Origin: Fodinibius salsisoli | Lineage (GTDB): Bacteria; Bacteroidota; Rhodothermia; Balneolales; Balneolaceae | Length of the DNA: 64,000 nucleotides | Direction: 5' to 3' | Assembly (NCBI RefSeq): GCF_026229185.1 | Contig: NZ_JAGGJA010000006.1 | Location: 1 to 64,000 of the forward strand | Shown here: piece after piece, positions 1 through 64,000 of the stretch | Layout of the letters: the number at the start of each line of letters is the position of its first letter | How positions within the stretch are numbered: position 1 is the stretch's first letter | Translations under genes and position numbers: made by a program | Notes under the pieces: model-generated | The model's database searches: none | What the model saw: only the letters and a program-made list of their open reading frames with translations | Told to the model about the DNA's origin: nothing

Positions 1-127
1 TAACATCTAACTTAAACTCTTTGCTGAAGCTACGTCGGGTTTGTTTGTTACTCATGATCTATTAGGTATAAATTAACAGCCACAATCTATGACTTAACCG
101 GGTGTCTACCAAAATGTAGCAACTCCA
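1..127 (-). mobile_element. Edge of an IS3-like insertion sequence (transposase OrfA N-terminus and probable terminal repeat)
   Basis: On the minus strand an ATG at 55-53 opens a frame that runs off the window and reads MSNKQTRRSFSKEFKLDV. This is the typical start of an IS3-family OrfA helix-turn-helix protein (RRxFSxEFKL). Outside it, at 101-127, is a GTGTCTACCAAAATGTAGCA stretch that resembles IS3-family ends of the GTGTCTAACTTTTTGGGG type. Only the first 18 codons are visible, so intactness cannot be judged. The family call rests on that short match and on recalled end sequences. Confidence 0.6.
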
Positions 128-218
128 TATTCCCTCTTTATTAAGGGGGACTTTTTAAAAAATTGCACCCAAAAATCTCCCTTACCAAAGGGAGTACCGA
201 CTTTAGTCGGGGAGGGTT
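121..218. repeat. Short inverted repeats upstream of the first amylase gene
   Basis: CTCCCTT/AAGGGAG (178-194) is followed by CCGACTTTAGTCGG (198-211) and a pyrimidine/purine-rich flank. Together they form stacked small hairpins between the IS end and the amylase start. It could be a dispersed intergenic repeat or a terminator reading out of the insertion sequence. No second copy was noticed in the window. Confidence 0.35.
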
Positions 219-268
219 GTCTTCTTAAGTGTTCAACGCATTAAAACCAAAACAAATAAGGGATGATC

Positions 269-1753
269 ATGATAAAGTGGAGCATAAAATACCTATTCAT
301 ATTATGTGCAGCGCTATTCTTGATTCAATGCGATAGTTCTGTACATAATGTTTCTTCAGAACCTAATGAAAAATCATCTGGCGCTCCTAAAAATTCCCCA
401 TCAGACACCAACCAAACATCCGGCGTCATGATGCAGGGGTTTTACTGGGATGTACCCAAAGGCGGCACATGGTGGGAAACCATAGAACACAAAGTCAGCA
501 CCCTCGCGGATATGTCCGGTAGATATGGAATTGACCGAATTTGGCTGCCCCCCGTTTCCAAGAGCCAAAGCGGTGGATATTCGATGGGATACGATCCCGC
601 CGACTATTACGATCTGGGAAACTACAAACAGTACGGTACGGTAGAAACCCGCTTCGGATCTAAAACAGAACTAAAAAATCTTATTTCTACCTTAAAAAGC
701 AACGATATATCCGTTATGGGAGATATCGTTTTAAATCATCGATCCGGCGGTGATAAAGAATACAATCCTGCAACCGGTGATAGTACGTGGACCGACTTCA
801 GTCAGGTAAAATCCGGAAAGGCAACCTGGAGCTGGGCGACCTTCCACCCCAACGATGACCATACCACAGATCCCGGTGATTTTAGCGACATGCCCGACGT
901 CTGCTACACCACCGATATTGCTTATAACGATATGAAAACCTGGATGAACTGGCTGCAGGATAATATTGGCTTTAACGGTGGATGGCGATTCGATTATGTG
1001 AAAGGACTTGAACCCCGGGTCATAAAAGATATGAAAGCTGCCACGGGGGATCCTTTTTCTATTGGCGAGTACTGGGATGCCAACACCGATATCCTGCAAT
1101 CCTGGTCGAGTGAGACCGGGGCCTCCGTATTCGATTTTGCGCTATATTACACCATGGCCGACATTTTTAATGCCACGGATGGCAGTGGATATCTTCCCAA
1201 TATGATAGACCCCAGTCAATCTTTTGCTGCCAAAAACCCGATGCGCGCCGTTACCTTTGCCGGCAATCACGACACGGATGACATTGTACACGACAAGATG
1301 ATGGCCTACGCCTTCATGCTGACTTACCAGGGCTATCCATCTATCTGGTGGAAGGATTATTTTAACTACGGATTGGATGATCTAGGCGGAGAATGGGGCA
1401 ACGGAATTAATCAGCTCGTCTGGGTGCGTGGCCAGCTGGCAGATGCCTCGCCAAATATCGAACTGCTCAAAACCGACGACGGCGACCTGCTCATCTACGC
1501 AGCAGAGGGGTATTCCTCGAAGAGTCCCGGCTATATTGTAGCTATCAATGACCATCCAAAGGGATGGAAAGGCGCTTCGGTACAAACCGACAATACCTAT
1601 CTCCATGACAAAACACTCAAGGTCTATGCTTGGTATTCAACCGTGGATGGACAGAATGTGCAGCCTGAATCCGAGTATGCCAACAGCTCCGGAGAAGTGG
1701 AAGTATGGGCTCCGCCCAGAGGCTACGCCGTCTATTCGGTTGAGGGTTTCTGA
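269..1753 (+). CDS. Secreted alpha-amylase, GH13
   Basis: Hydrolyses alpha-1,4-glucan links in starch or maltodextrin, probably at the cell surface or in the periplasm. The N-terminus is a signal sequence with a possible lipoprotein cysteine (LFLIQC, residue 23 counted from 263), although Gln before Cys is an unusual lipobox. A polar linker leads into the (beta/alpha)8 barrel. All four GH13 regions are visible: DIVLNH (154-159), the nucleophile Asp244 in GWRFDY, acid/base Glu269 in IGEYW and Asp337 in GNHD. A C-terminal beta domain ends the protein. The order of motifs and the MMQGFYWD opening resemble bacterial/plant-type single-chain alpha-amylases. ATG 269 is preferred over ATG 263 because AAGGG at 258-262 is then correctly spaced. 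The next GH13 gene follows 68 bases later on the same strand. Confidence 0.9.
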   Translation: MIKWSIKYLFILCAALFLIQCDSSVHNVSSEPNEKSSGAPKNSPSDTNQTSGVMMQGFYWDVPKGGTWWETIEHKVSTLADMSGRYGIDRIWLPPVSKSQSGGYSMGYDPADYYDLGNYKQYGTVETRFGSKTELKNLISTLKSNDISVMGDIVLNHRSGGDKEYNPATGDSTWTDFSQVKSGKATWSWATFHPNDDHTTDPGDFSDMPDVCYTTDIAYNDMKTWMNWLQDNIGFNGGWRFDYVKGLEPRVIKDMKAATGDPFSIGEYWDANTDILQSWSSETGASVFDFALYYTMADIFNATDGSGYLPNMIDPSQSFAAKNPMRAVTFAGNHDTDDIVHDKMMAYAFMLTYQGYPSIWWKDYFNYGLDDLGGEWGNGINQLVWVRGQLADASPNIELLKTDDGDLLIYAAEGYSSKSPGYIVAINDHPKGWKGASVQTDNTYLHDKTLKVYAWYSTVDGQNVQPESEYANSSGEVEVWAPPRGYAVYSVEGF

Positions 1754-1821
1754 AAACCTACCCTTTCTCTATGTCAATAACCTTATACAGAAGTTACACC
1801 TTATCTTAAATTACATTACCT

Positions 1822-3684
1822 ATGAAATCCATTATTCGTCTAATCAGCTTTATCCTGCTTTTGTCTATATCTACTTATAAAGCAGAGGGTCAAAATTACG
1901 ACCTCAAGCGCATAGAGCCACTCAACTGGTGGATCGGCATGGAGAATCCAGAGCTGCAGATCATGCTCTATGGGCAAGACATTGGTGAGCTGACTCCCGT
2001 TATAGATTATGAGGGCGTTACCCTTAAACGCATCCAATCAGTCGATAATAAGAATTACCTGTTTCTTTACCTGCACATTGCCCCTCAAACTGAAGCCGGA
2101 ACGGTCAACATTTCGCTGATGAAGGATCAACGCGAGGTCGTTTCATACCCTTATAAGCTTAAAGAACGGGAAAACCAATCAGCGCAACGCCAGGGATTTA
2201 ATTCTTCGGATGTAATCTACTTAATTACCCCCGACCGTTTTGCCAACGGCAATCCCCAAAATGACGAGCTGGCAGGCTACGCCGACTCACTCGATCGGGA
2301 TGATCATTACGGCCGGCATGGTGGAGACCTCCAGGGTATTATTGATCATCTGGACTATATTGATGACATGGGCTTTACGGCTATATGGTTGAACCCTGTT
2401 TTAGAAAATGCCATGCCCAACGCTTCGTACCACGGCTACTCTACTACGGACTATTACAAAGTCGATCCTCGTTTTGGAAGCAACAAATTGTATAAGAAAC
2501 TCAGTAAAGAGGCCGAAAAACGAGGGATAAAATTAGTCATGGATATGATCATGAATCACATCGGTTCTAATCATTGGTGGATGGATGATTTACCCTCTCC
2601 CGACTGGGTGCACTACCCGGATGAATACCAGCAAACCAATCACCGGAGAACCGTTCTGCATGATCCGTATGCCTCAGATATTGATAAAAAGCGTTTCACT
2701 TCTGGATGGTTTGTTAAAACGATGCCTGACCTCAACCAAAACAACCCCCTTTTGGCCGACTATCTAATCTACAGTAGTCTCTGGTGGATTGAATATGCCG
2801 GCCTGCGTGGTATTCGTCACGATACCCATCCTTATGCTGGTCAGTCGTTCATGCACAAATGGACCTGCCGCATTATGGAAGAGTATCCCAACTTTAATAT
2901 TGTTGGCGAGGAATGGAGCGTAGATCCCTTGACCATTGCCAAATGGCAGCGTGGAAGCGATTTACCTACAGATTTTGGCTCTTGTTTACCCAGTATGATG
3001 GACTTTCCTATCCAAGTGTCCCTTGTTGAGGCTCTGACCCAAAAAGAAAGTTGGGATAATGGATTTATTAATCTTTACGAAAAACTCTCGTCCGATCATT
3101 TATATCCAAATCCACAAAACCTGGTCATTTTCCCAGACAACCATGACATGGACCGCTTTTACCGCCAGGTCAATGAAGATTATGACCTCTATAAAATGGG
3201 TCTTACCTACATTATGACGATGCGCGGCATTCCCCAGTTCTATTATGGTACCGAAATTCTTATGAGCAATGAGAAGTCACATGATCATGGCCAAATAAGA
3301 GAAGATTTCCCCGGTGGCTGGATTTCGGATAAGAGTAATGCATTTAGTGGCCAGGGACTCTCAGAACATAAAAAAGAGGCTCAAGGCTTCGTTAAAAAGC
3401 TTTTGAACTGGCGAAAGGATCATCCCGTGATCCATGATGGAAAAATGATGCAGTTTGCCCCGAAACATGATGGTTTATATGTCTATTTCCGCTATAATAA
3501 GCAACAGAGGGTGATGGTCATCTTGAACAAAAATAATAAAGAAACGCCTATAGCAACGGACTATTACCACGAAATGACAGGCGATTATAACCAAGGTACA
3601 GACGTCGTTAGTGGAATAACCTACTCTCTGGATAAGCTTACAGTTCCGGGCCGCTCTGCTCTCATTTTGGAATTGAAGAAATAG
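1822..3684 (+). CDS. Periplasmic cyclomaltodextrinase/neopullulanase-like GH13 (SusA-like)
   Basis: Predicted to cleave maltodextrins or cyclodextrins in the periplasm. A cleavable signal peptide (residues 1-23, ending KAEGQ) is followed by an all-beta N-terminal domain of about 90 residues typical of cyclomaltodextrinases, then the GH13 barrel and a C-terminal beta domain. Catalytic residues are visible: Asp241 of DMIMNH, nucleophile Asp334 in IRHD, acid/base Glu363 in VGEEW and Asp442 in DNHD. The length of 620 residues matches SusA-type enzymes. It lies just downstream of the secreted amylase, so amylase products would be its natural substrate. Its 3' end faces pabB with only 36 bases between the stops. 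Product specificity cannot be read from sequence. Confidence 0.88.
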   Translation: MKSIIRLISFILLLSISTYKAEGQNYDLKRIEPLNWWIGMENPELQIMLYGQDIGELTPVIDYEGVTLKRIQSVDNKNYLFLYLHIAPQTEAGTVNISLMKDQREVVSYPYKLKERENQSAQRQGFNSSDVIYLITPDRFANGNPQNDELAGYADSLDRDDHYGRHGGDLQGIIDHLDYIDDMGFTAIWLNPVLENAMPNASYHGYSTTDYYKVDPRFGSNKLYKKLSKEAEKRGIKLVMDMIMNHIGSNHWWMDDLPSPDWVHYPDEYQQTNHRRTVLHDPYASDIDKKRFTSGWFVKTMPDLNQNNPLLADYLIYSSLWWIEYAGLRGIRHDTHPYAGQSFMHKWTCRIMEEYPNFNIVGEEWSVDPLTIAKWQRGSDLPTDFGSCLPSMMDFPIQVSLVEALTQKESWDNGFINLYEKLSSDHLYPNPQNLVIFPDNHDMDRFYRQVNEDYDLYKMGLTYIMTMRGIPQFYYGTEILMSNEKSHDHGQIREDFPGGWISDKSNAFSGQGLSEHKKEAQGFVKKLLNWRKDHPVIHDGKMMQFAPKHDGLYVYFRYNKQQRVMVILNKNNKETPIATDYYHEMTGDYNQGTDVVSGITYSLDKLTVPGRSALILELKK

Positions 3685-3720
3685 ACATATTTTTTCGGAC
3701 TGGGGGTACCGAGTCAACAT

Positions 3721-4980
3721 TTAGCTTGGAATAGCCTCCTGTAAGGCCCGGGCCTTTACCAGGGTTTCCTCCCATTCAGCATCTGGGTCTGAATCGCCGG
3801 TAATGGCACCACCTACTGCATAGTAAAGGTTCTCATCCTGGATGATCGCTGTTCGAATCACCACATTAAAATCAAAATCACCATTGGGCTTTATATAACC
3901 AACGGCGCCGGAATAGATACCTCTTTTATAATTCTCCAAGGTCTCAATCGACTGCATGGCACTAATTTTGGGTGCACCGGTCATCGATCCCATGGGGAAA
4001 CAGGCTTTTAGAATTTGAATAGGATCGCTTTGTCGGGCTTTTGCTTTTACCGTCGAAACCATCTGATGGACTGTTCCAAAGGTTTCAATTTTAAACAGAT
4101 CGCTCACCGCTACCGATCCTTTCCGGGCAATCCGACTCAAATCATTTCGGACCAGATCAACAATCATTAAATTTTCGGCCCGTTCTTTAACTGATGCCGC
4201 CAGCTGCTCTTTTAGCCTCTGATCCTCCGATTCCGTATCTCCTCTTGGTGAGGTCCCTTTGATGGGTTGAGTAAAAATGTCCTCTCCGTCCTTCCTTAAA
4301 AACCGCTCCGGTGACTGGCAACAAACTGCAAGGTCATCGAACTTTAAAAAGGCTCCAAATGGAACCGGGCCTATTTCTTTCATGGTTTGATAAAGCGACC
4401 ACGGATTTCCCCTAAATCCACCTTTCATTTGATGGGAAAGATTGATCTCATAATATTCGCCCTCTCGGATGGCCTGCTGTGCTTTTTTAATGCTATCCAG
4501 ATATTCATCCCTCGATGTTTGGGCTGTCAGTCCATCAGTCTTAAAACGGCCTTGTGCAGCTTCACCTGTTGGATGGGGTAATTCTCCTTTGATGGTTCTT
4601 GTTTCTAAGGATTTGCGATGCTGCCGTAAAATCAATTCAGGAACCATAAAATAAAGATCCGGAGCACCTATGGGATCCGAATTTTGTGAATGGAGCAGCT
4701 CCAGATGGTTTTTAAGATCATACCCCAGATATCCAAAAAGCCAGTCATGGTGTCGGTCTCTAAACTCCTGCAAAAATTTCCAGGGATTCCCCTTCCGAAT
4801 ATATTTTTCGCCGTCTTCGATTAGATGCACTTCATTACCATAGGCTTTAATCTCGGTCTTCGGCTGGCTCGCAAGAAAGGAATACTGCGACCAGGGATGG
4901 TCCTGCGATTGGGATTCGAGTAATATTACTGAACCCTTGGTGCTAATTTCGTTCGAAAGTACAGCCAGATCAATATCCAT
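3721..4980 (-). CDS. pabB: Aminodeoxychorismate synthase component I
   Basis: Converts chorismate and ammonia or glutamine-derived nitrogen to 4-amino-4-deoxychorismate, the first step toward p-aminobenzoate and folate. The chorismate-binding domain carries PIKGTSPR; the lysine in PIKGT marks PabB, whereas anthranilate synthase (TrpE) has PIAGT. Also visible are DLVRNDLSRI, GSMTGAPK and SGAVGYI, all in the expected order. Its 420 residues are normal for a PabB with a short N-terminal domain. It begins at ATG 4980, with GTG 4983 as alternative, directly after the pabC stop, so it is probably translationally coupled to pabC. The glutaminase partner pabA is not in this window. Confidence 0.92.
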   Translation of the reverse strand: MDIDLAVLSNEISTKGSVILLESQSQDHPWSQYSFLASQPKTEIKAYGNEVHLIEDGEKYIRKGNPWKFLQEFRDRHHDWLFGYLGYDLKNHLELLHSQNSDPIGAPDLYFMVPELILRQHRKSLETRTIKGELPHPTGEAAQGRFKTDGLTAQTSRDEYLDSIKKAQQAIREGEYYEINLSHQMKGGFRGNPWSLYQTMKEIGPVPFGAFLKFDDLAVCCQSPERFLRKDGEDIFTQPIKGTSPRGDTESEDQRLKEQLAASVKERAENLMIVDLVRNDLSRIARKGSVAVSDLFKIETFGTVHQMVSTVKAKARQSDPIQILKACFPMGSMTGAPKISAMQSIETLENYKRGIYSGAVGYIKPNGDFDFNVVIRTAIIQDENLYYAVGGAITGDSDPDAEWEETLVKARALQEAIPS

Positions 4981-4983
4981 CAC

Positions 4984-5859
4984 CTATTGCAATGCATTTA
5001 AGTGTTGGGCACGAAAGCTGGAATATAACTGCTGAACCTCTTTGGTAACAGGATGATCCGTATCATACTTCTTTCCATCAACCTGATGAACGGAAAGTAC
5101 CTCCCGGACTGAATTACACATAAATATGGCCTCAGCATCATCTAATGTTCTTAGTCGATACTGACCCTCATTTAACGCCCATTGCTGCTTGTCTTCAGTA
5201 ATGGTTATAATTGCCTGGCGGGTAATGCCCGGAAGGAGATCACAAGCCTCTGAGGGTGTAAAAATTTGGTCATTCTTAATCCAAAATAGATTAGCGATCG
5301 TCGTTTCTGATACCCATCCATTCATTGTTTGCATGAGTGCATCATCTGCCCCCTTTTGGGCTGCTTCTCTTGCAGCTAAAATATAGTTTATGCCATTGGT
5401 AAACTTACCCACTGATGGTAATGCTTGTGAAGGTATCCTCCGGACATCAACCGTTGCCAATGTGGGAGGTTCGAAAAAATTCGGACATTTTGAAGCCATG
5501 ATCATATAATGCAGTGTGCCACTACCCTGAGATTGATATCCTCGCATGCCTTCTTGCCAGCACTGTATGCGTACAATAGCATCGGTGGCAAGCAGCTCTT
5601 TTTGCTGCAACAAGTCAGCTGTATTTTTTCTTAGCTCATCCAGTGAGGGTATCCCCGGAGCTGAGATGCCCAGTACGCCCAGCCCATCTCTCAAACGATT
5701 AATATGCTCTTCCAACAGTAATGTACGGCCCTGATAAACCCGAAACGTTTCAAAGACTCCTTCTCCGTACATCATGCCCCGGGAATTCGCCTTCACAATC
5801 GGCTGTTCCGCAGACTGAAGCTGCCCGTCAAATAAGATCCAGTTATTACTTTGACCCAC
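4984..5859 (-). CDS. pabC: Aminodeoxychorismate lyase (class IV PLP enzyme)
   Basis: Releases pyruvate from aminodeoxychorismate to give p-aminobenzoate. The fold is that of class IV aminotransferases: SRGMMYGEGVFET near the N-terminus, the probable PLP lysine Lys152 in GKFTNGINY, and WVSETTIANLFW with LLPGITRQ toward the C-terminus. Length (291 aa) is typical. It could be a branched-chain or D-amino acid aminotransferase by fold alone. Direct adjacency to pabB decides for PabC. Translation starts at GTG 5859, overlapping the end of the preceding thioredoxin-fold gene by 14 bases. Confidence 0.85.
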   Translation of the reverse strand: MGQSNNWILFDGQLQSAEQPIVKANSRGMMYGEGVFETFRVYQGRTLLLEEHINRLRDGLGVLGISAPGIPSLDELRKNTADLLQQKELLATDAIVRIQCWQEGMRGYQSQGSGTLHYMIMASKCPNFFEPPTLATVDVRRIPSQALPSVGKFTNGINYILAAREAAQKGADDALMQTMNGWVSETTIANLFWIKNDQIFTPSEACDLLPGITRQAIITITEDKQQWALNEGQYRLRTLDDAEAIFMCNSVREVLSVHQVDGKKYDTDHPVTKEVQQLYSSFRAQHLNALQ

Positions 5860-6391
5860 GGTGAATCATAGTTTTTAAGCTATCCAAATGTGTCTTTTCC
5901 AGACTTCCCAAAGAAACAAAGCGAACCTTTCCACCGGGTTGAAAAAGCAGGTAAGCCGGCAAACCCGGTACCTGAAACGATGAGAACTGGCGGGATCCTG
6001 CAACATAATGAAAAGGATAATTATGCTCCTCAATATAGGTTGTAGCTTCCTCCTTCTGGAGGCCAACGATAGCTGAAAAAATGGCCAGTTTACTTCCCGC
6101 CTCTTCTTTAAGCGTAGATAGCTTTTGATGTTCTTCTGCCGAAGTATCCGACCAGTTTGACCAGAACTGCAATAACACAAACGAACTATCAAAGCTGGAA
6201 ATTCTCAGGCTATCTGGTTGGCCAACCCGTTTCCAACCAACCGTCTGTAATAAGTCTTGCTGCATCATTTGCTTATTAAATGCCCTTCGCTTGTCCTGCT
6301 GGGTATTGATGGTCAAATAAATGATTGCCAAAGCTGCTATTACTGCAACAACGGCTAAGAAAGTATTAAAATACTTTGGATCTAATCGCAT
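5846..6391 (-). CDS. Membrane-anchored thioredoxin-fold protein lacking the CxxC motif
   Basis: A single N-terminal transmembrane segment (about residues 9-27) is followed by a TlpA/thioredoxin-like domain. The strand before the active site reads VLLQFWSNWSDTSAEE. In a redox-active member this would be W-C-x-x-C, but here both cysteines are serine (WSDTS). The cis-proline region is present as VPGLPAYLLF. A redox role is therefore unlikely, and a binding, chaperone or structural role is inferred. The gene overlaps the GH13 gene upstream by 10 bases and pabC downstream by 14, so all four are read as one translationally coupled unit. Confidence 0.75.
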   Translation of the reverse strand: MRLDPKYFNTFLAVVAVIAALAIIYLTINTQQDKRRAFNKQMMQQDLLQTVGWKRVGQPDSLRISSFDSSFVLLQFWSNWSDTSAEEHQKLSTLKEEAGSKLAIFSAIVGLQKEEATTYIEEHNYPFHYVAGSRQFSSFQVPGLPAYLLFQPGGKVRFVSLGSLEKTHLDSLKTMIHRGSK

Positions 6392-8178
6392 TGATCTTTT
6401 TGCTCAGGAATTAGAATAGCACCCGAAACCGGTGGCAGGCTAATTTCTGCCGAATGTTCTGAAAATTCGATACCCGTATCCGTTAGTTGGTTTTCGAGGT
6501 ATGTATGCTCCGGAAGCTCAAAATTCGCTAATGGGATTTTAATCTGCCGGGGTTCCTCCGATCTGTTAATGACTACAATCGCAAAATCAAGTGAGCTTTT
6601 TTGCCGGGCAAAAACGAAATACTCCTGCTCATCTGACGGGAGTGGAACAAAATTGCCTGTCTGTAGAACCTCATGTTCATTTCTTATCTCCCCGAGCTTC
6701 TTATACCAGTTAAATAATTTCTCGTCGAAATTGTTATCATCAACGGGGCGTTCCCGGTCTAACGGATCTAAACGCTCAGGATCATATTCAAAATCAGGCC
6801 AGACCATTGGTTTACGATCATCCGGATCGCCAGCTCCCCACATTCCGGCCTCCGTTCCATAATAAATCATAGGCGCGCCGACATAGGTATACTGAAACAG
6901 GGATACCAATTTTTGGATTCTTCGCTCCTCAGCATTGGGCTTTCGAACATCAAATCCGAGCTTGGGCCGCCCATCCTCATTGTATTCACGTCCCGGATTG
7001 ACCACCATCGATGCCAGGCGTGGCGTGTCATGGCTGTCCATTAGGTTCTGCATAACATAGGGAGCGTCTTTCGGAAAGCTATTCCGCACCTCTTCCAGTT
7101 CATCCAAAAATTCATTAGTGCTAATCGACTGATCAATGATGTAACGCTGCACCGATTTGGCAAAAGGATAATTCATAGCCGCGGTAAAAAGCTCTCCACT
7201 TACCCACTCCTTGGAATCGGAGGTCCATAACTCGCCTACGGTATAAGCTTCAGGATTAATTGATCGAACCACGGCGTTCCACTCCTTCCAGAACCCCTTC
7301 CCCACTTCTTCCGGTACATCCAGTCGCCAACCGTCTACTCCATCTGAGGGATTGCCATCACCATTGGGATCCATCCAGCGCTTTGTAATTTCGAAGATGT
7401 GTTCCCGGACTGGCTTTACCAGGGTATCACCTTCTTCTTTAAGCTCAGGCAGTGATTTATGCCCCCACCAGCCCTCGTAATCGAATACAGAACCAACATA
7501 TGGATCATTAAACGATTTTACGGCGTACCAGTCTTTAAATATGGACTCATCCTGCTTTTCTGCTAAGTCACGGAATGCCCAAAAGTCTGTCCCCGTATGG
7601 TTGAAGACGCCATCGATGATAATTTTCATATCTCGGTTATGGACTTCTTCAATCAGCTTTAAAAACAATTTATCTGCTGAGGTCCATTGCCAGGTAGCAG
7701 GATTTTGCGGATCCTCTTGCTCTATGATTGCCCGATCTCCTTCCGGGTCCGGCCCAAAAAAGCGATCGATATGGCGGTAACAGCTGGCATCGTACTTATG
7801 CAACGAGACTGCTTCAAATATAGGATTTAAATATAAGGCACCGATACCCAGCTCCATCAAATAGTCCAGCTTATCGATAACGCCCTGGAGGTCGCCCCCA
7901 TACCGACGATGATAAACACCGTCCATGAAGCTATCACCCATCGACTTCTCCCAGTCGGCACGATCGTACCAGTCGGATGTCCAAGGTGTAGGTGCCCATC
8001 CCTCTGGACCATTAACACGCTCTCCGGTAGGATCGTTAGACGAATCTCCATTCCGAAAGCGTTCTGGGAAAATCTGATACCAAATGACGTGCTTAGCCCA
8101 TTCCGGAGTGTGATAATTATTATCAGCTGTATCTAATAATTCATCAGTTACTTCTGCTTCAATCGGTTTTGTTAGCAT
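6382..8178 (-). CDS. Cytoplasmic GH13 maltodextrin hydrolase (cyclomaltodextrinase/neopullulanase-like)
   Basis: Probably hydrolyses imported maltodextrins to glucose and maltose. There is no signal peptide and no N-terminal CBM34-like domain; the barrel begins almost at once with VIWYQIFPERF. Motifs: IIIDGVFNH (Asp189-His194), nucleophile Asp287 in GWRLD, acid/base Glu316 in VGELW, and Asp384 in DSHDTPR. The region between barrel strand 3 and helix 3 contains an acidic insertion. It starts a four-gene overlapping run (GH13, thioredoxin-fold, pabC, pabB) and lies 190 bases after the MFS transporter. Cytoplasmic location is inferred from the missing signal. Alpha-glucosidase or trehalose-related activity cannot be excluded. 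Confidence 0.87.
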   Translation of the reverse strand: MLTKPIEAEVTDELLDTADNNYHTPEWAKHVIWYQIFPERFRNGDSSNDPTGERVNGPEGWAPTPWTSDWYDRADWEKSMGDSFMDGVYHRRYGGDLQGVIDKLDYLMELGIGALYLNPIFEAVSLHKYDASCYRHIDRFFGPDPEGDRAIIEQEDPQNPATWQWTSADKLFLKLIEEVHNRDMKIIIDGVFNHTGTDFWAFRDLAEKQDESIFKDWYAVKSFNDPYVGSVFDYEGWWGHKSLPELKEEGDTLVKPVREHIFEITKRWMDPNGDGNPSDGVDGWRLDVPEEVGKGFWKEWNAVVRSINPEAYTVGELWTSDSKEWVSGELFTAAMNYPFAKSVQRYIIDQSISTNEFLDELEEVRNSFPKDAPYVMQNLMDSHDTPRLASMVVNPGREYNEDGRPKLGFDVRKPNAEERRIQKLVSLFQYTYVGAPMIYYGTEAGMWGAGDPDDRKPMVWPDFEYDPERLDPLDRERPVDDNNFDEKLFNWYKKLGEIRNEHEVLQTGNFVPLPSDEQEYFVFARQKSSLDFAIVVINRSEEPRQIKIPLANFELPEHTYLENQLTDTGIEFSEHSAEISLPPVSGAILIPEQKDQCD

Positions 8179-8368
8179 AATATAGTGCCGTAATTCGTAT
8201 TAATGTCCTGTTGCAAGCTCAATATTGTATCTTTCTATCTTTGAGTATTACTTAAATAAAGATTAGCTATTAAGTATGATTATATCCTTTAAACCTATTT
8301 ATGCTGATCAGATCCATATTATTTCTGTTATTGAATAACAGCTTAACGCTATAAAAGTCCTGAAATTA
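8179..8368 (-). promoter_or_regulatory. Intergenic gap inside the maltodextrin cluster with a palindrome
   Basis: This 190-base A+T-rich gap separates the MFS transporter from the cytoplasmic GH13 gene. CTGTTATTGAATAACAG at 8325-8341 is an almost perfect inverted repeat with 8-base arms. It lacks a U-tract, so it looks more like a protein site or mRNA-stabilising hairpin than an intrinsic terminator. No copy of the LacI-type operator was seen here. Confidence 0.3.
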
Positions 8369-9907
8369 TTAACTTAAGGGTACGGATTTATCGGCATCAT
8401 CCTCAACGAATAACATCATTATCGATGCTATTGTCAATGTGATACCTCCAATTATAAGCGCATAAATAGCTTCTCCTCCAAAATAATTTTGCACCAAAAA
8501 ACCCAGGATGCTTGCTGCGATAATCTGAGGTAGAACCACAAAAAAATTAAAGATACCCATATAAACTCCCATTTTGTGGGCAGGAATAGCTGATGATAAT
8601 ATCGCATAGGGCATTGCTAAAATACTTGCCCAGGCTAAGCCAACGCCAAGCATGGGAATTAATAAAACATACGGATGACTTACAAAATAAATGCTTACCA
8701 GACTTAGTCCGCCGATAAACAGTGAAAAAGCATGAACAACTTTTCGGGAAGTCCATTGTGCAAGCGTAGGCAACGCAAATGCTACAATTGCAGCAAAACC
8801 ATTGTAAACACCAAAAGCCACACCAACCCAGTCGGCTCCCTCATTATAGAGTGCTGAGGTAGTATCGGTTGTACCGTAAATGTGGGCTGTTACCGCGGAG
8901 GTAGTATAAATCCATAAAGAAAACAGGGCGAACCAAGAGAAAAATTGCACCATTGAAAGTTGAACCATGGTCTTGGGCATCCCAATGAAATCGGTCATGA
9001 CCTCAACCAAGCCATGCTCTTCATACCCACTTTTCTGTAGGTAACCAGCAAAAACTAATAAGACGCCCAATGCCAGTAATCCGCAGGAAAAAATAAGTAA
9101 TTCTTTCTCATAACCTTCCCCCATAAAAATAGCAGTCAATCCAGCTCCGGCAATCAATGCTATGATGCCAGCATACAGTTTCCGAGCTCCTGAATTCTGT
9201 ACCTCGTTGGTATCTGGTCTAATTGCGGCTTCTGTGTTCCCTTTTTCTTCAAATCGCTCCATCATCTCCGGGGGATATTCTCCTGTGCGGAAAACCGTCC
9301 ACAGTACCGCGCCCAGAAAAGCAATGGCTCCGATGTAAAATGACCACTGTACCGATAGCGGAATTTCACCGGCACCAGCAGTATTGGGTAAGCCAATCCA
9401 GTTCGTCATGATATAGGGCAACAAAGAAGCGATGACGGCCCCCGTACCGATGAAGAAGCTCTGCATCGCAAATCCCTTGGTTCGCTGATAGTCGGGCAGC
9501 ATATCGCCCACAAAGGCGCGGAAAGGTTCCATAGAGATATTAATGGAGGCATCCATAATCCAAAGCATGCCTGCTGCAATCCACAACGCCGGAGAGTTCG
9601 GCATGATGACCAGTGCTACAGAAGCCAATATAGCTCCCACTAAAAAGTAAGGACGTCGGCGGCCCAAGCGGTTCCAGGTTTTGTCACTGAGGTAGCCGAT
9701 AATCGGTTGTACTACCAACCCCGTTACTGGTGCTGCTATCCACAAGATAGGAATATCATCAACGGAGGCACCCAGGGTTTCAAAAATGCGACTCACGTTA
9801 GCATTTTGAAGGGCAAAACCGAACTGTATCCCCATGAATCCAAAACTCATATTCCAGATTTCCCAAAATGAGAGGGCTGGCTTTGAAGTTGCTTCGGTTT
9901 TGTCCAT
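8369..9907 (-). CDS. MFS sugar transporter (SLC45/maltose-permease-like)
   Basis: A 512-residue, twelve-helix major facilitator protein, predicted to bring maltose or maltodextrin across the inner membrane by proton symport. The sequence opens with SFWEIWNMSFGFMGIQFGFALQ and carries PIIGYLSDKTWNRLGRRRPY, the loop 2-3 signature of the SLC45-like/GPH-type sugar porters. A charged cytoplasmic stretch (FEEKGNTEAAIRP) lies in the middle, with extra hydrophobic helices after it. It sits 23 bases after a secreted GH13 gene and upstream of a cytoplasmic one, which supports an alpha-glucan oligosaccharide as substrate. The exact sugar is inferred from context. Confidence 0.85.
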   Translation of the reverse strand: MDKTEATSKPALSFWEIWNMSFGFMGIQFGFALQNANVSRIFETLGASVDDIPILWIAAPVTGLVVQPIIGYLSDKTWNRLGRRRPYFLVGAILASVALVIMPNSPALWIAAGMLWIMDASINISMEPFRAFVGDMLPDYQRTKGFAMQSFFIGTGAVIASLLPYIMTNWIGLPNTAGAGEIPLSVQWSFYIGAIAFLGAVLWTVFRTGEYPPEMMERFEEKGNTEAAIRPDTNEVQNSGARKLYAGIIALIAGAGLTAIFMGEGYEKELLIFSCGLLALGVLLVFAGYLQKSGYEEHGLVEVMTDFIGMPKTMVQLSMVQFFSWFALFSLWIYTTSAVTAHIYGTTDTTSALYNEGADWVGVAFGVYNGFAAIVAFALPTLAQWTSRKVVHAFSLFIGGLSLVSIYFVSHPYVLLIPMLGVGLAWASILAMPYAILSSAIPAHKMGVYMGIFNFFVVLPQIIAASILGFLVQNYFGGEAIYALIIGGITLTIASIMMLFVEDDADKSVPLS

Positions 9908-9930
9908 TGGGGATTTATTTTAACTCACAT

Positions 9931-11352
9931 TTACTGTTTAACCAATACAATATATCCATTAGCTGGTAACTGTAGGTCTGTAGATGGCAGGTCCAGCGTA
10001 TGATCTGGCATAAATGCATCTTGGTACGTTCCGGCGGGCAATGATGATTCTAACGCTACCTGCTTGGACTCAGTGGCAAAATTGAGAACCACAATAACCG
10101 TACCTTCTCCTTTGGTGCGTTTATAGGCATACACCTGTTCGTGGGCTGTTGGCAGAACTTCAAAGTCACCGCCATATTGCCCATTCCAAAGGGCTGCATG
10201 TTGATCCTTTAGTTTAAATAATTGCTTATAAAAAGCTTCGTATTCGTACCCATCCCACCGAATGGTATCCTTTTTAAAGAATTCGAGTCGCTCGTTAAGG
10301 CCCGTTTCTTGTCCGCTATATACCAGTGGCATACCATCGATTGTAGCTGCCATCACTGCAAAATTTTTAAAATTATCGCCAAACAACTCCTGGTCGCTTC
10401 CATTCCATGAGTTTTCATCATGGTTGGTCGTAAAATAGAGTCGGTAGGCATGCTCTGGGTACAACGAGTCTTGTTTGGCCATATATTCTGTAATCGCAGA
10501 CAGGCTTTCCTCTCCGCTGGCTATGGCCGTCGTCAAATGAAAATACTCCCACGTATAGGTCGCATCAAACCAGGGGTGCATTTCCGGGGTATTCCATTCA
10601 GCCAGCCAAAAGAAATCTTCTTTTTCTTTGTTCACCGCCGGTATTGCTTTTTTCCAGAATGCAAGGGGAATATCATGGCCTGCATGATCAACTCTGTAGC
10701 CATCAATATTGGCTTCTGTAATCCAAAACTTCATTCTCTCAATCATTTTGTCCCACAACTCCTTGTTGGCATAGTTGAGCTGTGCAATGTCGGTCCAATC
10801 CGCCTCATAAGTAATATTCCCCAACGAATCTTGCATGTAATATTCCGGGTATTCTTCTATCCAGGGATGATCCCATGCCGTGTGATTGGGCACCCAGTCC
10901 ATAAATACTTTCATTTCTTTCTGCTGAGCCTCATCAACCAAGGCCTTAAAATCATCCATGGTCCCAAAATGGGGATTCACGGCCGTATAGTTTTTAATGG
11001 AATAATAGCTCCCCAACTCTCCCTTTCTTTTTTCTTCCCCAATTGGATGGATAGGCATGAGCCAGAGAATATCTACTCCCATCTCTTTCAACCGGGGAAG
11101 CTCTTTACGGAAAGCATTGAAGGTGCCTTCCGGGGTATACTGCCGGATATTTACTTCATAAATATTAGCACTTTTTGACCATGCCGGATGGTCTGTATGA
11201 TCTACAGAGACTTGGGAAGCACCTGTGGACGGATCATCGATATTCGTGCCACATGCACACAGGCTAAAAACCATCCCTGCCATTATGAAACATTTCAGGT
11301 ATCCCGAAATATGTAATGGTCTTTGTAACAATGAGGGAATGATTTCTTTCAT
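9931..11352 (-). CDS. Lipoprotein alpha-amylase family enzyme, GH13
   Basis: A 473-residue glycosidase with a signal sequence and a lipobox cysteine (Cys34 in SLCAC), so probably anchored to a membrane on the outer or periplasmic side. The barrel begins with SANIYEVNIRQYTPEG. Motifs: FMDWVPNH (152-157), nucleophile Asp222 in GYRVDHAG, acid/base Glu252 in WLAEWN, and Asp312 in TTNHDENSW. The short sequence and IYEVNIRQY opening place it with the small Bacteroidota GH13 amylases of maltodextrin clusters. It lies 15 bases after pfkA and 23 before the transporter, in one operon. Confidence 0.88.
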   Translation of the reverse strand: MKEIIPSLLQRPLHISGYLKCFIMAGMVFSLCACGTNIDDPSTGASQVSVDHTDHPAWSKSANIYEVNIRQYTPEGTFNAFRKELPRLKEMGVDILWLMPIHPIGEEKRKGELGSYYSIKNYTAVNPHFGTMDDFKALVDEAQQKEMKVFMDWVPNHTAWDHPWIEEYPEYYMQDSLGNITYEADWTDIAQLNYANKELWDKMIERMKFWITEANIDGYRVDHAGHDIPLAFWKKAIPAVNKEKEDFFWLAEWNTPEMHPWFDATYTWEYFHLTTAIASGEESLSAITEYMAKQDSLYPEHAYRLYFTTNHDENSWNGSDQELFGDNFKNFAVMAATIDGMPLVYSGQETGLNERLEFFKKDTIRWDGYEYEAFYKQLFKLKDQHAALWNGQYGGDFEVLPTAHEQVYAYKRTKGEGTVIVVLNFATESKQVALESSLPAGTYQDAFMPDHTLDLPSTDLQLPANGYIVLVKQ

Positions 11353-11367
11353 CGTTTTCTGTTTGTA

Positions 11368-12363
11368 TTAAATAGAAATGATATCAGCAACGCGCATCAA
11401 TTCTTGATCCATCTCAGGATTTCGCTTGGTGGCATTATCAAAATCGGTAAATCTGATTTTCCGATTTCGAACTCCGACCATAAACCCTCCCTTGCCATCT
11501 CGCAGGGCTTCAACTGACGTTACCCCCAGTCGACTGGCCAGCACCCGATCGGTACAGCTGGGACGCCCTCCTCGCTGGACGTGGCCTAAAATCGTTACTT
11601 TTGTCTCATAGCGATCACCGAACCGCTGTTTAACTTCCCGCTCCAGGTCATATACACTTCCATTTTTATCTCCTTCTGCAACAATAACCAGTCGGGAACT
11701 TTTCTTACGCTGTGATGTTTGCTCAAGAGATTCATACAGGCGTTCAACATCCCGGTCCTTTTCTGGAATAAGGACCTCCTCAGCTCCAGCCCCAATACCC
11801 GAATACATGGCAATAAAGCCCGCGTCACGCCCCATAACTTCAATAAAGAACAGGCGGTTATGGGATGTCGCCGTATCACGAATCTTATCAACCGCCTCGA
11901 CCACGGTATTAACGGCCGTATCGAAACCAACGGTAAAGTCTGTACCGTAAATATCATTATCAATGGTGCCCGGGATACCAATGATGGGGAAACTAAACTT
12001 TTCTCCAAACTCCATTGCTCCTTTGAAAGTACCGTCTCCACCTATAACAACCAGGCCATCCAGTCCATGCTCCTGAACATTTTTCCAGGCCTTCTGCATC
12101 CCTTCTTCAGTCTTAAATTCTAAACTTCGGGCAGATTTTAAGATAGTGCCTCCCTGATGGATGATATGCTTGACCGATCCGGCATCCATCTGAAAAATGT
12201 CGTTATTGATTAAGCCTTCATACCCCTGAGCAATGCCAAAGGGAGTAATACCATAATAGACGCATGATCGTACAACCGCTCTTATAGCGGCATTCATACC
12301 GGGGGCATCTCCACCGGATGTTAAAACTCCAATTCGTTCTTTTGAGTGATTCATATCTGACAT
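11368..12363 (-). CDS. pfkA: ATP-dependent 6-phosphofructokinase
   Basis: Phosphorylates fructose 6-phosphate to fructose 1,6-bisphosphate in glycolysis. The ATP loop is GVLTSGGDAPGMNAA. GGDGTFKGA has Gly, not Asp, at the position that separates ATP- from pyrophosphate-dependent enzymes. The substrate loop is PGTIDNDI, followed by EAVDKIRDTATSHNR and EVMGRDAGF. Length is that of the short bacterial class. ATG 12363 is preferred; TTG 12366 and ATG 12354 are alternatives. Placing pfkA between a LacI regulator and an amylase suggests that glycolytic flux is induced together with maltodextrin use. Confidence 0.95.
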   Translation of the reverse strand: MSDMNHSKERIGVLTSGGDAPGMNAAIRAVVRSCVYYGITPFGIAQGYEGLINNDIFQMDAGSVKHIIHQGGTILKSARSLEFKTEEGMQKAWKNVQEHGLDGLVVIGGDGTFKGAMEFGEKFSFPIIGIPGTIDNDIYGTDFTVGFDTAVNTVVEAVDKIRDTATSHNRLFFIEVMGRDAGFIAMYSGIGAGAEEVLIPEKDRDVERLYESLEQTSQRKKSSRLVIVAEGDKNGSVYDLEREVKQRFGDRYETKVTILGHVQRGGRPSCTDRVLASRLGVTSVEALRDGKGGFMVGVRNRKIRFTDFDNATKRNPEMDQELMRVADIISI

Positions 12364-12398
12364 CAATGTATCCTGAAAGGGTTATAAAATTATAAATT

Positions 12399-13397
12399 TT
12401 AATTTTGTTGGCTGCTTGTTGATCGGAGAATCAGATCAGGGATGTATTCCTTTTGAACAACCTTGGGTTGGTCTTTCCCAATTTGATCCAGCAATACGTT
12501 AGTTCCTTCTTTGCCCATTTTATACATCGGCTGACGCATAGTAGAAAGGCCAATATATTTGGCAAGCTGGATATCATCGTAGCCTATAATCGGAAGGCTA
12601 AGGTTCTGCTCCTTCATAGCTGAGATAGCACCTATAGCCTGGATATCTGACATGCAAACAACAGCCTCCGGGTTAGGTGTTTGTTCCAACAGTTTTTGCA
12701 TTGCCTCATAACCATTTTCTTCATTAAAGCCATCGCGATATTGTGTATCTCCTGACACAATAAGAGATTCGTCGGGTGTAAGCCCCCAATCTGTAAGGGT
12801 TTGAATATATCCCTGACGACGTTTGGCCGCTGGAATGGACTCTTCCTTAGCTGTAATAAGCGCAATACGTTTAAAGCCATGTTCTAAAAAATAACGGGTT
12901 GCCTTCCGAGCCCCCTGCTTATTATTTACCTGGAAATAGTTGCACGCAGAATAGGCATCATCAATCAGCACCATTTGTTGGTCAAATTGACTTATCATCT
13001 TCCATTCGGAGTCACTAAGATGAATGGACACAAATAGGTAACCATCGGCCCACCGGCGACCTAATAACCTTTTAAGCTGGTCTACCGGTTTTTCTGATGA
13101 TTTTACATTATAAATATGCAGTTCGAAATTTGTTTCGGATATCGCATCCTGAATGCCGTTAAGTACTTGAAGAAAAAAATAGTTCGAAAGCAACGGGACA
13201 ACCGCCATAATAACATTTTTCTTACGTCGAGCCAATCCCTGTGCCATCCCCTGGGGCTGATATCCCATTTCTTTGGCAACATTCTGTACCTTCTTTCGCG
13301 TCTTGGAAGACACATTGGGACTTTCATTAAATACCCTGGAAACCGTTGCAATACTAACCCCTGCCTGCCGGGCTATGTCGTATATTGTATTAGACAA
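12399..13397 (-). CDS. LacI-family transcriptional regulator of the maltodextrin operon
   Basis: The N-terminal helix-turn-helix TIYDIARQAGVSIATVSRVF (residues 4-23) and hinge region (AQGLARR) are canonical for LacI/GalR. A periplasmic-binding-protein-like effector domain fills residues 60-332, with SDIQAIGA and IIGYDDI typical of that fold. It is the first gene of the lacI-pfkA-amylase-MFS unit, and a perfect cre-like operator lies 38 bases upstream of its start (13435-13448). It probably represses its own operon until a maltodextrin-derived sugar binds. The effector is not identifiable from sequence. Confidence 0.92.
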   Translation of the reverse strand: MSNTIYDIARQAGVSIATVSRVFNESPNVSSKTRKKVQNVAKEMGYQPQGMAQGLARRKKNVIMAVVPLLSNYFFLQVLNGIQDAISETNFELHIYNVKSSEKPVDQLKRLLGRRWADGYLFVSIHLSDSEWKMISQFDQQMVLIDDAYSACNYFQVNNKQGARKATRYFLEHGFKRIALITAKEESIPAAKRRQGYIQTLTDWGLTPDESLIVSGDTQYRDGFNEENGYEAMQKLLEQTPNPEAVVCMSDIQAIGAISAMKEQNLSLPIIGYDDIQLAKYIGLSTMRQPMYKMGKEGTNVLLDQIGKDQPKVVQKEYIPDLILRSTSSQQN

Positions 13398-13434
13398 ATT
13401 ACGTTATCCTATTAGCTTATTTTTGTGAAAATAT

Positions 13435-13448
13435 TGAAAGCGCTTACA
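13435..13448. promoter_or_regulatory. LacI/cre-type operator in front of the lacI-pfkA operon
   Basis: TGAAAGCGCTTACA matches the cre consensus TGWAANCGNTNWCA at every position and contains the perfect palindrome AAGCGCTT (13438-13445). It lies 38 bases upstream of the LacI start, where it would overlap the promoter or the first transcribed bases. The palindromic centre with CG in the middle is the usual binding site of LacI-family proteins. Autoregulation is the simplest reading. Confidence 0.8.
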
Positions 13449-13490
13449 CTTTTCAACAGAATTTAAATACTGTTTACAAGGATATTCTGC

Positions 13491-14249
13491 TTAAAGGTCC
13501 TCAATAAGCTCTTTACATTGTTGTTTAATTTCCATGTCTCCGGGCACCAGAACCGGCAGCTCAATAGCTTTTTGACATGTTTCTATGGCTTGTACTTCTT
13601 TATCTAATTCGCGATATGCCCGGGCCAGGTCAAAATAATAGAGCACATAATCTTCATCCAGTGTTATTGCTTTCTGAATATATTCTGCAGCTTTTTCGTT
13701 GCTTGCATCAGGGATGCCGCCAAACAAAGTGTTGGCTGCGGCACGCTCTAACCAGCTTAAATTAGCTACTTTAAAGTGCCAGCGCCCCAACACGTGCCAC
13801 GCCCCTGCGTTAGTACTATCATATTCTATTGCTCGATCGGCATACTTTTTTATAGCCCGGGAGGCCGATACCTTTTCTCTTGCACCTGAAATAAGTGCTT
13901 TACGCCCCATTGCAACAGACATTACAAAATTGGACTGTGTATGGGTAGAATCAACAGCTAACGCTTGCTCTGCTAAATCGATTGCCTTGTTATAATATTC
14001 TTTCTGTCGGTCTTTGCCCTCCTGCCTATTGCCAAGCCGCGAATACAAAAAACTGCCCCTCCACAAGGCCTCAAAATTCTCGGGCGATTTTGTCAATATT
14101 TGCTCATAGAGCTCCAGGGCTTGCTCTTCCTCGTGCTTTTCATATAGAGAGTCTGCACGCCCCTCTAACATGCTATGCTCTTGCGCCAGCAATAAACCAG
14201 GCAACACCAATAATCCAATAAGTAGTATGGGCTTTCTTATAATATCCAT
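13491..14249 (-). CDS. Exported TPR-repeat protein
   Basis: A 252-residue protein with a cleavable signal peptide (residues 1-22, LLLAQ) followed by tetratricopeptide repeats. Repeats can be seen at about residues 30-65 (ALELYEQILTKSPENFEALW), 90-120 (AIDLAEQALAVDSTHTQ), 135-165 and 185-240 (ETCQKAIELPVLVPGD). Such proteins are periplasmic scaffolds; no catalytic motif is visible. It is transcribed in the same direction as the LacI gene but starts upstream of that operon's operator. Its 3' end is 42 bases from the operator, so the two units are probably separate. Confidence 0.7.
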   Translation of the reverse strand: MDIIRKPILLIGLLVLPGLLLAQEHSMLEGRADSLYEKHEEEQALELYEQILTKSPENFEALWRGSFLYSRLGNRQEGKDRQKEYYNKAIDLAEQALAVDSTHTQSNFVMSVAMGRKALISGAREKVSASRAIKKYADRAIEYDSTNAGAWHVLGRWHFKVANLSWLERAAANTLFGGIPDASNEKAAEYIQKAITLDEDYVLYYFDLARAYRELDKEVQAIETCQKAIELPVLVPGDMEIKQQCKELIEDL

Positions 14250-14314
14250 AATAAAAGAATTAGATCTGTATAAAGGTTTGAAAGCTATAAAAATATTACT
14301 GCCATAAAAATTTT

Positions 14315-14947
14315 TTATTCTGCTAATTCTATACTCCCTTTGCTATCAACATGATATTCAGCTTGTATAGAATTATTCTGCTCGAATGGATACTGGATTG
14401 CCCGATCCATGCTGCTTAAAATGACTATATGGTCCGGTGTTCTTTTTACCCCAACATGAGTAGAAATGTCTTCAGAAAGGTTTTGTCTATATATTCCAAC
14501 CACTCGATAATCTACCAAGCGGTTACGATGGATTGTCGCCAGCAAAAGTTCTTTATCAAGGTAGATGGAAGAGTTCGTTAACACAATCCACTGCGCTTCT
14601 ATTTCCCGGAAAGAAAGGCAAGCAATCAAATTAAGTTCATAGCCTTCTCCACTTGACATTCCCTGTGCCGATAAATCTCGTTCTCCAATGGTCGATGCAG
14701 CTAAGCTAAACGGTGGATCCGAAGTATTGGAATGATCACAATGGCCCAATGTAGATAAACGCTGTAACAGACTTCGGTTTTCTTTAACCGACTGTAGTTG
14801 TTCCTGGTTAGCCTGCTTGTTAAACTGGCGAAACTCCTTCGAATTCAGATACTGTTGCCCTATAGTTGCAGTATCGACCTCGGCGGAACAGGAAAGACAC
14901 AAATAGCAGGTCAAAGCAAGAAAGTAAGAGAGGTTATTTCTTGCCAT
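14315..14947 (-). CDS. Lipoprotein of unknown function
   Basis: A 210-residue protein with signal peptide and lipobox LCLSC (Cys20), so membrane anchored. The mature part is mixed helix and strand: a charged helical region (about 35-60), then strands such as NLIACLSFREIEAQWIVLTN and HIVILSSMDRAIQYPF. I do not recognise the family. It lies 50 bases after the ispG stop and 66 before the TPR gene on the same strand, so co-transcription with ispG is possible. Confidence 0.6.
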   Translation of the reverse strand: MARNNLSYFLALTCYLCLSCSAEVDTATIGQQYLNSKEFRQFNKQANQEQLQSVKENRSLLQRLSTLGHCDHSNTSDPPFSLAASTIGERDLSAQGMSSGEGYELNLIACLSFREIEAQWIVLTNSSIYLDKELLLATIHRNRLVDYRVVGIYRQNLSEDISTHVGVKRTPDHIVILSSMDRAIQYPFEQNNSIQAEYHVDSKGSIELAE

Positions 14948-14996
14948 AAGAAACTATATCCAATTAACTATGAGGCTGCGTACACTCGGCAACCTT

Positions 14997-16232
14997 TTAT
15001 GTGACCTCTTCGGTCTCTTTTTGGCCATAATTACGCATTATATAATCATCGAGTATTTCACGAAACTCCTGCCCTATCCCTTCTCCCCGGAGGGTTGAGT
15101 GATGTTCACCATCCATATAAACCGGCGCCTTAGGTTCTTCAAAAGTGCCCGGTAGTGATATCCCAATATTGGCATTTCTGGATTCTCCCGGTCCATTGAC
15201 CACACACCCCATGACGGCCACATCCATCTCTTCGACGCCCGGGTACATCTCGCGCCATACCGGCATCATTTCCCGAAGATATTGCTGTATTTCTTCCGCT
15301 AACTCCTGAAAGTACGTGCTGTTGGTACGACCACACCCCGGACAAGCTGTAACTTGTGGTATAAAATTACGGATACCCAGCGATTGCAAAACCTGCTGGC
15401 ATACCCGAACTTCTTCTGCCCGATCTCCACCTGGTTTAGGCGTCAGCGATACGCGTATAGTATCACCAATGCCTTGTTGTAACAGCACCGACAGAGCAGC
15501 TGAACTGGCAACCATCCCTTTCATCCCCATCCCTGCTTCCGTGAGTCCTACATGAAGAGGGTAATCCAACATCTCAGCAATACGTTCATACACGTGAACC
15601 ACATCCTGGACATGTGACATCTTGCAGCTGATAATAATCTTGTTGGATGCTAAACCTACGCTTTCAGCAAGCTCGGCCGAACGACGGGCACTCTCGACCA
15701 TGGTATCGAGCATGACCTGTTTGGACGATTTTGGATTCTCCAGCTTACTGTTTGCATCCATTTTATCGGCTAATAACTGCTGGTCAAGCGACCCCCAATT
15801 AACCCCGATGCGGACAGGCTTATCATACTTTATGGCTTGCTCAACAATGGTACAAAAATTTTCATCCCGCGTCTTAGTGCCTGTATTTCCAGGATTAATC
15901 CGAAATTTAGATAACGCTTTAGCAGCTTCCGGGTATTCAACCAATAACTTATGGCCGTTATAGTGAAAGTCGCCAACAATAGGAACGTTGAAATCATCGG
16001 CCAATAAACGGTCTTTAATATGTGGGACTGCCTGGGCTGCTTCCTTATTATTGACGGTAATTCGTACAATTTCAGATCCCGCCCGATGCAGATGTTTAAT
16101 CTGTTCTACTGTTGCTTCTACATCCGCGGTATCGGTGTTCGTCATCGATTGGACCACAATAGGCGCTCCCCCACCTACCGGCACATCTCCAACCATAACT
16201 TGAATTGATTTTCGGCGTTTTATCTGGGACAT
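14997..16232 (-). CDS. ispG: 4-hydroxy-3-methylbut-2-enyl diphosphate synthase
   Basis: Catalyses the penultimate step of the MEP isoprenoid pathway, reducing MEcPP to HMBPP with a [4Fe-4S] cluster. N-terminal TIM-barrel residues are clear ([37 protein letters not shown]). Cluster ligands are visible as ACPGCGRT near residue 306 and [11 protein letters not shown] near residue 350. The length of 411 corresponds to the short two-domain form without the inserted TIM-like domain. Isoprenoids made here would feed the menaquinone side chain used by MenA in this window. Confidence 0.95.
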
Positions 16233-16316
16233 ATAGTTATTAATCTATGCTTAAAAATCTCTGCCTATTAAACGATCTGTTTCTACAACAGTATGAGATA
16301 TATTAAAATTCGTTTG

Positions 16317-17183
16317 TCAATTCTTCTTGCTTAACTCAAAGAGTTTCTTTTTTTCCTCTTTTGTAAGCCCATCATATCCCTTTTCGGATATTTTTTCCAG
16401 GATTTCATCCAACTCCGATTTGTCTGTTTCTTCTACAATCTCAACATCCGATACCGAATACATATTGTCATTCTTCGGTTTGGATTTCTGTTTTTGATAG
16501 ATTCCCTTTAGACGATACCAAAACTGTTCGATCGGTAAAATATACCGACTCAAATCCTGCCCCCCTTGCTGCGCCTTCATGAGCAAATAACCAACACCCG
16601 CCCCAGCCAAGTGCACAATTCGGGCTACCCCATCAGTCGAACCAACCAAAAGCATATCTATAGCAATAAGACCGGCTACCACATAGCGAGCCTGTATCGG
16701 CGGTAACAGAAAAAGCATGATAGGCATTGTAGGGAATAGCATGGCAAAGGACACCATAATACCATATACCGCTCCTGAGGCGCCAATTACCGGGTTAAAT
16801 CCCAGAAATGGAGCCAGCATAACGTCAAAAAGTGCTCCTCCCAAACCAGCTCCTAAATAAATAACAGTAAATGTTCGTGGACCCAAAGACTCCTCAACGG
16901 CCCGCCCCATCCACCAGAGCCAGAGCATATTAAACAACAGATGGAATGCGCCCCCATGTAAAAACATATAGGTAACCATACGCCACGGCTGGAAAAGAGC
17001 CGTCTGCCAATCCGGATAAAAAGCAAAAGCCTGAATGAGGGCATTACTGTAGGAACTGCTAAAAATCTGAAGAAATATCTGCAGTATAAATACAGCTACA
17101 TTGAGCGTAATAAGCGCACGAATGGCTACCGGCATAGCCCAGTATCCACGCTTTAATGAACTACCAAACGATTCGTTATACAT
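16317..17183 (-). CDS. Rhomboid-family intramembrane serine protease (with cytoplasmic tail)
   Basis: Six hydrophobic helices carry the rhomboid core. HGGAFHLLFNMLWLW is in helix 2, the serine nucleophile is in GASGAVYG, and the catalytic histidine is in VHLAGAGVGYLL. Unlike its neighbour it has an acidic/basic C-terminal tail of about 75 residues (YRLKGIYQKQKSKPK onward), predicted cytoplasmic and helical. Its substrates are unknown. It lies 52 bases downstream of a second rhomboid gene, giving a tandem pair transcribed together. Confidence 0.88.
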   Translation of the reverse strand: MYNESFGSSLKRGYWAMPVAIRALITLNVAVFILQIFLQIFSSSYSNALIQAFAFYPDWQTALFQPWRMVTYMFLHGGAFHLLFNMLWLWWMGRAVEESLGPRTFTVIYLGAGLGGALFDVMLAPFLGFNPVIGASGAVYGIMVSFAMLFPTMPIMLFLLPPIQARYVVAGLIAIDMLLVGSTDGVARIVHLAGAGVGYLLMKAQQGGQDLSRYILPIEQFWYRLKGIYQKQKSKPKNDNMYSVSDVEIVEETDKSELDEILEKISEKGYDGLTKEEKKKLFELSKKN

Positions 17184-17235
17184 ACATTACATCTTTTGAT
17201 CAATATCTGTCCATAAATTAACAAATATTTTAATG

Positions 17236-17865
17236 CTATTGGCGATAACTTTCGCCTTTTAAGCCCCAATATTTTATAAGGATAAAACCTACAAGCATCC
17301 CTCCCAAGTGAGCAAAATGAGCGACCCCCGAATTGGCCCGACTCAAACCACTGATAAGCTCAATAACACCAAAACCTGCCACAAAATACTTTGCCTTGAT
17401 GGGAATTGGTGGAAACAAGAGCATAATCGGCCGTTCGGGAAACATCATCCCAAAGGCTAACAAAATTCCGTAGACCGCTCCCGAGGCGCCCAGCGTTGGA
17501 GCTCCGCCTGCACCTATTAACATATGCAGGAGTGCTGCCCCGATGCCGGTTAGGAAATAATAAACCGTAAATCGCCGCGTTCCCCAATAGTTTTCAATGG
17601 CCTGGCCAAACATCCATAGCGCAAACAAATTAAAAAAGATATGGCTAAAACCGGCGTGTAAAAACATATAGCTTACCAACTGCCAGATGTCAAAATGCCC
17701 GGACCCGATAGGCCAAAGCGCCCCATATGCAAACAGAGGTCCTCCAATTATCGGGGTATTAAGTGCGACAAAACAGAGAGCATTGATAATTAAAAGATGC
17801 TTAACAGCCGGCGGAAATATCGATATCTGCGTATTGGGCTGGTAGTTTGGGGACTGGTAATTCAA
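17236..17865 (-). CDS. Rhomboid-family intramembrane serine protease
   Basis: A compact 209-residue, six-helix rhomboid protease. Motifs: HAGFSHIFFNLFALW in helix 2, nucleophile serine in GASGAVYG, and catalytic histidine in FAHLGGMLVG. It belongs to the short bacterial type without extra domains. Both catalytic residues are intact in this and the following rhomboid, so neither is an evident pseudoprotease. It is the first gene of the pair and faces the curli locus across a 480-base gap. Confidence 0.88.
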   Translation of the reverse strand: MNYQSPNYQPNTQISIFPPAVKHLLIINALCFVALNTPIIGGPLFAYGALWPIGSGHFDIWQLVSYMFLHAGFSHIFFNLFALWMFGQAIENYWGTRRFTVYYFLTGIGAALLHMLIGAGGAPTLGASGAVYGILLAFGMMFPERPIMLLFPPIPIKAKYFVAGFGVIELISGLSRANSGVAHFAHLGGMLVGFILIKYWGLKGESYRQ

Positions 17866-18345
17866 GGATGATAAAATTAATTGCTGTTTTCTTTCAACGG
17901 AATATACGGTTCCTTAGCTTCAATTCGAACCGCTCAGTTTATGTAAATCATAATGCTGTTGCTAACGCTTAACAACTAATGGGTTAGTACGAAAAAACAT
18001 CCTACTTGTTATAAGTCACCTGCATACGCTACTTATAAGACTTTATAATCCAATTATATATTGCCTTCCTAACCTTCTGCATAAGTGAATAATGATAGGA
18101 CAATATTCAATGATTATAACTAACTGCTTATCAATTTTTTATACAATTCATCCAAAAAATATTTAGGCCCAACTATCTATGCCTCAAGTCTTTACGAAAT
18201 CTTGTTGAAAAGAAAAAGTGCTACCCAATTAAAATATTTTAATTAGGAATGCGAACCCAAAATCCATTTCATTGAAACCAGTGAGACGTTAGGTATGTTT
18301 TTACAAAAAATTTCATCTATTGGCTAACTAACTGGGGGTTGTTCA
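17866..18345. other. Intergenic gap between rhomboid and curli operons
   Basis: 480 bases, A+T-rich, between divergent genes. It must hold the promoters of the rhomboid pair (minus) and of the LysM-CsgE gene (plus). GGGGGT at 18332-18337 is the nearest purine-rich site to the csgE start. CTTATAAG-type palindromes occur at about 18032-18042. I see no tRNA, structured leader or open frame that I can support. Confidence 0.4.
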
Positions 18346-19083
18346 ATGAACAACAGGGCTATTGTTACCATATTGGTTTATATTGCTTTTTGGGGATATG
18401 GGAATATAAGTATTGCCCAAATATCTGCAGATTATAAGTCGTATACAATTCAGTCAGAAGATAATACTCTATCAGATATTGCTGAAAAGTTGGGCAGTGA
18501 AGATTTTTGGCAACCTATCTATCGTGCTAACTCTGACATTATTAGTAATAATGGTTTTATAGAAGAAGGTCAGGTATTAACTCTTCCTGCTGCGGTATTC
18601 CAATCCAAAGAGTTTATTTATCATTCATCCAATAAAGGAAACACTTCTACCAATCCAACTGACAAGGAGTCTAAAGAAAAGCAGTTAGAACAATTTAGAT
18701 CGGCCTTTAAAAGTTTAGTCAACAAAGAAAAACAAAACCAGGAGCAGTCCGAAACATCTCCTCAACAGGATCCTACCCTGGAACTGGGTGGTTTCGTTCT
18801 GGATGAAACACGAAGTAAAATGGGGCGTGATTTCTATAACCTGTTTTACCAACACTGGGAGGCCCCTCAAAATGCTTCTAACTTCACCATTACCATCTCT
18901 GAACAACCTACAATCGGAAGAGGCAGCCAAGTGACTATTAAGCTTGATTACAATCAGATTTTTAGTGCGCGCTTGCAGCCCCGATACGAATATATTGAAA
19001 CGTTAAGTAAGCAAGCTGTAGCTCGTAGTCAACAAGCTGTTCAACAACAAGCATCAGTAAAAAATCAATTAATTGGCTATTAA
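18346..19083 (+). CDS. csgE: CsgE-like curli secretion factor with N-terminal LysM domain
   Basis: Curli export accessory protein. After a signal peptide (residues 1-24, ISIAQ) comes a LysM-like peptidoglycan-binding domain at about 31-81 (YKSYTIQSEDNTLSDIAEKL, with the closing strand VLTLPA). A charged linker (100-145) leads to a CsgE domain at about 148-225: GGFVLDETRSKMGRDFY, ITISEQP and GRGSQVTI are the family landmarks. E. coli CsgE is about 130 residues with no LysM, so this 245-residue form is a fusion. In E. coli CsgE caps the periplasmic side of the CsgG pore; LysM could tether that cap to the cell wall. The stop is 10 bases before the csgF start. Confidence 0.85.
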   Translation: MNNRAIVTILVYIAFWGYGNISIAQISADYKSYTIQSEDNTLSDIAEKLGSEDFWQPIYRANSDIISNNGFIEEGQVLTLPAAVFQSKEFIYHSSNKGNTSTNPTDKESKEKQLEQFRSAFKSLVNKEKQNQEQSETSPQQDPTLELGGFVLDETRSKMGRDFYNLFYQHWEAPQNASNFTITISEQPTIGRGSQVTIKLDYNQIFSARLQPRYEYIETLSKQAVARSQQAVQQQASVKNQLIGY

Positions 19084-19093
19084 CCCTAAAATT

Positions 19094-19519
19094 ATGAAAA
19101 CATTTATATCATCCATACTTGGTTTAGCTATTACGTTATTACTCTTAGCGCCGGGTTCTGCCCAGGCACAAGATTTCGTCTATACTCCGGTAAATCCAGC
19201 CTTTGGTGGTAGCTACCTTAATTATCAGTGGCTGCTTAGTTCAGCAAATGCTCAGAACAAGTATAAGGGCGGCAGTGGCTATAGTTATAACAACGATCCC
19301 CTGGCCAATTTTGAAGAACAACTCCAACGGCAGGTTTTATCTCAGCTCACGCGTAATGTCATCCAAGATCGATTCGGAGATGTTGACTTGAGCCAACAAA
19401 ATACCTTTGAGTTTGGAGAATTTTCAATTGATATCGTCCCCGGTGCCAATGGCGTAGATATTAATATTTTCAACCAATCATCAGGCGAGCAAACAACAGT
19501 TACCGTACCCAGCATATAA
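19094..19519 (+). CDS. csgF: Curli assembly factor CsgF
   Basis: A small secreted curli factor that in E. coli links the CsgG pore to the nucleator at the cell surface. The signal peptide (residues 1-26, GSAQAQ) is followed directly by the hallmark FVYTPVNPAFGGSYLNYQW, the CsgF N-terminal segment that inserts into the CsgG channel. A central amphipathic helix (LANFEEQLQRQVLSQL) and a C-terminal strand region ending VTVPSI complete it. ATG 19094 is chosen because upstream in-frame codons would spoil the signal peptide. The csgG start follows 6 bases after the stop. Confidence 0.92.
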   Translation: MKTFISSILGLAITLLLLAPGSAQAQDFVYTPVNPAFGGSYLNYQWLLSSANAQNKYKGGSGYSYNNDPLANFEEQLQRQVLSQLTRNVIQDRFGDVDLSQQNTFEFGEFSIDIVPGANGVDINIFNQSSGEQTTVTVPSI

Positions 19520-19525
19520 TCTGAT

Positions 19526-20884
19526 ATGAAATATCTTAACCCTACATATCTTCTATTACTTGCATTACTTACCTCCTCTTGTGCTGGTAGTTTAAAGCCC
19601 TATAAGACTGAGCCAGCCCAGGTTGGGTGGGAAAGTAAATCGAACCAATCACTTAAAGAATTACCTAAGCCTAATAATAAGGTGGTAGCAGCAGTCTACC
19701 GATTTCGAGACCAAACCGGCCAATACAAACCTTCCCAACAGTCTATCAGCTACTCTACGGCCGTAACCCAGGGTGCTACCTCTATCCTGATCAAAGCCAT
19801 GGAAAATTCAGGATGGTTTACCCCTATTGAACGAGAAGGCATTTCAAACCTCCTGAACGAAAGACGCATTATCCAAAATACGCGGCAGCAAAATAATGAT
19901 AACACCAAGCTCCCTCCCCTGCTCTTTGCAGGCGTTGTACTTGAAGGAGGTATTATTGGCTATGACAGCAACGTGATGACAGGCGGAGCCGGCGTTCGTT
20001 ACCTGGGGATGAGCGCTTCTGGCCAATACCGCAAAGACCAAGTCACCATTTACCTACGGGCTGTTTCTACCCAAAGCGGTCGAATTTTGAAAACCGTGCA
20101 TACAACCAAGTCTATTTTATCTACAAAGTTAGACGGTGGTATCTTCCGTTACGTGGATGCCAATGAATTACTGGAATCTGAGGTAGGCGTCACCTTTAAC
20201 GAACCTCCGGTTATGGCTGTCACCGAAGCAATTGATGAAGCCGTTAAACGACTCATTGTTGAAGGAGTTGATGCCAACATCTGGCAACCAGCTGACCAAG
20301 AGTCCTTTAAAGAATATAAAGAAGATTATGAGCTTGCTGTAGCTAAGCAGAAGGAACGGCAGAAAAGCAATTATTATGGAATAGCAGAGCGGCCGGATTT
20401 ACGCTCAGGATTTTCAGTCAATGGCAGCTACTCTTTTGGAAGCTACATCGGCAGTTTCGGAAATGAATCACAGAATTCAGGCTTTGGCATCCAGGCTGAG
20501 CAAGCTATTGTCAACAGTCCCCTATCCATGAAGTTTAACTACCATCGGACACAGATAGGATCTCAAAATATTTTCTCTGAACCTGTGAATAACTTAGATG
20601 TATTGATAAACGCTTATTTGACTCCCAAACTTAAGCTATCACCCTATGTTGGTGTCGGTGGAGGCGTGTTGGCTTATGACAGTACACCAGAATTTACAGA
20701 AGATCAATTCTTTCCAACCCTCTCCGGAGAGGCAGGCCTGGACTATCGTTTTTCAGAAACCTTTGGCCTAAAGATAGGGCTGAGTTACCGCTATTTAATT
20801 AGTGACGGAGTTGATGGTATAAAGGCGGGCAGCATTCACGATCAACAATGGAATATCATGACAGGATTTACTTTTTACCCATAA
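19526..20884 (+). CDS. csgG: Curli export channel CsgG with additional C-terminal beta-barrel domain
   Basis: Outer-membrane lipoprotein forming the curlin secretion pore. Lipobox LTSSC (Cys19) is followed by the CsgG domain at about 45-270: VAAVYRFRDQTGQYKP, TAVTQGATSILIKAM, GWFTPIEREG and LLNERRIIQ are characteristic. The E. coli protein stops after this domain (277 aa). Here about 160 further residues (293-452) form alternating aromatic strands such as FSVNGSYSFGSY, LDVLINAYLT and GLKIGLSYRYL ending in FTFYP, the pattern of an eight-strand OmpA/OmpX-like barrel. The extension's role is unknown. Confidence 0.9.
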   Translation: MKYLNPTYLLLLALLTSSCAGSLKPYKTEPAQVGWESKSNQSLKELPKPNNKVVAAVYRFRDQTGQYKPSQQSISYSTAVTQGATSILIKAMENSGWFTPIEREGISNLLNERRIIQNTRQQNNDNTKLPPLLFAGVVLEGGIIGYDSNVMTGGAGVRYLGMSASGQYRKDQVTIYLRAVSTQSGRILKTVHTTKSILSTKLDGGIFRYVDANELLESEVGVTFNEPPVMAVTEAIDEAVKRLIVEGVDANIWQPADQESFKEYKEDYELAVAKQKERQKSNYYGIAERPDLRSGFSVNGSYSFGSYIGSFGNESQNSGFGIQAEQAIVNSPLSMKFNYHRTQIGSQNIFSEPVNNLDVLINAYLTPKLKLSPYVGVGGGVLAYDSTPEFTEDQFFPTLSGEAGLDYRFSETFGLKIGLSYRYLISDGVDGIKAGSIHDQQWNIMTGFTFYP

Positions 20885-20932
20885 TTAAAAACGAGTAATT
20901 ACATGAAACAGGAAATGTTGAACTAAGAATAT

Positions 20933-21145
20933 GGAGTAACATAGGAAAGGCAACGCCGAGGACCTTACGACCGATTAACCGGAAGTAAGGGGGAGACCCT
21001 GCGACGCTGCCTCACTAATGGCATTATAATAAAACTTAGCCATTTATTTCCTCATTACTCCTGCTATCCATCAAGAGATAGCAACACAGTGTGTTAGCAA
21101 AATGCTACGCACTATTAATTAATCATCATATAAAAAGAGGAGTAA
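20933..21145 (+). ncRNA. Structured 5' leader of curlin gene 1 (repeated cis-regulatory RNA, copy 1)
   Basis: Predicted helices by eye: outer P1 GGAGTAA (20933-20939) with TTACTCC (21055-21061); P2 AGGCA (20948-20952) with TGCCT (21008-21012); P3 CCTTAC (20963-20968) with GTAAGG (20985-20990), capped by CCG/CGG; a GGG-AGA-CCC hairpin (20991-20999); P5 AATGGC (21017-21022) with GCCATT (21039-21044); P6 GCTATC/GATAGC (21063-21082); P7 TAGCA/TGCTA (21095-21107). The ribosome-binding site GGAGTAA (21139-21145) can replace the 5' P1 strand in pairing with TTACTCC. The same layout recurs before two more curlin genes. The RNA family is not one I recognise. Confidence 0.82.
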
Positions 21146-21149
21146 TACT

Positions 21150-21977
21150 ATGAAAAGAATAGTAACCCTTACATTCGCACTGCTATTTACAGCAGGAATT
21201 ACCTTTGCACAGAACAACGCTTCTGTGGACCAAAATGGTAATGATAACCAAGCTACGGTAGAGCAAACCTATCAAAGTGGTGCCTCCAGCGCGATGAATA
21301 ATGCTACTGTTAATCAAGATGGAGACAACAACAAAGTTGAACGCTTGCAACAAGTCGGTGCCGGCAATTCGTTCGACGTAACCCAAAATGGTGATAATAA
21401 CATTGTTCAGTCGCATCCCGAACAAGGTACCAATGGAAATGCCAGTTTTGGCGGGGTAATTGATATTACTCAATCCAATAATAGTAACGAAATCTGGGAT
21501 GCTGATCAGGCCGGCCAGAACAACAAACTGTACGTCTCTCAGGATGGCGGTGATGTTGTTAACGTTGAAGCCCAGGTTTCAAGCGGTAGTGCAGGCAACC
21601 TGATCGACATTTCACAAACGGGTGGTAATAACAGCGTTGGCCTTGCAAGCTCAAATGGTGCTGGTGCTTATCAAGAAGGTGAAAACAACGCCATGAATAT
21701 TAACCAAAGTGGTGGCGCTTCGGCCGGTGTAACAGATCATATGCCTTCAAGCAGCTACGATAATACATTCTTCCGTTCTGGTGAAGGCGGACAAGGACTT
21801 ATCCAGCTGGGCGAAGATAACACCATGACTCTTGATCAGACAGGTGCAAGCACCATCGGATATGTATTGCAGGATGGTCTTAATAATACTGCTACTATCA
21901 CCCAAAATGGTAATGGCCATACTGCTACTACATCACAGGTAGGTTCCAATAATTCCTCTACCATTATTCAAAATTAG
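21150..21977 (+). CDS. Curlin-repeat amyloid subunit 1 (CsgA-like)
   Basis: A secreted fibre subunit. A signal peptide (residues 1-20, ITFAQ) precedes about eleven curlin-type repeats built on Q-x-G-x-x-N with alternating Gln/Asn and small residues, for example QNGNDNQATVEQ, QVGAGNSFDVTQNGDNN and QNGNGHTATTSQVG. Composition is very rich in G, N, Q, S and T and nearly free of lysine, as in curli amyloids. It ends in SSTIIQN, a terminus shared by the other two large curlins. Its own intrinsic terminator follows. The paralogue acting as the major subunit cannot be decided from sequence. Confidence 0.88.
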   Translation: MKRIVTLTFALLFTAGITFAQNNASVDQNGNDNQATVEQTYQSGASSAMNNATVNQDGDNNKVERLQQVGAGNSFDVTQNGDNNIVQSHPEQGTNGNASFGGVIDITQSNNSNEIWDADQAGQNNKLYVSQDGGDVVNVEAQVSSGSAGNLIDISQTGGNNSVGLASSNGAGAYQEGENNAMNINQSGGASAGVTDHMPSSSYDNTFFRSGEGGQGLIQLGEDNTMTLDQTGASTIGYVLQDGLNNTATITQNGNGHTATTSQVGSNNSSTIIQN

Positions 21978-21985
21978 GTTTAATT

Positions 21986-22018
21986 GAAAGCATTCCTTGA
22001 CGGGAATGCTTTCTTTTC
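21986..22018 (+). terminator. Intrinsic terminator after curlin gene 1
   Basis: GAAAGCATTCC (21986-21996) pairs with GGAATGCTTTC (22003-22013) around a short loop and is followed by TTTTCT. It lies 9 bases after the stop. This makes curlin 1 a self-contained unit and implies a new promoter before the next leader. Confidence 0.85.
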
Positions 22019-22047
22019 TGATGCATCGTTCTTTGAACTAAAAGTAT

Positions 22048-22261
22048 GGAGTAAAATAAGAAAGGCAACGCCGAGGACCTTACAACCGGTTACCCGGAAG
22101 TAAGGGGGAGACCCTACGACGCTGCCTTAGTGATGGTAATATAACAAAAAAATTACCATCTAATCACTTACTCCTGAATAGCTGTCTCATTGGGATAGCG
22201 ACCAACATAATGGCAAAATGCCGTTAACACTAAAAACAAACACATATAACCATAGGAGTAA
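22048..22261 (+). ncRNA. Structured 5' leader of curlin gene 2 (repeated cis-regulatory RNA, copy 2)
   Basis: Same plan as copy 1. P1: GGAGTAA (22048-22054) with TTACTCC (22168-22174). P2: AAGGCA (22062-22067) with TGCCTT (22123-22128), one pair longer than copy 1 through a matching change on both sides. P3: CCTTAC/GTAAGG (22078-22083, 22100-22105), capped by CCGG/CCGG. P5: ATGGTAAT (22133-22140) with ATTACCAT (22152-22159), a compensatory change from AATGGC/GCCATT. P6: GCTGTC/GATAGC (22181-22199). P7: TAATGGCA/TGCCGTTA (22208-22226). The ribosome-binding site GGAGTAA is at 22255-22261, five bases before ATG. Confidence 0.82.
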
Positions 22262-22265
22262 TACT

Positions 22266-23180
22266 ATGAAAAAGCTAATAACCCTTACATTTGCATTCAT
22301 GCTTTCTGTTAGCGTAGCAGCTGCACAAAGCAACACAGCTACCAGCTCTTCCACTGGTGACTATAATACCTCAACAATTGAGCAGGACGGTTCTTCCAAC
22401 ACTGCCGAAGTTACACAAAATGGTAATAGCAACGAAGCTTCTATTAGCCAGGGTATTCAAGGCATAACTTCAAATAACGATGAAGCTACCGTTAATCAGG
22501 TGGGTGACAACAACAGCGCTGACCTGAACTCTCGTGACGGTTGGGGCGGATCTTCAAATGCTGTTATTTATAATGTAGATCAACAGGGAGATAATAACTC
22601 TGTGAGAGCACGAGCATTCAATGCTCCGGCCGAAGGTACCATCCATCAGGCAGGCTCATATAACTCTGCTGACCTGACACAGGCTAACAGCCAACGAGCA
22701 ACAGCTATCCTTACCCAGGCTGGAGAAGGAAACTCCGCTGACATCGACCAGATGAGTGGTGCTCATGACGCCCATCTCGAAGCTAACTTTGCGGGCGACT
22801 ACAACTCAATGGACGTGACTCAAAATAGCACATGGCAAAAATTCATCTTGGATGTATCTGGTTCTTCTAACACTATTACCGGTACACAGGGCGAGCATGA
22901 TGCTGACCAGTTTACTGCTATCTCTGGAGATAACAACAGCCTTGACTTCTACCAAGCAAAGTCTTCTGATGCCGGCATCTCCGTTGCAGGAGATAACAAC
23001 ACCATCTCTCTGATGCAGAATGGAGAAGGTAACAGCGTATTTGCTACCAATCCATGGGACAAAGATGGTATCGTTGTTAACGGTTCCTATAACGCTGTTG
23101 ATGTTACACAAAACAGTAATAACAATACTGCTGTCGTTAATATTTCAGGAGCCGGAAATTCAAGCACCATTATTCAATAA
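22266..23180 (+). CDS. Curlin-repeat amyloid subunit 2 (CsgA-like)
   Basis: 304 residues from ATG 22266, chosen because GGAGTAA sits just upstream and a signal peptide (ending VAAAQ) follows directly. The in-frame codons before it lie in the structured leader. Repeats carry Q-x-G-x-x-N cores: QDGSSNTAEVTQNGNSN, QVGDNNSADLNS, QAGEGNSADIDQ and SGDNNSLDFYQ. Spacing is less regular in the middle, with Trp- and Pro-containing inserts (GWGGSSNAV, NPWDKDG). It ends NSSTIIQ. Probably an alternative or co-assembling fibre subunit. The start of the gene is highly similar to curlins 1 and 3, indicating duplication. Confidence 0.87.
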   Translation: MKKLITLTFAFMLSVSVAAAQSNTATSSSTGDYNTSTIEQDGSSNTAEVTQNGNSNEASISQGIQGITSNNDEATVNQVGDNNSADLNSRDGWGGSSNAVIYNVDQQGDNNSVRARAFNAPAEGTIHQAGSYNSADLTQANSQRATAILTQAGEGNSADIDQMSGAHDAHLEANFAGDYNSMDVTQNSTWQKFILDVSGSSNTITGTQGEHDADQFTAISGDNNSLDFYQAKSSDAGISVAGDNNTISLMQNGEGNSVFATNPWDKDGIVVNGSYNAVDVTQNSNNNTAVVNISGAGNSSTIIQ

Positions 23181-23192
23181 TACTTTTCGGGG

Positions 23193-23222
23193 GCATCTCT
23201 TGATCGGGATGCTTTCCTTTTT
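23193..23222 (+). terminator. Probable intrinsic terminator after curlin gene 2
   Basis: GCATC (23193-23197) and GATGC (23208-23212) with a GATCGG loop, then TTTCCTTTTT. The stem is shorter than those after curlins 1 and 3. Its position, loop sequence and T-rich tail are the same. Confidence 0.6.
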
Positions 23223-23251
23223 GAACAATCGATCTTTGAAGTAAAGACTAT

Positions 23252-23461
23252 GGGGTAAAAGGCAACGCCGAGGATTCTTATGACCGGTCACCCGGATGTA
23301 AGAGGGAGACCCTGCGCGGCTGCCTGAGATAAGTAATGGCATAAAGTAATGCCAATGAGACATTTACTCCAAAGCTATCTCTCCGAGATAGCATAACATA
23401 CAAAGCCAAATTGGCAACATAGCCATTGGCGTTTAATCAATCATTAATTAAAACGGAGTAA
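23252..23461 (+). ncRNA. Structured 5' leader of curlin gene 3 (repeated cis-regulatory RNA, copy 3)
   Basis: P1: GGGGTAAA (23252-23259) with TTTACTCC (23363-23370), including a G-U pair where the other copies have A-U. P2: AGGCA (23260-23264) with TGCCT (23321-23325). P3: TCTTAT (23276-23281) with GTAAGA (23298-23303), changed on both strands relative to copies 1 and 2. The CCGG/CCGG cap and GGGAGACCC hairpin are retained. P5: TGGCAT/ATGCCA (23337-23354). P6: GCTATCTC/GAGATAGC (23374-23392). P7: GCC/GGC around AAATT (23405-23415). The ribosome-binding site GGAGTAA (23455-23461) is a perfect match to the TTACTCC strand. Confidence 0.82.
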
Positions 23462-23463
23462 TC

Positions 23464-24597
23464 ATGAAAAAGTTAGGATTAACACTTCTCATAGCGCTGT
23501 TTGTTGTTAGCCTTGGTAAGGCACAACAAAATACAGCAACTACGAACCAAATAGGTAATGACAGCGATGCTGCTATTACTCAATCTGGTAGCGAAAACGA
23601 TGCAAGCATCAACCAAAATTCATCATTCGGTTCCGGCCATACAGCTGAAGTCACACAAAATGGTTCTGAGAACCTCAGCGAGGTTGAACAAAATCAAGCT
23701 AATTCCGAGGCTTATGTCTCGCAAACGGGTTCTCAAAACGAGAGCTATTCGAAGCAGGCTGGGTTCAACATACTCAATGTTACACAAGACGGTAACGGCA
23801 ATGTGTTGAGCGGATATGGTTCAAGAAGCCAGGTTTATCAAAAAAATGGTACCGGTATATTTAGTTCCGACATGAATGAACTGACCGTTGACCAGCTTGG
23901 AGATAATAACGAGGCCGGAGTTTGGCAGGAACACCATGCCAGCGCCAACATTTCGCAGACTGGAGTTGGCAATAATGGGCAGGTCTTCCAAACGGGAACG
24001 CCGAATGCCGGAGCCATGAACGAAGCGACAATCACTCAAAATGGTGACGACAACAGTGCCGATATCAATCAACGGGGTGACGGCAATGGTGCCCTCGTTG
24101 AGCAAGGCGTTTATGGCGGAGCAACTGGGAACGAGGTTGATTTCGACCAAATTGGTGACGGAAACTATCTGGAAACCAAGCAGGTAGCCGCTAATGATAA
24201 CCAGGTTACTGGCAGTCAGACAGGTAATGATAACTATTTCCGTGCTTCTGTTAAGGGCGATGGTAATACGGTTGATGCCTCTTCTGATGGAAATGAAAAC
24301 CGAGGCAGCTGGGATTTAAGCTCAGACTGGCCCGCATTTTCTGATGGGAACATGCTTGGCATTACTCAATCTGGTAATGGCAACGAAAATACCGGTAAGA
24401 TTTCAGGAGATAATAACACCATTGACATAATGCAAGATGGTAACAACAACTCCATTGGATCTGACTGGTATACCGAAGATGGCGTTATTATTTCTGGTAA
24501 TAATAACGATGTATCAATTGCCCAAACCGGAAATGCTAATATGGCAACTTCCATAGTTAATGGCGCAGGCAATACCTCTACTATAATCCAAAATTAA
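23464..24597 (+). CDS. Curlin-repeat amyloid subunit 3 (CsgA-like)
   Basis: The largest of the curlins here (377 aa). A signal peptide ending LGKAQ is followed by some fifteen repeats of the Q-x-G-x-x-N type: QIGNDSDAAITQSGSEND, QNGSENLSEVEQ, QNGDDNSADINQRGDGN, QTGNDNYF. The C-terminal half has longer spacer segments with Trp and Asp (NRGSWDLSSDW, SDWYTEDG). It ends NTSTIIQN. It is expected to be exported through CsgG and to polymerise as amyloid. A strong terminator follows 11 bases after the stop. Confidence 0.88.
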   Translation: MKKLGLTLLIALFVVSLGKAQQNTATTNQIGNDSDAAITQSGSENDASINQNSSFGSGHTAEVTQNGSENLSEVEQNQANSEAYVSQTGSQNESYSKQAGFNILNVTQDGNGNVLSGYGSRSQVYQKNGTGIFSSDMNELTVDQLGDNNEAGVWQEHHASANISQTGVGNNGQVFQTGTPNAGAMNEATITQNGDDNSADINQRGDGNGALVEQGVYGGATGNEVDFDQIGDGNYLETKQVAANDNQVTGSQTGNDNYFRASVKGDGNTVDASSDGNENRGSWDLSSDWPAFSDGNMLGITQSGNGNENTGKISGDNNTIDIMQDGNNNSIGSDWYTEDGVIISGNNNDVSIAQTGNANMATSIVNGAGNTSTIIQN

Positions 24598-24608
24598 TGA
24601 TGTATTGA

Positions 24609-24639
24609 GGAAGCATTCCCTGACCGGATGCTTCCTTTT
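24609..24639 (+). terminator. Intrinsic terminator after curlin gene 3
   Basis: GGAAGCAT (24609-24616) pairs with ATGCTTCC (24628-24635) and is followed by TTTTC. It resembles the terminators after curlins 1 and 2 in loop (TGACCGG) and position. Confidence 0.8.
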
Positions 24640-24682
24640 CAAAAAACTGCATTTATAACATAACCTGATTGAGGTGTTTATT

Positions 24683-25234
24683 ATGAAAAAACTGATCTTA
24701 CTACTTACTCTGTTTTATGGAGTCGCATTATCCAATGTTCAAGCCCAGGTAAATATTGATCAGATTGACCCCGGAAATGATTTTGATAATGGATCAGCTA
24801 TGACCTCTGAAGAAGATCTACTGGGCATTTTCCTCAATAGCCCATTTCTTTCTGCCATCCAGCAACAGGCTATAGATGCTGATCAAGTAGCTCGTACCAA
24901 CATTGAGGGTGATAACAATACGGCCCATCTCAGTCAATCCGGATTTAATAATGTTGGGATCATCAATATTATTGGATATGGAAACGAAGCATCGTTAGAA
25001 CAACAAGGAAACGGATTATTTTCAGCAATAAATGTCAATGGCTCAAGTAATAATCTGGACATTGAACAAAATGGAAATGCACTGCAAAACCTGATTAAGC
25101 TCGACGGCTCAGGTCTTAACTATGAAGTACTTCAGGATCCTTCAGGTGTTGAGGTTACTCAAACAGGTTCCAGTATCCCCTTACAGATAAAACGCACAGG
25201 ACGAGTTGTCCCTATCATCATCAGAAATAATTAA
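24683..25234 (+). CDS. Small curlin-like protein, candidate nucleator (CsgB-like)
   Basis: 183 residues from ATG 24683, with GAGGTG at 24671-24676 as ribosome-binding site; GTG 24674 is the other in-frame choice. The signal peptide ends NVQAQ. It has only four or five Q/N repeats (IEGDNNTAHLSQSGFNN, GYGNEASLEQQGNG, GSSNNLDIEQNGN) and then a divergent basic C-terminus (LQIKRTGRVVPIIIRNN). A short curlin with a positively charged final repeat is the pattern of E. coli CsgB, which nucleates CsgA and stays at the surface. It lacks the structured leader present before the three larger curlins. Confidence 0.72.
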   Translation: MKKLILLLTLFYGVALSNVQAQVNIDQIDPGNDFDNGSAMTSEEDLLGIFLNSPFLSAIQQQAIDADQVARTNIEGDNNTAHLSQSGFNNVGIINIIGYGNEASLEQQGNGLFSAINVNGSSNNLDIEQNGNALQNLIKLDGSGLNYEVLQDPSGVEVTQTGSSIPLQIKRTGRVVPIIIRNN

Positions 25235-25260
25235 TTCAGTTAAACTCAGAGCCTATTCTT

Positions 25261-25896
25261 ATGTCATCTACAAAATATATAATCATAGCGCTGTTATCCC
25301 CACTCCTTCTTTGGAGTTGCTCCAAAGAAACGGTGGACCCTAACTTTACAGGCAGTATTGAGGGGCAAGTACTACACGCCAAAACCGGTGAACCTGTTAT
25401 CAATGCAGAAATCACTACCAATCCCGGTACAGATGTCGTATTAACCGATGATAGTGGACAATTTTCCGTTGCCGATATACCCACTGGCAACTATTCTATC
25501 CAGGTGAGTAAGGAAGGCTTTGTCACAAAATCGGTCCGTATTTCTGTAAATGAAAACCGTATAGCCAGTGCCAATGTTCTTCTTACGGAGGAAGATGAAG
25601 AAGCATCATCGGATAATAATATTAGTGCTGAAGTGACCTTCTTTGAAAACTTCAATTATGGTCCCCGAGACAGTATATATGTAAATGTGGAGTATAAGTT
25701 TACAAATATCAGTGCTTCCCAGCGGATTGGAAACTATGAAGTATACTTTAAAATTTTTACTCCGGGATCTGCTTTTTACCACGAAGTTCCCGGGGATTCG
25801 CTGGCCGTTGGGGAACAATCAACCGGCACTTTTGAAAAATATATTTATCAGTACGAAGCTGATTCGGTTCAGGTGTCCGGAGTTTTTGCTCCCTAG
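25261..25896 (+). CDS. Lipoprotein with carboxypeptidase-regulatory-like beta-sandwich domain
   Basis: 211 residues. Lipobox LLWSC (Cys20). Residues 31-108 form a CarboxypepD_reg-like fold: GSIEGQVLHAKTGEPVINAE, TDDSGQFSVADIPTGNY and KEGFVTKSVRISV. The C-terminal part is a second beta-rich module (YINVEYKF-like strands, ending VQVSGVFAP). Such domains act in adhesion or protein binding, not peptidase activity. It sits 26 bases after the CsgB-like gene on the same strand and is probably a curli-locus surface factor. No equivalent exists in the E. coli curli operons. Confidence 0.75.
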   Translation: MSSTKYIIIALLSPLLLWSCSKETVDPNFTGSIEGQVLHAKTGEPVINAEITTNPGTDVVLTDDSGQFSVADIPTGNYSIQVSKEGFVTKSVRISVNENRIASANVLLTEEDEEASSDNNISAEVTFFENFNYGPRDSIYVNVEYKFTNISASQRIGNYEVYFKIFTPGSAFYHEVPGDSLAVGEQSTGTFEKYIYQYEADSVQVSGVFAP

Positions 25897-25963
25897 CCAT
25901 CGTATTACGACACCCCTACTGACTACCCCCTTCATTTAAGCACCTCCATCAAAAATTCAAGCA

Positions 25964-26956
25964 ATGCCGCATAACGGATTTACATCTCGCACATACTTAA
26001 TATGGACAGGCCTTGCCATGATAGCCTTGCTATTTGCTATTATTGGCTACCGCTATTCAGAGATACATTCCCTGGAAATAAGAGAATCGGGTACCTCCTC
26101 CCCTGATATGGATACCTCCGTTGAAAAAGAACTTGAGCTTCCTCAAGCTGATTCTGGGACATCATTATTTTCCAACTTGGATGTTATTCCGCTAAAGCAA
26201 ATAAATAACTTCCAGATTACGGTAATGCCGCTTGTTCATGATAGTCCAGAATTTTCCATTATACTACCAGATCGTGACAGGAATACGGCCCCAGCAACAT
26301 CCCCTAATCATTTTATAAAAGATAAGATCAAAATCAGCTCCAAAAGTAAGATTTTGACACCTGATAATACTACCCAAAAGCACCCAACAGGCTCTTCCCC
26401 ATCAAGGACTATTTCGGTCAACCACAGCTTCTCAGAAAATATGGATTTGGGCAAAAAGTCTCTTCCCAAATATCACCTCTCACTGGCCTCTTATATCTCA
26501 AAAAACAAGCAACCAATTATACGATCTAGCAGTATAAATCAAGTAGGCATTAAAAATGTAACTGCTATTATACAGAGTAGGAATGACATCGGTTATGCTT
26601 CTGTCGAACAGATTGGCTCACATAATCATAGTCTTACTGAGCAGTACTCAACAGCGGACCTAAGCCAAAATATTGCTCGAATTGAACAAGAAGGAGCTCA
26701 TAATTTGGGCCTGCAAAAACAATATCAAATGGATAACTTACATTCTAACAACACTATTTTACAGCAGACTGGAATGTTCAATATCTCCAGCCAGCAACAA
26801 CATGGAGTTGGGAATACGAACACCAGCCATGTCGTTCAGCAGGGAACTCACAATTTTGCGCAAACTTCACAATCTGGGATGTTCGGCACAATGCAATCAA
26901 CAATTAAGCAACAAGGGTCAAGCAACCACACTTCTATTTCACAGCAAGACTTTTAA
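25964..26956 (+). CDS. Membrane-anchored protein with C-terminal curlin-like repeats
   Basis: 330 residues. One hydrophobic segment at about 11-28 (LIWTGLAMIALLFAIIGY) has no signal-peptidase site, so it reads as an N-terminal anchor. Residues 35-185 are a low-complexity, Ser/Thr/Pro/Lys-rich linker. Residues 190-330 hold Q-x-G-x-x-N repeats: NQVGIKNVTAIIQ, EQIGSHNHSLTEQ, QQTGMFNISSQQQHG and QQGSSNHTSISQQ. These are more Gln/His-rich than the true curlins. An anchored curlin-like protein could template fibres or retain subunits. The function is inferred from repeats and position only. Confidence 0.7.
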   Translation: MPHNGFTSRTYLIWTGLAMIALLFAIIGYRYSEIHSLEIRESGTSSPDMDTSVEKELELPQADSGTSLFSNLDVIPLKQINNFQITVMPLVHDSPEFSIILPDRDRNTAPATSPNHFIKDKIKISSKSKILTPDNTTQKHPTGSSPSRTISVNHSFSENMDLGKKSLPKYHLSLASYISKNKQPIIRSSSINQVGIKNVTAIIQSRNDIGYASVEQIGSHNHSLTEQYSTADLSQNIARIEQEGAHNLGLQKQYQMDNLHSNNTILQQTGMFNISSQQQHGVGNTNTSHVVQQGTHNFAQTSQSGMFGTMQSTIKQQGSSNHTSISQQDF

Positions 26957-27038
26957 AAAGTAACCGGGGAAGTTTCTACGATGACAGGATATCACAATAG
27001 CATTACTATCACTCCCTGTACGAAGGATCACTTGGTAC

Positions 27039-27884
27039 TTACTCCAGGATTGAGTTCGCTGTAAAATCAGGAATAATACCAGAAGAGTTGATCTTTAATT
27101 CTACATTCTCAGAACGTGTATTTCCAGAAAAGACCAATAGCGTTTTAAGACCAAATTTATTCCCTCCAAGGATGTCGGTTCTAAGCGTATCACCAACCAT
27201 CAGGATGTCACCTTTATCATAATTCCCTGTCTCATTTAGCTCATCATAAGCATACATAAACATTTGAGAGTCGGGCTTCCCAAAACGCATAAATCGCTGG
27301 TTCACCATATACTCGACAAGGCGTGAGATACCACCGATTGCTATAGCTACATCGCTGTTGGATACCGGATAATATTTATCCGAGTTAGCTACGATGACCG
27401 GGAGGTTTTTGCGCCGTAAAAAATTGACTGTTTTATTGATATCATGGTTCCAATCAAAACCTTCATCGTCCAAAAAGACCAAGGCTGATATTTCATCCAG
27501 ATCGTCAAGATCAATATCAGATATAGGAATATGCTCCAGGCCCGTTTGCAAGATATAGTTGGCGGAACTTTCGGTCCCCAAATAGGCAATTTTTCCCGAT
27601 GTTATTTTAAGTTCCAAAAATTGTCGGGCCAGCATACCGGAAGTAATTATCTCTTCCTCCTTCAAACCGTTAAGTCCCAGGTTTTCAAATACCTGCACCT
27701 GCTCCTCTTGACTCCGGGAGGCATCATTGGTCAGTATACGCAGTGTAATGCCCGTATCTCTAATAAAATCAATGGTTTCCTGTACGCCATCAATAAGGCC
27801 TTGATGATTCTTAAGTACTCCATAAGAATCTAAGAAAACCGCTTTATAGTCTTGAACTAAAGTTTTAAACGATGTGTTTTTCAT
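27039..27884 (-). CDS. HAD-superfamily hydrolase, class IIA (TIGR01459-like)
   Basis: 281 residues with HAD motifs in order: motif I FLDSYGVL (Asp19; the usual second Asp is Tyr21, as W/Y in the TIGR01459 group), motif II ILTNDAS, motif III lysine in GKPDSQMF, motif IV MVGDTLRTDILGG. The class IIA cap lies between motifs II and III. Probable substrate is a small phosphorylated sugar or alcohol. The gene ends a three-gene set behind a glutamine-synthetase-like enzyme and a phosphotransferase, 9 bases after the latter. Replacement of the second Asp makes general phosphatase activity less certain. Confidence 0.8.
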   Translation of the reverse strand: MKNTSFKTLVQDYKAVFLDSYGVLKNHQGLIDGVQETIDFIRDTGITLRILTNDASRSQEEQVQVFENLGLNGLKEEEIITSGMLARQFLELKITSGKIAYLGTESSANYILQTGLEHIPISDIDLDDLDEISALVFLDDEGFDWNHDINKTVNFLRRKNLPVIVANSDKYYPVSNSDVAIAIGGISRLVEYMVNQRFMRFGKPDSQMFMYAYDELNETGNYDKGDILMVGDTLRTDILGGNKFGLKTLLVFSGNTRSENVELKINSSGIIPDFTANSILE

Positions 27885-27893
27885 TTGGTCGGC

Positions 27894-28937
27894 TTAAAAG
27901 TTTAATGCTTCCAATAATGGTTCTGGGTCAAATTTTTCGTCGATAACGGGCAGATGCTCGGTATATGCTTCCTGCTGTAATCGATTGGCAAATATTTCAT
28001 GAAAGAAATAACGGCCATATTTGATCACATAGTTGAGTAAGAAAAATCGATAAGCTTCTTTCAAGAATCGTACTTCCACTTCCTTCAACGGGTATTCCTC
28101 ATGATACGCCTTCAGAAAAAGGATAAACCGTTCTTCCATCAGCTGATCAATATCATAGCTAAAAATAGTTTTATCCCCAACCTTCGAAACGATGCGACTA
28201 AAAAAGTAGAAATCCATCATCCGGGAACTCATCCTAAACCAGTCATAATCCCACCGTGAGAAAAGCTGAAGATCCTCCGTCACGGAGAAATTACCGATAT
28301 TCCAATCCACAAAAACAGGAATAATATCGAACTGCCCGGTATTGAGTTCATCTATATTCTGTAAAAAGGTATGGCACTGATCCTTTATAAGATCCAAATG
28401 CATTCGGTGCTCGTGCTGCCCTTCCCTGGTTTCAAGAATGTCAAGCAGATGGTTAACATCCACTTCCAGTGTCTTGGATGAGGGTGGCAGAGTATTCCGG
28501 ATACTATAGCACGCTTTATGAAACTGAGCTAAAGATTTCGCCAGTTTTTTAATTTGCTCTTCATTAAGTCGTTTGGGCAACTTTTTCCTAACCTCTATCG
28601 GACGATAAAACACAACCCAGACATCCAGAACCTCATCCTGGTGACGATGGACAAACAATGAATTCCCTTTGATTAACGAACGTGCCAACACATTTTCAAA
28701 AGGAGAAGGCAGGTTATTAGCCAGCGAGTTAATAATGCTGTGGTCTTCTACGAAATGCTCAAATTTTCCAAAATATGAGAGTTTGGCAATGATTATATTT
28801 TCATCCGAGAACGTAATCCGATAGACATGATTGGTAGAAACCTTAGCACTGATATCGGTAATACTTACAACCTCTTTACTGTCGTCGTAGGCTTCTACAG
28901 CCTCTTGGACAATCTGATTAAAATCAATTTGGAGCAT
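27894..28937 (-). CDS. Aminoglycoside/choline-kinase-like phosphotransferase
   Basis: 347 residues with the APH/choline kinase fold. The N-lobe lysine is probably Lys52 (IIIAKL). The catalytic loop is VFVDWNIGNF (Asp211, Asn216), matching the HxDxxxxN pattern without the His. The metal-binding segment is SRWDYDWF (Asp230/Asp232). It likely phosphorylates a hydroxyl group on a small metabolite; antibiotic resistance is not implied. It lies between the GS-like gene (11 bases upstream) and the HAD gene (9 bases downstream), so the three probably act on one compound. Confidence 0.75.
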   Translation of the reverse strand: MLQIDFNQIVQEAVEAYDDSKEVVSITDISAKVSTNHVYRITFSDENIIIAKLSYFGKFEHFVEDHSIINSLANNLPSPFENVLARSLIKGNSLFVHRHQDEVLDVWVVFYRPIEVRKKLPKRLNEEQIKKLAKSLAQFHKACYSIRNTLPPSSKTLEVDVNHLLDILETREGQHEHRMHLDLIKDQCHTFLQNIDELNTGQFDIIPVFVDWNIGNFSVTEDLQLFSRWDYDWFRMSSRMMDFYFFSRIVSKVGDKTIFSYDIDQLMEERFILFLKAYHEEYPLKEVEVRFLKEAYRFFLLNYVIKYGRYFFHEIFANRLQQEAYTEHLPVIDEKFDPEPLLEALNF

Positions 28938-28948
28938 ATAAAAGCTTC

Positions 28949-30304
28949 TTAAATTATTTCAAAATATCGTTTCAATTCCCAGTCGGTTACTTGTTTAGAA
29001 AATTGCTTCCATTCCCATTCCCGGGTTCTAATAAAATGATCCACAAAAGTTTCTCCAAACAGTTCTTGGGATAATTCTGAGGACTTCATTGCTTCAGTCG
29101 CTTCCTTAAGAGTCGTGGGCAATGGCCTGTTGCCACTGTTATCATATTCATTACCCTCCGTCATGGGAATATCCAGACTGAGTTCATTCCTAATACCATA
29201 TAAACCGGAAGCTAAGCTCGCCGCCATAGACAAATAGGGATTGGCGTCGGAGCCCGGCACTCGAGTTTCCAGGCGAGCAGATGATTCATCCGGGGTTATT
29301 ACCCGGAGGGCGGTTGTCCTGTTTCCGATGCCCCAGCTCACCGTTGTTGAAGCCCAGGAACCTTCTACATAGCGCTTATAACTGTTGATAGAGGGAGCAT
29401 ACATTGGCAAAATATGTGGAAGACAATAAAGCTGACCAGCAATATACTGCTCTAACAGCTTACTGATACCCGCATCCTGTTCAGCATCATAGAATATATT
29501 CTTGTTGGTCTCGCGATCCCATAGACTTTGATGAATATGGCCACTGCAGCCCGGGAGATCCTTATTCCACTTAGCCATGAAGCTGGCAATGATTTCATGT
29601 TTATAAGCAATCTCTTTCACTCCTGATTTAAAGAGCGAGGCCCGATCAGCGGCTTTTAGCACATCGGTATAAGCAATACTTGCCTCATAAACACCATCTC
29701 CTGTTTCGGTATGCTGTCCCTCGAGCGGGATACCAAAATCGTGCAGCTGATCATACAAATCATTAAAAAAAGAAGCATTTTGTGAGGATCTGAGAATCGA
29801 ATAACCGAACATTCCCGGCGTTAGAGGGGTCGGCTTATGATAATCTTTATCGTGAAGTGTCTGTGGTGTTTCCCGAAAGTTGAACCATTCGAATTCATTG
29901 GCAAAAACAGCTTTGTATCCAAGCTCCTGGCACTGCCCCCTGATTTTTTTCAAAAGCGTTCGGGGACATACCTCAGAAAAATCATCCGACTGGCTAAAAT
30001 CGGCCAGGAAAAAGGGAGTATCCTTTTCCCATGGAATAGTTCTATACGTTGACGGGTCAATGGTGGCCTCAGCATCCGGATAACCGGTGTGCCAGCCAGT
30101 AACTTGGGAATTGCCATATACCGCGTCATTGATATCCCAACCAAAGACGACATCACAAAACCCAATGCCACTATCTAACCCCTTTAAAAATTTATCTTTC
30201 GAAATAACCTTGCCTCTTAATACGCCATCAATATCAACCACGGCAAACTTAATCTTGTTGCCATTGTAGGTTTCTATTTTTTGGACAACATCTTTAGGGA
30301 CCAT
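28949..30304 (-). CDS. Glutamine-synthetase-like gamma-glutamyl ligase (type I fold)
   Basis: 451 residues with the GSI catalytic domain: NEFEWFNF early in the barrel, GHIHQSLW (the HxH/HxS signature in place of GSGMHxH), SINSYKRYV, RTTALRV and ETRVPGSDANPYL near the C-terminus. The canonical GlnA adenylylation loop is not evident. Such divergent homologues ligate glutamate to polyamines, ethanolamine or aromatic amines and are not ammonia-assimilating enzymes. A separate GSII gene lies just upstream, so this paralogue probably has another acceptor. The partner kinase and HAD genes follow at 11- and 9-base spacing. Confidence 0.83.
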   Translation of the reverse strand: MVPKDVVQKIETYNGNKIKFAVVDIDGVLRGKVISKDKFLKGLDSGIGFCDVVFGWDINDAVYGNSQVTGWHTGYPDAEATIDPSTYRTIPWEKDTPFFLADFSQSDDFSEVCPRTLLKKIRGQCQELGYKAVFANEFEWFNFRETPQTLHDKDYHKPTPLTPGMFGYSILRSSQNASFFNDLYDQLHDFGIPLEGQHTETGDGVYEASIAYTDVLKAADRASLFKSGVKEIAYKHEIIASFMAKWNKDLPGCSGHIHQSLWDRETNKNIFYDAEQDAGISKLLEQYIAGQLYCLPHILPMYAPSINSYKRYVEGSWASTTVSWGIGNRTTALRVITPDESSARLETRVPGSDANPYLSMAASLASGLYGIRNELSLDIPMTEGNEYDNSGNRPLPTTLKEATEAMKSSELSQELFGETFVDHFIRTREWEWKQFSKQVTDWELKRYFEII

Positions 30305-30564
30305 AAAAATGACTTGGTTAAATAGAAGTTGTTAATATAAATATGATCGATATCCCTCCCTTACTCACATTCTCAACGTCTTTTCAAAACCAACTGTAAC
30401 AACTATTACTCTTGGCAATGAACCATTTAACTATACAGGCTGCAATAGTTTATTTAAAAACCCATCTTTGCAGCCATAATAATGACTAAAAACGTCGTAT
30501 CTATTTTCTATCAAGGAGTAGAGAAAATACAAATTCGGGGAGTATATCAAAATTACCTTAATGA
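30305..30564. other. Intergenic gap between the GSII gene and the GS-like operon
   Basis: This A+T-rich stretch holds the terminator of the GSII gene at one end and the promoter region of the GS-like operon at the other. I see no further structured element or reading frame that I can support. Confidence 0.35.
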
Positions 30565-30597
30565 AAAACCCCGCCTCCAAATGGAAACGGGGTTTTA
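30564..30597 (-). terminator. Intrinsic terminator of the GSII gene
   Basis: Read on the minus strand, AAAACCCCG (30596-30588) pairs with CGGGGTTTT (30573-30565) with an inner partly paired loop, followed by TTTTT. It begins about 35 bases after the GSII stop. Confidence 0.9.
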
Positions 30598-30631
30598 ATT
30601 GTCAAAGGTAAAAGTAGGAGATGCCTACATT

Positions 30632-31645
30632 TTATACATCAGCACCATTAACCGTCTCAATGATACGAGCACCAACCTCGTATGGATCAGCATTGGATGC
30701 CGGACGACGATCTTCCAGACGACCTATCCAGCCATCTTCTTTCGTGGTAACCGGAATACGGATAGAAGCACCACGGTCAGAAACGCCATAGCTAAACTTG
30801 TCGATAGACTGTGTTTCGTGCTTACCAGTCAATCGCTGATCGTTATCTGCACCGTAAACGGCAATATGCTCCTCAATATGATCGCCAAACGCTTCACAAA
30901 TGGCTTTCATACCCTCTTCGCCACCTGTTTCTCGCATAAATTCGTTCGAGAAGTTTGCGTGCATACCGGAACCATTCCAGTCAGTATCGCCCAATGGTTT
31001 TGGATGCCAGTCGACAACCAATCCATATTTTTCGGCAATACGTTCGATCAGGTATCGACCGATCCAGATTTCATCACCGGTTTTTTTCGCACTCTTTCCA
31101 AAAATCTGGAATTCCCACTGTCCTGCAGCAACCTCAGCATTAATTCCTTCGATATTCAGACCCACTTCGAGGCAGAGATCCAAATGCTCTTCGATAATTT
31201 CTCTACCGAAAGCAGAATCACCGCCTACGCCACAGTAATATGGTCCCTGGGGTGCAGGGTAACCATTGGTTGGAAAACCTAACGGGCGTCCTGTTTCCGG
31301 ATCAGACAGAAAGTATTCCTGCTCATAGCCAAACCAAAAATCTCCATCCTCTTCTTCAATAGTTGCCCGTGCATTTGTTTCGTGCGGCGTGCCATCAGCA
31401 TTGAGCACTTCGGTCATTACCAAGTAAGCTGACTTCCGGGAAGGATCAGGATAAATAGCCACTGGCTTCAACAGACAATCCGAAGAACCACCCTCAGCCT
31501 GCTGCGTAGAACTTCCGTCGAAATTCCACATCGGGGCATCTTCAAGATCACCGCTGAAATCATGAAGCACCTTCGTTTTACTTCTCAGCGTTTGTGTTGG
31601 TTCGTAACCATCAAGCCAGATATATTCAAGTTTAGAAAAAGCCAT
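30632..31645 (-). CDS. Glutamine synthetase, type II (eukaryote-like)
   Basis: Makes glutamine from glutamate, ammonia and ATP. The 337-residue length and the signatures LEYIWLDG, MWNFDGSSTQQA, GYEQEYFL, INAEVAAGQWEFQI, GSGMHANFS and RGASIRIP are those of the GSII family found in eukaryotes and a minority of bacteria, not of the usual 450-470-residue GSI. All substrate-binding motifs appear intact. It has its own strong terminator. In many GSII-bearing bacteria it supplements GSI or GSIII; no other assimilatory GS is in this window. Confidence 0.93.
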   Translation of the reverse strand: MAFSKLEYIWLDGYEPTQTLRSKTKVLHDFSGDLEDAPMWNFDGSSTQQAEGGSSDCLLKPVAIYPDPSRKSAYLVMTEVLNADGTPHETNARATIEEEDGDFWFGYEQEYFLSDPETGRPLGFPTNGYPAPQGPYYCGVGGDSAFGREIIEEHLDLCLEVGLNIEGINAEVAAGQWEFQIFGKSAKKTGDEIWIGRYLIERIAEKYGLVVDWHPKPLGDTDWNGSGMHANFSNEFMRETGGEEGMKAICEAFGDHIEEHIAVYGADNDQRLTGKHETQSIDKFSYGVSDRGASIRIPVTTKEDGWIGRLEDRRPASNADPYEVGARIIETVNGADV

Positions 31646-31995
31646 GTAAGTTTCAGTTGTTGATTGTTAAGTTAGTTGTTGACGTTTTGGAATTAAACCT
31701 TCTGATAATTTAGTCTCTGGACCTTCGCTATCGACCCATAAACTTTTATATTAGGGAGATTATTATTAGCACCTTGTAAATGAACTATCTGTAACATCTA
31801 AGTGAACCCTGTTTGTTGGCTCAATTCAAGCTTCAATAAAAAGCTTTTTGCAAAAACTGTCAACAAAAATTTAAACAAAACCCAAAAAAGCCTAACTAAA
31901 TAACATTATATGAAATATTGATCTAAGTTAATTTTGCAGCATATTTTTTATTTTCATCAAAAATAATAGCGAATTAATTAAATAATTAAAGTTGG
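31646..31995. other. Divergent promoter region between GSII and menA
   Basis: 350 bases between divergent starts, A+T-rich toward menA. A small inverted repeat AAGCTT...AAGCTT occurs near 31828-31846. No nitrogen-control site or known riboswitch was recognised. Both genes must be transcribed from here. Confidence 0.35.
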
Positions 31996-32898
31996 ATGTC
32001 GTTTTTGAACCTTCGTTCCTTAAAAATATGGGTCGATGCCGCCCGGCCTCAGACATTAGCTGCGGCCTTTATTCCCGTCTGTGTTGGCGCTTCTTTAGCC
32101 ATTTATCACCAAAATTTTAGCTGGCTCCCTTCTCTGATAGCCCTCCTCTGTGCTTTCCTTATTCAGATAGGCACAAACTTTGCCAACGATTATTTTGATT
32201 TTAAAAAGGGAGCCGATACCGATGATCGCGTTGGGTTCGAACGGGCTACAGCCAAAGGACTTGTTTCTGCACGAACCATGCGCAACGCTACCATCCTGAC
32301 GATGGGGATAGCGTTTTTACTGGGGCTTTACCTTGTTTGGCATGCCGGCTGGATTATTTTTTGGGTCGGTATTGTCTCTCTGATATGTGGAATATTATAC
32401 ACCGGCGGACCTTTTCCATTAGGCTATAATGGACTGGGTGACCTCTTCGTCTTTATCTTCTTTGGCATCGTTGCAGTTATGGGCACTTATTATGTTAACG
32501 CCCTGGAGTGGACTATCGATTCCTTTTGGGCTTCACTATTTGTAGGCGCACTATCTACAAATATTTTGGTCGTTAACAACTTACGAGATGTAGAGCAAGA
32601 CGGTCCGGCAGGTAAAAATACCCTCGGTGTGCTTTTCGGTGAAGATGTTTTGCGATGGGAATATCTGTTGATGATGCTTTTAGCATTAGCTATCCCTCCC
32701 CACTTTTATTTTAGACTCAACTATGGGGTTGCTATTTTCCTCCCCTTTCTGTTGCTTCCCTTTGCAGTATGGCTGGTGTTTAAAATCTGGACGATCGAAA
32801 AAAAGCCCAAACTAAATGCCGTACTTGAACGAACAGCGCAATTTATGACTGCTTTTGGTCTCCTTTTTAGCGGTGGAATACTAATTGACCTGTTTTGA
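31996..32898 (+). CDS. menA: 1,4-dihydroxy-2-naphthoate polyprenyltransferase
   Basis: Attaches a polyprenyl chain to dihydroxynaphthoate in menaquinone synthesis. A UbiA-type integral membrane protein of 300 residues with about nine helices. The two Asp-rich, magnesium-diphosphate-binding motifs are visible: NFANDYFDFKKGADTDDR (residues 55-72) and NNLRDVEQD (about 194-202). The opening WVDAARPQTLAAAFIPV is typical of MenA. It heads the menA-menC-menE unit; the stop overlaps a possible TTG start of menC. Confidence 0.95.
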   Translation: MSFLNLRSLKIWVDAARPQTLAAAFIPVCVGASLAIYHQNFSWLPSLIALLCAFLIQIGTNFANDYFDFKKGADTDDRVGFERATAKGLVSARTMRNATILTMGIAFLLGLYLVWHAGWIIFWVGIVSLICGILYTGGPFPLGYNGLGDLFVFIFFGIVAVMGTYYVNALEWTIDSFWASLFVGALSTNILVVNNLRDVEQDGPAGKNTLGVLFGEDVLRWEYLLMMLLALAIPPHFYFRLNYGVAIFLPFLLLPFAVWLVFKIWTIEKKPKLNAVLERTAQFMTAFGLLFSGGILIDLF

Positions 32899-33989
32899 AA
32901 TTAATGTGCTATTCATACCGACTCCCCTTTAAAGAACCGCTAAAAACCAGCGCTCGTACCTACAATAACAGAGAGGGCTGGATTCTCTGCTGGGAAGAAT
33001 TAGGGGAGTATTATGTCGGAGAAGCAGCCCCCCTGCCTGGATTTATCCAGACAAACATGCAGGATATCGGGAACTACATCCAGGAGCATATTAATCTATG
33101 GGTGCAACTCCTGAAAAAAGAAATGCCTGTAGAACAGTTCCAACAGCATTACAAAGCAGCTAATATTCCCCCTGCCCTGCAGTTTGCTTTGGATTCGTTG
33201 GCTTATCAGGTCGAAGCACAAAGAACCAATGCTCTATTGGAATACTTTTTATTTAACAATGATATCACAAATTCCATAGCTGTGAATGGACTGGTATCTC
33301 TGATGAATAAAGAACATACCCTGACGGCGGTCCGAAGATTAGTAGATGAGGGCTTCCAAACCATCAAATGCAAGGTGGGTAAGCACTTTCAACGGGAAAA
33401 GGCAATCTTATCCAAAATACGCGCCGCTTTCCCCAATCTTCTTATCCGTCTGGATGCCAACCAAAGCTGGGATATTTCGGAAGCCATCGATTACCTTGCA
33501 GAATTGGAACCACTCAATATTGAATACTGCGAAGAACCGCTTTCCACACCTACTCCTTCAGCCTTTTCTACGCTGAACAACAAAACCAGCATTCCCCTGG
33601 CACTGGATGAATCCATCAACAGCTCTGATCATTGGCCTGCTCTCCTGCCCTTTGTTTCTGTATTGGTCATAAAACCGATGGTGATTGGAAATTTCAGAAC
33701 GCTTTTTAATATTAGTCAGCAATCGGAAAAGGCCAACCGTTCTCTTGTGTTCACCTCCAGCCTTGATAGCAGTATTGGCCGTAGTATGACCGCTTTGTTG
33801 GCCTCCGGGCTGGGAGCTGGTGGCTACGCTCACGGACTGAATACAGGCAATCTATTCTCGCAGGACATACATCCCAACCGCCCCCTAATTCAGCAGGGTC
33901 ATATTCAATTGGATACCGGCATTTTGCCGCTCAAAACTGATATAAAACGGTTACAAACTATTTCAACTTCAACAATTAAAAGTTCATGA
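32895..33989 (+). CDS. menC: o-Succinylbenzoate synthase
   Basis: Enolase-superfamily dehydratase forming o-succinylbenzoate from SHCHC. Catalytic landmarks in order: TIKCKVG (KxK), LDANQSWD (metal Asp), EYCEEPL (metal Glu), ALDESI (metal Asp) and VIKPMVIG (second Lys). Length 361-364 aa is normal. The start is TTG 32895, overlapping the menA stop, or ATG 32904, which also gives the expected YRLPFKEPLKT beginning. The 3' end overlaps menE by 4 bases (ATGA). Context between menA and menE removes doubt between MenC and other enolase-family members. Confidence 0.93.
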   Translation: MKLMCYSYRLPFKEPLKTSARTYNNREGWILCWEELGEYYVGEAAPLPGFIQTNMQDIGNYIQEHINLWVQLLKKEMPVEQFQQHYKAANIPPALQFALDSLAYQVEAQRTNALLEYFLFNNDITNSIAVNGLVSLMNKEHTLTAVRRLVDEGFQTIKCKVGKHFQREKAILSKIRAAFPNLLIRLDANQSWDISEAIDYLAELEPLNIEYCEEPLSTPTPSAFSTLNNKTSIPLALDESINSSDHWPALLPFVSVLVIKPMVIGNFRTLFNISQQSEKANRSLVFTSSLDSSIGRSMTALLASGLGAGGYAHGLNTGNLFSQDIHPNRPLIQQGHIQLDTGILPLKTDIKRLQTISTSTIKSS

Positions 33990-35482
33990 ATTCAGAACAA
34001 ACTATTCCTACTTTTAACGATCCACTCCCTATCGATCTTTTTTTAGAATCAGAGGATAACGCTTATCTCTATGACGATCTGCGACAGTTTGAACATTACC
34101 TGCTAAACTACCTTGCCGATGCTGGCCATGACTATGATTCTCCGCTGGCACTTTGGGCCCAATCCAGTGATGAGCTGGTCTTTTTAATTGCTGCCTGCTG
34201 GAGGCTTGGCATTCCCTTCGTTCCCCTTGATCCCCAATTAACCGACGCTGAATTCATCAAAAGAGTTCAGCAGTTAAAGGTTGCAACCGTCATCACTGAC
34301 AAAAAAAGTGCACCGGATTCCTCCATCCATGCCATTGATATTCAAGATCTTGACTTAACCAATGTCATACAGCCTGATTTTGAACCCCTGGATTGGGTTA
34401 AAGAACGTAGAAAGAGTGTACAGCCCGATCAAATATTTGGATATTTCTTTACTTCCGGAACTTCCGGCAAGCCCAAAACTGTGCCTCTAAAGCGCCGACA
34501 ACTCCTTTTTGCAGCTCGGGCATCAATTCAAAACATAAAGCCCAATCGCAATCGGTTTTGGCTACTCTGTCTGCCCTTGCACCACGTTGGGGGAATATCA
34601 GTTATTTTGCGATCGGTGCTGTATGGGGCCGGTGTTTTCCGAATGGACCGTTTTGATGAGGATATAATATCCGGCTACCTAGCCAATGACCATCGGTTCG
34701 AGGCTGCCTCATTAGTTCCAACCATGCTTAAGCGAATACTGGCTAAGCCCGAAGTAAAGATACATGATGATTTCCAGGCTATCTTGTTGGGCGGCGGACC
34801 AATAGATACATCAATGGTGGAAGAATGCTTTGAAAGAGGTGTTCCTATTATTGCCAGTTATGGCATGACCGAGAGTGGTGCTCAAATTGCAGCTAATCCC
34901 CTGATGACCATCGGTGATTTAAGTAGACCTAAAAAAAGTGTCGGCAAACTTTTTTCACCTAATAAAGTTGAAATCAGAAATGCAGATAATGAACCTCTCG
35001 AAGCCGAAACCTCAGGCCAAATATGGCTTAAAGGTCCCCAAATTTTTGACGGTTACCTGGAGCAAGGTCTAAACCAGGCTTTTGATAATGAAGGATGGTT
35101 CAACACCGGTGACTTTGGCTATTTGAACAAAAATCAGGAGCTTTTTATTGAGGCTCGACGAACCGATTTGATTATAAGCGGCGGAGAAAACATACCCCCC
35201 CAAGAAGTAGAAGAAGCCTTGCGAGGCCTTCAATCTATCCAGGAAGCCGCTGTTATCGGAGTTCCTGATAAAGAATGGGGGCAAAAAGTTGTTGCTATCG
35301 TTGTTCTTCACGGGGATTCTGCCTTCAATGCTGCAGACATCCAGGATCAGCTCCGACCAAGCTTACGCTCCTTTAAGATACCCAAAGAAATTATTCCAAC
35401 CGATCATCTTCCACGAACCAAAACTGGTAAAATAAGCCGCCATAAAATCAAGGAGCTCTATCCCAAGCTAAGCAGGCAATGA
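33986..35482 (+). CDS. menE: o-Succinylbenzoate-CoA ligase
   Basis: Activates o-succinylbenzoate with ATP and CoA. An ANL-superfamily enzyme of 498 residues: P-loop-like FFTSGTSGKPKTVPL, substrate region LPLHHVGGISVILR, ASYGMTESGAQIA, the hinge FNTGDFGYLN / RRTDLIISGGENI and the C-terminal lysine in KTGKISR. Start overlaps menC by ATGA. The last 15 bases overlap the end of the convergent antiporter gene. The earlier menaquinone genes (menF, menD, menH, menB) are not in the window. Confidence 0.93.
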   Translation: MNSEQTIPTFNDPLPIDLFLESEDNAYLYDDLRQFEHYLLNYLADAGHDYDSPLALWAQSSDELVFLIAACWRLGIPFVPLDPQLTDAEFIKRVQQLKVATVITDKKSAPDSSIHAIDIQDLDLTNVIQPDFEPLDWVKERRKSVQPDQIFGYFFTSGTSGKPKTVPLKRRQLLFAARASIQNIKPNRNRFWLLCLPLHHVGGISVILRSVLYGAGVFRMDRFDEDIISGYLANDHRFEAASLVPTMLKRILAKPEVKIHDDFQAILLGGGPIDTSMVEECFERGVPIIASYGMTESGAQIAANPLMTIGDLSRPKKSVGKLFSPNKVEIRNADNEPLEAETSGQIWLKGPQIFDGYLEQGLNQAFDNEGWFNTGDFGYLNKNQELFIEARRTDLIISGGENIPPQEVEEALRGLQSIQEAAVIGVPDKEWGQKVVAIVVLHGDSAFNAADIQDQLRPSLRSFKIPKEIIPTDHLPRTKTGKISRHKIKELYPKLSRQ

Positions 35483-36502
35483 GGGTATGGAGTCGATAAG
35501 GCCAAAATTTTCCAAGGTCATCCAGACGAGGAACAGCCCATAAATGACCAACAGCCAAACAGATTCTATACGACTGAGGGTCATATCAGTACGCATAAAG
35601 CTAAATAAAATAAGGGTAGCTATAGTCAGCGCTCCCATTAAGGGTGCTGCAATCGTGAAGTTTATAACAGCTGTGCCGGCAATAAGAATACCCGCCGGAA
35701 TACATACCAGCAAATCAAAAATGTTGCTCCCCAAAACATTGGCCAACGAAGTGATAGCATCTCCCTTTTGGGCTTTACGTACGCTAACAAACAGGTCGGG
35801 GATACTGGTTCCGGCTGCAACTATCGATATACCCCAAAGAAACGAAGGTGTACCTAACAGATCGCCAAATTTAATAGCTGCTTGCACCAGCATTTCAACG
35901 CCAATTAGAATAACGGCCAGGCTGACCATCAACAGTCCCCATTCTTTCAATACATGAATTTGATCGGCTTCAAATTCCGGCTCATAATCTAACGTATCCT
36001 GGTATTGAATAAAGATATACAAGCCATAGATGAGCAATGGCAATAAGGCAAGAACCCTATTCATTTCTCCGAGAATAATATGATCATCGGAAGCAAGGGG
36101 AAAGTAGATGGCCGCAAATGAAAAAGTTATTATCAGGACGGCCACAGAGATCATATAAAACTGGGCTTCTTTGTAAACCAGATCTCTATTCGGTTCCAAC
36201 GGACTTTTGGCCGCCAAACCTGCACAAGCTGGTATTACAAGGATATTAAAAATAGCTGACCCCACGATGGCCGAAACACCAAGGTCAAACTCGCCATGCA
36301 ACAAGGTCGATAACACTACCGTAGAAAGCTCCGGGAAACTGGATCCTATGGCCACGACAATAGCTCCCTGAACAATTGCAGGAAGCTCATAATAATTTGA
36401 AAGTTTTTCAGCTGACTTTTCCAGCCAGTCGCTTCCCTTCCATAAAATAGCCGTAGCTATTACTGAAACAAGCACCCAAAAAAGAAGTGACAGAGCCATC
36501 AA
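35468..36502 (-). CDS. Sodium/calcium-exchanger-family antiporter (CaCA, YrbG-like)
   Basis: 344 residues, about ten transmembrane helices with the two inverted alpha-repeats of the CaCA family. Repeat 1 is VAIGSSFPELSTVVLST followed by VGSAIFNILVIPA; repeat 2 is AAGTSIPDLFVSVRKA followed by LGSNIFDLLVCIP. The acidic residue in each GSSFPE / GTSIPD motif is the ion ligand of the family. A charged cytoplasmic loop (EPEFEADQIHVLKE) separates the halves. It probably exchanges Na+ or H+ for Ca2+. It converges on menE with a 15-base overlap. Confidence 0.92.
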   Translation of the reverse strand: MMALSLLFWVLVSVIATAILWKGSDWLEKSAEKLSNYYELPAIVQGAIVVAIGSSFPELSTVVLSTLLHGEFDLGVSAIVGSAIFNILVIPACAGLAAKSPLEPNRDLVYKEAQFYMISVAVLIITFSFAAIYFPLASDDHIILGEMNRVLALLPLLIYGLYIFIQYQDTLDYEPEFEADQIHVLKEWGLLMVSLAVILIGVEMLVQAAIKFGDLLGTPSFLWGISIVAAGTSIPDLFVSVRKAQKGDAITSLANVLGSNIFDLLVCIPAGILIAGTAVINFTIAAPLMGALTIATLILFSFMRTDMTLSRIESVWLLVIYGLFLVWMTLENFGLIDSIPSLPA

Positions 36503-36691
36503 CGAGAACTAATGTTTTTATTATTTAACATGCTGAGACTTCAGACAAATGTTTTCACTCTTTAGGAAGGGAGAGAACAAGAGAATTTTAGGGGGGCAAC
36601 CCAACTCCCAAATACATCAGCTTTCAAAATTTTACGTTTCTAGTTCCGTGTAATAAACCTTGTCCCCACCTATACGATAAGCAATCCAGCT

Positions 36692-37981
36692 TTAATCATC
36701 GGTATAGGCCAACCCTTTAGCTCCAATATCAGAGCGGAAATACTTATTGGAAAAGGAGATTTTCTCAACCTCCTGATACGTATTCTTGATAGCTTCGGCC
36801 AGCGTATTACCACCGCCGACGACATTCATAACTCGTCCACCGTCTGTGAGTATCTTCCCATTTTCCTCTTTGGTGCCCGCATGGAAAACGAATGCCCCCT
36901 CTGATACCTCATCTATGCCGGAAATCTCTTTCCCTTTTTTATAGTCCAGCGGATACCCATCGGAAGCTAATACAACACAGCATCGATACTGGTTATCTAT
37001 CCGCACGTCTTTTTGATCGAGAGTTTCATTGGCAGCAGCTTCCAGAAGCTCAAGCAGGTCCGACTCCAGAGAAGGCAAAATAGCCTGGCATTCCGGATCC
37101 CCGAATCGGCAATTGTACTCCACGACTTTGGGGCCATTCTTGGTAATCATCAAGCCAAAATATAGAATTCCTTTATAGGGATTCTCATCCAGCAACATTG
37201 CTGAAATAGTCGGTAAGATCACTTCTTTTTCAATACGTTGCAGCATTCTCCGTCCTAAGACGGGGGTTGGAGCATAGGCGCCCATACCACCGGTATTAAG
37301 TCCGGTGTCTCCTTCTCCTATCCGCTTATGATCTTGGGCATAGTGTATGATTTTAGCAGTTTTTCCATCCGATATTACAAAAACAGAGGCTTCCTGACCT
37401 TTCATGAACTCTTCCACGACAAGCGTATCCGCAGCTTCTCCAAAGCGGTCGCTTTCTTCGAGTTCATTGAGTCGCTTCTCTACTTCTTCAGCAGTCTCAC
37501 AAATAAAGACCCCTTTACCACCTGCCAGGCCATCAGCTTTGAGCACTACAGGATAGGTATCCTTCTTTTTAATTACGGAAAGCGCTTTATCGAACTCTCC
37601 CTGACTATAGGTTTCAAAATCAGCTGTTGGAATGCTGTTCTTCTTCATGAATTCATTAGCGAACTTCTTACTCCCTTCCAACTGGGCCGCTTTTTTTGAA
37701 GGGCCGAAAACCTTATGCCCTCTCTCTTCCAGGAAGTCGGTAATACCTTCTACCAATGGCTTTTCCGGCCCAACGACGGTCAGATCAACGGCTTTATTCT
37801 CAATAAAATTTAGAATAGCCTCGAAGTCCGATAGTTCAAGGTCCACATTTTGGCCATGCTGTGCCGTCCCCGGATTACCAGGGGCGATATACAGCGTGTC
37901 CAGTTTATCAGATTTGGCGATGCTCCAGGCCATCGCATGCTCGCGTCCGCCACTACCTAAAAGTAATACGTTTAAACCCAT
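36692..37981 (-). CDS. purD: Phosphoribosylamine-glycine ligase
   Basis: ATP-grasp enzyme making glycinamide ribonucleotide in purine synthesis. The N-terminal LLLGSGGREHAMAWSI, VVGPEKPLVEGI, ATP-grasp segments LKADGLAGGKGVFIC and VVEEFMKGQEASVF, and metal region VVEYNCRFGDPE are all present. The length of 429 is typical. It is followed on the same strand after a 36-base gap by nothing coding and lies 40 bases downstream of tpiA, so it may be co-transcribed with it. The purine genes purE and purK are in the same window but 23 kb away. Confidence 0.95.
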   Translation of the reverse strand: MGLNVLLLGSGGREHAMAWSIAKSDKLDTLYIAPGNPGTAQHGQNVDLELSDFEAILNFIENKAVDLTVVGPEKPLVEGITDFLEERGHKVFGPSKKAAQLEGSKKFANEFMKKNSIPTADFETYSQGEFDKALSVIKKKDTYPVVLKADGLAGGKGVFICETAEEVEKRLNELEESDRFGEAADTLVVEEFMKGQEASVFVISDGKTAKIIHYAQDHKRIGEGDTGLNTGGMGAYAPTPVLGRRMLQRIEKEVILPTISAMLLDENPYKGILYFGLMITKNGPKVVEYNCRFGDPECQAILPSLESDLLELLEAAANETLDQKDVRIDNQYRCCVVLASDGYPLDYKKGKEISGIDEVSEGAFVFHAGTKEENGKILTDGGRVMNVVGGGNTLAEAIKNTYQEVEKISFSNKYFRSDIGAKGLAYTDD

Positions 37982-38021
37982 ATTAATTTATTCCGTTCAG
38001 GATAAAATTAGAGTGATAAAT

Positions 38022-38795
38022 TTATGATGACAACTGATCTGCAATTTCAATAATCGCGGTAAAGCTATCGGCTTTCAACGAAGCCCCTCCAATAAGTCCA
38101 CCATCCACATCCGGCTGGCTGAGCAGTTCTTCTGCATTATGAGGTTTCATACTTCCGCCATAGAGCACCTGTATTTGACCGGCTTTATCCTGGCTGTATA
38201 CATCCGCAAGTACTTCCCGAATCATCTTGTGCATTTCTTGCGCCTGTTCTGGGGTTGCACTCTCACCGGTGCCAATGGCCCAAATCGGTTCGTAAGCAAT
38301 AACCAAATCCATTGCATCATCTGCATCAATATCCAGTATGGCAGCTTCTACCTGTTTGCGGACTACAAGCTCATGCTCGTCTGCTTTACGTTGTTTCAGC
38401 GATTCTCCAACACAAATTACGGGACGCAAGTTATCGGAAACGGCCTTCTTGGCCTTGGCATTGACGGTTTTATCCGTTTCGCCAAAATATTCTCTTCGTT
38501 CGGAGTGGCCTAAAATTACATAGGTACAACCGACTTCATTCAGCATCTGGGTACTTACCTCGCCTGTATAAGATCCATTGTCTTCGGAATAGACATTCTG
38601 TGCTCCCAAGCTGATATCTTCTTGGTCTTCAAGTTCTGCAGAGGCCGTTGTCAAAGAAATCATCGGTGGGCACACCAGTACATCTATAGAATCAGGAATT
38701 TTGACATCACTATTTTTAATGCCCTGTAGCAGGTCCGATGTTTCTTGTGGACCACAATTCATCTTCCAGTTACCTGCAATTAAAAAATTTCTCAT
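38022..38795 (-). CDS. tpiA: Triosephosphate isomerase
   Basis: Interconverts dihydroxyacetone phosphate and glyceraldehyde 3-phosphate. Residues visible: NWKMN (Lys12), ILGHSERREYFGE (catalytic His), AYEPIWAIGTGE (catalytic Glu, flexible loop) and YGGSMKPHN plus GLIGGASL for phosphate binding. The length of 257 is normal. It lies 4 bases after a thioredoxin-fold lipoprotein gene, suggesting co-transcription. Confidence 0.96.
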   Translation of the reverse strand: MRNFLIAGNWKMNCGPQETSDLLQGIKNSDVKIPDSIDVLVCPPMISLTTASAELEDQEDISLGAQNVYSEDNGSYTGEVSTQMLNEVGCTYVILGHSERREYFGETDKTVNAKAKKAVSDNLRPVICVGESLKQRKADEHELVVRKQVEAAILDIDADDAMDLVIAYEPIWAIGTGESATPEQAQEMHKMIREVLADVYSQDKAGQIQVLYGGSMKPHNAEELLSQPDVDGGLIGGASLKADSFTAIIEIADQLSS

Positions 38796-38799
38796 AACG

Positions 38800-40158
38800 C
38801 TAATTGTTGTCTTTATTAATAAGAGTTTGTAAATCTTTTATAACATCCTGGAATTCTTGCCCTACATACTTTCGAATGATCTTTCCATCCTCGTCAATTA
38901 AGAACCGAGTAGGTATAAGACGGATATTAAATTTTTCGAGTAATTTTTGGCGATCAAAGGCCTGTGCATCAGCTACAGCCCAAAGTTTGGGTCGTTCTTC
39001 AAAAAAAGCATCTACCGTAACCTGGCTTTCATCCAGTGGAATGGTCACCACGTCTAATCCAAAATTCTTGTAGAGGTTATAGATGACCGCTGTTCGTTCA
39101 AACTGCTCCTGGTACAATCTGTTGGCCAACCGGGTAACTTCAAGGATATATGAGTGCCCCAACAGGGAATCTCTGCTGACTACCCTCCCCTTTTCGTTAA
39201 ATTGGAATGACGGTATACTATCGCCCGGTGACAGGTAATTTAAATCATAATCAATTGATTCAACCCAGCGAATGGCCGTGCTGTCATCCGAATATTGCTG
39301 GCGAAATTCATCCAGTTGCTGCTGGGCCTTATGAACACGAGCACTGTCATACAGCAGCTTAATTCGCTCCATACTGATATTCCTACTGGGTTCACGTTCT
39401 TGGGTAATGCCAGATAATGTATCCAAGTATGCCAACGCTGCATTCAGGCCTTGGGTTTGGGCGTAATATTCTTTGCCATAATTTGCAGCTACCTGTACCA
39501 AAGCATCATTTTCTCTAATTGATTTCAGGCGGTCCATCATTTTAGCATTATTCCATCCCTGTAACAATTGAACCGATTCTACAGCCGCCAGCTCGGCAGC
39601 CCTCGTATCGGGATTCTCTTGGTATAAATCCATATACAGGTTGCTCCACTTGTTGAGTTCTTGTTCAAGAGTATCCTGGCTTAACCTTCCGGCGTTAGCA
39701 AATCGTGCTATCCGCTGAAAGCCTGAATTAAGTCGGCGGAACTTCTGCATCGCATCATGCTCGCGGGATGAAATTGTAAGCGATTCGCGCAGGTTTGGAA
39801 AGGTTCCATTGATAGTTACAGAATCACCGTCTGCCAGAATGATCCCCAACTGTCCAAGTCGGCTACCACTACTGGTGGTCAAAAACGCCGGGTATTGCCC
39901 CTTCTCCTTAAAAGTGGCGGTGCCCGAGAAGGCTCCGGATGAATCCGACATAGCATGGAAAAGGGTATCGGGGGATGCCCCAGCCGAATCGCGGTGAACA
40001 ATATTAATCCCGATCGGTAAAATCTGCTGGGCATTACTGATTGAGTCAGCCACTGAAAACTGACCACTTATCTCTGCCTGTTGTTGGGTATTTTCAGACG
40101 AACATCCCCAACTGATTAATGCAATAAAAACCCCAAAAAGTAAACGTTTTTTTAACAT
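38800..40158 (-). CDS. TlpA-like lipoprotein with thioredoxin fold lacking CxxC
   Basis: 452 residues. Lipobox SWGC (Cys19) gives a membrane-anchored periplasmic protein. Residues 30-130 form a DUF4369-like beta domain (FHAMSDSSGAFSGTATF, LGIILADGDSVTINGTF). A helical middle section (140-300) follows, then a C-terminal thioredoxin-like domain (about 315-445). The position of the usual WCxxC reads YILEVTRLANRLYQEQF with no cysteine. The cis-Pro loop RLIPTRFLIDEDGKIIRKYVG is conserved. It therefore looks redox-inactive. Bacteroidota TlpA/ResA paralogues of this layout are common; the loss of both cysteines is what stands out. Confidence 0.8.
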   Translation of the reverse strand: MLKKRLLFGVFIALISWGCSSENTQQQAEISGQFSVADSISNAQQILPIGINIVHRDSAGASPDTLFHAMSDSSGAFSGTATFKEKGQYPAFLTTSSGSRLGQLGIILADGDSVTINGTFPNLRESLTISSREHDAMQKFRRLNSGFQRIARFANAGRLSQDTLEQELNKWSNLYMDLYQENPDTRAAELAAVESVQLLQGWNNAKMMDRLKSIRENDALVQVAANYGKEYYAQTQGLNAALAYLDTLSGITQEREPSRNISMERIKLLYDSARVHKAQQQLDEFRQQYSDDSTAIRWVESIDYDLNYLSPGDSIPSFQFNEKGRVVSRDSLLGHSYILEVTRLANRLYQEQFERTAVIYNLYKNFGLDVVTIPLDESQVTVDAFFEERPKLWAVADAQAFDRQKLLEKFNIRLIPTRFLIDEDGKIIRKYVGQEFQDVIKDLQTLINKDNN

Positions 40159-40193
40159 ATAAAGGTATATCAGGCGCTTGTTGAACTTTTAAA

Positions 40194-41642
40194 CTACGAG
40201 TTATTCAGACGCTCAGCAATAAGCTCTCGAACCAGCTGTGGATTGGCTTTACCCTGAGATTGCTGCATCACCTGACCAATAAAGAATCCGATTAATCCTT
40301 TTTTACCGTCGCGATAGCGTTCTACCTCGTCGGGGTGATTTTCAATTACTTTATCCACTATGGGTTCGATAAATCCGGTGTCAGAAACCTGCATCAGATT
40401 CATTTCCCTGGCTAACTCTTCAGCCGACGTACCTTCATCGAGCATGGCATCGAAAACTTCAGTCATAGCTGAGGAATTTATTTTATCATTCTCGCGGAGC
40501 TGTACTAAGCCTGCCAACCGTTCCTCAGAGATAGGAAATGCTCCAATTGCAATGCTCCGCTCATTGAGAACACGCAAAACTTCAGACAGAACGAGGTTGG
40601 ACACTGCTTTAGGATTATCAACATGACTCAATACACCTTCGAAATAATCGGCTAAATAGCGATCTTCCGTCAGCGTTTCAGCATCCTCTTCACTTAGTCC
40701 TAAGGCATCAGCAAATCGCTGTTTGCGCACATCCGGCAACTCCGGCAAACTTGCTTTTACTTCTTCGAGCATCTCATCGGTCACTACTACCGGGGGGATA
40801 TCCGGCTCTGGGAAATAGCGATAGTCGTGCGCTTCTTCTTTAGAACGCATTGTGCGGGTTTCCATCTTGTTGGCATCCCACAAGAGTGTTTGTTGGACCA
40901 CCTCTCCGCCGGATTCAATCAGGTCGATCTGACGATCAATTTCATAGGTTATGGCTCGTTCCACGTTGCGGAAAGAGTTCATATTTTTAAGCTCGGTGCG
41001 GGTTCCGAATTCCTCCTGCCCTTTAGGGCGAACCGAAACGTTGGCATCGCAACGGAGGCTTCCTTCCTCCATATTGCCGTCACAGATTTCAAGATATTGT
41101 ACAATCTGCTTGATGCGTTTCAAATATTCATAAGCCTCTTGCGGTGTGCGGATATCCGGTTCGGAGACAATCTCAATGAGCGGCACCCCCGAACGGTTAA
41201 GATCAATAAGGGTATTGAAAGGATCCTGATCGTGGATAGATTTGCCAGCATCCTCTTCCATATGGATACGTGTAATACCTATATCCTTGGAATAGTCCTC
41301 CAACTCAATCGTTAAGTTACCATCATGGCAGATTGGAGTTTCATACTGCGAAATTTGGTATCCCTTTGGCAAATCCGGATAAAAATAGTTCTTACGGGCA
41401 AAAATAGACTTGCGAGCAATACTGCAGCTGGTTGCAAGACCCATTTTTATAATATATCGAACTAAATTTTCGTTCAGTACCGGAAGTGTGCCCGGGTGCC
41501 CCAGGCATAATGGAGTTACCTGAGTATTGGGAGAGCCCCCAAATTTTGTTGATACTGGTGCAAAGGCTTTACTTTCTGTTAATAGCTGGGCGTGCACCTC
41601 TAACCCGATAACTGCTTCAAACTCTGTATTCGAACTGCTCAT
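40194..41642 (-). CDS. gatB: Asp-tRNA(Asn)/Glu-tRNA(Gln) amidotransferase subunit B
   Basis: Subunit of GatCAB that binds misacylated tRNA and activates the carboxyl group. Signatures: EAVIGLEVHAQL, KSIFARKNYFYPDLPKGYQI, LIEIVSEPDIRTPQEAYEYL, GSLRCDANVS and RTELKNMNSF, plus the C-terminal YqeY-like tail (IGFFIGQVMQQSQGKANPQ). The start is set at ATG 41642; an in-frame TTG at 41651 is less likely. Presence implies that Gln-tRNA and/or Asn-tRNA is made by transamidation. The gatA and gatC genes are elsewhere. Confidence 0.95.
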   Translation of the reverse strand: MSSSNTEFEAVIGLEVHAQLLTESKAFAPVSTKFGGSPNTQVTPLCLGHPGTLPVLNENLVRYIIKMGLATSCSIARKSIFARKNYFYPDLPKGYQISQYETPICHDGNLTIELEDYSKDIGITRIHMEEDAGKSIHDQDPFNTLIDLNRSGVPLIEIVSEPDIRTPQEAYEYLKRIKQIVQYLEICDGNMEEGSLRCDANVSVRPKGQEEFGTRTELKNMNSFRNVERAITYEIDRQIDLIESGGEVVQQTLLWDANKMETRTMRSKEEAHDYRYFPEPDIPPVVVTDEMLEEVKASLPELPDVRKQRFADALGLSEEDAETLTEDRYLADYFEGVLSHVDNPKAVSNLVLSEVLRVLNERSIAIGAFPISEERLAGLVQLRENDKINSSAMTEVFDAMLDEGTSAEELAREMNLMQVSDTGFIEPIVDKVIENHPDEVERYRDGKKGLIGFFIGQVMQQSQGKANPQLVRELIAERLNNS

Positions 41643-41815
41643 GGATAACAATTAATTACCAATTCCTTTTTAATGATGGCAAAATATATTAAACCTATCG
41701 GACATTTATTAGTTAATATATGAACGATTTATGAACGATGAGTCGATCCACACAAATTAATAACTTTATTATGTAATTTTATAGCTGCAAAACGCTATTA
41801 AAATACCGAAACTTT

Positions 41816-42361
41816 ATGCATCAGGAACTTCACATTTTTGAAGAGGAAACACCTGTCTTTTGGGGATTGGCTATTCTTGTTTGTACAGCCGGGGGCACCT
41901 ATCTCTTATCAGGTACTTTTGTATCTATGGATTGGAATTTGCTTAATATTCAGCAAATAGGCGCACTTGTTTTATTCCTGATTAGTTTTTGGGGTATTTT
42001 CAAACTTTCAGAGCCAAAATATCATTTTGCCTTTCATTTTGAGAGTGAAATACTCGTCATTGACATCCAGAAAGGGACACATTTGCTCAAAACGCTCAAG
42101 CTTCCGGCACAAGAAATCGATGCCCTTCGCTTTTCTCCCGAATATCCCCGGCTGCCAAAAGAAGCTCTGTTCGACTTTTCGCGATCATACCATCTGATGT
42201 GGCGCAGAAAAAATGAGCCTTCATATCAGAAAGTGCTATCGGTAGAATCTGCCCAATTCACCCTTAAAGTGGATGATATAGCTAAAATTATGCACTTTAT
42301 TCAACAGCGGGTCCCTGACATTTATATCCCACCCGAGCAATCTGACTTTTTCAACCTATAG
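41816..42361 (+). CDS. Two-helix membrane protein of unknown function
   Basis: 181 residues. Two hydrophobic segments (about 14-33 and 45-63) are followed by a soluble beta-rich domain resembling the PH-like domains of bacterial membrane proteins (FHFESEILVIDIQKGTH, YHLMWRRKNE, FTLKVDDIAKI). The C-terminus is FFNL. It stands alone between gatB (divergent) and a 600-base gap. I do not recognise the family. Confidence 0.6.
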   Translation: MHQELHIFEEETPVFWGLAILVCTAGGTYLLSGTFVSMDWNLLNIQQIGALVLFLISFWGIFKLSEPKYHFAFHFESEILVIDIQKGTHLLKTLKLPAQEIDALRFSPEYPRLPKEALFDFSRSYHLMWRRKNEPSYQKVLSVESAQFTLKVDDIAKIMHFIQQRVPDIYIPPEQSDFFNL

Positions 42362-42664
42362 TATTTCTAACAGTCAGGTTCTAATAGAGGCTCTCTATAT
42401 AGGCTATTAGATATTATCAATTACGAATTGACCGCAAATAAGAATACCTTCTTTATCTCAAATTGAGACTTACATAAAAAGATGCTCAGTTATTATAACA
42501 TAACTTTTTAAAAGTATCTAATATTACTTCATGGTTACCCTTGGTTTTTTGCCAAGCTTTGATATAACGATTGTATTTCTTTGAAAAAGAAGAGTTATCC
42601 CGATGACCAGTATATGTAAGATGATGATGTATTGATTGAATGATTTCCCTTATCATAATCCCTA

Positions 42665-42708
42665 AAGGCGGCGTACCTGGAATATTGGACGCCGCCTTCT
42701 CTTTTTTT
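42665..42708 (+). terminator. Strong intrinsic terminator without an adjacent gene
   Basis: AAGGCGGCGT (42665-42674) pairs over ten bases with ACGCCGCCTT (42689-42698), followed by CTCTTTTTTT. The tail orientation gives termination of plus-strand transcription. The upstream stop is at 42361. Confidence 0.85.
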
Positions 42709-42808
42709 ATTACAATAGTTATAGTACCAAACTCGCGGCCTTGAGGTTGGCCTTTTCCCTCCCTAGTTGAAACAGTCAGCCCCTTCTATGTGGTTTTCCC
42801 TATCTTTT

Positions 42809-42838
42809 CAGATCGCTCATTATCAAATGAGTGATCTG
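42809..42838. repeat. Inverted repeat with 13-base arms
   Basis: CAGATCGCTCATT (42809-42821) is complementary to AATGAGTGATCTG (42826-42838) with one G-T pair and a four-base loop. No T-tract follows. It could be a protein-binding site or the 3' hairpin of the minus-strand propeller lipoprotein transcript that ends nearby. Confidence 0.55.
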
Positions 42839-42973
42839 GAAATAAAACGGGTGCTTATCCCTGGCATATTTGCCTGACAAATAAAAATGGACTTCACACC
42901 ATTGTAAAGCCCATCCTGCATTTCTCAATCAACGTAATAGTTATCTAAGATCAATGATAGTTAGTGCAAACAA

Positions 42974-44188
42974 TTAATTAGCCTCAATACCCCAACGAGG
43001 GAATCCAAGCCTGTTGGCCTCATTATCCGTTAGCCTAATAGCATTTAAACCATCCGGCTCAATAATCCAGATAGCGTCACTGTTTTCGCTATTAGCCAAC
43101 TCAAGAAACGTAATGTAATTACCATCCGGTGACCAAGAAGGTTGACGAGCATCGTTATTATTTCCATCAGGCTCAATCATCTGGATATTACTGCCCTCTG
43201 CATCGGCCAAGAATATTCTCGGGGATCCACCGGATGCAAATCCCTGGTAAACAATTTGAGACCCATCAGGAGACCATGCCGGATTTGATAAATTAATTCC
43301 ATTATCAGATTCTGCACTAATCAAAATAGCTGCATTAGATCCGTCTGCATCCATCTGATAGATATCCGCACTACTATCCCCCTGTCGGTCACTTACAAAA
43401 GCAATTTTATTATCCGCAGACCAGCTGGCAGAATGATCTTGCCCCTCATCATCGGTAAGTTGAGTTTGATTACTACCGTCAGCATCCATCACATAAATAC
43501 TAAAGCTGTTCTTTCCTGACTCAAAGACGATTTGGCTTCCATCGGGTGACCAGGAAGGACGTTTATCATCAACTGTATTATCGGTCAGCTTGATAGCATT
43601 GCTGCCATCGATATTCATGACCCAAATATCGTTATCCACAGTCGGGCTGTCCTTATCCTGACGAGAAAAAACAATTTTCTTGCCATCAGGAGAGATAACC
43701 GGATATTGGTCCTGCAGGGAAAAGTTGGTAAGCTGTTGTAATTCAGTACCATCCGGTTTTACGGTAAATATTTCTAACTGCTGATCTACCGTTTGTGAAA
43801 AGGCAATGATACCCTCTGCACTAAATTGTTCACAGATAACTTCAAAGTTAGCATTCGTTGTTTCACCAGCAGTTATTTGCGCTGATATTGGATTTTCTCC
43901 ATCAACAGAGCAACCCGAACCCAATCCATTTATAGTAATATTGTACGTTCCTTCATCAAGATCATCGAATGTTGCTGACCCGTTGGTTTCTACGGATACT
44001 GATTGATCCTCGAGCACCACCTCATATCCATCATCATCCGTACCACTGCCTGTAGTAGTAATGTCAACTTTTAGCGCCCCTGTCGTAGCTCCCGGATCAG
44101 GATCGGGACCGGTAGATGAATTGCTACACGATGTTGCCAAAATTGACAAAGTACAGATCAACATTGATGGGAGTAAACTCTTATACAT
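42974..44188 (-). CDS. TolB-like beta-propeller lipoprotein
   Basis: 404 residues. Lipobox LATSC (Cys21) and a Ser/Gly/Pro/Asp linker precede a PEGA-like beta domain at about 38-120 (LKVDITTTGSGTD, FDDLDEGTYNITING). Residues 130-400 form a six-bladed WD40/PD40 (TolB-type) propeller with repeated cores SPDGKKIVFSR, SPDGSQIVFES, NKIAFVSD, SPDGSQIVYQG and SPDGNYITFLE. It is likely a surface or periplasmic protein-binding scaffold. It is divergent from the ECF sigma gene across 344 bases. Confidence 0.82.
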   Translation of the reverse strand: MYKSLLPSMLICTLSILATSCSNSSTGPDPDPGATTGALKVDITTTGSGTDDDGYEVVLEDQSVSVETNGSATFDDLDEGTYNITINGLGSGCSVDGENPISAQITAGETTNANFEVICEQFSAEGIIAFSQTVDQQLEIFTVKPDGTELQQLTNFSLQDQYPVISPDGKKIVFSRQDKDSPTVDNDIWVMNIDGSNAIKLTDNTVDDKRPSWSPDGSQIVFESGKNSFSIYVMDADGSNQTQLTDDEGQDHSASWSADNKIAFVSDRQGDSSADIYQMDADGSNAAILISAESDNGINLSNPAWSPDGSQIVYQGFASGGSPRIFLADAEGSNIQMIEPDGNNNDARQPSWSPDGNYITFLELANSENSDAIWIIEPDGLNAIRLTDNEANRLGFPRWGIEAN

Positions 44189-44532
44189 GACTTTTTTTAA
44201 ATTTTATTATTATTCTCTCTTTAATACGACATTTATAATTAAATGTGCTCATTTTAAAGTTAAATCCTCTAAATTCATTTCGTATATGTTTCCTGTAGGA
44301 TAATATTTGATAACGACGGACCAGAGCTAAATGCCTGTTCATTTTGTTTATTCCCGGCATTTATGCTCAAATAGGATTTCCCAAAGTAGTACTACAGCGG
44401 TAATCTATAATTTTTTACAGTAATGACTTGCCTAACATTGAATTCAAGACTTTGTTTAATTAAATTCGCTTGTAATATTCTCTGGCAGATGGGTTTACTT
44501 GGCTAAAAAAGGGTCATTAACTTTACATATAG
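44189..44532. other. Divergent promoter gap upstream of the ECF sigma gene
   Basis: 344 bases between the TolB-like lipoprotein and the sigma factor. The sequence is A+T-rich, with no repeat or frame that I can support. It should contain promoters for both. Confidence 0.35.
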
Positions 44533-45105
44533 ATGCAAAAAGCAGGCATTACCCAATTATTAGTTCGTCTCAACGACGATGAAGATATTTACGATAAACT
44601 TTACCCCCTTATATACAATGAGCTAAAAAATTTGGCTTATATGCATATGAGCAGGCAATCTCCAGACCATACTCTTTCCAAAACAGAGCTGGTGCATGAA
44701 GCTTATCTGAAGATGATTGACCAGACACAAATTGATTTTAATGACAAGAGTCATTTTCTGGGTATCGCCTCTCGATGCATGCGCCAAATTCTCATAGACT
44801 ATGCTCGTAAAAAGCATGCCCAAAAGCGGGGCGGCGATCAAAAAGATCTAACATATATTGATGAGCTTTTTGCAGCAGAAAATAAAAAAGCGCAAGAACT
44901 TATTAACATTGATAATGCTTTAGATGAATTAGCCAAACTGAATGAGCGGCTGAGTAAAGTCGTTGAAATGCGTTTTTTTGGGGAGATGACCATCGAAGAA
45001 ACGGCCCAGGCATTGGATATTTCAGAGAGTACGGTCAAGAGAGATTGGATGAAGGCCCGTGGATGGCTTTATAAAGAGCTAAAAGGTCGGTTTGAAATAA
45101 ATTAA
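44533..45105 (+). CDS. ECF RNA polymerase sigma factor (TIGR02999-like)
   Basis: 190 residues with region 2 (YDKLYPLIYNELKNLAYMHM, LSKTELVHEAYLKMID, DKSHFLGIASRCMRQILIDY) and region 4 (LDELAKLNERLSKVVEMRFF, GEMTIEETAQALDISESTVK RDWMKARGWLY). The ELVHEAYLK motif and the family length match the TIGR02999 group, often encoded next to a TPR serine/threonine kinase. That is the case here: the kinase gene starts 124 bases downstream. No anti-sigma factor is visible, so the kinase may control its activity. A degraded copy of its C-terminus lies at 50673-50744. Confidence 0.9.
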   Translation: MQKAGITQLLVRLNDDEDIYDKLYPLIYNELKNLAYMHMSRQSPDHTLSKTELVHEAYLKMIDQTQIDFNDKSHFLGIASRCMRQILIDYARKKHAQKRGGDQKDLTYIDELFAAENKKAQELINIDNALDELAKLNERLSKVVEMRFFGEMTIEETAQALDISESTVKRDWMKARGWLYKELKGRFEIN

Positions 45106-45228
45106 AACTGGCTTATATATTTTCATAAATAACCTTTAGTTGTTTTTCCAGGGATTAGAACAGCAATACAATTAAGTATGTTTGGTAATTTAAAGAACGA
45201 CGGGCATAACCTCATTTAAGAGACTTTT

Positions 45229-47598
45229 ATGGATAATCTTACCTGGCAAAAAGTCGAAACGATTGTAGATCAGGCACTAGAGGTACCCGCTGATCAGAGA
45301 GAAGATTTTATCTCTAAAAAATGTGGAAATGATGAACAGCTAAAGGGACAAGTTACCGAATTTCTTGCATCGATATTCCATTCTGAGGGCTGGCTTGACA
45401 ATCCCGCAGACTATAAGGAAGAATTATATGAAGAGATTGGAACCTTCCCCTCTCATGAATCACTTGTCGGCAAAAAGGTTGGTTCCTATACCATCAAAGA
45501 AAAAATTGGAGAAGGTGGCATGGGGGCTGTTTACCGGGCCTTGCGCGAAGGCGATACTTTTGAGCATGAAGTTGCTATCAAAATTATTCGCCATGAACGT
45601 GCTACTGACGAAAATATTAGGCGGTTCAGACGTGAACAACGTATTTTGGCTGGCTTCAGCCATCCCGGTATAGCTCGTCTCTTTGATGGTGGAGTAACAG
45701 AAGATGGATACCCTTATATCATCATGGAGTATGTTGATGGCATCCCTATTGATGAATTCTGCCAGAATAATGGCTGCTCAACAAAAGATAAAATAGCGCT
45801 TTTTCAGCAAATACTGGAGGCCGTCCGTTATGCTCACGAGAATCTTGTTATCCATCGTGATCTTAAACCAGCCAATATTTTGGTTAATGCCGATGGTGAT
45901 ATAAAAATCCTGGATTTTGGCATATCGAAATTACTTGAGAAGGAAAAACATACCTCTGATATAACACAGAACGGTACCCGGTTGCTCACCCCCCGATACG
46001 CTGCACCTGAACAAATTACCGACGAAAATATTACGACTGCTACCGACCTTTATGCGCTCGGTATTATTCTTTATGAATTATTATCTGGCAAAGGTCCCTT
46101 CGACCTTGATGAATGTTCACAGTATAACTTAGAGCAGATTATACTACATGAGCTTCCGCCTAAACCCAGCACAAAAGCGGTTTCTAAAAAAGTCCGTAAA
46201 AAGCTCCAGGGCGATCTGGATGCCATTGTTCTAAAAGCAATCCGTAAGGATTCTAACCAACGTTACCGGATAACAAATGATCTTATAGAAGATCTAAACC
46301 GTTATAAAAACGGTCTCCCTGTCTCCGTCCGGATAGAATCATTAACGTATCGTGTCAAAAAATTCATAGGTCGGCATACCATTAGTATTGCCGCTACTTT
46401 TTTGATGATTGTGCTCTCTGTTGGCTTCCTCATTCTACATACTTCTCGTATTACGCAAGAAAGAAATAATGCCGAACTGGAAGCCCGTAAAGCAACCCAG
46501 ATTAAAACATTGTTGAGTAATATATTACAGCAACAGAACCCCTTTGCGCAACCCGACAGAGATATTACGCTGGCGCAAGTGCTCGACGATGGCCTTAAAA
46601 ACATAGAAAGCAGCCTGGACAACCAACCGGAGGTTAAAGCAGAGCTTTTGGGACTATTGGGCGATAATTTTGCCTCCCTCGGTGATTTCGAAAAGAGCGA
46701 AGCGTTAGTTAAGCAGGCATTGGACTTGTATAACCCCTCTCAGCTACAGAGCGCTCTGCAAACGTATGTCAATAATTTAGCTCGCCTGGGCAGAATTCAA
46801 TATCGGACGGGACGTTTTGACGAGGCCGAATCTTCCTATTTTGAGGCGTTAGAACTGGTGAAGCGAGAGTATGGTCCAGACTCCAACCAAGCGACTCACT
46901 TATATGGCTCTTTGGCCTCCATCTATCGGGAAAAGGGACAACTGCTGAAAACCGAAGAGTTTTATAAAAGGGCAATTGCACTTGCTGACACTACCCAAAA
47001 AATAGCGCTGGCGACCTCTCTGGGCAACTTGGCCATTGCCTACAGAGATCAGCGCCAGTTTAAAAAAGCCCTTAACCTCCACAAAGAAAGTCTGACACTC
47101 GAACGGCAGATCCGAGATACCCTTCACCCTGATCTGGCCAGCGCTTATAATAACATCGCCTTTACCTATCAGCAAAAAGGAGATTTCCAAAAAGCTGATT
47201 CCCTTCACCAGATATCATTATCCATGCGCCGCAAGCTGTTTCCACCGGACCATCACCATATCGCATCTTCCCTCGTTCGGCTGGGCCTGCTCAAAATCAA
47301 GCAGTTCCATACCCAGGAAGCAGAAGAGTATCTCGAAGAAGGTTATGAAATTCTAAATAATAAACTGCCAGAAGAGCATTGGCAAGTGCTCAGTGCCAAA
47401 GGCGGGTTAGCAGTCAGCAGAGCCATGCAGGGGGAGTTCGAAAATAATGTACCTGTTGTAGAAGACGTTTATCAACAGTTTGTAGATAAATTTGGAGTCC
47501 AGGACTGGCGGAGCCGGGAAGCGGCCCTTGCGCTCACGAACCTCTATAGAGCATGGGGAAAACCGGAACAAGCCAGTTTTTATGCCGAAAGGCAATAG
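45229..47598 (+). CDS. Serine/threonine protein kinase with TPR sensor domain (kinase 1)
   Basis: 789 residues. An N-terminal module of about 75 residues (VETIVDQALEVPADQRE, VTEFLASIF) is followed by a PknB-type kinase domain: glycine loop IGEGGMGAVYRA (93-104), Lys118, HRDLKPANIL with Asp211 and DFG Asp229. A transmembrane helix at about 385-405 (ISIAATFLMIVLSVGFLIL) leads to an extracytoplasmic TPR region (about 440-789) with 42-residue repeats of the ALDLYNPSQ / AESSYFEALELVKREYGPD type. All kinase residues are intact. Predicted partner of the ECF sigma factor upstream. A TPR remnant follows the stop. Confidence 0.92.
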   Translation: MDNLTWQKVETIVDQALEVPADQREDFISKKCGNDEQLKGQVTEFLASIFHSEGWLDNPADYKEELYEEIGTFPSHESLVGKKVGSYTIKEKIGEGGMGAVYRALREGDTFEHEVAIKIIRHERATDENIRRFRREQRILAGFSHPGIARLFDGGVTEDGYPYIIMEYVDGIPIDEFCQNNGCSTKDKIALFQQILEAVRYAHENLVIHRDLKPANILVNADGDIKILDFGISKLLEKEKHTSDITQNGTRLLTPRYAAPEQITDENITTATDLYALGIILYELLSGKGPFDLDECSQYNLEQIILHELPPKPSTKAVSKKVRKKLQGDLDAIVLKAIRKDSNQRYRITNDLIEDLNRYKNGLPVSVRIESLTYRVKKFIGRHTISIAATFLMIVLSVGFLILHTSRITQERNNAELEARKATQIKTLLSNILQQQNPFAQPDRDITLAQVLDDGLKNIESSLDNQPEVKAELLGLLGDNFASLGDFEKSEALVKQALDLYNPSQLQSALQTYVNNLARLGRIQYRTGRFDEAESSYFEALELVKREYGPDSNQATHLYGSLASIYREKGQLLKTEEFYKRAIALADTTQKIALATSLGNLAIAYRDQRQFKKALNLHKESLTLERQIRDTLHPDLASAYNNIAFTYQQKGDFQKADSLHQISLSMRRKLFPPDHHHIASSLVRLGLLKIKQFHTQEAEEYLEEGYEILNNKLPEEHWQVLSAKGGLAVSRAMQGEFENNVPVVEDVYQQFVDKFGVQDWRSREAALALTNLYRAWGKPEQASFYAERQ

Positions 47599-47647
47599 CT
47601 CGGACTTATTAATAACGCTTATATACGATAACAATGGGAAATTATGA

Positions 47648-47824
47648 TTGGGAAAAGGTACCCTGAAATTAAGACAAGGCAAAATGACGGAAGCCCAACC
47701 CATGATTAACCGGGCGTACCAAATTTACCTGGACAAATTTGGACCAGATTATGACAAATTAAAAGACATTCAGTCCTTACAGAGTCGCTATAAGCTTGAC
47801 TTGACTGCCCTAAAAGATAAATAG
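47648..47824 (+). pseudogene. Remnant of a TPR protein C-terminus
   Basis: An open stretch in one frame after an in-frame TGA (47645) reads KLRQGKMTEAQPMINRAYQ, then IYLDKFGPDYDKLKDIQSLQ, and ends in TAG 47822-47824. That is the standard last TPR and tail of kinase-TPR proteins of this type (LRQGKxxEA, FGPDYxxLKxIQSL). No start or upstream domains are present. It is probably the abandoned C-terminus of kinase 1 or of a lost paralogue. Confidence 0.7.
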
Positions 47825-47944
47825 AGTGATGCCTTCTTAAAAATTCAGCAACTGAATAAACCCATGCTAATTATCTGTTATCATCGTTTCTCATTTGGCG
47901 TAACAATCTTTTCTGTACAAAAGGTGATGAGGCAAAACTATAGC

Positions 47945-47985
47945 AAAAAATAAAAAAATGGATACCGCCTTTGGGCAGCATCCAT
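47945..47985 (-). terminator. Intrinsic terminator of the lipocalin-like lipoprotein gene
   Basis: On the minus strand ATGGAT (47985-47980) pairs with ATCCAT (47963-47958), with a further GCC/GGC inner match, followed by TTTTTTTATTTTTT. It lies 31 bases after the lipoprotein stop. Confidence 0.8.
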
Positions 47986-48015
47986 TTCGAGGTATCTATC
48001 TTGCTTTCCGTGACC

Positions 48016-48462
48016 TTACTGTCGTTCAACAACATAAATATTGGCATAGCTGTCGTTGGTTTCGGCAAGTGTATAATTATACCACCGCATTTCGTTTTCG
48101 CCATATTCCTCTACGCGGTATGTAGGATCTCCTCCCTCTTTAGAAAAAATAAGATCATCTCCGTCCAGCCTCCATGTGATGTCTCTCCTCCTTTCGGTGT
48201 CGCTATCCGGGTTTTGGTAGTATTCACCGGTCCTGTCTGCATTGAATGTCCATGTGAATGTGCCAAAATCTACCGGTCCTGCTCCCAGCCCTTCCCCCTC
48301 AGTACGCACGTGTTTCCAAGTTCCGGCCATTTTCTGTTCCTTTTCTGATAGCTCGGACAAGTTGGGATCAGGCTCGGTGCTTGTGTCTGAACAGTTAAAG
48401 GTACTGAAGATTAAAAAAAGCGCGGCTATAATACCTCTTGATGTAGCATAGAATATTTGCAT
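48016..48462 (-). CDS. Lipocalin-like lipoprotein
   Basis: 148 residues. Signal peptide and lipobox-like STFNC (Cys24) with an acidic linker (SDTSTEPDPNLSELSE). The rest is a small beta-barrel of the bacterial lipocalin-like type: MAGTWKHVRTEGEG opens the first strand with the conserved G-x-W, followed by FTWTFNADRTGEYYQ, ITWRLDGDDLIFSK and YRVEEYGENEMRW. The ligand is unknown. It is transcribed singly from the gap before the collagen-like gene. Confidence 0.72.
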   Translation of the reverse strand: MQIFYATSRGIIAALFLIFSTFNCSDTSTEPDPNLSELSEKEQKMAGTWKHVRTEGEGLGAGPVDFGTFTWTFNADRTGEYYQNPDSDTERRRDITWRLDGDDLIFSKEGGDPTYRVEEYGENEMRWYNYTLAETNDSYANIYVVERQ

Positions 48463-48621
48463 AAAAGTTAACTTTTATTTGGTGTTTACTATTCGTTATT
48501 ACATACGTGATGCAACATTAAATGAGGGCATTTAAATACTATCAAGGAGTTTAAAAGTATTTATCTAATTAAGTTACGAACTATGGAATCTTAACCACTT
48601 AAAATTGCTGCTTTATTAGGA

Positions 48622-50295
48622 TTAGTTGTTACCAAACCCATAATAGTCTGCCACTTCCTGGTAGTTGGAAGTGTCCAGCTCATCGGGGATAATGGCATTT
48701 TTCGCTTTTTCCTTGGTATGATCTTCTGTGCTGGAAGATTCAATGCGAACTATTTTGATCTGATCATATTCTTCTCCAGGTCCGCTTTGCAACCGAATTC
48801 TAAGGGTTATATCAAAATAATGAAACACGCTGTATTGACTATTTCCGCCGTAACCCCATCCCGGCATATGATAATAAATATCAATACCGTTAGGATCAGT
48901 TTTCTTTAAATACACTACCCAAGCACTTTCCTCTGAATTATTAACTTGCATACCAATGCTAAGATCAGAGTCAACGGTAAAATCATGGCCCGGGTGGATA
49001 TACTGTGTAACATTGGCATTCCCGTCAGCTCCTTTGATATTTATGGGAGATCCCCAGCCACTGCCTGTTTTGGGTCCGTACAGGTCGTAGTTGCTTTTGT
49101 CAAGGTAGTAATCCCCGACTTTACCCAGCGAAGCATCAGGGACACCAGTGCCGGAATGGATCTGGCTGCCGTCTTTACCATCTTGGCCGTCGGCTCCATC
49201 CTGCCCATCAGTTCCACTGAGACTAATCGGACTGCCCCAGCCGCTATCCGTTTTGGGTCCATATAACTCTTTGTTGGTCCGGTCGAGGTAGTAATCACCT
49301 TCGGCCCCCAGCGACGCATCAGGCGAGCCATCACCAGCATGAATCTGGCTACCATCTTCACCGTCCTTACCATCAGCACCATCTTGTCCGTCTTCGCCCA
49401 TCAGATTGGTAGGACTGCCCCAGCCATTTTCGGTCTTGGGTCCATAGAAATCGCCCGTATCTTCATCAAAGTAAAAATCTCCGGTGCTACCCACATTAGC
49501 TGATGGAGCGCCTGTACCGGAATGGATTACGCTGCCATCTTTACCATCCTGACCATCGGATCCATCCTTTCCGTCGGTGCCGTCTTGCCCATCAGCACCG
49601 TCTTCACCCATCAGATTGGTAGGGCTGCCCCAGCCATTTTCGGTCTTGGGTCCATAGAGATCGCCCGTATCTTCATCAAAGTAAAAATCTCCGGTGCTAC
49701 CCACATTAGCTGGTGGAGCGCCTGTACCGGAATGGATTACGCTGCCATCTTTACCATCCTGACCATCGGATCCATCCTTTCCGTCGGCACCGTCTTCGCC
49801 ATTTAAGCTTATGGGAGTACCCCAGCCACTGTCGGTCTTTGGCCCATAGAAGTTTTTATTAGAAAGATCGATATAAAAATCGCCAACTGCTCCTAACCCT
49901 GCCTTTGGTGCACCAGTGCCGGAATGGATCTGGTTGCCGTCTCGTCCATCTTTGCCATCCTGCCCGTCAGCGCCGTCTTGGCCATCGGCTCCATCTTTAC
50001 CCATCAGTACGATAATTGGATTGCCCCAGCCCTCGGCATCTTTGGGGCCGTAATATTCCCCTGAGTTAGTGTTAAGGTAATAATCGCCCTGACTTCCGAT
50101 ATCAGCGGTAGGGGCACCCGAACCGGCATACATAATGCTACCGTCTTCACCTGCAGGGCCGACTGCTCCTACGTCTCCCTTTGGACCTTGCGGCCCTTCA
50201 GAACCAGCCGGTCCTTTACAGCCTGTACAAATTAATGTTACAGCTGTTAAGAGAAACAGTATACTCCTCGATAAATGTTTGGTTATAGCACTCAT
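48622..50295 (-). CDS. Collagen-like repeat lipoprotein
   Basis: 557 residues from ATG 50295; ATG 50313 is the alternative. Lipobox ICTGC is followed at once by a G-x-y tract (KGPAGSEGPQGPKGD). The body is six tandem modules of 60-80 residues. Each holds a compact domain (IHSGTGAPxAxxGxxGDFYxD, then YGPKTxxGWGxP) followed by a G-x-y run rich in GADGQDGKDG. The final 110 residues are a non-repetitive globular domain (HPGHDFTVDSDLSIGMQV to YYGFGNN). G-D-G/G-A-D triplets indicate a calcium-binding or triple-helical stalk. It is likely a surface fibre or adhesin whose C-terminal domain is displayed. Confidence 0.85.
   Translation of the reverse strand: MSAITKHLSRSILFLLTAVTLICTGCKGPAGSEGPQGPKGDVGAVGPAGEDGSIMYAGSGAPTADIGSQGDYYLNTNSGEYYGPKDAEGWGNPIIVLMGKDGADGQDGADGQDGKDGRDGNQIHSGTGAPKAGLGAVGDFYIDLSNKNFYGPKTDSGWGTPISLNGEDGADGKDGSDGQDGKDGSVIHSGTGAPPANVGSTGDFYFDEDTGDLYGPKTENGWGSPTNLMGEDGADGQDGTDGKDGSDGQDGKDGSVIHSGTGAPSANVGSTGDFYFDEDTGDFYGPKTENGWGSPTNLMGEDGQDGADGKDGEDGSQIHAGDGSPDASLGAEGDYYLDRTNKELYGPKTDSGWGSPISLSGTDGQDGADGQDGKDGSQIHSGTGVPDASLGKVGDYYLDKSNYDLYGPKTGSGWGSPINIKGADGNANVTQYIHPGHDFTVDSDLSIGMQVNNSEESAWVVYLKKTDPNGIDIYYHMPGWGYGGNSQYSVFHYFDITLRIRLQSGPGEEYDQIKIVRIESSSTEDHTKEKAKNAIIPDELDTSNYQEVADYYGFGNN
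49400..49795. repeat. Near-identical tandem duplication inside the collagen-like gene
   Basis: The segments at about 49400-49585 and 49610-49795 match almost base for base over some 180 bases (for example both contain GTAGG[A/G]CTGCCCCAGCC and CATCAAAGTAAAAATCTCC), with a period of about 210. They encode modules 3 and 4 of the protein. The remaining modules diverge more. This indicates a recent unit duplication. Confidence 0.8.
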
Positions 50296-50313
50296 AATAG
50301 ATGTTTCCTTCAT

Positions 50314-50849
50314 TATTTTTAAATCGAACGTACTTCTCTGTCATTCTATACGAAATTTTGAAACAAAATCAGATCAAATCAGCCCAATTTATTTTCAAAA
50401 ATGCATTTTGGGTCCCTTCTGGAGTGGCAGATGAAGTCCACACTGGCTTTCACACCCGAATGAACAAGCTATCAGATATTACTTAGAACGCTTTTAGAAT
50501 GCCTAATGGATATACCTGTACATCTTAGAGTACTCATCCCCGGAATATTTCATCATCAATTAAATAGCAAAGTTGTTTATCGTTCATTATTATATATGTG
50601 TTTAATTAAATAATTAGGTTATTTAATGTATAAGGAGTCGGGAAAGACAGGGGTACACAGTTACTTTTACACCTTAAAAAGGCGACGAGAGACTGGATGA
50701 AAGCCCTGGGCTGTTTATACCAGGAGCTCAAAAGTGAAGTTTGAGATTGAGTAGATTGATAAAGCTTTCCGATTGAAAGTACGGAGAGTGGGAGGTCTCC
50801 AGTGATTTTGTAAATATATCATCGATAATGGCCACCATAAAAGAATGCA
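50314..50849. other. Gap before kinase 2 holding a sigma-factor remnant
   Basis: 536 bases between the collagen-like gene (minus) and kinase 2 (plus). Apart from the sigma-factor remnant at 50673-50744 it is A+T-rich and shows no frame or repeat that I can support. Confidence 0.4.
50673..50744 (+). pseudogene. C-terminal remnant of an ECF sigma factor
   Basis: One frame reads LKKATRDWMKALGCLYQELK then SEV and stop (TGA 50742-50744). It aligns with the end of the intact sigma factor in this window (VKRDWMKARGWLYKELKGRF), including the invariant RDWMKA and LY-x-ELK. Everything upstream of region 4 is gone. It lies 105 bases before kinase 2, the same relative place as the intact sigma factor before kinase 1, so the locus once held a second sigma-kinase pair. 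Confidence 0.8.
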
Positions 50850-53450
50850 ATGGGTAACCCAAACTGGGATAATGTAGAAACCATAATTGACGAGGTTCTT
50901 TCCCTGCCCAAAAGCAAACGAGCTAAATACATTAGCTGTGCTTGCAAAGACGATAAACAACTTAAGGGAAAAGTCACGGAGTTTTTGGAATCCATTTTTA
51001 ACTCGGAGGGATGGCTCGAAGATCCCAAGAAGTACAAAGAAAATTTCTACCAGGCAATAGCAGACGACGTTGACGATCTCGGTTCTACCAATACCCTTCT
51101 AGGTTGCAATGTAGGAGCTTATACTATTAAGGAAGAGCTGGGACGAGGCGGAATGGGAGCTGTTTACCGTGCGGAACGCTCAGACGGTACTTTTGAACAT
51201 CAGGTAGCAATCAAAGTAATCCGGAGCGGACGGGCTACCCCGGAAAATGTCCGGCGTTTTGAACGCGAACGGAATATTCTGGCGGGACTTAATCATCCCG
51301 GTATTGCCCAACTTTTCGATGGCGGAGTTACTGATAACTGTGTCCCCTACCTAATTATGGAGTATGTAAAGGGTATCCGTATCGATCAATACTGCGAAAA
51401 ACATGACCTCACCGTTGACAAACGCACTGAACTGTTCATGCAAGTGCTGAAAGCGGTAATGCACGCTCATGAAAACCTGGTAATCCATCGCGATCTAAAG
51501 CCGGATAACATTTTAGTAACCCAACAAGGACAGGTAAAGATTCTGGACTTCGGCATTTCCAAGCTGCTCGAAAAGTCCGACCCCCGCCAACAGGACAGAA
51601 CACTCACACATGCCAGAGTACTTACTCCTAAATATGCCGCCCCTGAACAAATCAAAGAAGAACCGGTTACCACTGCAACTGATCTTTATGCCTTGGGTAC
51701 CATCTTTTATGAATTGATAAGCGGCAACCATCCACTACAGCTTGAAAACAAATCTTACTTTGACACCGAACGGATTATTCTGGAAAAAGAGCCCCCTCCG
51801 CCCAGTTTAAACCTCACAACAGAACGAAGTGACCTAAAGAATAAAATCCGGGGCGACCTTGATGCCATTTCATGCAAGGCTTTAAGAAAAGAGCCTGATC
51901 AACGCTATCGTATGGCTAATCATTTTTTATACGATTTGACAAACTATCAGCAGGGGCTGCCCATCTCTGTCCATGCTGATTCTTTTAGATACCGCAGCAA
52001 AAAATTTCTACAGCGTAATAAATATATCCTCGCTGCCGTAGTGGGATTTGTAGTTCTTATTTTTACCTTTGCCTCAATTTATACTTGGCGTATTACTGAA
52101 GAGCGGAATGCCGCGCAAGCTCAAGCAAGTAAAGCAGCTCAAGTTACCGATTTTATGGTTGAACTTTTTGAAGTTCAAAATCCGACCGAATCACTCGGAA
52201 GCGATGTTACCGCCGACCAATTGATACAACGGGGTATTGAACGAGCCAGCAAGCTGGAGAATCAACCCATTGTTCAGGCTCAGATGTTTAGTGCTGTAGG
52301 CCGGGCACAACGCCGGCTTGGCAATTATGACAAGGCTGAAAACCTTCTGCTTAAAGCATTAAACCTCAGGAAGAATCACTTGGGTCTTAACCACTCAGAA
52401 ACGGCTAAGAGCCTTGACCATTTGGGCTTACTTAAAATTGAAGCCGGTAAGTTTAAGATAGCCGATTCGTTATTGCGCCAAAGCCTAAATATTCAGAGAA
52501 CCACATCAGGTATCCAGCAGTTATCCTCCGCTCAAACACAATACCTGTTGGCCTATGTTCAGAGAAGGGTGGGCAATTATGATGAAGCAGAAAAACTATA
52601 CCGAAGCAGCTTGTCTATCCGAAAACAATATCTTCCGGAGAATGACCCCTTAATTCTCGAGAGTTTAAGCGGTTTGGGTACGGCTCTACACAGCAAGGGA
52701 GAATACACAGAAACACTGGATCTATTTACCAGAGCGTTAGAGGGACGAAAAAAGATCTTCAGCATGCGACATCCGGATGTGGCTATGAGTTTTAATAATT
52801 TAGCTGCCCTGAAGTTAAACATAGGTCAATTTGCGGCAGCGGAATCATTATTCAAGAAATCCCTCCAGATACGGCAATTCCTTTTGGGCGATGAACATCC
52901 CAAAGTTTATCTCACTAAAAATAACCTGGCTCTTGTTTTACAAGAACAAGACAAGTTAGCCGAGGCTGAACAGCTTTTCAGGGAAACATTAAAAGCCCGG
53001 ATCAAACAATCCGGACCAAATAGTCTTGGGGCTAAAATAACCCAATTTTGCCTCGCAAATCTCATGAATAAAACAAATCGGTTCCACTCTGCACTCAGGC
53101 TGTATCAGGATGTACTTCCTGTTTTTAGGGAAAAACTGTCTGATGATCACTCATTTACTGCTCGAACCTGGCTAGGGATGGGAAGTGCCCATTTACATCT
53201 TGGCAAACCTCTTAAAGCGGATTCCTTGATGAACAAAGGGTTTAATATTATCCGAAGAATCCATAAAGAAGAATCACTTGAAAGAGCTTTAGCAGATCAA
53301 GAGATGGCAGATCTTAAAATTGAACAACAAAACTATACAGAAGCTGGTTTACTTTTGAATCATGCCTTGAAAGCTCTCCAAGCTATCGAAGGAAAGCAGA
53401 GCTTAAGACAACAACGTATTATCTCTAAATTACAAGTGCTTAATCTATAA
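50850..53450 (+). CDS. Serine/threonine protein kinase with TPR sensor domain (kinase 2)
   Basis: 866 residues, a paralogue of kinase 1 with the same plan. The N-terminal module (VETIIDEVLSLPKSKR, VTEFLESIFNSEGWLEDP) is followed by a kinase domain with LGRGGMGAVYRA (97-108), Lys122, HRDLKPDNIL with Asp215 and DFG Asp233. A transmembrane helix lies at about 390-412 (ILAAVVGFVVLIFTFASIY). About ten TPRs fill residues 440-860, many of the kinesin-light-chain-like type (AENLLLKALNLRKNHLGLNH, NNLAALKLNIGQFAAAESLF). Its sigma partner survives only as a remnant, so it may now act on other targets or on the sigma factor upstream of kinase 1. Confidence 0.92.
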   Translation: MGNPNWDNVETIIDEVLSLPKSKRAKYISCACKDDKQLKGKVTEFLESIFNSEGWLEDPKKYKENFYQAIADDVDDLGSTNTLLGCNVGAYTIKEELGRGGMGAVYRAERSDGTFEHQVAIKVIRSGRATPENVRRFERERNILAGLNHPGIAQLFDGGVTDNCVPYLIMEYVKGIRIDQYCEKHDLTVDKRTELFMQVLKAVMHAHENLVIHRDLKPDNILVTQQGQVKILDFGISKLLEKSDPRQQDRTLTHARVLTPKYAAPEQIKEEPVTTATDLYALGTIFYELISGNHPLQLENKSYFDTERIILEKEPPPPSLNLTTERSDLKNKIRGDLDAISCKALRKEPDQRYRMANHFLYDLTNYQQGLPISVHADSFRYRSKKFLQRNKYILAAVVGFVVLIFTFASIYTWRITEERNAAQAQASKAAQVTDFMVELFEVQNPTESLGSDVTADQLIQRGIERASKLENQPIVQAQMFSAVGRAQRRLGNYDKAENLLLKALNLRKNHLGLNHSETAKSLDHLGLLKIEAGKFKIADSLLRQSLNIQRTTSGIQQLSSAQTQYLLAYVQRRVGNYDEAEKLYRSSLSIRKQYLPENDPLILESLSGLGTALHSKGEYTETLDLFTRALEGRKKIFSMRHPDVAMSFNNLAALKLNIGQFAAAESLFKKSLQIRQFLLGDEHPKVYLTKNNLALVLQEQDKLAEAEQLFRETLKARIKQSGPNSLGAKITQFCLANLMNKTNRFHSALRLYQDVLPVFREKLSDDHSFTARTWLGMGSAHLHLGKPLKADSLMNKGFNIIRRIHKEESLERALADQEMADLKIEQQNYTEAGLLLNHALKALQAIEGKQSLRQQRIISKLQVLNL

Positions 53451-54126
53451 ATTTGGTGGAATAACATTTTCCCTCTAGAAGTATGACCAAAGTTGCCTGC
53501 CCATTATACTAATAGTACAAGCCGGTTAAAATAATAACGGCTTATGGGGTGAAGATAGCATTGGTTCCAAATACAAGTCTCACCAATTCAGATCTAACCG
53601 TGTTATGGGTTGTTTTCACAAGGCTCATACCATACTATGGTCCTAAAAGCGGTCTTCTCATCCGAATTCTGGAGTTGAAATCGGATGAGTGTAATGACCT
53701 ATTCATCGCCCCCTCTTCCGATGAGAGACGATATCCTTGTTTTACATGTTTGTTCAACCGCACAACGCGTCTAATCTAAGGTATTTAGGGCTTAAACTAT
53801 CCCTGCTATTCACAACTATTTGCTCCTTTAAAAATTAAAAGTATACCTCAGAGCAAGTGTTTAGAACACGGTTGTAAAAACCTCTCCTTATATTTTTTTT
53901 CCATGAATCAACGTAATTTGATCTTGGTTGGTTATTTTACTTCATAGTTTTACTTGTAGAAACAGAAATATAAATTTTTTAAGGATGAAAGCGCTTACCT
54001 ATCAGAATCGCTTCATCTTTCTTTTCACGCCTCATAAACAGTGCAATAATGCTTATACTAATATTTCCTTTGATGCATTAAGAAACATTGATAACAGGAA
54101 CTTTAATAAGAAAATGGACGATTTTG
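53451..54126. other. Long upstream region of pckA
   Basis: 676 bases without a convincing gene. The main feature is a LacI-type operator at 53986-53999. Other short frames here overlap each other and lack ribosome-binding sites or family features. The region is A+T-rich around 53840-53980. Confidence 0.45.
53986..53999. promoter_or_regulatory. LacI/cre-type operator upstream of pckA
   Basis: TGAAAGCGCTTACC differs from the operator before the lacI-pfkA operon (13435-13448) only in the last base. It shares its AAGCGCTT centre and fits the cre consensus at 13 of 14 positions. It lies 127 bases upstream of the pckA start. These are the only two AAGCGCTT sites noticed in the window. Confidence 0.7.
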
Positions 54127-55725
54127 ATGAGCAACCAAGCACATCCAAAAAGCAGCGTTGGACTTGATTACCTAAATCTTCAAAATAATGATCAGGATCT
54201 GTGGAATCTTACTCCTCCTGAGCTTTACGAAGAAGCCATACACAATGGGGAGGCTTCGTTAACCAAAGACTACGCTTTGCGGGTATTAACGGGCAAGTAC
54301 ACCGGAAGATCTCCTTCAGATCGATTTATTGTAGATCAGCCATCTATCCGTCAGGATATCGACTGGGGAACCATCAATAAGCCGATTGAAGAGGAAGCTT
54401 TTGATGCTCTTTTTGAGAAAGTTACCCATTACCTGCAGGATAAAAAAATCTATGTGAAAGATTGCTTTGCCGGTGCTGATGAGAAATATCGGCTTAATGT
54501 TCGCCTCGTAAGCGAAGCCGCCTACCATGCCCTCTTTGCTCATAATATGTTTGTTCGTCCCTCAAAAGACCAGTTGCAAGATCACGAGCCAGATTTTACG
54601 ATCGTTGCCGCTCCGAATTTCAAGGCCAATCCGGAAGTGGACCAAACCAATAGCGAAGCATTTGTGCTCATCAATTTCGACAAAGGTATTATCCTGATTG
54701 GCGGCACACTTTATTCCGGAGAGGTCAAGAAGGGCATTTTTTCAGTTATGAACTATCTGCTACCCAAACAGAATGTCATGGCGATGCACTGCTCAGCCAA
54801 TATGAGCAGCTCCGGCGATACGGCCATCTTTTTTGGCCTATCCGGCACCGGTAAAACAACGCTGTCTTCCGACCCCGACCGTGTTCTCATCGGCGATGAT
54901 GAACATGGCTGGAGCGAAGATGGTGTCTTTAATATTGAAGGAGGATGCTATGCCAAAACCATCAACCTTTCCAAAGAAGGCGAACCGTTAATTTATGCGA
55001 CTACACAGATGGCCGGCACTATCCTCGAAAATGTGGTTCTGGATGAATACCGGACCCCCGATTTTAATGATCTGAGCCTTACTCAAAATACGCGATGCTC
55101 CTATCCCATCCACTATATTCCCAATGCCACTGAAGAAGGAACCGGCAACCATCCAGATAATATCATCTTTCTTACATGCGATGCATTTGGGGTTCTACCA
55201 CCTATATCAAAACTTACACCCGAGCAGGCTATGTACCATTTTATAAGCGGATACACCGCCAAAGTTGCGGGTACTGAACGGGGGATTACAGAGCCAAAAG
55301 CTACTTTTTCGGCCTGCTTTGGTGCTCCATTTATGCCATTACATCCTACCGTTTATGCCCAATTACTGGCCGATAAAATTAGGCGGCACAATGCCACTGT
55401 ATGGCTACTAAATACCGGGTGGACCGGCGGGCCACATGGCGTGGGGCATCGGATGAAGCTTTCTCATACCCGCAGAATACTCAGCAAAGCCCTGCAGGGT
55501 CATTTAGAGGATACTCTTTTCGAAACGGACCCTATTTTTGGCGTAGCTGTTCCAGAATCAATCAATGGAGTGCCCGACAAAATTTTATTCCCCCGGAATA
55601 CGTGGCAGGACAAAAAAGCCTATGATGAAAAAGCTCAAAAACTGGCCGATATGTTTGCCCGAAACTTTCAACAGTTTGAAGAGAAAGCGAGTGAGCGTTT
55701 ACTTAAGGCTGGTCCCAAGGTTTAG
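54127..55725 (+). CDS. pckA: Phosphoenolpyruvate carboxykinase (ATP)
   Basis: Gluconeogenic enzyme converting oxaloacetate and ATP to phosphoenolpyruvate. Signatures: GKYTGRSPSDRFIVD, MHCSANMSSSGDTAIFFGLSGTGKTTLS (kinase-1a loop GLSGTGKTT), LIGDDEHGW (metal Asp pair), TRCSYPIHYI and WLLNTGWTGG. ATG 54127 gives a 532-residue protein of normal length; the in-frame start at 54088 would add 13 residues unlike the family. A LacI-type operator lies upstream. The gene converges on prfA. Confidence 0.95.
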   Translation: MSNQAHPKSSVGLDYLNLQNNDQDLWNLTPPELYEEAIHNGEASLTKDYALRVLTGKYTGRSPSDRFIVDQPSIRQDIDWGTINKPIEEEAFDALFEKVTHYLQDKKIYVKDCFAGADEKYRLNVRLVSEAAYHALFAHNMFVRPSKDQLQDHEPDFTIVAAPNFKANPEVDQTNSEAFVLINFDKGIILIGGTLYSGEVKKGIFSVMNYLLPKQNVMAMHCSANMSSSGDTAIFFGLSGTGKTTLSSDPDRVLIGDDEHGWSEDGVFNIEGGCYAKTINLSKEGEPLIYATTQMAGTILENVVLDEYRTPDFNDLSLTQNTRCSYPIHYIPNATEEGTGNHPDNIIFLTCDAFGVLPPISKLTPEQAMYHFISGYTAKVAGTERGITEPKATFSACFGAPFMPLHPTVYAQLLADKIRRHNATVWLLNTGWTGGPHGVGHRMKLSHTRRILSKALQGHLEDTLFETDPIFGVAVPESINGVPDKILFPRNTWQDKKAYDEKAQKLADMFARNFQQFEEKASERLLKAGPKV

Positions 55726-55738
55726 TTATCTGTTCATT

Positions 55739-55779
55739 GTTATTGGTTATTGGGCATAAAAACCCTGGTAACCAATAAC
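55739..55779. terminator. Inverted repeat between convergent pckA and prfA
   Basis: GTTATTGGTTA (55739-55749) is perfectly complementary to TAACCAATAAC (55769-55779). The repeat sits between the two converging stops, so it may serve both transcripts, but neither side has a clear T-tract. Confidence 0.5.
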
Positions 55780-55789
55780 AAAATGACAG

Positions 55790-56878
55790 CTATCCTTCTT
55801 CCATTACCGCATTCAGCTTATCGAGGTTATCCTGAACGCGCAGAGCTTCAATAACCTCATCCAAATCTCCTTTCATAATACTCTCAAGGTTGTAGAGCGT
55901 CAGGTTAATCCGATGATCCGTCAATCTGCTTTGCGGAAAATTATAGGTGCGAATTTTGGCACTGCGATCACCGGTAGAAATTTGGCTCTTGCGCTCTTTG
56001 TCACGCTCTTTGCGTAATTTCTCTTCCTCTTGTTCATACAGTTTAGAACGGAGCATCTTCATAGCTTTCTCCTTATTCTGATGCTGTGAACGCTCCTGCT
56101 GACATTCTACCACTACCCCCGTTGGTTCGTGGGTGATCCGAATCGCAGAATCTGTTTTATTAACGTGCTGCCCCCCTGCCCCGCTGGCCCGGAAGGTGTC
56201 GATACGCAGATCGGCAGTATTCACTTCGATATCCACCTCTTCGGCTTCCGGTAGCACGGCTACGGTCGCCGCCGAGGTGTGTACTCGTCCCTGTGTCTCA
56301 GTCTCAGGCACTCGCTGCACTCGGTGGACCCCACTTTCATATTTCATCTTGCCATATACTTCTTTGCCTTCCAAACCAAATGTAAGTTCTTTATAGCCTC
56401 CCTTATTGGATTCGTTAAGGCTCAGCAGGTTCAGGCTCCACCCGAGTTGGTCGGAATACCGGCGATACATATCAAACAGATCGCCCACAAAAATAGCGGC
56501 TTCATCACCCCCGGTTCCGGCACGCAGTTCCACAATCACGTTTTTGGAATCATCAGGATCTTTAGGTATCAGCTTAAACTTAATGTCTTCTTCTAACTCC
56601 TCTACCCGAGGTTTAAGCTCCTCATTTTCTTCCCTGGCCATAGCGGTAATTTCAGCATCTTCCCCATCTTCGATCAGTTCTTCGTTTCCCTCAATCCTAT
56701 TCCGGATGTCTTTCCATTCATCGTATAGCTCTACTAACACCTTTAAATCGCTGTGCTCTTTGGTCAATTCCGTATATCGGTCGGGATCATCATAGACCGC
56801 CGGATCACTCATCGCCGCGGTTACTTCTTCAAATCGTTCCCGAACCTGTTCTAACTTTGCCTCTATGTCCATGCTCAA
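55790..56878 (-). CDS. prfA: Peptide chain release factor 1
   Basis: Terminates translation at UAA and UAG. 362 residues with the GGQ loop in RASGAGGQHVNKTDSAIRI, followed by THEPTGVVVECQQERSQHQN. The N-terminal domain 1 is coiled (LEQVRERFEEVTAAM), and the RF1-type segment VHRVQRVPETETQGRVHTS is present. Domain 2 lies between. It has no sign of a programmed frameshift, which distinguishes it from prfB. It stands alone. Confidence 0.95.
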   Translation of the reverse strand: MSMDIEAKLEQVRERFEEVTAAMSDPAVYDDPDRYTELTKEHSDLKVLVELYDEWKDIRNRIEGNEELIEDGEDAEITAMAREENEELKPRVEELEEDIKFKLIPKDPDDSKNVIVELRAGTGGDEAAIFVGDLFDMYRRYSDQLGWSLNLLSLNESNKGGYKELTFGLEGKEVYGKMKYESGVHRVQRVPETETQGRVHTSAATVAVLPEAEEVDIEVNTADLRIDTFRASGAGGQHVNKTDSAIRITHEPTGVVVECQQERSQHQNKEKAMKMLRSKLYEQEEEKLRKERDKERKSQISTGDRSAKIRTYNFPQSRLTDHRINLTLYNLESIMKGDLDEVIEALRVQDNLDKLNAVMEEG

Positions 56879-57200
56879 AAATTACCTTATAATTCAATGG
56901 GTCAATAACTGCTAATTCTTAAAATACGATTCTTTATGGGAAGAATTAAAAAATATAAGAAAGAGAATTTGTCGCCCCTTGCTACTTGATAAACGAATAT
57001 TCCGGGGCTCATATCCAGCCCGATTTCCATTCGTCCAATTTTAAGAGGCAGCTGAAAATAAACCTTTAAACGGATTCTAATTCTTAGAAGGTTTTACAAA
57101 ACTACCACACCAGTCATCCTGATCCCTATTCCCAGCCTTCGAAAGATTCCACGGGTACCTTATACAGTGCGCTACTCCTGGGTAGTCGTCCGCGAGACCG
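56879..57200. other. Intergenic gap between prfA and marR
   Basis: 322 bases, probably containing the prfA promoter and the end of the marR transcript. I see no frame, repeat or strong hairpin that I can support. Confidence 0.35.
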
Positions 57201-57623
57201 TTAGCTGTCCTCAAGAGATTCAATACATTGGGCTAAATTTTTTCTTGTTTCTTCAATCTCTTCTTCGGTTAAATCACTCGTCATTTCACCTTCGATATTT
57301 TGTACTATCTTGTGTGCCTTTTTGAGTAATTTTTTCCCTTCTGAAGTTAAAAGAGTATTAATTTTCCTTCCGTGAGAAGGATCTGCCTTTCTTTCAACCA
57401 ATCTCTTTGCCTCCAGTCCACCTATAATTTTGTGCATTGTTTGGGGCGTTAAAAAGCAGCGGCGGGCTAATTCAGCATTCGAGAGTCCCTGATCTTCTTC
57501 CAAAATACTCAGTGCCGCATATTGAGGTGTTGTTACTCCAACAGCATCCAATTGTTCATCCATCCGCGAGCGCAACACTTGCTGTGTACGTTTAATCACA
57601 TATCCTAACCTGTGGCCAACCAT
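57201..57623 (-). CDS. MarR-family transcriptional regulator
   Basis: 140 residues with the winged-helix core: LDAVGVTTPQYAALSILEED, then the recognition helix region LSNAELARRCFLTPQTMHKI, and the wing LVERKADPSHGRKINTLLT with the DxR-like DPSHGR. Dimer helices lie at both ends. Two palindromes in the 80-base divergent gap to the monooxygenase gene (57639-57654, 57661-57676) are probable operators, so it likely represses itself and that operon. The ligand is unknown; an aromatic or quinone compound would fit the neighbour. Confidence 0.9.
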   Translation of the reverse strand: MVGHRLGYVIKRTQQVLRSRMDEQLDAVGVTTPQYAALSILEEDQGLSNAELARRCFLTPQTMHKIIGGLEAKRLVERKADPSHGRKINTLLTSEGKKLLKKAHKIVQNIEGEMTSDLTEEEIEETRKNLAQCIESLEDS

Positions 57624-57638
57624 AACTATTCATTGATT

Positions 57639-57676
57639 TATCAGTATGCTGATATTATATTGTCAGTACACTGATA
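57639..57676. promoter_or_regulatory. Paired palindromic operators for the MarR regulator
   Basis: TATCAGTATGCTGATA (57639-57654) and TGTCAGTACACTGATA (57661-57676) are two near-perfect palindromes sharing TCAGTA-CTGATA. Their centres are 22 bases apart, two helical turns. They lie between the divergent starts of marR and the monooxygenase, the expected place for MarR dimers bound on one face. Confidence 0.85.
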
Positions 57677-57703
57677 AATTAACTTAAAATTTATTCAATC
57701 TCC

Positions 57704-58027
57704 ATGACTACAATTAACCGAAATGAAGATATCTTCACCTTAATTAATGTTTTTCAGGTCGACCCGACTAACCAGCAAGAACTTGTTGATCTGCTCATTG
57801 AAGCTACCGACGAGACCATGAGTAATCTGCCTGGTTTTATCTCAGCAAACATTCATCAAAGTTTGGATGGGGAACGGGTGGTCAATTATGCCCAATGGGA
57901 AAGCAAAGAGCATTTTGAACAAATGTTGTCTGACTCTGATGCTATTCCTCATATGAAAGAGGCAGAACAACTTGTAAATAGCTTTGAACCCATTCAAACG
58001 AAAGTCGTTGATTCTATATCAATTTAA
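57704..58027 (+). CDS. Antibiotic biosynthesis monooxygenase (ABM)-domain protein
   Basis: 107 residues of the dimeric alpha/beta-barrel ABM/quinol monooxygenase type: FTLINVFQVDPTNQQELVDLL, then LPGFISANIHQSLDGERVVNYAQWES and HFEQMLSD, with the conserved W-x-S. Proteins of this fold act on quinones or aromatic compounds without cofactor, or as small degradative enzymes. It is divergent from marR and followed after 9 bases by the EVE gene, so both are probably under MarR control. Confidence 0.85.
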   Translation: MTTINRNEDIFTLINVFQVDPTNQQELVDLLIEATDETMSNLPGFISANIHQSLDGERVVNYAQWESKEHFEQMLSDSDAIPHMKEAEQLVNSFEPIQTKVVDSISI

Positions 58028-58036
58028 TTACTCACT

Positions 58037-58456
58037 ATGAAATATTGGATCATTGTCGCTTCTAAAGACCATGTGCAAGCCGCACAAGAAGGGGGATTTT
58101 GTCAGGCCTGCCATGGAAGGAAGTGGCCATTAGCAAAAATGAATACTGGTGATGGAATTCTCTTTTATTCTTCCAAACAGAAGTTTAGGTCCAGTATCTC
58201 TTGTCAAAAGTTTACAGCAATTGGTTTCGTTAAGGAGAAGGTAATATATCAACGAAATATAAACGCTAATTTTAAACCTTTTCGGAGGGACGTAGATTTT
58301 TGGAATTGTAAAGAAGCAAAAATACATTCCCTCCTTGAGGAATTGCATTTCATAGATAATGTTGATAAATGGGGATATAAGTTAATGAGCGGATTTCTGG
58401 AAATAGACGAACATGATTTTGTACTCATCAAAAGTAAAATGCTAACTAAACATTGA
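58037..58456 (+). CDS. EVE-domain protein
   Basis: 139 residues covering one EVE (PUA-like) domain: YWIIVASKDHVQAAQEGGFC, then QACHGRKWPLAKMNTGDGIL with the FYSSK strand, and FTAIGFVKEK. The conserved Q-x-x-H-G-x-x-x-PL-x-x-M-x-x-GD pattern is complete. EVE domains recognise modified bases and occur in restriction-like systems and in nucleic-acid metabolism. No restriction or methyltransferase gene is nearby; the pair with an ABM protein under a MarR site looks like a stress cassette instead. Confidence 0.85.
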   Translation: MKYWIIVASKDHVQAAQEGGFCQACHGRKWPLAKMNTGDGILFYSSKQKFRSSISCQKFTAIGFVKEKVIYQRNINANFKPFRRDVDFWNCKEAKIHSLLEELHFIDNVDKWGYKLMSGFLEIDEHDFVLIKSKMLTKH

Positions 58457-58558
58457 ATCTGGCCAGCTTAAGCGTTCATTAAGTAGAACCCCATGGAATG
58501 CCCCCTTCGGACCGCGATGGCAAGCCCGGTTTTGCAAGGCTCCTCGGCTGTTCTTTTT

Positions 58559-59920
58559 TCAAAAATTTAAAGGAGTTTCATATCCAATCTGTAAGGCCGA
58601 ATAGTCCATGGTTCTATTGCCCCAATTGATATTATTTGTAAACCGCAATACCACCTTGCTTTCTTTAGATTCATTGGACGGAAAATAAAATATACTGCCT
58701 CTAAATGAAGTTAAATTATACCAATCGCTATTTACGAAATGTTTATTTTCATTCAGTTTTCTTCTAACAAAACGGCTTGTTAGCTCCACGCCAAAATTAT
58801 TGAGCCGCTTGCTACTAATAGCAACCTCACCATAGATAGAATGGAATATTCCGGTTGTTTTGGTATCATTTATGACGACATTACTTGAGTTGTACCGGTA
58901 TCCTGTATTTATTTCAAACGAATTAGAGGGGCGCCAATCCCAACGCAATAACTTCAGGGCTATACCTGTTGAAAAATTACTACGTCTGAAAAGCTTAGTC
59001 TGGTTCACCGTATCCGTAGCGGCCAATGCGAGAGTATCAAATTTGCTATCAAGCCGATTAAACTGAAAGTAAGGCTCTATAGCATAAAACATGTACATAA
59101 ATTGATCCGGAATATTAAGCCGATGTAAATAAAATTGGCTACTTGCCTCAAATTGCAATAACTCGTTCGGTTCATTGCCCAACAGGGCCAATAAATCAGA
59201 ATAGACCTGCAGGTTAATAAATGAGTTGACCCCATTATCCGCATAGAGTCTCTTCTGACTCATTGCTGAGTCTTGCTTCAATGTTAACACTTGATTATTG
59301 GGGAAATAGTTAAACCGGCGTTCGGCATCAAATGAAACTGCATTCTTCAACAAGATAAAACTTCCATCCTGTGGATTTATAAGCTTGTCATCAAATCTGT
59401 TTTCTATAGTAAGCAGTGGTATGGGAGCATCTTTGTTATAATATGTACTACCATCTTCGGCATAAACTTTTATAAATTCGATGAATCCTTCATTTATTTG
59501 GACTTTTACACTATCCAAATAAACAACATTAGCTGTATCCGACTCTTCATTAACCTTCAAGGTTTCACTACTCGATATCCGTAAGGAATCACTTTTCAGC
59601 GTATCATTGAATGATCCAACTCTTTTTGCCAGTTCCTCTATATTACGGTCCAGCTTTTTGACCGTAGAATGTTTATCAAACACAAAAGCAAGCTCCTTCA
59701 TCCTGATCCTTCCAATTTCCGTTTTACCGCTTTCTTCATTCAGTAATTTACGTAGGCGAACAAGGGTCTCATTGTCTTCCTGATTTTCCTTGTCCTGCGG
59801 AATTTTTTCCTTCTCAACAGCAAATTCAGTTGTATCAGGTTTTGATTCTTGCTGTGTATTTTGTCCCAAAGACAAACTAATAAAACAAAAAATAAATGCG
59901 ATAAGATATAGTAATTTCAT
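58559..59920 (-). CDS. Predicted outer-membrane beta-barrel protein
   Basis: 453 residues. Signal peptide (1-19, SLSLGQ), then a charged, helical and probably coiled-coil segment (25-115: IPQDKENQEDNETLVRLRKL, FDKHSTVKKLDRNIEELAKR). The second half alternates aromatic and polar strands (FYAIEPYFQFNRLDSKF, GIALKLLRWDWRPSNSFEINT, HSIYGEVAISSK) and ends in NF, the C-terminal Phe of outer-membrane barrels. The family is not recognised. The gene is isolated, with no partner on the same strand. Confidence 0.65.
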   Translation of the reverse strand: MKLLYLIAFIFCFISLSLGQNTQQESKPDTTEFAVEKEKIPQDKENQEDNETLVRLRKLLNEESGKTEIGRIRMKELAFVFDKHSTVKKLDRNIEELAKRVGSFNDTLKSDSLRISSSETLKVNEESDTANVVYLDSVKVQINEGFIEFIKVYAEDGSTYYNKDAPIPLLTIENRFDDKLINPQDGSFILLKNAVSFDAERRFNYFPNNQVLTLKQDSAMSQKRLYADNGVNSFINLQVYSDLLALLGNEPNELLQFEASSQFYLHRLNIPDQFMYMFYAIEPYFQFNRLDSKFDTLALAATDTVNQTKLFRRSNFSTGIALKLLRWDWRPSNSFEINTGYRYNSSNVVINDTKTTGIFHSIYGEVAISSKRLNNFGVELTSRFVRRKLNENKHFVNSDWYNLTSFRGSIFYFPSNESKESKVVLRFTNNINWGNRTMDYSALQIGYETPLNF

Positions 59921-60261
59921 AGGTTATAACCATTTATATTTTTTATACAGACAGCCCTAATCCCTGGTACTTTACATACTTTATTTGTCTTAGTATTTAG
60001 AATAAATTAAATCTCCTCAGCCAATTTTAAATAAAATATCAATTATAAAATAAAATTTATTCAAGATAATTAACTGAAAAGAAAGAAATAACCCGTTGCC
60101 ACTTCTCCCTATCAACAGGATGCCTCCCAAAAATTCATTAACAATCTTACTATTTGGTTCTTTTTAAATGTTGCTGTATAAAAACACATAGCAATTATGC
60201 GATTTTGGAAACTTCTTTCCGTATTATTGGCCTCACAATTGATAATTAAGATATCAGAACC
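59921..60261. other. Divergent gap between the outer-membrane protein and purK
   Basis: 341 A+T-rich bases holding both promoters. No PurR-like box, structured leader or frame was recognised. Confidence 0.35.
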
Positions 60262-61428
60262 GTGGCTCAAAAAAACAACCCTCTATCTGCTAACTATAAA
60301 CTTGGTTTTTTAGGAGCTGGTCAGCTGGCTCGTATGTCGGGCTTGCAAGCTTTTCGATACGGTATACAAATAGGTGTCTTTTCGGATCGCGAAGAAAATG
60401 AACCTGTCCAATTTATGACGCCCTTTTCACAGACGGGCTCATTCGAATCTGCTGAAGACCTTACCTCTTTTGCTGAAACATGCGATGTACTAACGCTGGA
60501 AAATGAATTTATTGATTCTGAGGTTCTGGCCAAGGCGCAGGAAAACAGCGGTACACCGATCTTTCCATCACCCAAAAGTTTCTCGCTGATCGAAAACAAG
60601 CTGATCGAAAAACAGACCTTTGAATCGGCCGGGATAGAAGTTACGCCCTATGGACTGATTGAAGATGAAGCCGACATTAAAGCGTTTGGTGATGACCATG
60701 GCTGGCCTTATCTACTTAAGTCCTCTAAGGGTGGATATGACGGCTTTGGTAATGAAACCGTCGCCGATTTGGAGGAAGCTAAAGAAGCCTTTGATAAACT
60801 GGGCGGCAATAAAGGGCACGATATTATTGCCGAAGCTTTTGTGGATTTTACCCATGAGCTGGCCGTTCAGGTGGCTCGTAATGAGACTGGGCACGTGGTC
60901 TACCCCTGCTGCGAGACCGTGCAGGAAAATCATATTTGTGTAGCGCTTAAAACACCAGCACCGGTAGCCGAATCCATAAGAAAAGAGGCGCAAGAAATAG
61001 CCGTAAAAGCAACTGAAACGATTGATGGCAAAGGTATTTTTGCCTTTGAATTTTTCCTCACTCCGGATGGAAGCCTGCTGCTGAATGAGTCGGCTCCGCG
61101 ACCACATAATTCAGGACACTATACCATTGAAGGCTGTGTAACGTCTCAGTTCGAAAATCATGTGCGGGCCGTGCTCGGGCTACCGCTGGGCTCACCGGAA
61201 CTTCGCAAACCGGCCGTAGCTCTAATTAACCTCCTGGGCACCGATGAGCGTGATGCTCAAGTGGATGAGGCCTTGAATGCTTTGCGTGCTTCTGACGGCC
61301 ACCTCCATGTGTATGGCAAACTGGATAGCCGACCGGGACGAAAAATGGCTCACTATACACTACTGGGTGAGGATATGGAGCAAACCTATGGAAAAGCGCA
61401 AGAACTAACCCGCGAGGTTCAGATTTAG
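60262..61428 (+). CDS. purK: N5-carboxyaminoimidazole ribonucleotide synthase
   Basis: ATP-grasp enzyme that carboxylates AIR to N5-CAIR in purine synthesis. LGFLGAGQLARMSGLQAFRYG is the N-terminal signature; TLENEFIDSE, LLKSSKGGYDGFGNE and LNESAPRPHNSGHYTIEGC follow. The length of 388 is normal. The start codon is GTG 60262; no ATG lies nearby in frame. purE follows 78 bases downstream, and the two act consecutively. Confidence 0.94.
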   Translation: MAQKNNPLSANYKLGFLGAGQLARMSGLQAFRYGIQIGVFSDREENEPVQFMTPFSQTGSFESAEDLTSFAETCDVLTLENEFIDSEVLAKAQENSGTPIFPSPKSFSLIENKLIEKQTFESAGIEVTPYGLIEDEADIKAFGDDHGWPYLLKSSKGGYDGFGNETVADLEEAKEAFDKLGGNKGHDIIAEAFVDFTHELAVQVARNETGHVVYPCCETVQENHICVALKTPAPVAESIRKEAQEIAVKATETIDGKGIFAFEFFLTPDGSLLLNESAPRPHNSGHYTIEGCVTSQFENHVRAVLGLPLGSPELRKPAVALINLLGTDERDAQVDEALNALRASDGHLHVYGKLDSRPGRKMAHYTLLGEDMEQTYGKAQELTREVQI

Positions 61429-61433
61429 CTCTC

Positions 61434-61466
61434 AAGAATTCTGAATTCTGAATCCAGAATTCTATA
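61434..61466. repeat. GAATTC-rich inverted repeats between purK and purE
   Basis: Three copies of GAATTC within 33 bases (AGAATTCTGAATTCTGAATC, then CAGAATTCT) can fold as a hairpin with AGAATTCTG/CAGAATTCT arms. It may be an mRNA hairpin separating the two cistrons. Confidence 0.5.
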
Positions 61467-61506
61467 TTCCGGTTAACCATCATTAATTTTGAGTCTTAAT
61501 TTTATT

Positions 61507-62001
61507 ATGAGTAATAATCATTCCCCCAAAGTTGGTGTCATCATGGGCAGTGACAGTGACTGGCCCACCATGAGAAAAGCCTGCGAAATCCTGGAGAAAT
61601 TCAATATCCCATACGAAAAAAAAGTAGTTTCAGCTCACCGGACACCGGCTATGATGGCCGAATATGGTGAAGAAGCCCGGCAAAGAGGAATTCAAGTCAT
61701 TATTGCAGGAGCGGGCGGGGCAGCCCACCTGCCAGGTATGACCGCAGCCTATACTACCCTGCCGGTTATTGGGGTGCCCGTAAAGACCAGTACCCTCAGT
61801 GGATTGGATAGCCTCTATTCTATTGTACAAATGCCCACCGGTGTTCCTGTGGCAACCGTTGCCATTGGTAAAGCGGGTAATGCGGGCTTATTGGCTGCGC
61901 GAATTCTCAGTACCACTGATCAAAAATTAGCTGATAAGCTCACTGATTATCATAACGAGATGGCAGAAGCTTCTAAAAAGAAAACCGAGAATTTGACATA
62001 G
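61507..62001 (+). CDS. purE: N5-carboxyaminoimidazole ribonucleotide mutase
   Basis: Converts N5-CAIR to CAIR. The class I PurE signature [14 protein letters not shown] is at the N-terminus, followed by [10 protein letters not shown] (catalytic His), [15 protein letters not shown] and [11 protein letters not shown] 61507 gives 165 residues, the family length; an upstream TTG would add six residues. Together with purK it forms a two-gene purine unit. Confidence 0.95.
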
Positions 62002-62004
62002 GTT

Positions 62005-62463
62005 ATGCCCTTTTCCGAGCAGGATTTTATAATGAGACAGATTCAATATCTGACTCAACTGCTACAGCAAATTATCTTCAAAAAGAAGAACAATCAGCAT
62101 AAAGAAGCCCAACAGCAGCTGCAGAATGCCTTTCAAAGGCTTACAAAAGAACATCCTAAACAGTTTAATGAACTGACACTTCAGGAAACGCTGCAGCTAT
62201 TTATGAAGGATGGGAAGTTTGCTTCCGAGCTGGCACTGGCCGTAGCGGATCTTCTGGTGGAAGAGGGCGAACTATTAGAAAAACAATCGTTTAGCAAATC
62301 ACAAAAAAGCTATTCACAAGCTCTTTTGCTGTATAAGAAAGCCAAACAGGATCAGTCTGCAGCTGTACCGTTGGATATCCATCAAAAGATAAACCGTTTG
62401 GAAAACGTAATGTCTTCCAATCAAACGAAAGATATTAATCGTATCTTATCCCCGGATAAGTAA
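62005..62463 (+). CDS. Small helical protein, DUF6483-like
   Basis: 152 residues, almost all helix, with no signal peptide. The opening EQDFIMRQIQYLTQLLQQII resembles the DUF6483 group (xDYIMRQIxxLxxxLAKIL). A TPR-like helix pair appears at about 90-115 (EGELLEKQSFSKSQKSYSQA). It starts 3 bases after the purE stop, so it is probably co-transcribed. Function unknown. Confidence 0.7.
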   Translation: MPFSEQDFIMRQIQYLTQLLQQIIFKKKNNQHKEAQQQLQNAFQRLTKEHPKQFNELTLQETLQLFMKDGKFASELALAVADLLVEEGELLEKQSFSKSQKSYSQALLLYKKAKQDQSAAVPLDIHQKINRLENVMSSNQTKDINRILSPDK

Positions 62464-63522
62464 TTACAGTTGGCATCCCCAACCTGAATGAGTTACTCGA
62501 TTAGCTTGCGGACCAAAAGCCGGGGCTTTGAAAAGGACCTCTACTCCTTCCCAATTGCCGGAATCATCATCCCAGAATGGTAGCGTAGCACAATCAGTAT
62601 TTTCTTGTTCAACCGATAGATCTGCTTGCCCGGCACTGTATCTTTGATATCCCGTTAATAAATGTTCAGCGGTACTTTGGATACCATCCATATCATAAAT
62701 AGTGATCGTAACTACTGTTTGTAGGAAATTCGTCAACCGGTCATAGGTTTCTTCTGCAATAGTGCGGCTTATTTCTGCTATGGAATTATCCGGCTGCTCC
62801 AATTGTAAGAGGCCACCTGAATCAATATGAGAAAGGTGCAAATTCTCTGGAGAAGCAAGCAAATACTCCGTTTTTCCCTGAAGTGCCGAAACTACTTTCG
62901 GTGTTCCATTGTCACAGGTGGAGAGCACCGTCAGGTCAAATTTGCCGTTATCCTCAAGAAATAAACCCAAGCCAGCAGAAAAATGCTCGATATCAAAGTT
63001 TACTTGGGGGCGGGATTGGAAATAGCCCTTATATTTCCGGCTGGGGATTTCATGTCCATAGTACAGGAAAACGCTCTTTGAGGTGGTACTGCTCCGAAAC
63101 TGATGATAGAACGCGGCTTCTTTCTCAAAGTGCCGTTGATTGTTCTCAGGGGAGTATTTCTTACTTTTTATGTGCTTCCCGTTCTTAAAATAGAGAAACC
63201 GACGATCTTTCTTGGGAAATAACCAAAGAAACCGCTCCTCCGGCTGCTGGTGAAAGATAAATACTTCCCCTTGCTTTGCCTGCCTGGCTACCGAAATAGC
63301 TTCCTCCAGCTGCTGTTGGTCAGCCTGCAAACGCTTACCCTCCTGATCGTGGTAAAGGTAATTCCCATCCCCATGAATTACATAGATAAGGCTGTAATCA
63401 ACTTCCGATGCATCTGTACCCAAAGCTGATTCGGGGGACCTCGACTTATCCATCGTCTTGCATCCCCAGACGGTAAAGAAAACAATTACTGCAATTAAAC
63501 AGCGCAGAATGATAGTATTCAA
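62464..63522 (-). CDS. Clostripain-like (C11-type) cysteine peptidase lipoprotein
   Basis: 352 residues. Lipobox TVWGC (Cys21). The core has the caspase-haemoglobinase fold order: LIYVIHGDGNYLY near residue 45, a strand ending in FLYYGHE with probable catalytic His157, and LTVLSTCDNGTPKVVSALQG with probable catalytic Cys203, followed by YLLASPENLHLSHID. Clostripain-family enzymes show the same Y-G-H ... D-x-C-x-x-G ... E layout. No pro-peptide or linker cleavage site is obvious. It is convergent with the purE unit (the stops abut) and 17 bases downstream of the small membrane protein gene on its own strand. Confidence 0.7.
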   Translation of the reverse strand: MNTIILRCLIAVIVFFTVWGCKTMDKSRSPESALGTDASEVDYSLIYVIHGDGNYLYHDQEGKRLQADQQQLEEAISVARQAKQGEVFIFHQQPEERFLWLFPKKDRRFLYFKNGKHIKSKKYSPENNQRHFEKEAAFYHQFRSSTTSKSVFLYYGHEIPSRKYKGYFQSRPQVNFDIEHFSAGLGLFLEDNGKFDLTVLSTCDNGTPKVVSALQGKTEYLLASPENLHLSHIDSGGLLQLEQPDNSIAEISRTIAEETYDRLTNFLQTVVTITIYDMDGIQSTAEHLLTGYQRYSAGQADLSVEQENTDCATLPFWDDDSGNWEGVEVLFKAPAFGPQANRVTHSGWGCQL

Positions 63523-63539
63523 TAATTTTGAACCGGAAG

Positions 63540-63998
63540 TTACAGTAGTAACAGCAAGATGATAATCAGTACAAGCAAGGTTGCACTGAGGCTAAACGTG
63601 ATCGTATCGGCCTGCTCAAGATCTTGCTGCACATAATTGGCAAAATTATTCAGGTTATTATTTGCCACTCGTTTATACCCCTTTAAACCCTGAAGTTCAT
63701 TCTTCTTCTCCTGTATGCTCTTCTTGAGTGCAGCCACCGCTTTTTGGTCCTTTTGAGATACAATACCCATACTCACCGCTTCATCAAGGGCCGTAATGAT
63801 GTTATCAAAAGAGTCATTCATAATTTCCCTTTTTAGATCAGGATCTTCAACCTTTTCAACCTTTTGAACCATATTATTGACATACCCTTTAAAAAGATCC
63901 AATGCTTCGTCACGATCAGGCAAATCCGGGGTAGCTACAGCAGGTTGTGCAATAAATAGCAACGAAAGAAAAACGGTAGCAATTTTTAATAGCTTCAT
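63540..63998 (-). CDS. Small exported helical protein with C-terminal membrane anchor
   Basis: 152 residues. Signal peptide (1-22, AVATPDL), a helical and probably coiled-coil middle (NNMVQKVEKVEDPDLKREI, AALKKSIQEKKNELQGLKGY) and a C-terminal hydrophobic anchor LSATLLVLIIILLLLL with no charged tail. The ATG is two bases from the window end. It is probably co-transcribed with the clostripain-like gene 17 bases later. Family not recognised. Confidence 0.65.
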   Translation of the reverse strand: MKLLKIATVFLSLLFIAQPAVATPDLPDRDEALDLFKGYVNNMVQKVEKVEDPDLKREIMNDSFDNIITALDEAVSMGIVSQKDQKAVAALKKSIQEKKNELQGLKGYKRVANNNLNNFANYVQQDLEQADTITFSLSATLLVLIIILLLLL

Positions 63999-64000
63999 AA

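Follow-up and report, generated by a model that had tools for sequence, protein, structure and literature searches.

A structured leader RNA before curlin genes of Fodinibius salsisoli and its relatives is a candidate translational switch

Results

Curlins 1–3 of Fodinibius salsisoli are each preceded by one copy of a structured leader RNA, which we propose to be a cis-acting translational ON switch for curlin (probability about 0.7). The most informative part of this RNA, missed in an earlier sequence-only reading of the same DNA, is that its outer helix P1 and the Shine-Dalgarno sequence compete for the same strand. The leader looks new, being absent from Rfam 15 and from the surveyed literature (open-licence PMC papers, among the matches listed).

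The curli locus and its three leaders

The window, meaning the whole stretch of DNA analysed, comprises positions 1–64,000 (64 kb) of contig NZ_JAGGJA010000006.1 from assembly GCF_026229185.1 (4.85 Mb, 98% complete). Pfam matches identify CsgE (1.7e-21), CsgF (2.4e-38), CsgG (3.6e-65) and four ORFs with Curlin_rpt, so that csgE, csgF, csgG and Curlin_rpt proteins of a curli (type VIII secretion) locus are all present. The start of curlin 2 was placed at the ATG at 22266, which is preceded by a Shine-Dalgarno sequence, in preference to the longer ORF start at 22218. The features are as follows.

18346–20884, + strand: csgE, csgF and csgG (curli secretion), immediately 5' of the leaders and curlins
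20933–20939, + strand: copy 1, P1 5' strand GGAGTAA, resembling a ribosome-binding site
20947–21012, + strand: copy 1, conserved core (P2 20947–20958/21002–21012; J2/3 AGGA; P3 20963–20968/20985–20990; P4 GGG-AGA-CCC 20991–20999)
21017–21044, + strand: copy 1, variable hairpin P5 (AATGGC/GCCATT)
21055–21061, + strand: copy 1, P1 3' strand TTACTCC, the putative anti-Shine-Dalgarno
21063–21107, + strand: copy 1, spacer hairpins H6 (GCTATC/GATAGC) and H7 (TAGCA/TGCTA)
21139–21149, + strand: copy 1, Shine-Dalgarno GGAGTAAT and spacer, ATG at 21150
21150–21977, + strand: curlin 1, Curlin_rpt (PF07012)
21986–22013, + strand: terminator-like hairpin 3' of curlin 1
22048–22054, + strand: copy 2, P1 5' strand GGAGTAA
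22062–22128, + strand: copy 2, conserved core P2-P3-P4
22132–22160, + strand: copy 2, variable hairpin P5
22168–22174, + strand: copy 2, P1 3' strand, putative anti-Shine-Dalgarno TTACTCC
22181–22226, + strand: copy 2, spacer hairpins H6 and H7
22255–22265, + strand: copy 2, Shine-Dalgarno GGAGTAAT and spacer, ATG at 22266
22266–23180, + strand: curlin 2, PF07012
23189–23216, + strand: terminator-like hairpin 3' of curlin 2
23252–23258, + strand: copy 3, P1 5' strand GGGGTAA
23260–23325, + strand: copy 3, conserved core P2-P3-P4
23337–23354, + strand: copy 3, variable hairpin P5
23363–23370, + strand: copy 3, P1 3' strand, putative anti-Shine-Dalgarno TTTACTCC
23374–23430, + strand: copy 3, H6 and H7 as spacer hairpins, plus a short third stem
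23455–23463, + strand: copy 3, Shine-Dalgarno GGAGTAAT, ATG at 23464
23464–24597, + strand: curlin 3, PF07012

A scan of the region returned five terminator-like hairpins against 3.9 ± 1.9 expected, which alone is weak support. No tRNA or tmRNA was found in the 64 kb window. Counted from the first base of P1 through the base preceding the ATG, the leaders span 217 (20933–21149), 218 (22048–22265) and 212 nt (23252–23463), correcting the 213, 214 and 210 nt given earlier. The two cores reported as common to the leaders, GGCAACGCCGAGGA and GGGAGACCCT, are both exact in all three, and GGCAACGCCGAGGA has no zero-mismatch occurrence elsewhere in the 4.85 Mb assembly. In folding, every leader outscored 200 of 200 dinucleotide shuffles (z −4.83, −5.69 and −3.94 for copies 1, 2 and 3).

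The helices of the three copies were placed base by base. The sequence-only reading had described changes on both sides in at least five helices; pairing is indeed kept, but the statement is generous for three copies alone, and firm covariation comes from relatives. Within the window, one P3 pair is exchanged on both sides, from C-G to U-A, and another on a single side, from C-G to U-G; P1 has a single-side change (A-U to G-U), and P5, H6 and H7 keep their pairing with no one-to-one alignment of bases possible.

Conserved core and covariation

Sequence comparison shows a conserved core in which P2, containing a C-A mismatch, is followed by a purine-rich J2/3, by P3 and by a few bases that we read as hairpin P4; the outer helix P1 encloses both this core and the variable hairpin P5. 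The mismatch is kept in 17 of 25 sequences, and the core, of the form GGCAACGCYG-RGGA, is kept across genera. Compensatory double changes counted on the tree for P2 and P3, with the C-A pair excluded, number 11.8, whereas 400 null runs on the tree gave 1.5 ± 1.1 and never more than 5. P3 alone, in a hand alignment chosen so as to pair, has 6.8 against 0.5 (maximum 3), and P2 alone has 5.0 against 0.9 (maximum 5). The covariation score is 0.382, compared with 0.223 ± 0.015 for shuffled and at most 0.239 for slid alignments.

Covariation of single pairs is modest: with an R-scape-like script (not R-scape itself), one pair out of 18 reached E<0.05, and a number of the P2 pairs persist in just 13–19 of 25 sequences. 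The 'further pair types' measure is lower than in shuffles. Counting the pairs altered on both sides gave no significance for the first alignment (64/500), and unconstrained RNAalifold on alignment A4 predicted P3 and no other helix. Two arrangements of J2/3 and P4 fit, one in which J2/3 GGA pairs with a CC behind P4, as in the iterated model (R2), the other with a GGN/NCC hairpin P4; by eye, an exchange of GGU/ACC for GGA/UCC favours the hairpin. Unpaired positions of many riboswitch aptamers are conserved more strictly than those of the leader RNA. The leader does have the structured core, conserved and covarying in several genera, that is general to riboswitches. A lack of covariation in homologues had been named beforehand as one ground for rejecting the RNA, and the R-scape-like test leaves the RNA unrefuted.

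Rfam 15 gave no match at gathering score in the window or in the loci of 13 of the fetched relatives, and a permissive scan of the window placed no match on the leaders. The permissive scan of one relative's core (L073) returned RT-6 RNA with 17.4 bits (E 0.16), where the gathering score is 46.7. The leader RNA is not reported among the matches listed from open-licence PMC papers. The earlier failure to match any known riboswitch is thereby confirmed; no named Rfam family, which had been set as grounds for rejection, emerged, and the claim of a conserved structured RNA with compensatory changes, possibly undescribed, is supported.

Distribution among relatives

A model of the three window copies alone (R1), run on 195 relatives, gave strong matches in its own genome only. 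Two of the nine weak matches elsewhere (G098 and G009) turned out to lie 5' of curlin genes; the other seven were treated as chance, their gene contexts not being inspected individually. A scan of genome contigs by protein gave two curlin-like loci, for which no match was listed in an R1 search that included them. The 12 rows of alignment A3 came from ten genomes: three are the window copies, and the other nine stem from curlin-selected regions with R1 scores as low as 12.4 bits, one of which (L068) was strand-flipped by eye. Iterated covariance searches then placed the RNA at 24 sites in 20 of the 128 genomes of the order, spanning 10 genera, with a single weak candidate in the rest of the class (G516, E 0.036). 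Four weak matches outside the order, from a phylum sample (L081–L084, three genomes, E 0.06–0.29), were judged chance because each falls within a long open frame or on the strand opposite one, and a home-made descriptor scan was dropped as too noisy.

All 20 carriers fall within the 26 curlin-positive genomes among the 128. Because the A3 regions were fetched for holding curlins, the link is partly by construction in those genomes; the blind test covers the 10 carriers outside R2 model building, and all 10 are curlin-positive (p 8e-11). R2 matches genome-wide sit at csg loci, and in 17 of the 20 carriers there is just one such match. Twenty-two of the 24 sites lie directly 5' of a curlin ORF; one of the remaining two is at a contig edge behind csgG, and for the other no curlin start could be recognised in the sequence inspected. 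That the three leaders are recently duplicated non-coding DNA, alike without function, has next to no probability: copies 1 and 2 do share 88% identity across 117 nt, but the fold recurs in other genera and families with compensated base changes and at these curlin-adjacent positions. Six of the 26 curlin-positive genomes have no detected copy; in one (G097) the csgG–curlin gap is only about 85 nt. An unfiltered second search of fetched curlin loci lacking an R2 match gave at best 13.1 bits.

Competition between P1 and the Shine-Dalgarno sequence

Blocking the P1 5' strand in folding made the Shine-Dalgarno less accessible, as predicted, in all but one of 22 leaders (21 of 22; in 17 the drop was at least 0.2) and reduced the mean from 0.55 to 0.18, whereas blocking equal stretches elsewhere left it at 0.54. 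The accessibility and duplex sets omit G104b (contig end) and G124 (no curlin start found). The folding model thus predicts that the Shine-Dalgarno is more exposed while P1 is closed and covered if the 5' strand of P1 is not available. By our reading of the listed partners, the covering strand is the P1 3' strand itself in 16 of the 22 leaders, and another strand in G098, G096, G017, G077, G024b and G115. In G024, a deviant Shine-Dalgarno, AAGGTGC, is accompanied by a matching GCACCTT in P1.

In a swap control on 21 leaders, own Shine-Dalgarno regions were hidden better than those of other clades (0.17 vs 0.36, p 0.0002), the leaders not being mutually independent, so that Wilcoxon p values are flattering. 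The own drop exceeded the swapped drop in just 16 of the 21; this control additionally omits G074 and represents G024a by the second copy's core only. Duplex energies gave a weak anti-Shine-Dalgarno signal (own −11.4, swapped −9.5, sd 2.9 kcal/mol). Blocking some other stretch was equally effective in G096, G017, G059, G074 and G115, and accessibility in G074 did not fall when its first copy was blocked. As computed, the leaders possess an expression platform with mutually exclusive pairing, a general property of riboswitches.

Discussion

In the proposed ON switch, a cellular signal would stabilise the core, and the stabilised core would keep P1 closed. Closed P1 is predicted by folding to leave the Shine-Dalgarno more exposed, and curlin would then be translated; in the off state, with the P1 5' strand unavailable, folding predicts that the Shine-Dalgarno is covered, mostly by the P1 3' strand. 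The add adenine riboswitch is a translational ON switch whose closing helix P1 competes with anti-Shine-Dalgarno pairing. The leader RNA resembles such riboswitches in having an aptamer-like core closed by P1 and a predicted alternative pairing that hides or frees the Shine-Dalgarno, but it has no Rfam match and would control an amyloid structural gene rather than a metabolic one.

We think a small-molecule ligand, at about even odds, is somewhat likelier as the trigger than a protein or small RNA; temperature has a much smaller chance. Somewhat short of an even chance, in our estimate, is the fuller proposal that the leader is an undescribed riboswitch class which, responding to a signal other than c-di-GMP, turns on translation of functional-amyloid subunits and takes over control in bacteria that lack detectable GGDEF enzymes. 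c-di-AMP is one candidate signal: its synthase domain was found in 34 of 35 genomes, but since these include both carriers and non-carriers, c-di-AMP is not singled out.

The fold might instead be a landing platform, with a protein or small RNA (for example a curli component in feedback, or an RNA-binding protein) targeting the core or the ribosome-binding site, a reading that we consider unlikely but the strongest of the alternatives. In its favour, the P4 loop of several relatives contains GACCAACC, which also occurs at curlin starts (GGTGACCAACC then ATG/GTG). The 11-mer stands directly at the start codon in five of 30 contexts inspected (of 47 places found in 16 genomes), all five being curlin genes, and in G096 a terminator-like hairpin comes with its antisense. 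The GACCAACC element is, however, absent from the window copies and from the P4 loops of the genus's seven other carriers. It is improbable that the leader is an RNA thermometer or simply a constitutive structure, with melting or folding setting curlin translation and no bound partner; the competition of P1 with the Shine-Dalgarno and a cost of opening P1 that varies among leaders speak for this reading, but a thermometer would seem not to need a core kept across genera.

The sequence-only reading had favoured a c-di-GMP ligand, and tandem glycine/c-di-GMP-I riboswitches are indeed reported in association with curlin-related genes including csgG (PMC9481103). Those too are structured RNAs 5' of curli genes, as described there, but they belong to other RNA families; the leader has no Rfam match at gathering score, in the window or in the 13 relatives' loci, and its carriers have no detectable GGDEF. 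The words Rhodothermus, Bacteroidetes, Salinibacter and Balneola are absent from that paper's text. None of 35 genomes, all 20 carriers included, has a detectable GGDEF domain (none at E<=1e-8, none over the family cut-off), whereas searches of the same type detected the c-di-AMP synthase domain in 34 of 35 genomes and GGDEF in eight of 14 control genomes. The c-di-GMP-I family (RF01051) matches two of the 128 genomes, with no curlin ORF in the 2.9–3.1 kb seen; these genomes are 74–88% complete and the matches look foreign by eye. c-di-GMP-II was covered by the Rfam scans of the window and of the relatives' loci. With GGDEF undetected in 35 of 35 genomes and no curlin seen near the c-di-GMP-I matches, the earlier idea is not supported: c-di-GMP is very unlikely as ligand, and a c-di-GMP riboswitch variant has a negligible chance of being correct.

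Bacteroidetes curli systems, as described in PMC3521004, share csgE, csgF, csgG and curlins with the window. According to that paper, no genus of Bacteroidetes has csgC or csgD, save for a csgD homolog in Spirosoma; it leaves curli regulation open, and contains neither 'riboswitch' nor 'untranslated'. Since Bacteroidetes curli systems, Spirosoma excepted, are reported to be without CsgD and no GGDEF is detectable in the carriers, E. coli-type CsgD/c-di-GMP control is unlikely to operate as such. The leader RNA, lying before the first curlin gene in about 20 species and present threefold here, is a candidate for the missing control of this functional amyloid. With its predicted expression platform, it is equally a candidate orphan riboswitch. 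It looks able to hide or expose the ribosome site, and may be how these bacteria control the production of curli fibres.

Structured leaders in the curli locus

The curli genes of the window run csgE, csgF and csgG, followed by genes for four curlin-repeat proteins (Pfam assignments), and a long leader precedes each of curlins 1–3. Features with coordinates are listed here; P1 is the outer closing helix of the leader.

18346–19083: CsgE, with a LysM-like stretch at the N-terminus (20.1 bits, just below the cut-off of 20.9)
19526–20884: CsgG, with an outer-membrane beta-barrel domain at the C-terminus
20933, 22048 and 23252: starts of leader copies 1, 2 and 3
20931–20939 and 22046–22054: P1 5' strand of copies 1 and 2, readable as a minimal open reading frame, ATG-GAG-TAA
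23250–23258: the equivalent in copy 3, ATG-GGG-TAA
25964–26956: protein without a Pfam match, hydrophobic over an N-terminal segment and showing curlin-like repeats on inspection by eye

The same minimal frame was seen by eye in G009 and in the second G024 copy, and is absent from the other leaders inspected.

All three leaders carry the cores GGCAACGCCGAGGA and GGGAGACCCT exactly and fold far better than dinucleotide shuffles, confirming the structured leaders with common cores described in the sequence-only reading. Beyond these leaders, GGCAACGCCGAGGA has no further mismatch-free occurrence in the assembly. That reading's failure to name a known family also held: Rfam 15 gave no match at gathering score across the whole window, and a permissive scan gave nothing on the leaders. 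A search of the window for tRNA and tmRNA found none.

Distribution and association with curlin genes

A covariance model of the three window cores (R1) matched strongly only in its own genome; among 195 relatives it gave nine weak matches elsewhere, two of which (G098, G009) lie directly 5' of curlin ORFs mapped by PF07012. Curlin regions fetched from 12 relatives contained more weak R1 matches before curlins, and 12 aligned cores (A3) were used to build a second model, R2. This was searched against 394 genomes of the phylum, 128 of the order and 244 of the class, with the stricter filters used at this scale, under which weak matches can be lost. Within the order, R2 identified 24 sites in 20 of the 128 genomes at E <= 0.05. 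The rest of the class yielded a single weak, putative match, in G516. The phylum sample contributed four matches outside the order, from three genomes (L081–L084; E 0.06–0.29), all judged to be chance.

PF07012 is present in 26 of the 128 genomes at E <= 1e-5, and all 20 RNA carriers fall within these. Setting aside the genomes used to construct R2 leaves 118, of which 16 have curlin; all ten of the other carriers (G011, G006, G024, G059, G038, G074, G077, G030, G124 and G115) belong to these 16, with a chance probability of 8e-11. Judged by repeats, start and PF07012 placement, 22 of the 24 sites are directly 5' of a curlin ORF. One further site, G104:C95, is downstream of csgG (Pfam 1.2e-66) on a contig that ends 104 nt past the core; the other, G124:C417, the weakest at 27.5 bits, lacks a recognisable curlin start within the stretch examined and has an upstream ORF that matches no Pfam family. 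Six curlin genomes lack an R2 match: in G097 the csgG–curlin gap is only ~85 nt, and an unfiltered search of the fetched curlin loci gave nothing above 10.5 bits, although for the others these loci may not include the csgG-proximal leader. Tandem copies precede one curlin gene in G024 (L092; second copy 21 bits). In G074 (L093) a second, degenerate tandem copy before one curlin gene was recognised by eye only.

Structure and covariation

Pair counts refer to a hand-aligned set of 25 cores in which the P3 alignment was chosen to pair. Each of the six P3 pairs is kept in 20 to 25 sequences. In P2, C8–G33 is kept in 24, while pair 9–32 is G–C in 19 and A–U in 5, pair 11–30 is C–G in 11 and U–A in 10, and pair 12–29 is G–C in 15 and A–U in 7; pairing is kept less consistently in the outer and middle parts of P2 (13 to 22), and C10–A31 is mismatched in 17. 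Against a tree-based null preserving the substitutions of each branch (400 runs), double compensatory changes numbered 11.8 versus 1.5 +/- 1.1 (maximum 5), with 6.8 versus 0.5 (maximum 3) for P3 alone and 5.0 versus 0.9 (maximum 5) for P2 alone. The covariation score of A4, an alignment itself fitted to the model, was 0.382 versus 0.223 shuffled and <= 0.239 slid. Further pair types were fewer than in shuffles. The compensatory changes noted earlier stand as an excess over the null, but only 1 of 18 pairs was individually significant in an R-scape-like test and unconstrained RNAalifold on A4 recovered only P3.

A putative Shine–Dalgarno switch

P1 in the window is formed by GGAGTAA (5' strand) and TTACTCC, and the latter is also complementary to GGAGTAAT just before the start codon. 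Likewise, TAGGAGC pairs with GCTCCTA in G003, the latter also fitting CATAGGGG; G024 sets GCACCTT against AAGGTGC; and in G017 a 13-base stretch adjoining P1, CTTTGTTTGTATG, fits CATACAAACGGAG. At the sequence level, then, P1/Shine–Dalgarno complementarity persists across sequence change, and we infer that it regulates.

Blocking the P1 5' strand lowered predicted Shine–Dalgarno accessibility in 21 of 22 leaders, from a mean of 0.55 to 0.18, versus 0.54 when equal stretches elsewhere were blocked. The sole exception was G074, with its two leader copies; in G017 the predicted change was small (0.26 to 0.23), and each window copy fell to <= 0.01. For copy 3, the predicted centroid fold corresponds to the sequestered state even without blocking. 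Blocked-state accessibility was 0.17 for the leaders' own Shine–Dalgarno sequences versus 0.36 for clade-swapped ones (p 0.0002; 21 leaders), and the own drop exceeded the swapped drop in 16 of 21, the leaders in these switch tests being mutually non-independent. The anti-Shine–Dalgarno effect is weak in plain duplex energies. A signal would act on the core of the leader RNA.

Candidate signals

The sequence-only reading had found a second-messenger ligand attractive, given the response of enterobacterial curli expression to c-di-GMP. For c-di-GMP this proposal finds no support: no GGDEF domain was found in 35 genomes, 20 of them carriers, and of the only two c-di-GMP-I riboswitch matches in the order, neither has a curlin ORF in the stretch examined. 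A c-di-AMP synthase domain occurs in 34 of the 35 (the exception is an 80% complete genome), but since carriers and non-carriers alike possess it, c-di-AMP is not singled out. A second such domain, in open frames of 378–549 aa, occurs in 6 of 20 carriers (G000:C3:40984–41337, and G003, G006, G009, G011 and G030) and in none of nine curlin-free genomes searched; G047, a curlin genome without the leader RNA, also has two.

Possibly, a protein or small-RNA partner triggers the leader, a prospect strengthened by one group of relatives in which the GACCAACC element of curlin start sites recurs in the P4 loop. The loci concerned are L073, L091, L068, L077, L080, L072, L099, L108, L120 and L124; at start sites the element takes the form GGTGACCAACC followed by ATG or GTG, and it is absent from the three window copies. 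Its 11-mer was counted 47 times across 16 genomes (backwards control, 17), most other places inspected being inside long open frames. In L070, a terminator-like hairpin 3' of a curlin gene (~5045–5105) bears the loop GGTTGGTCACCTTTTT, exactly antisense to the element at curlin starts, and in the G074 core (L093) a near-antisense sequence, TTTGGTCACC, lies within the P4 loop itself.

Relation to known curli regulation

RNA control of curli has precedent, since PMC9481103 reports an association of tandem glycine/c-di-GMP-I riboswitches with curlin-related genes, csgG among them; these share the curli setting with the leader but are different RNAs. In the open-licence PMC literature, no description of the leader appeared among the matches listed. 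We therefore regard the leader as a new RNA family within a known category, that of cis-acting translational switches, of which it is a putative member. According to PMC3521004, csgC is missing from Bacteroidetes, as is csgD except in Spirosoma, and an alternative mode of curli regulation is supposed for them.
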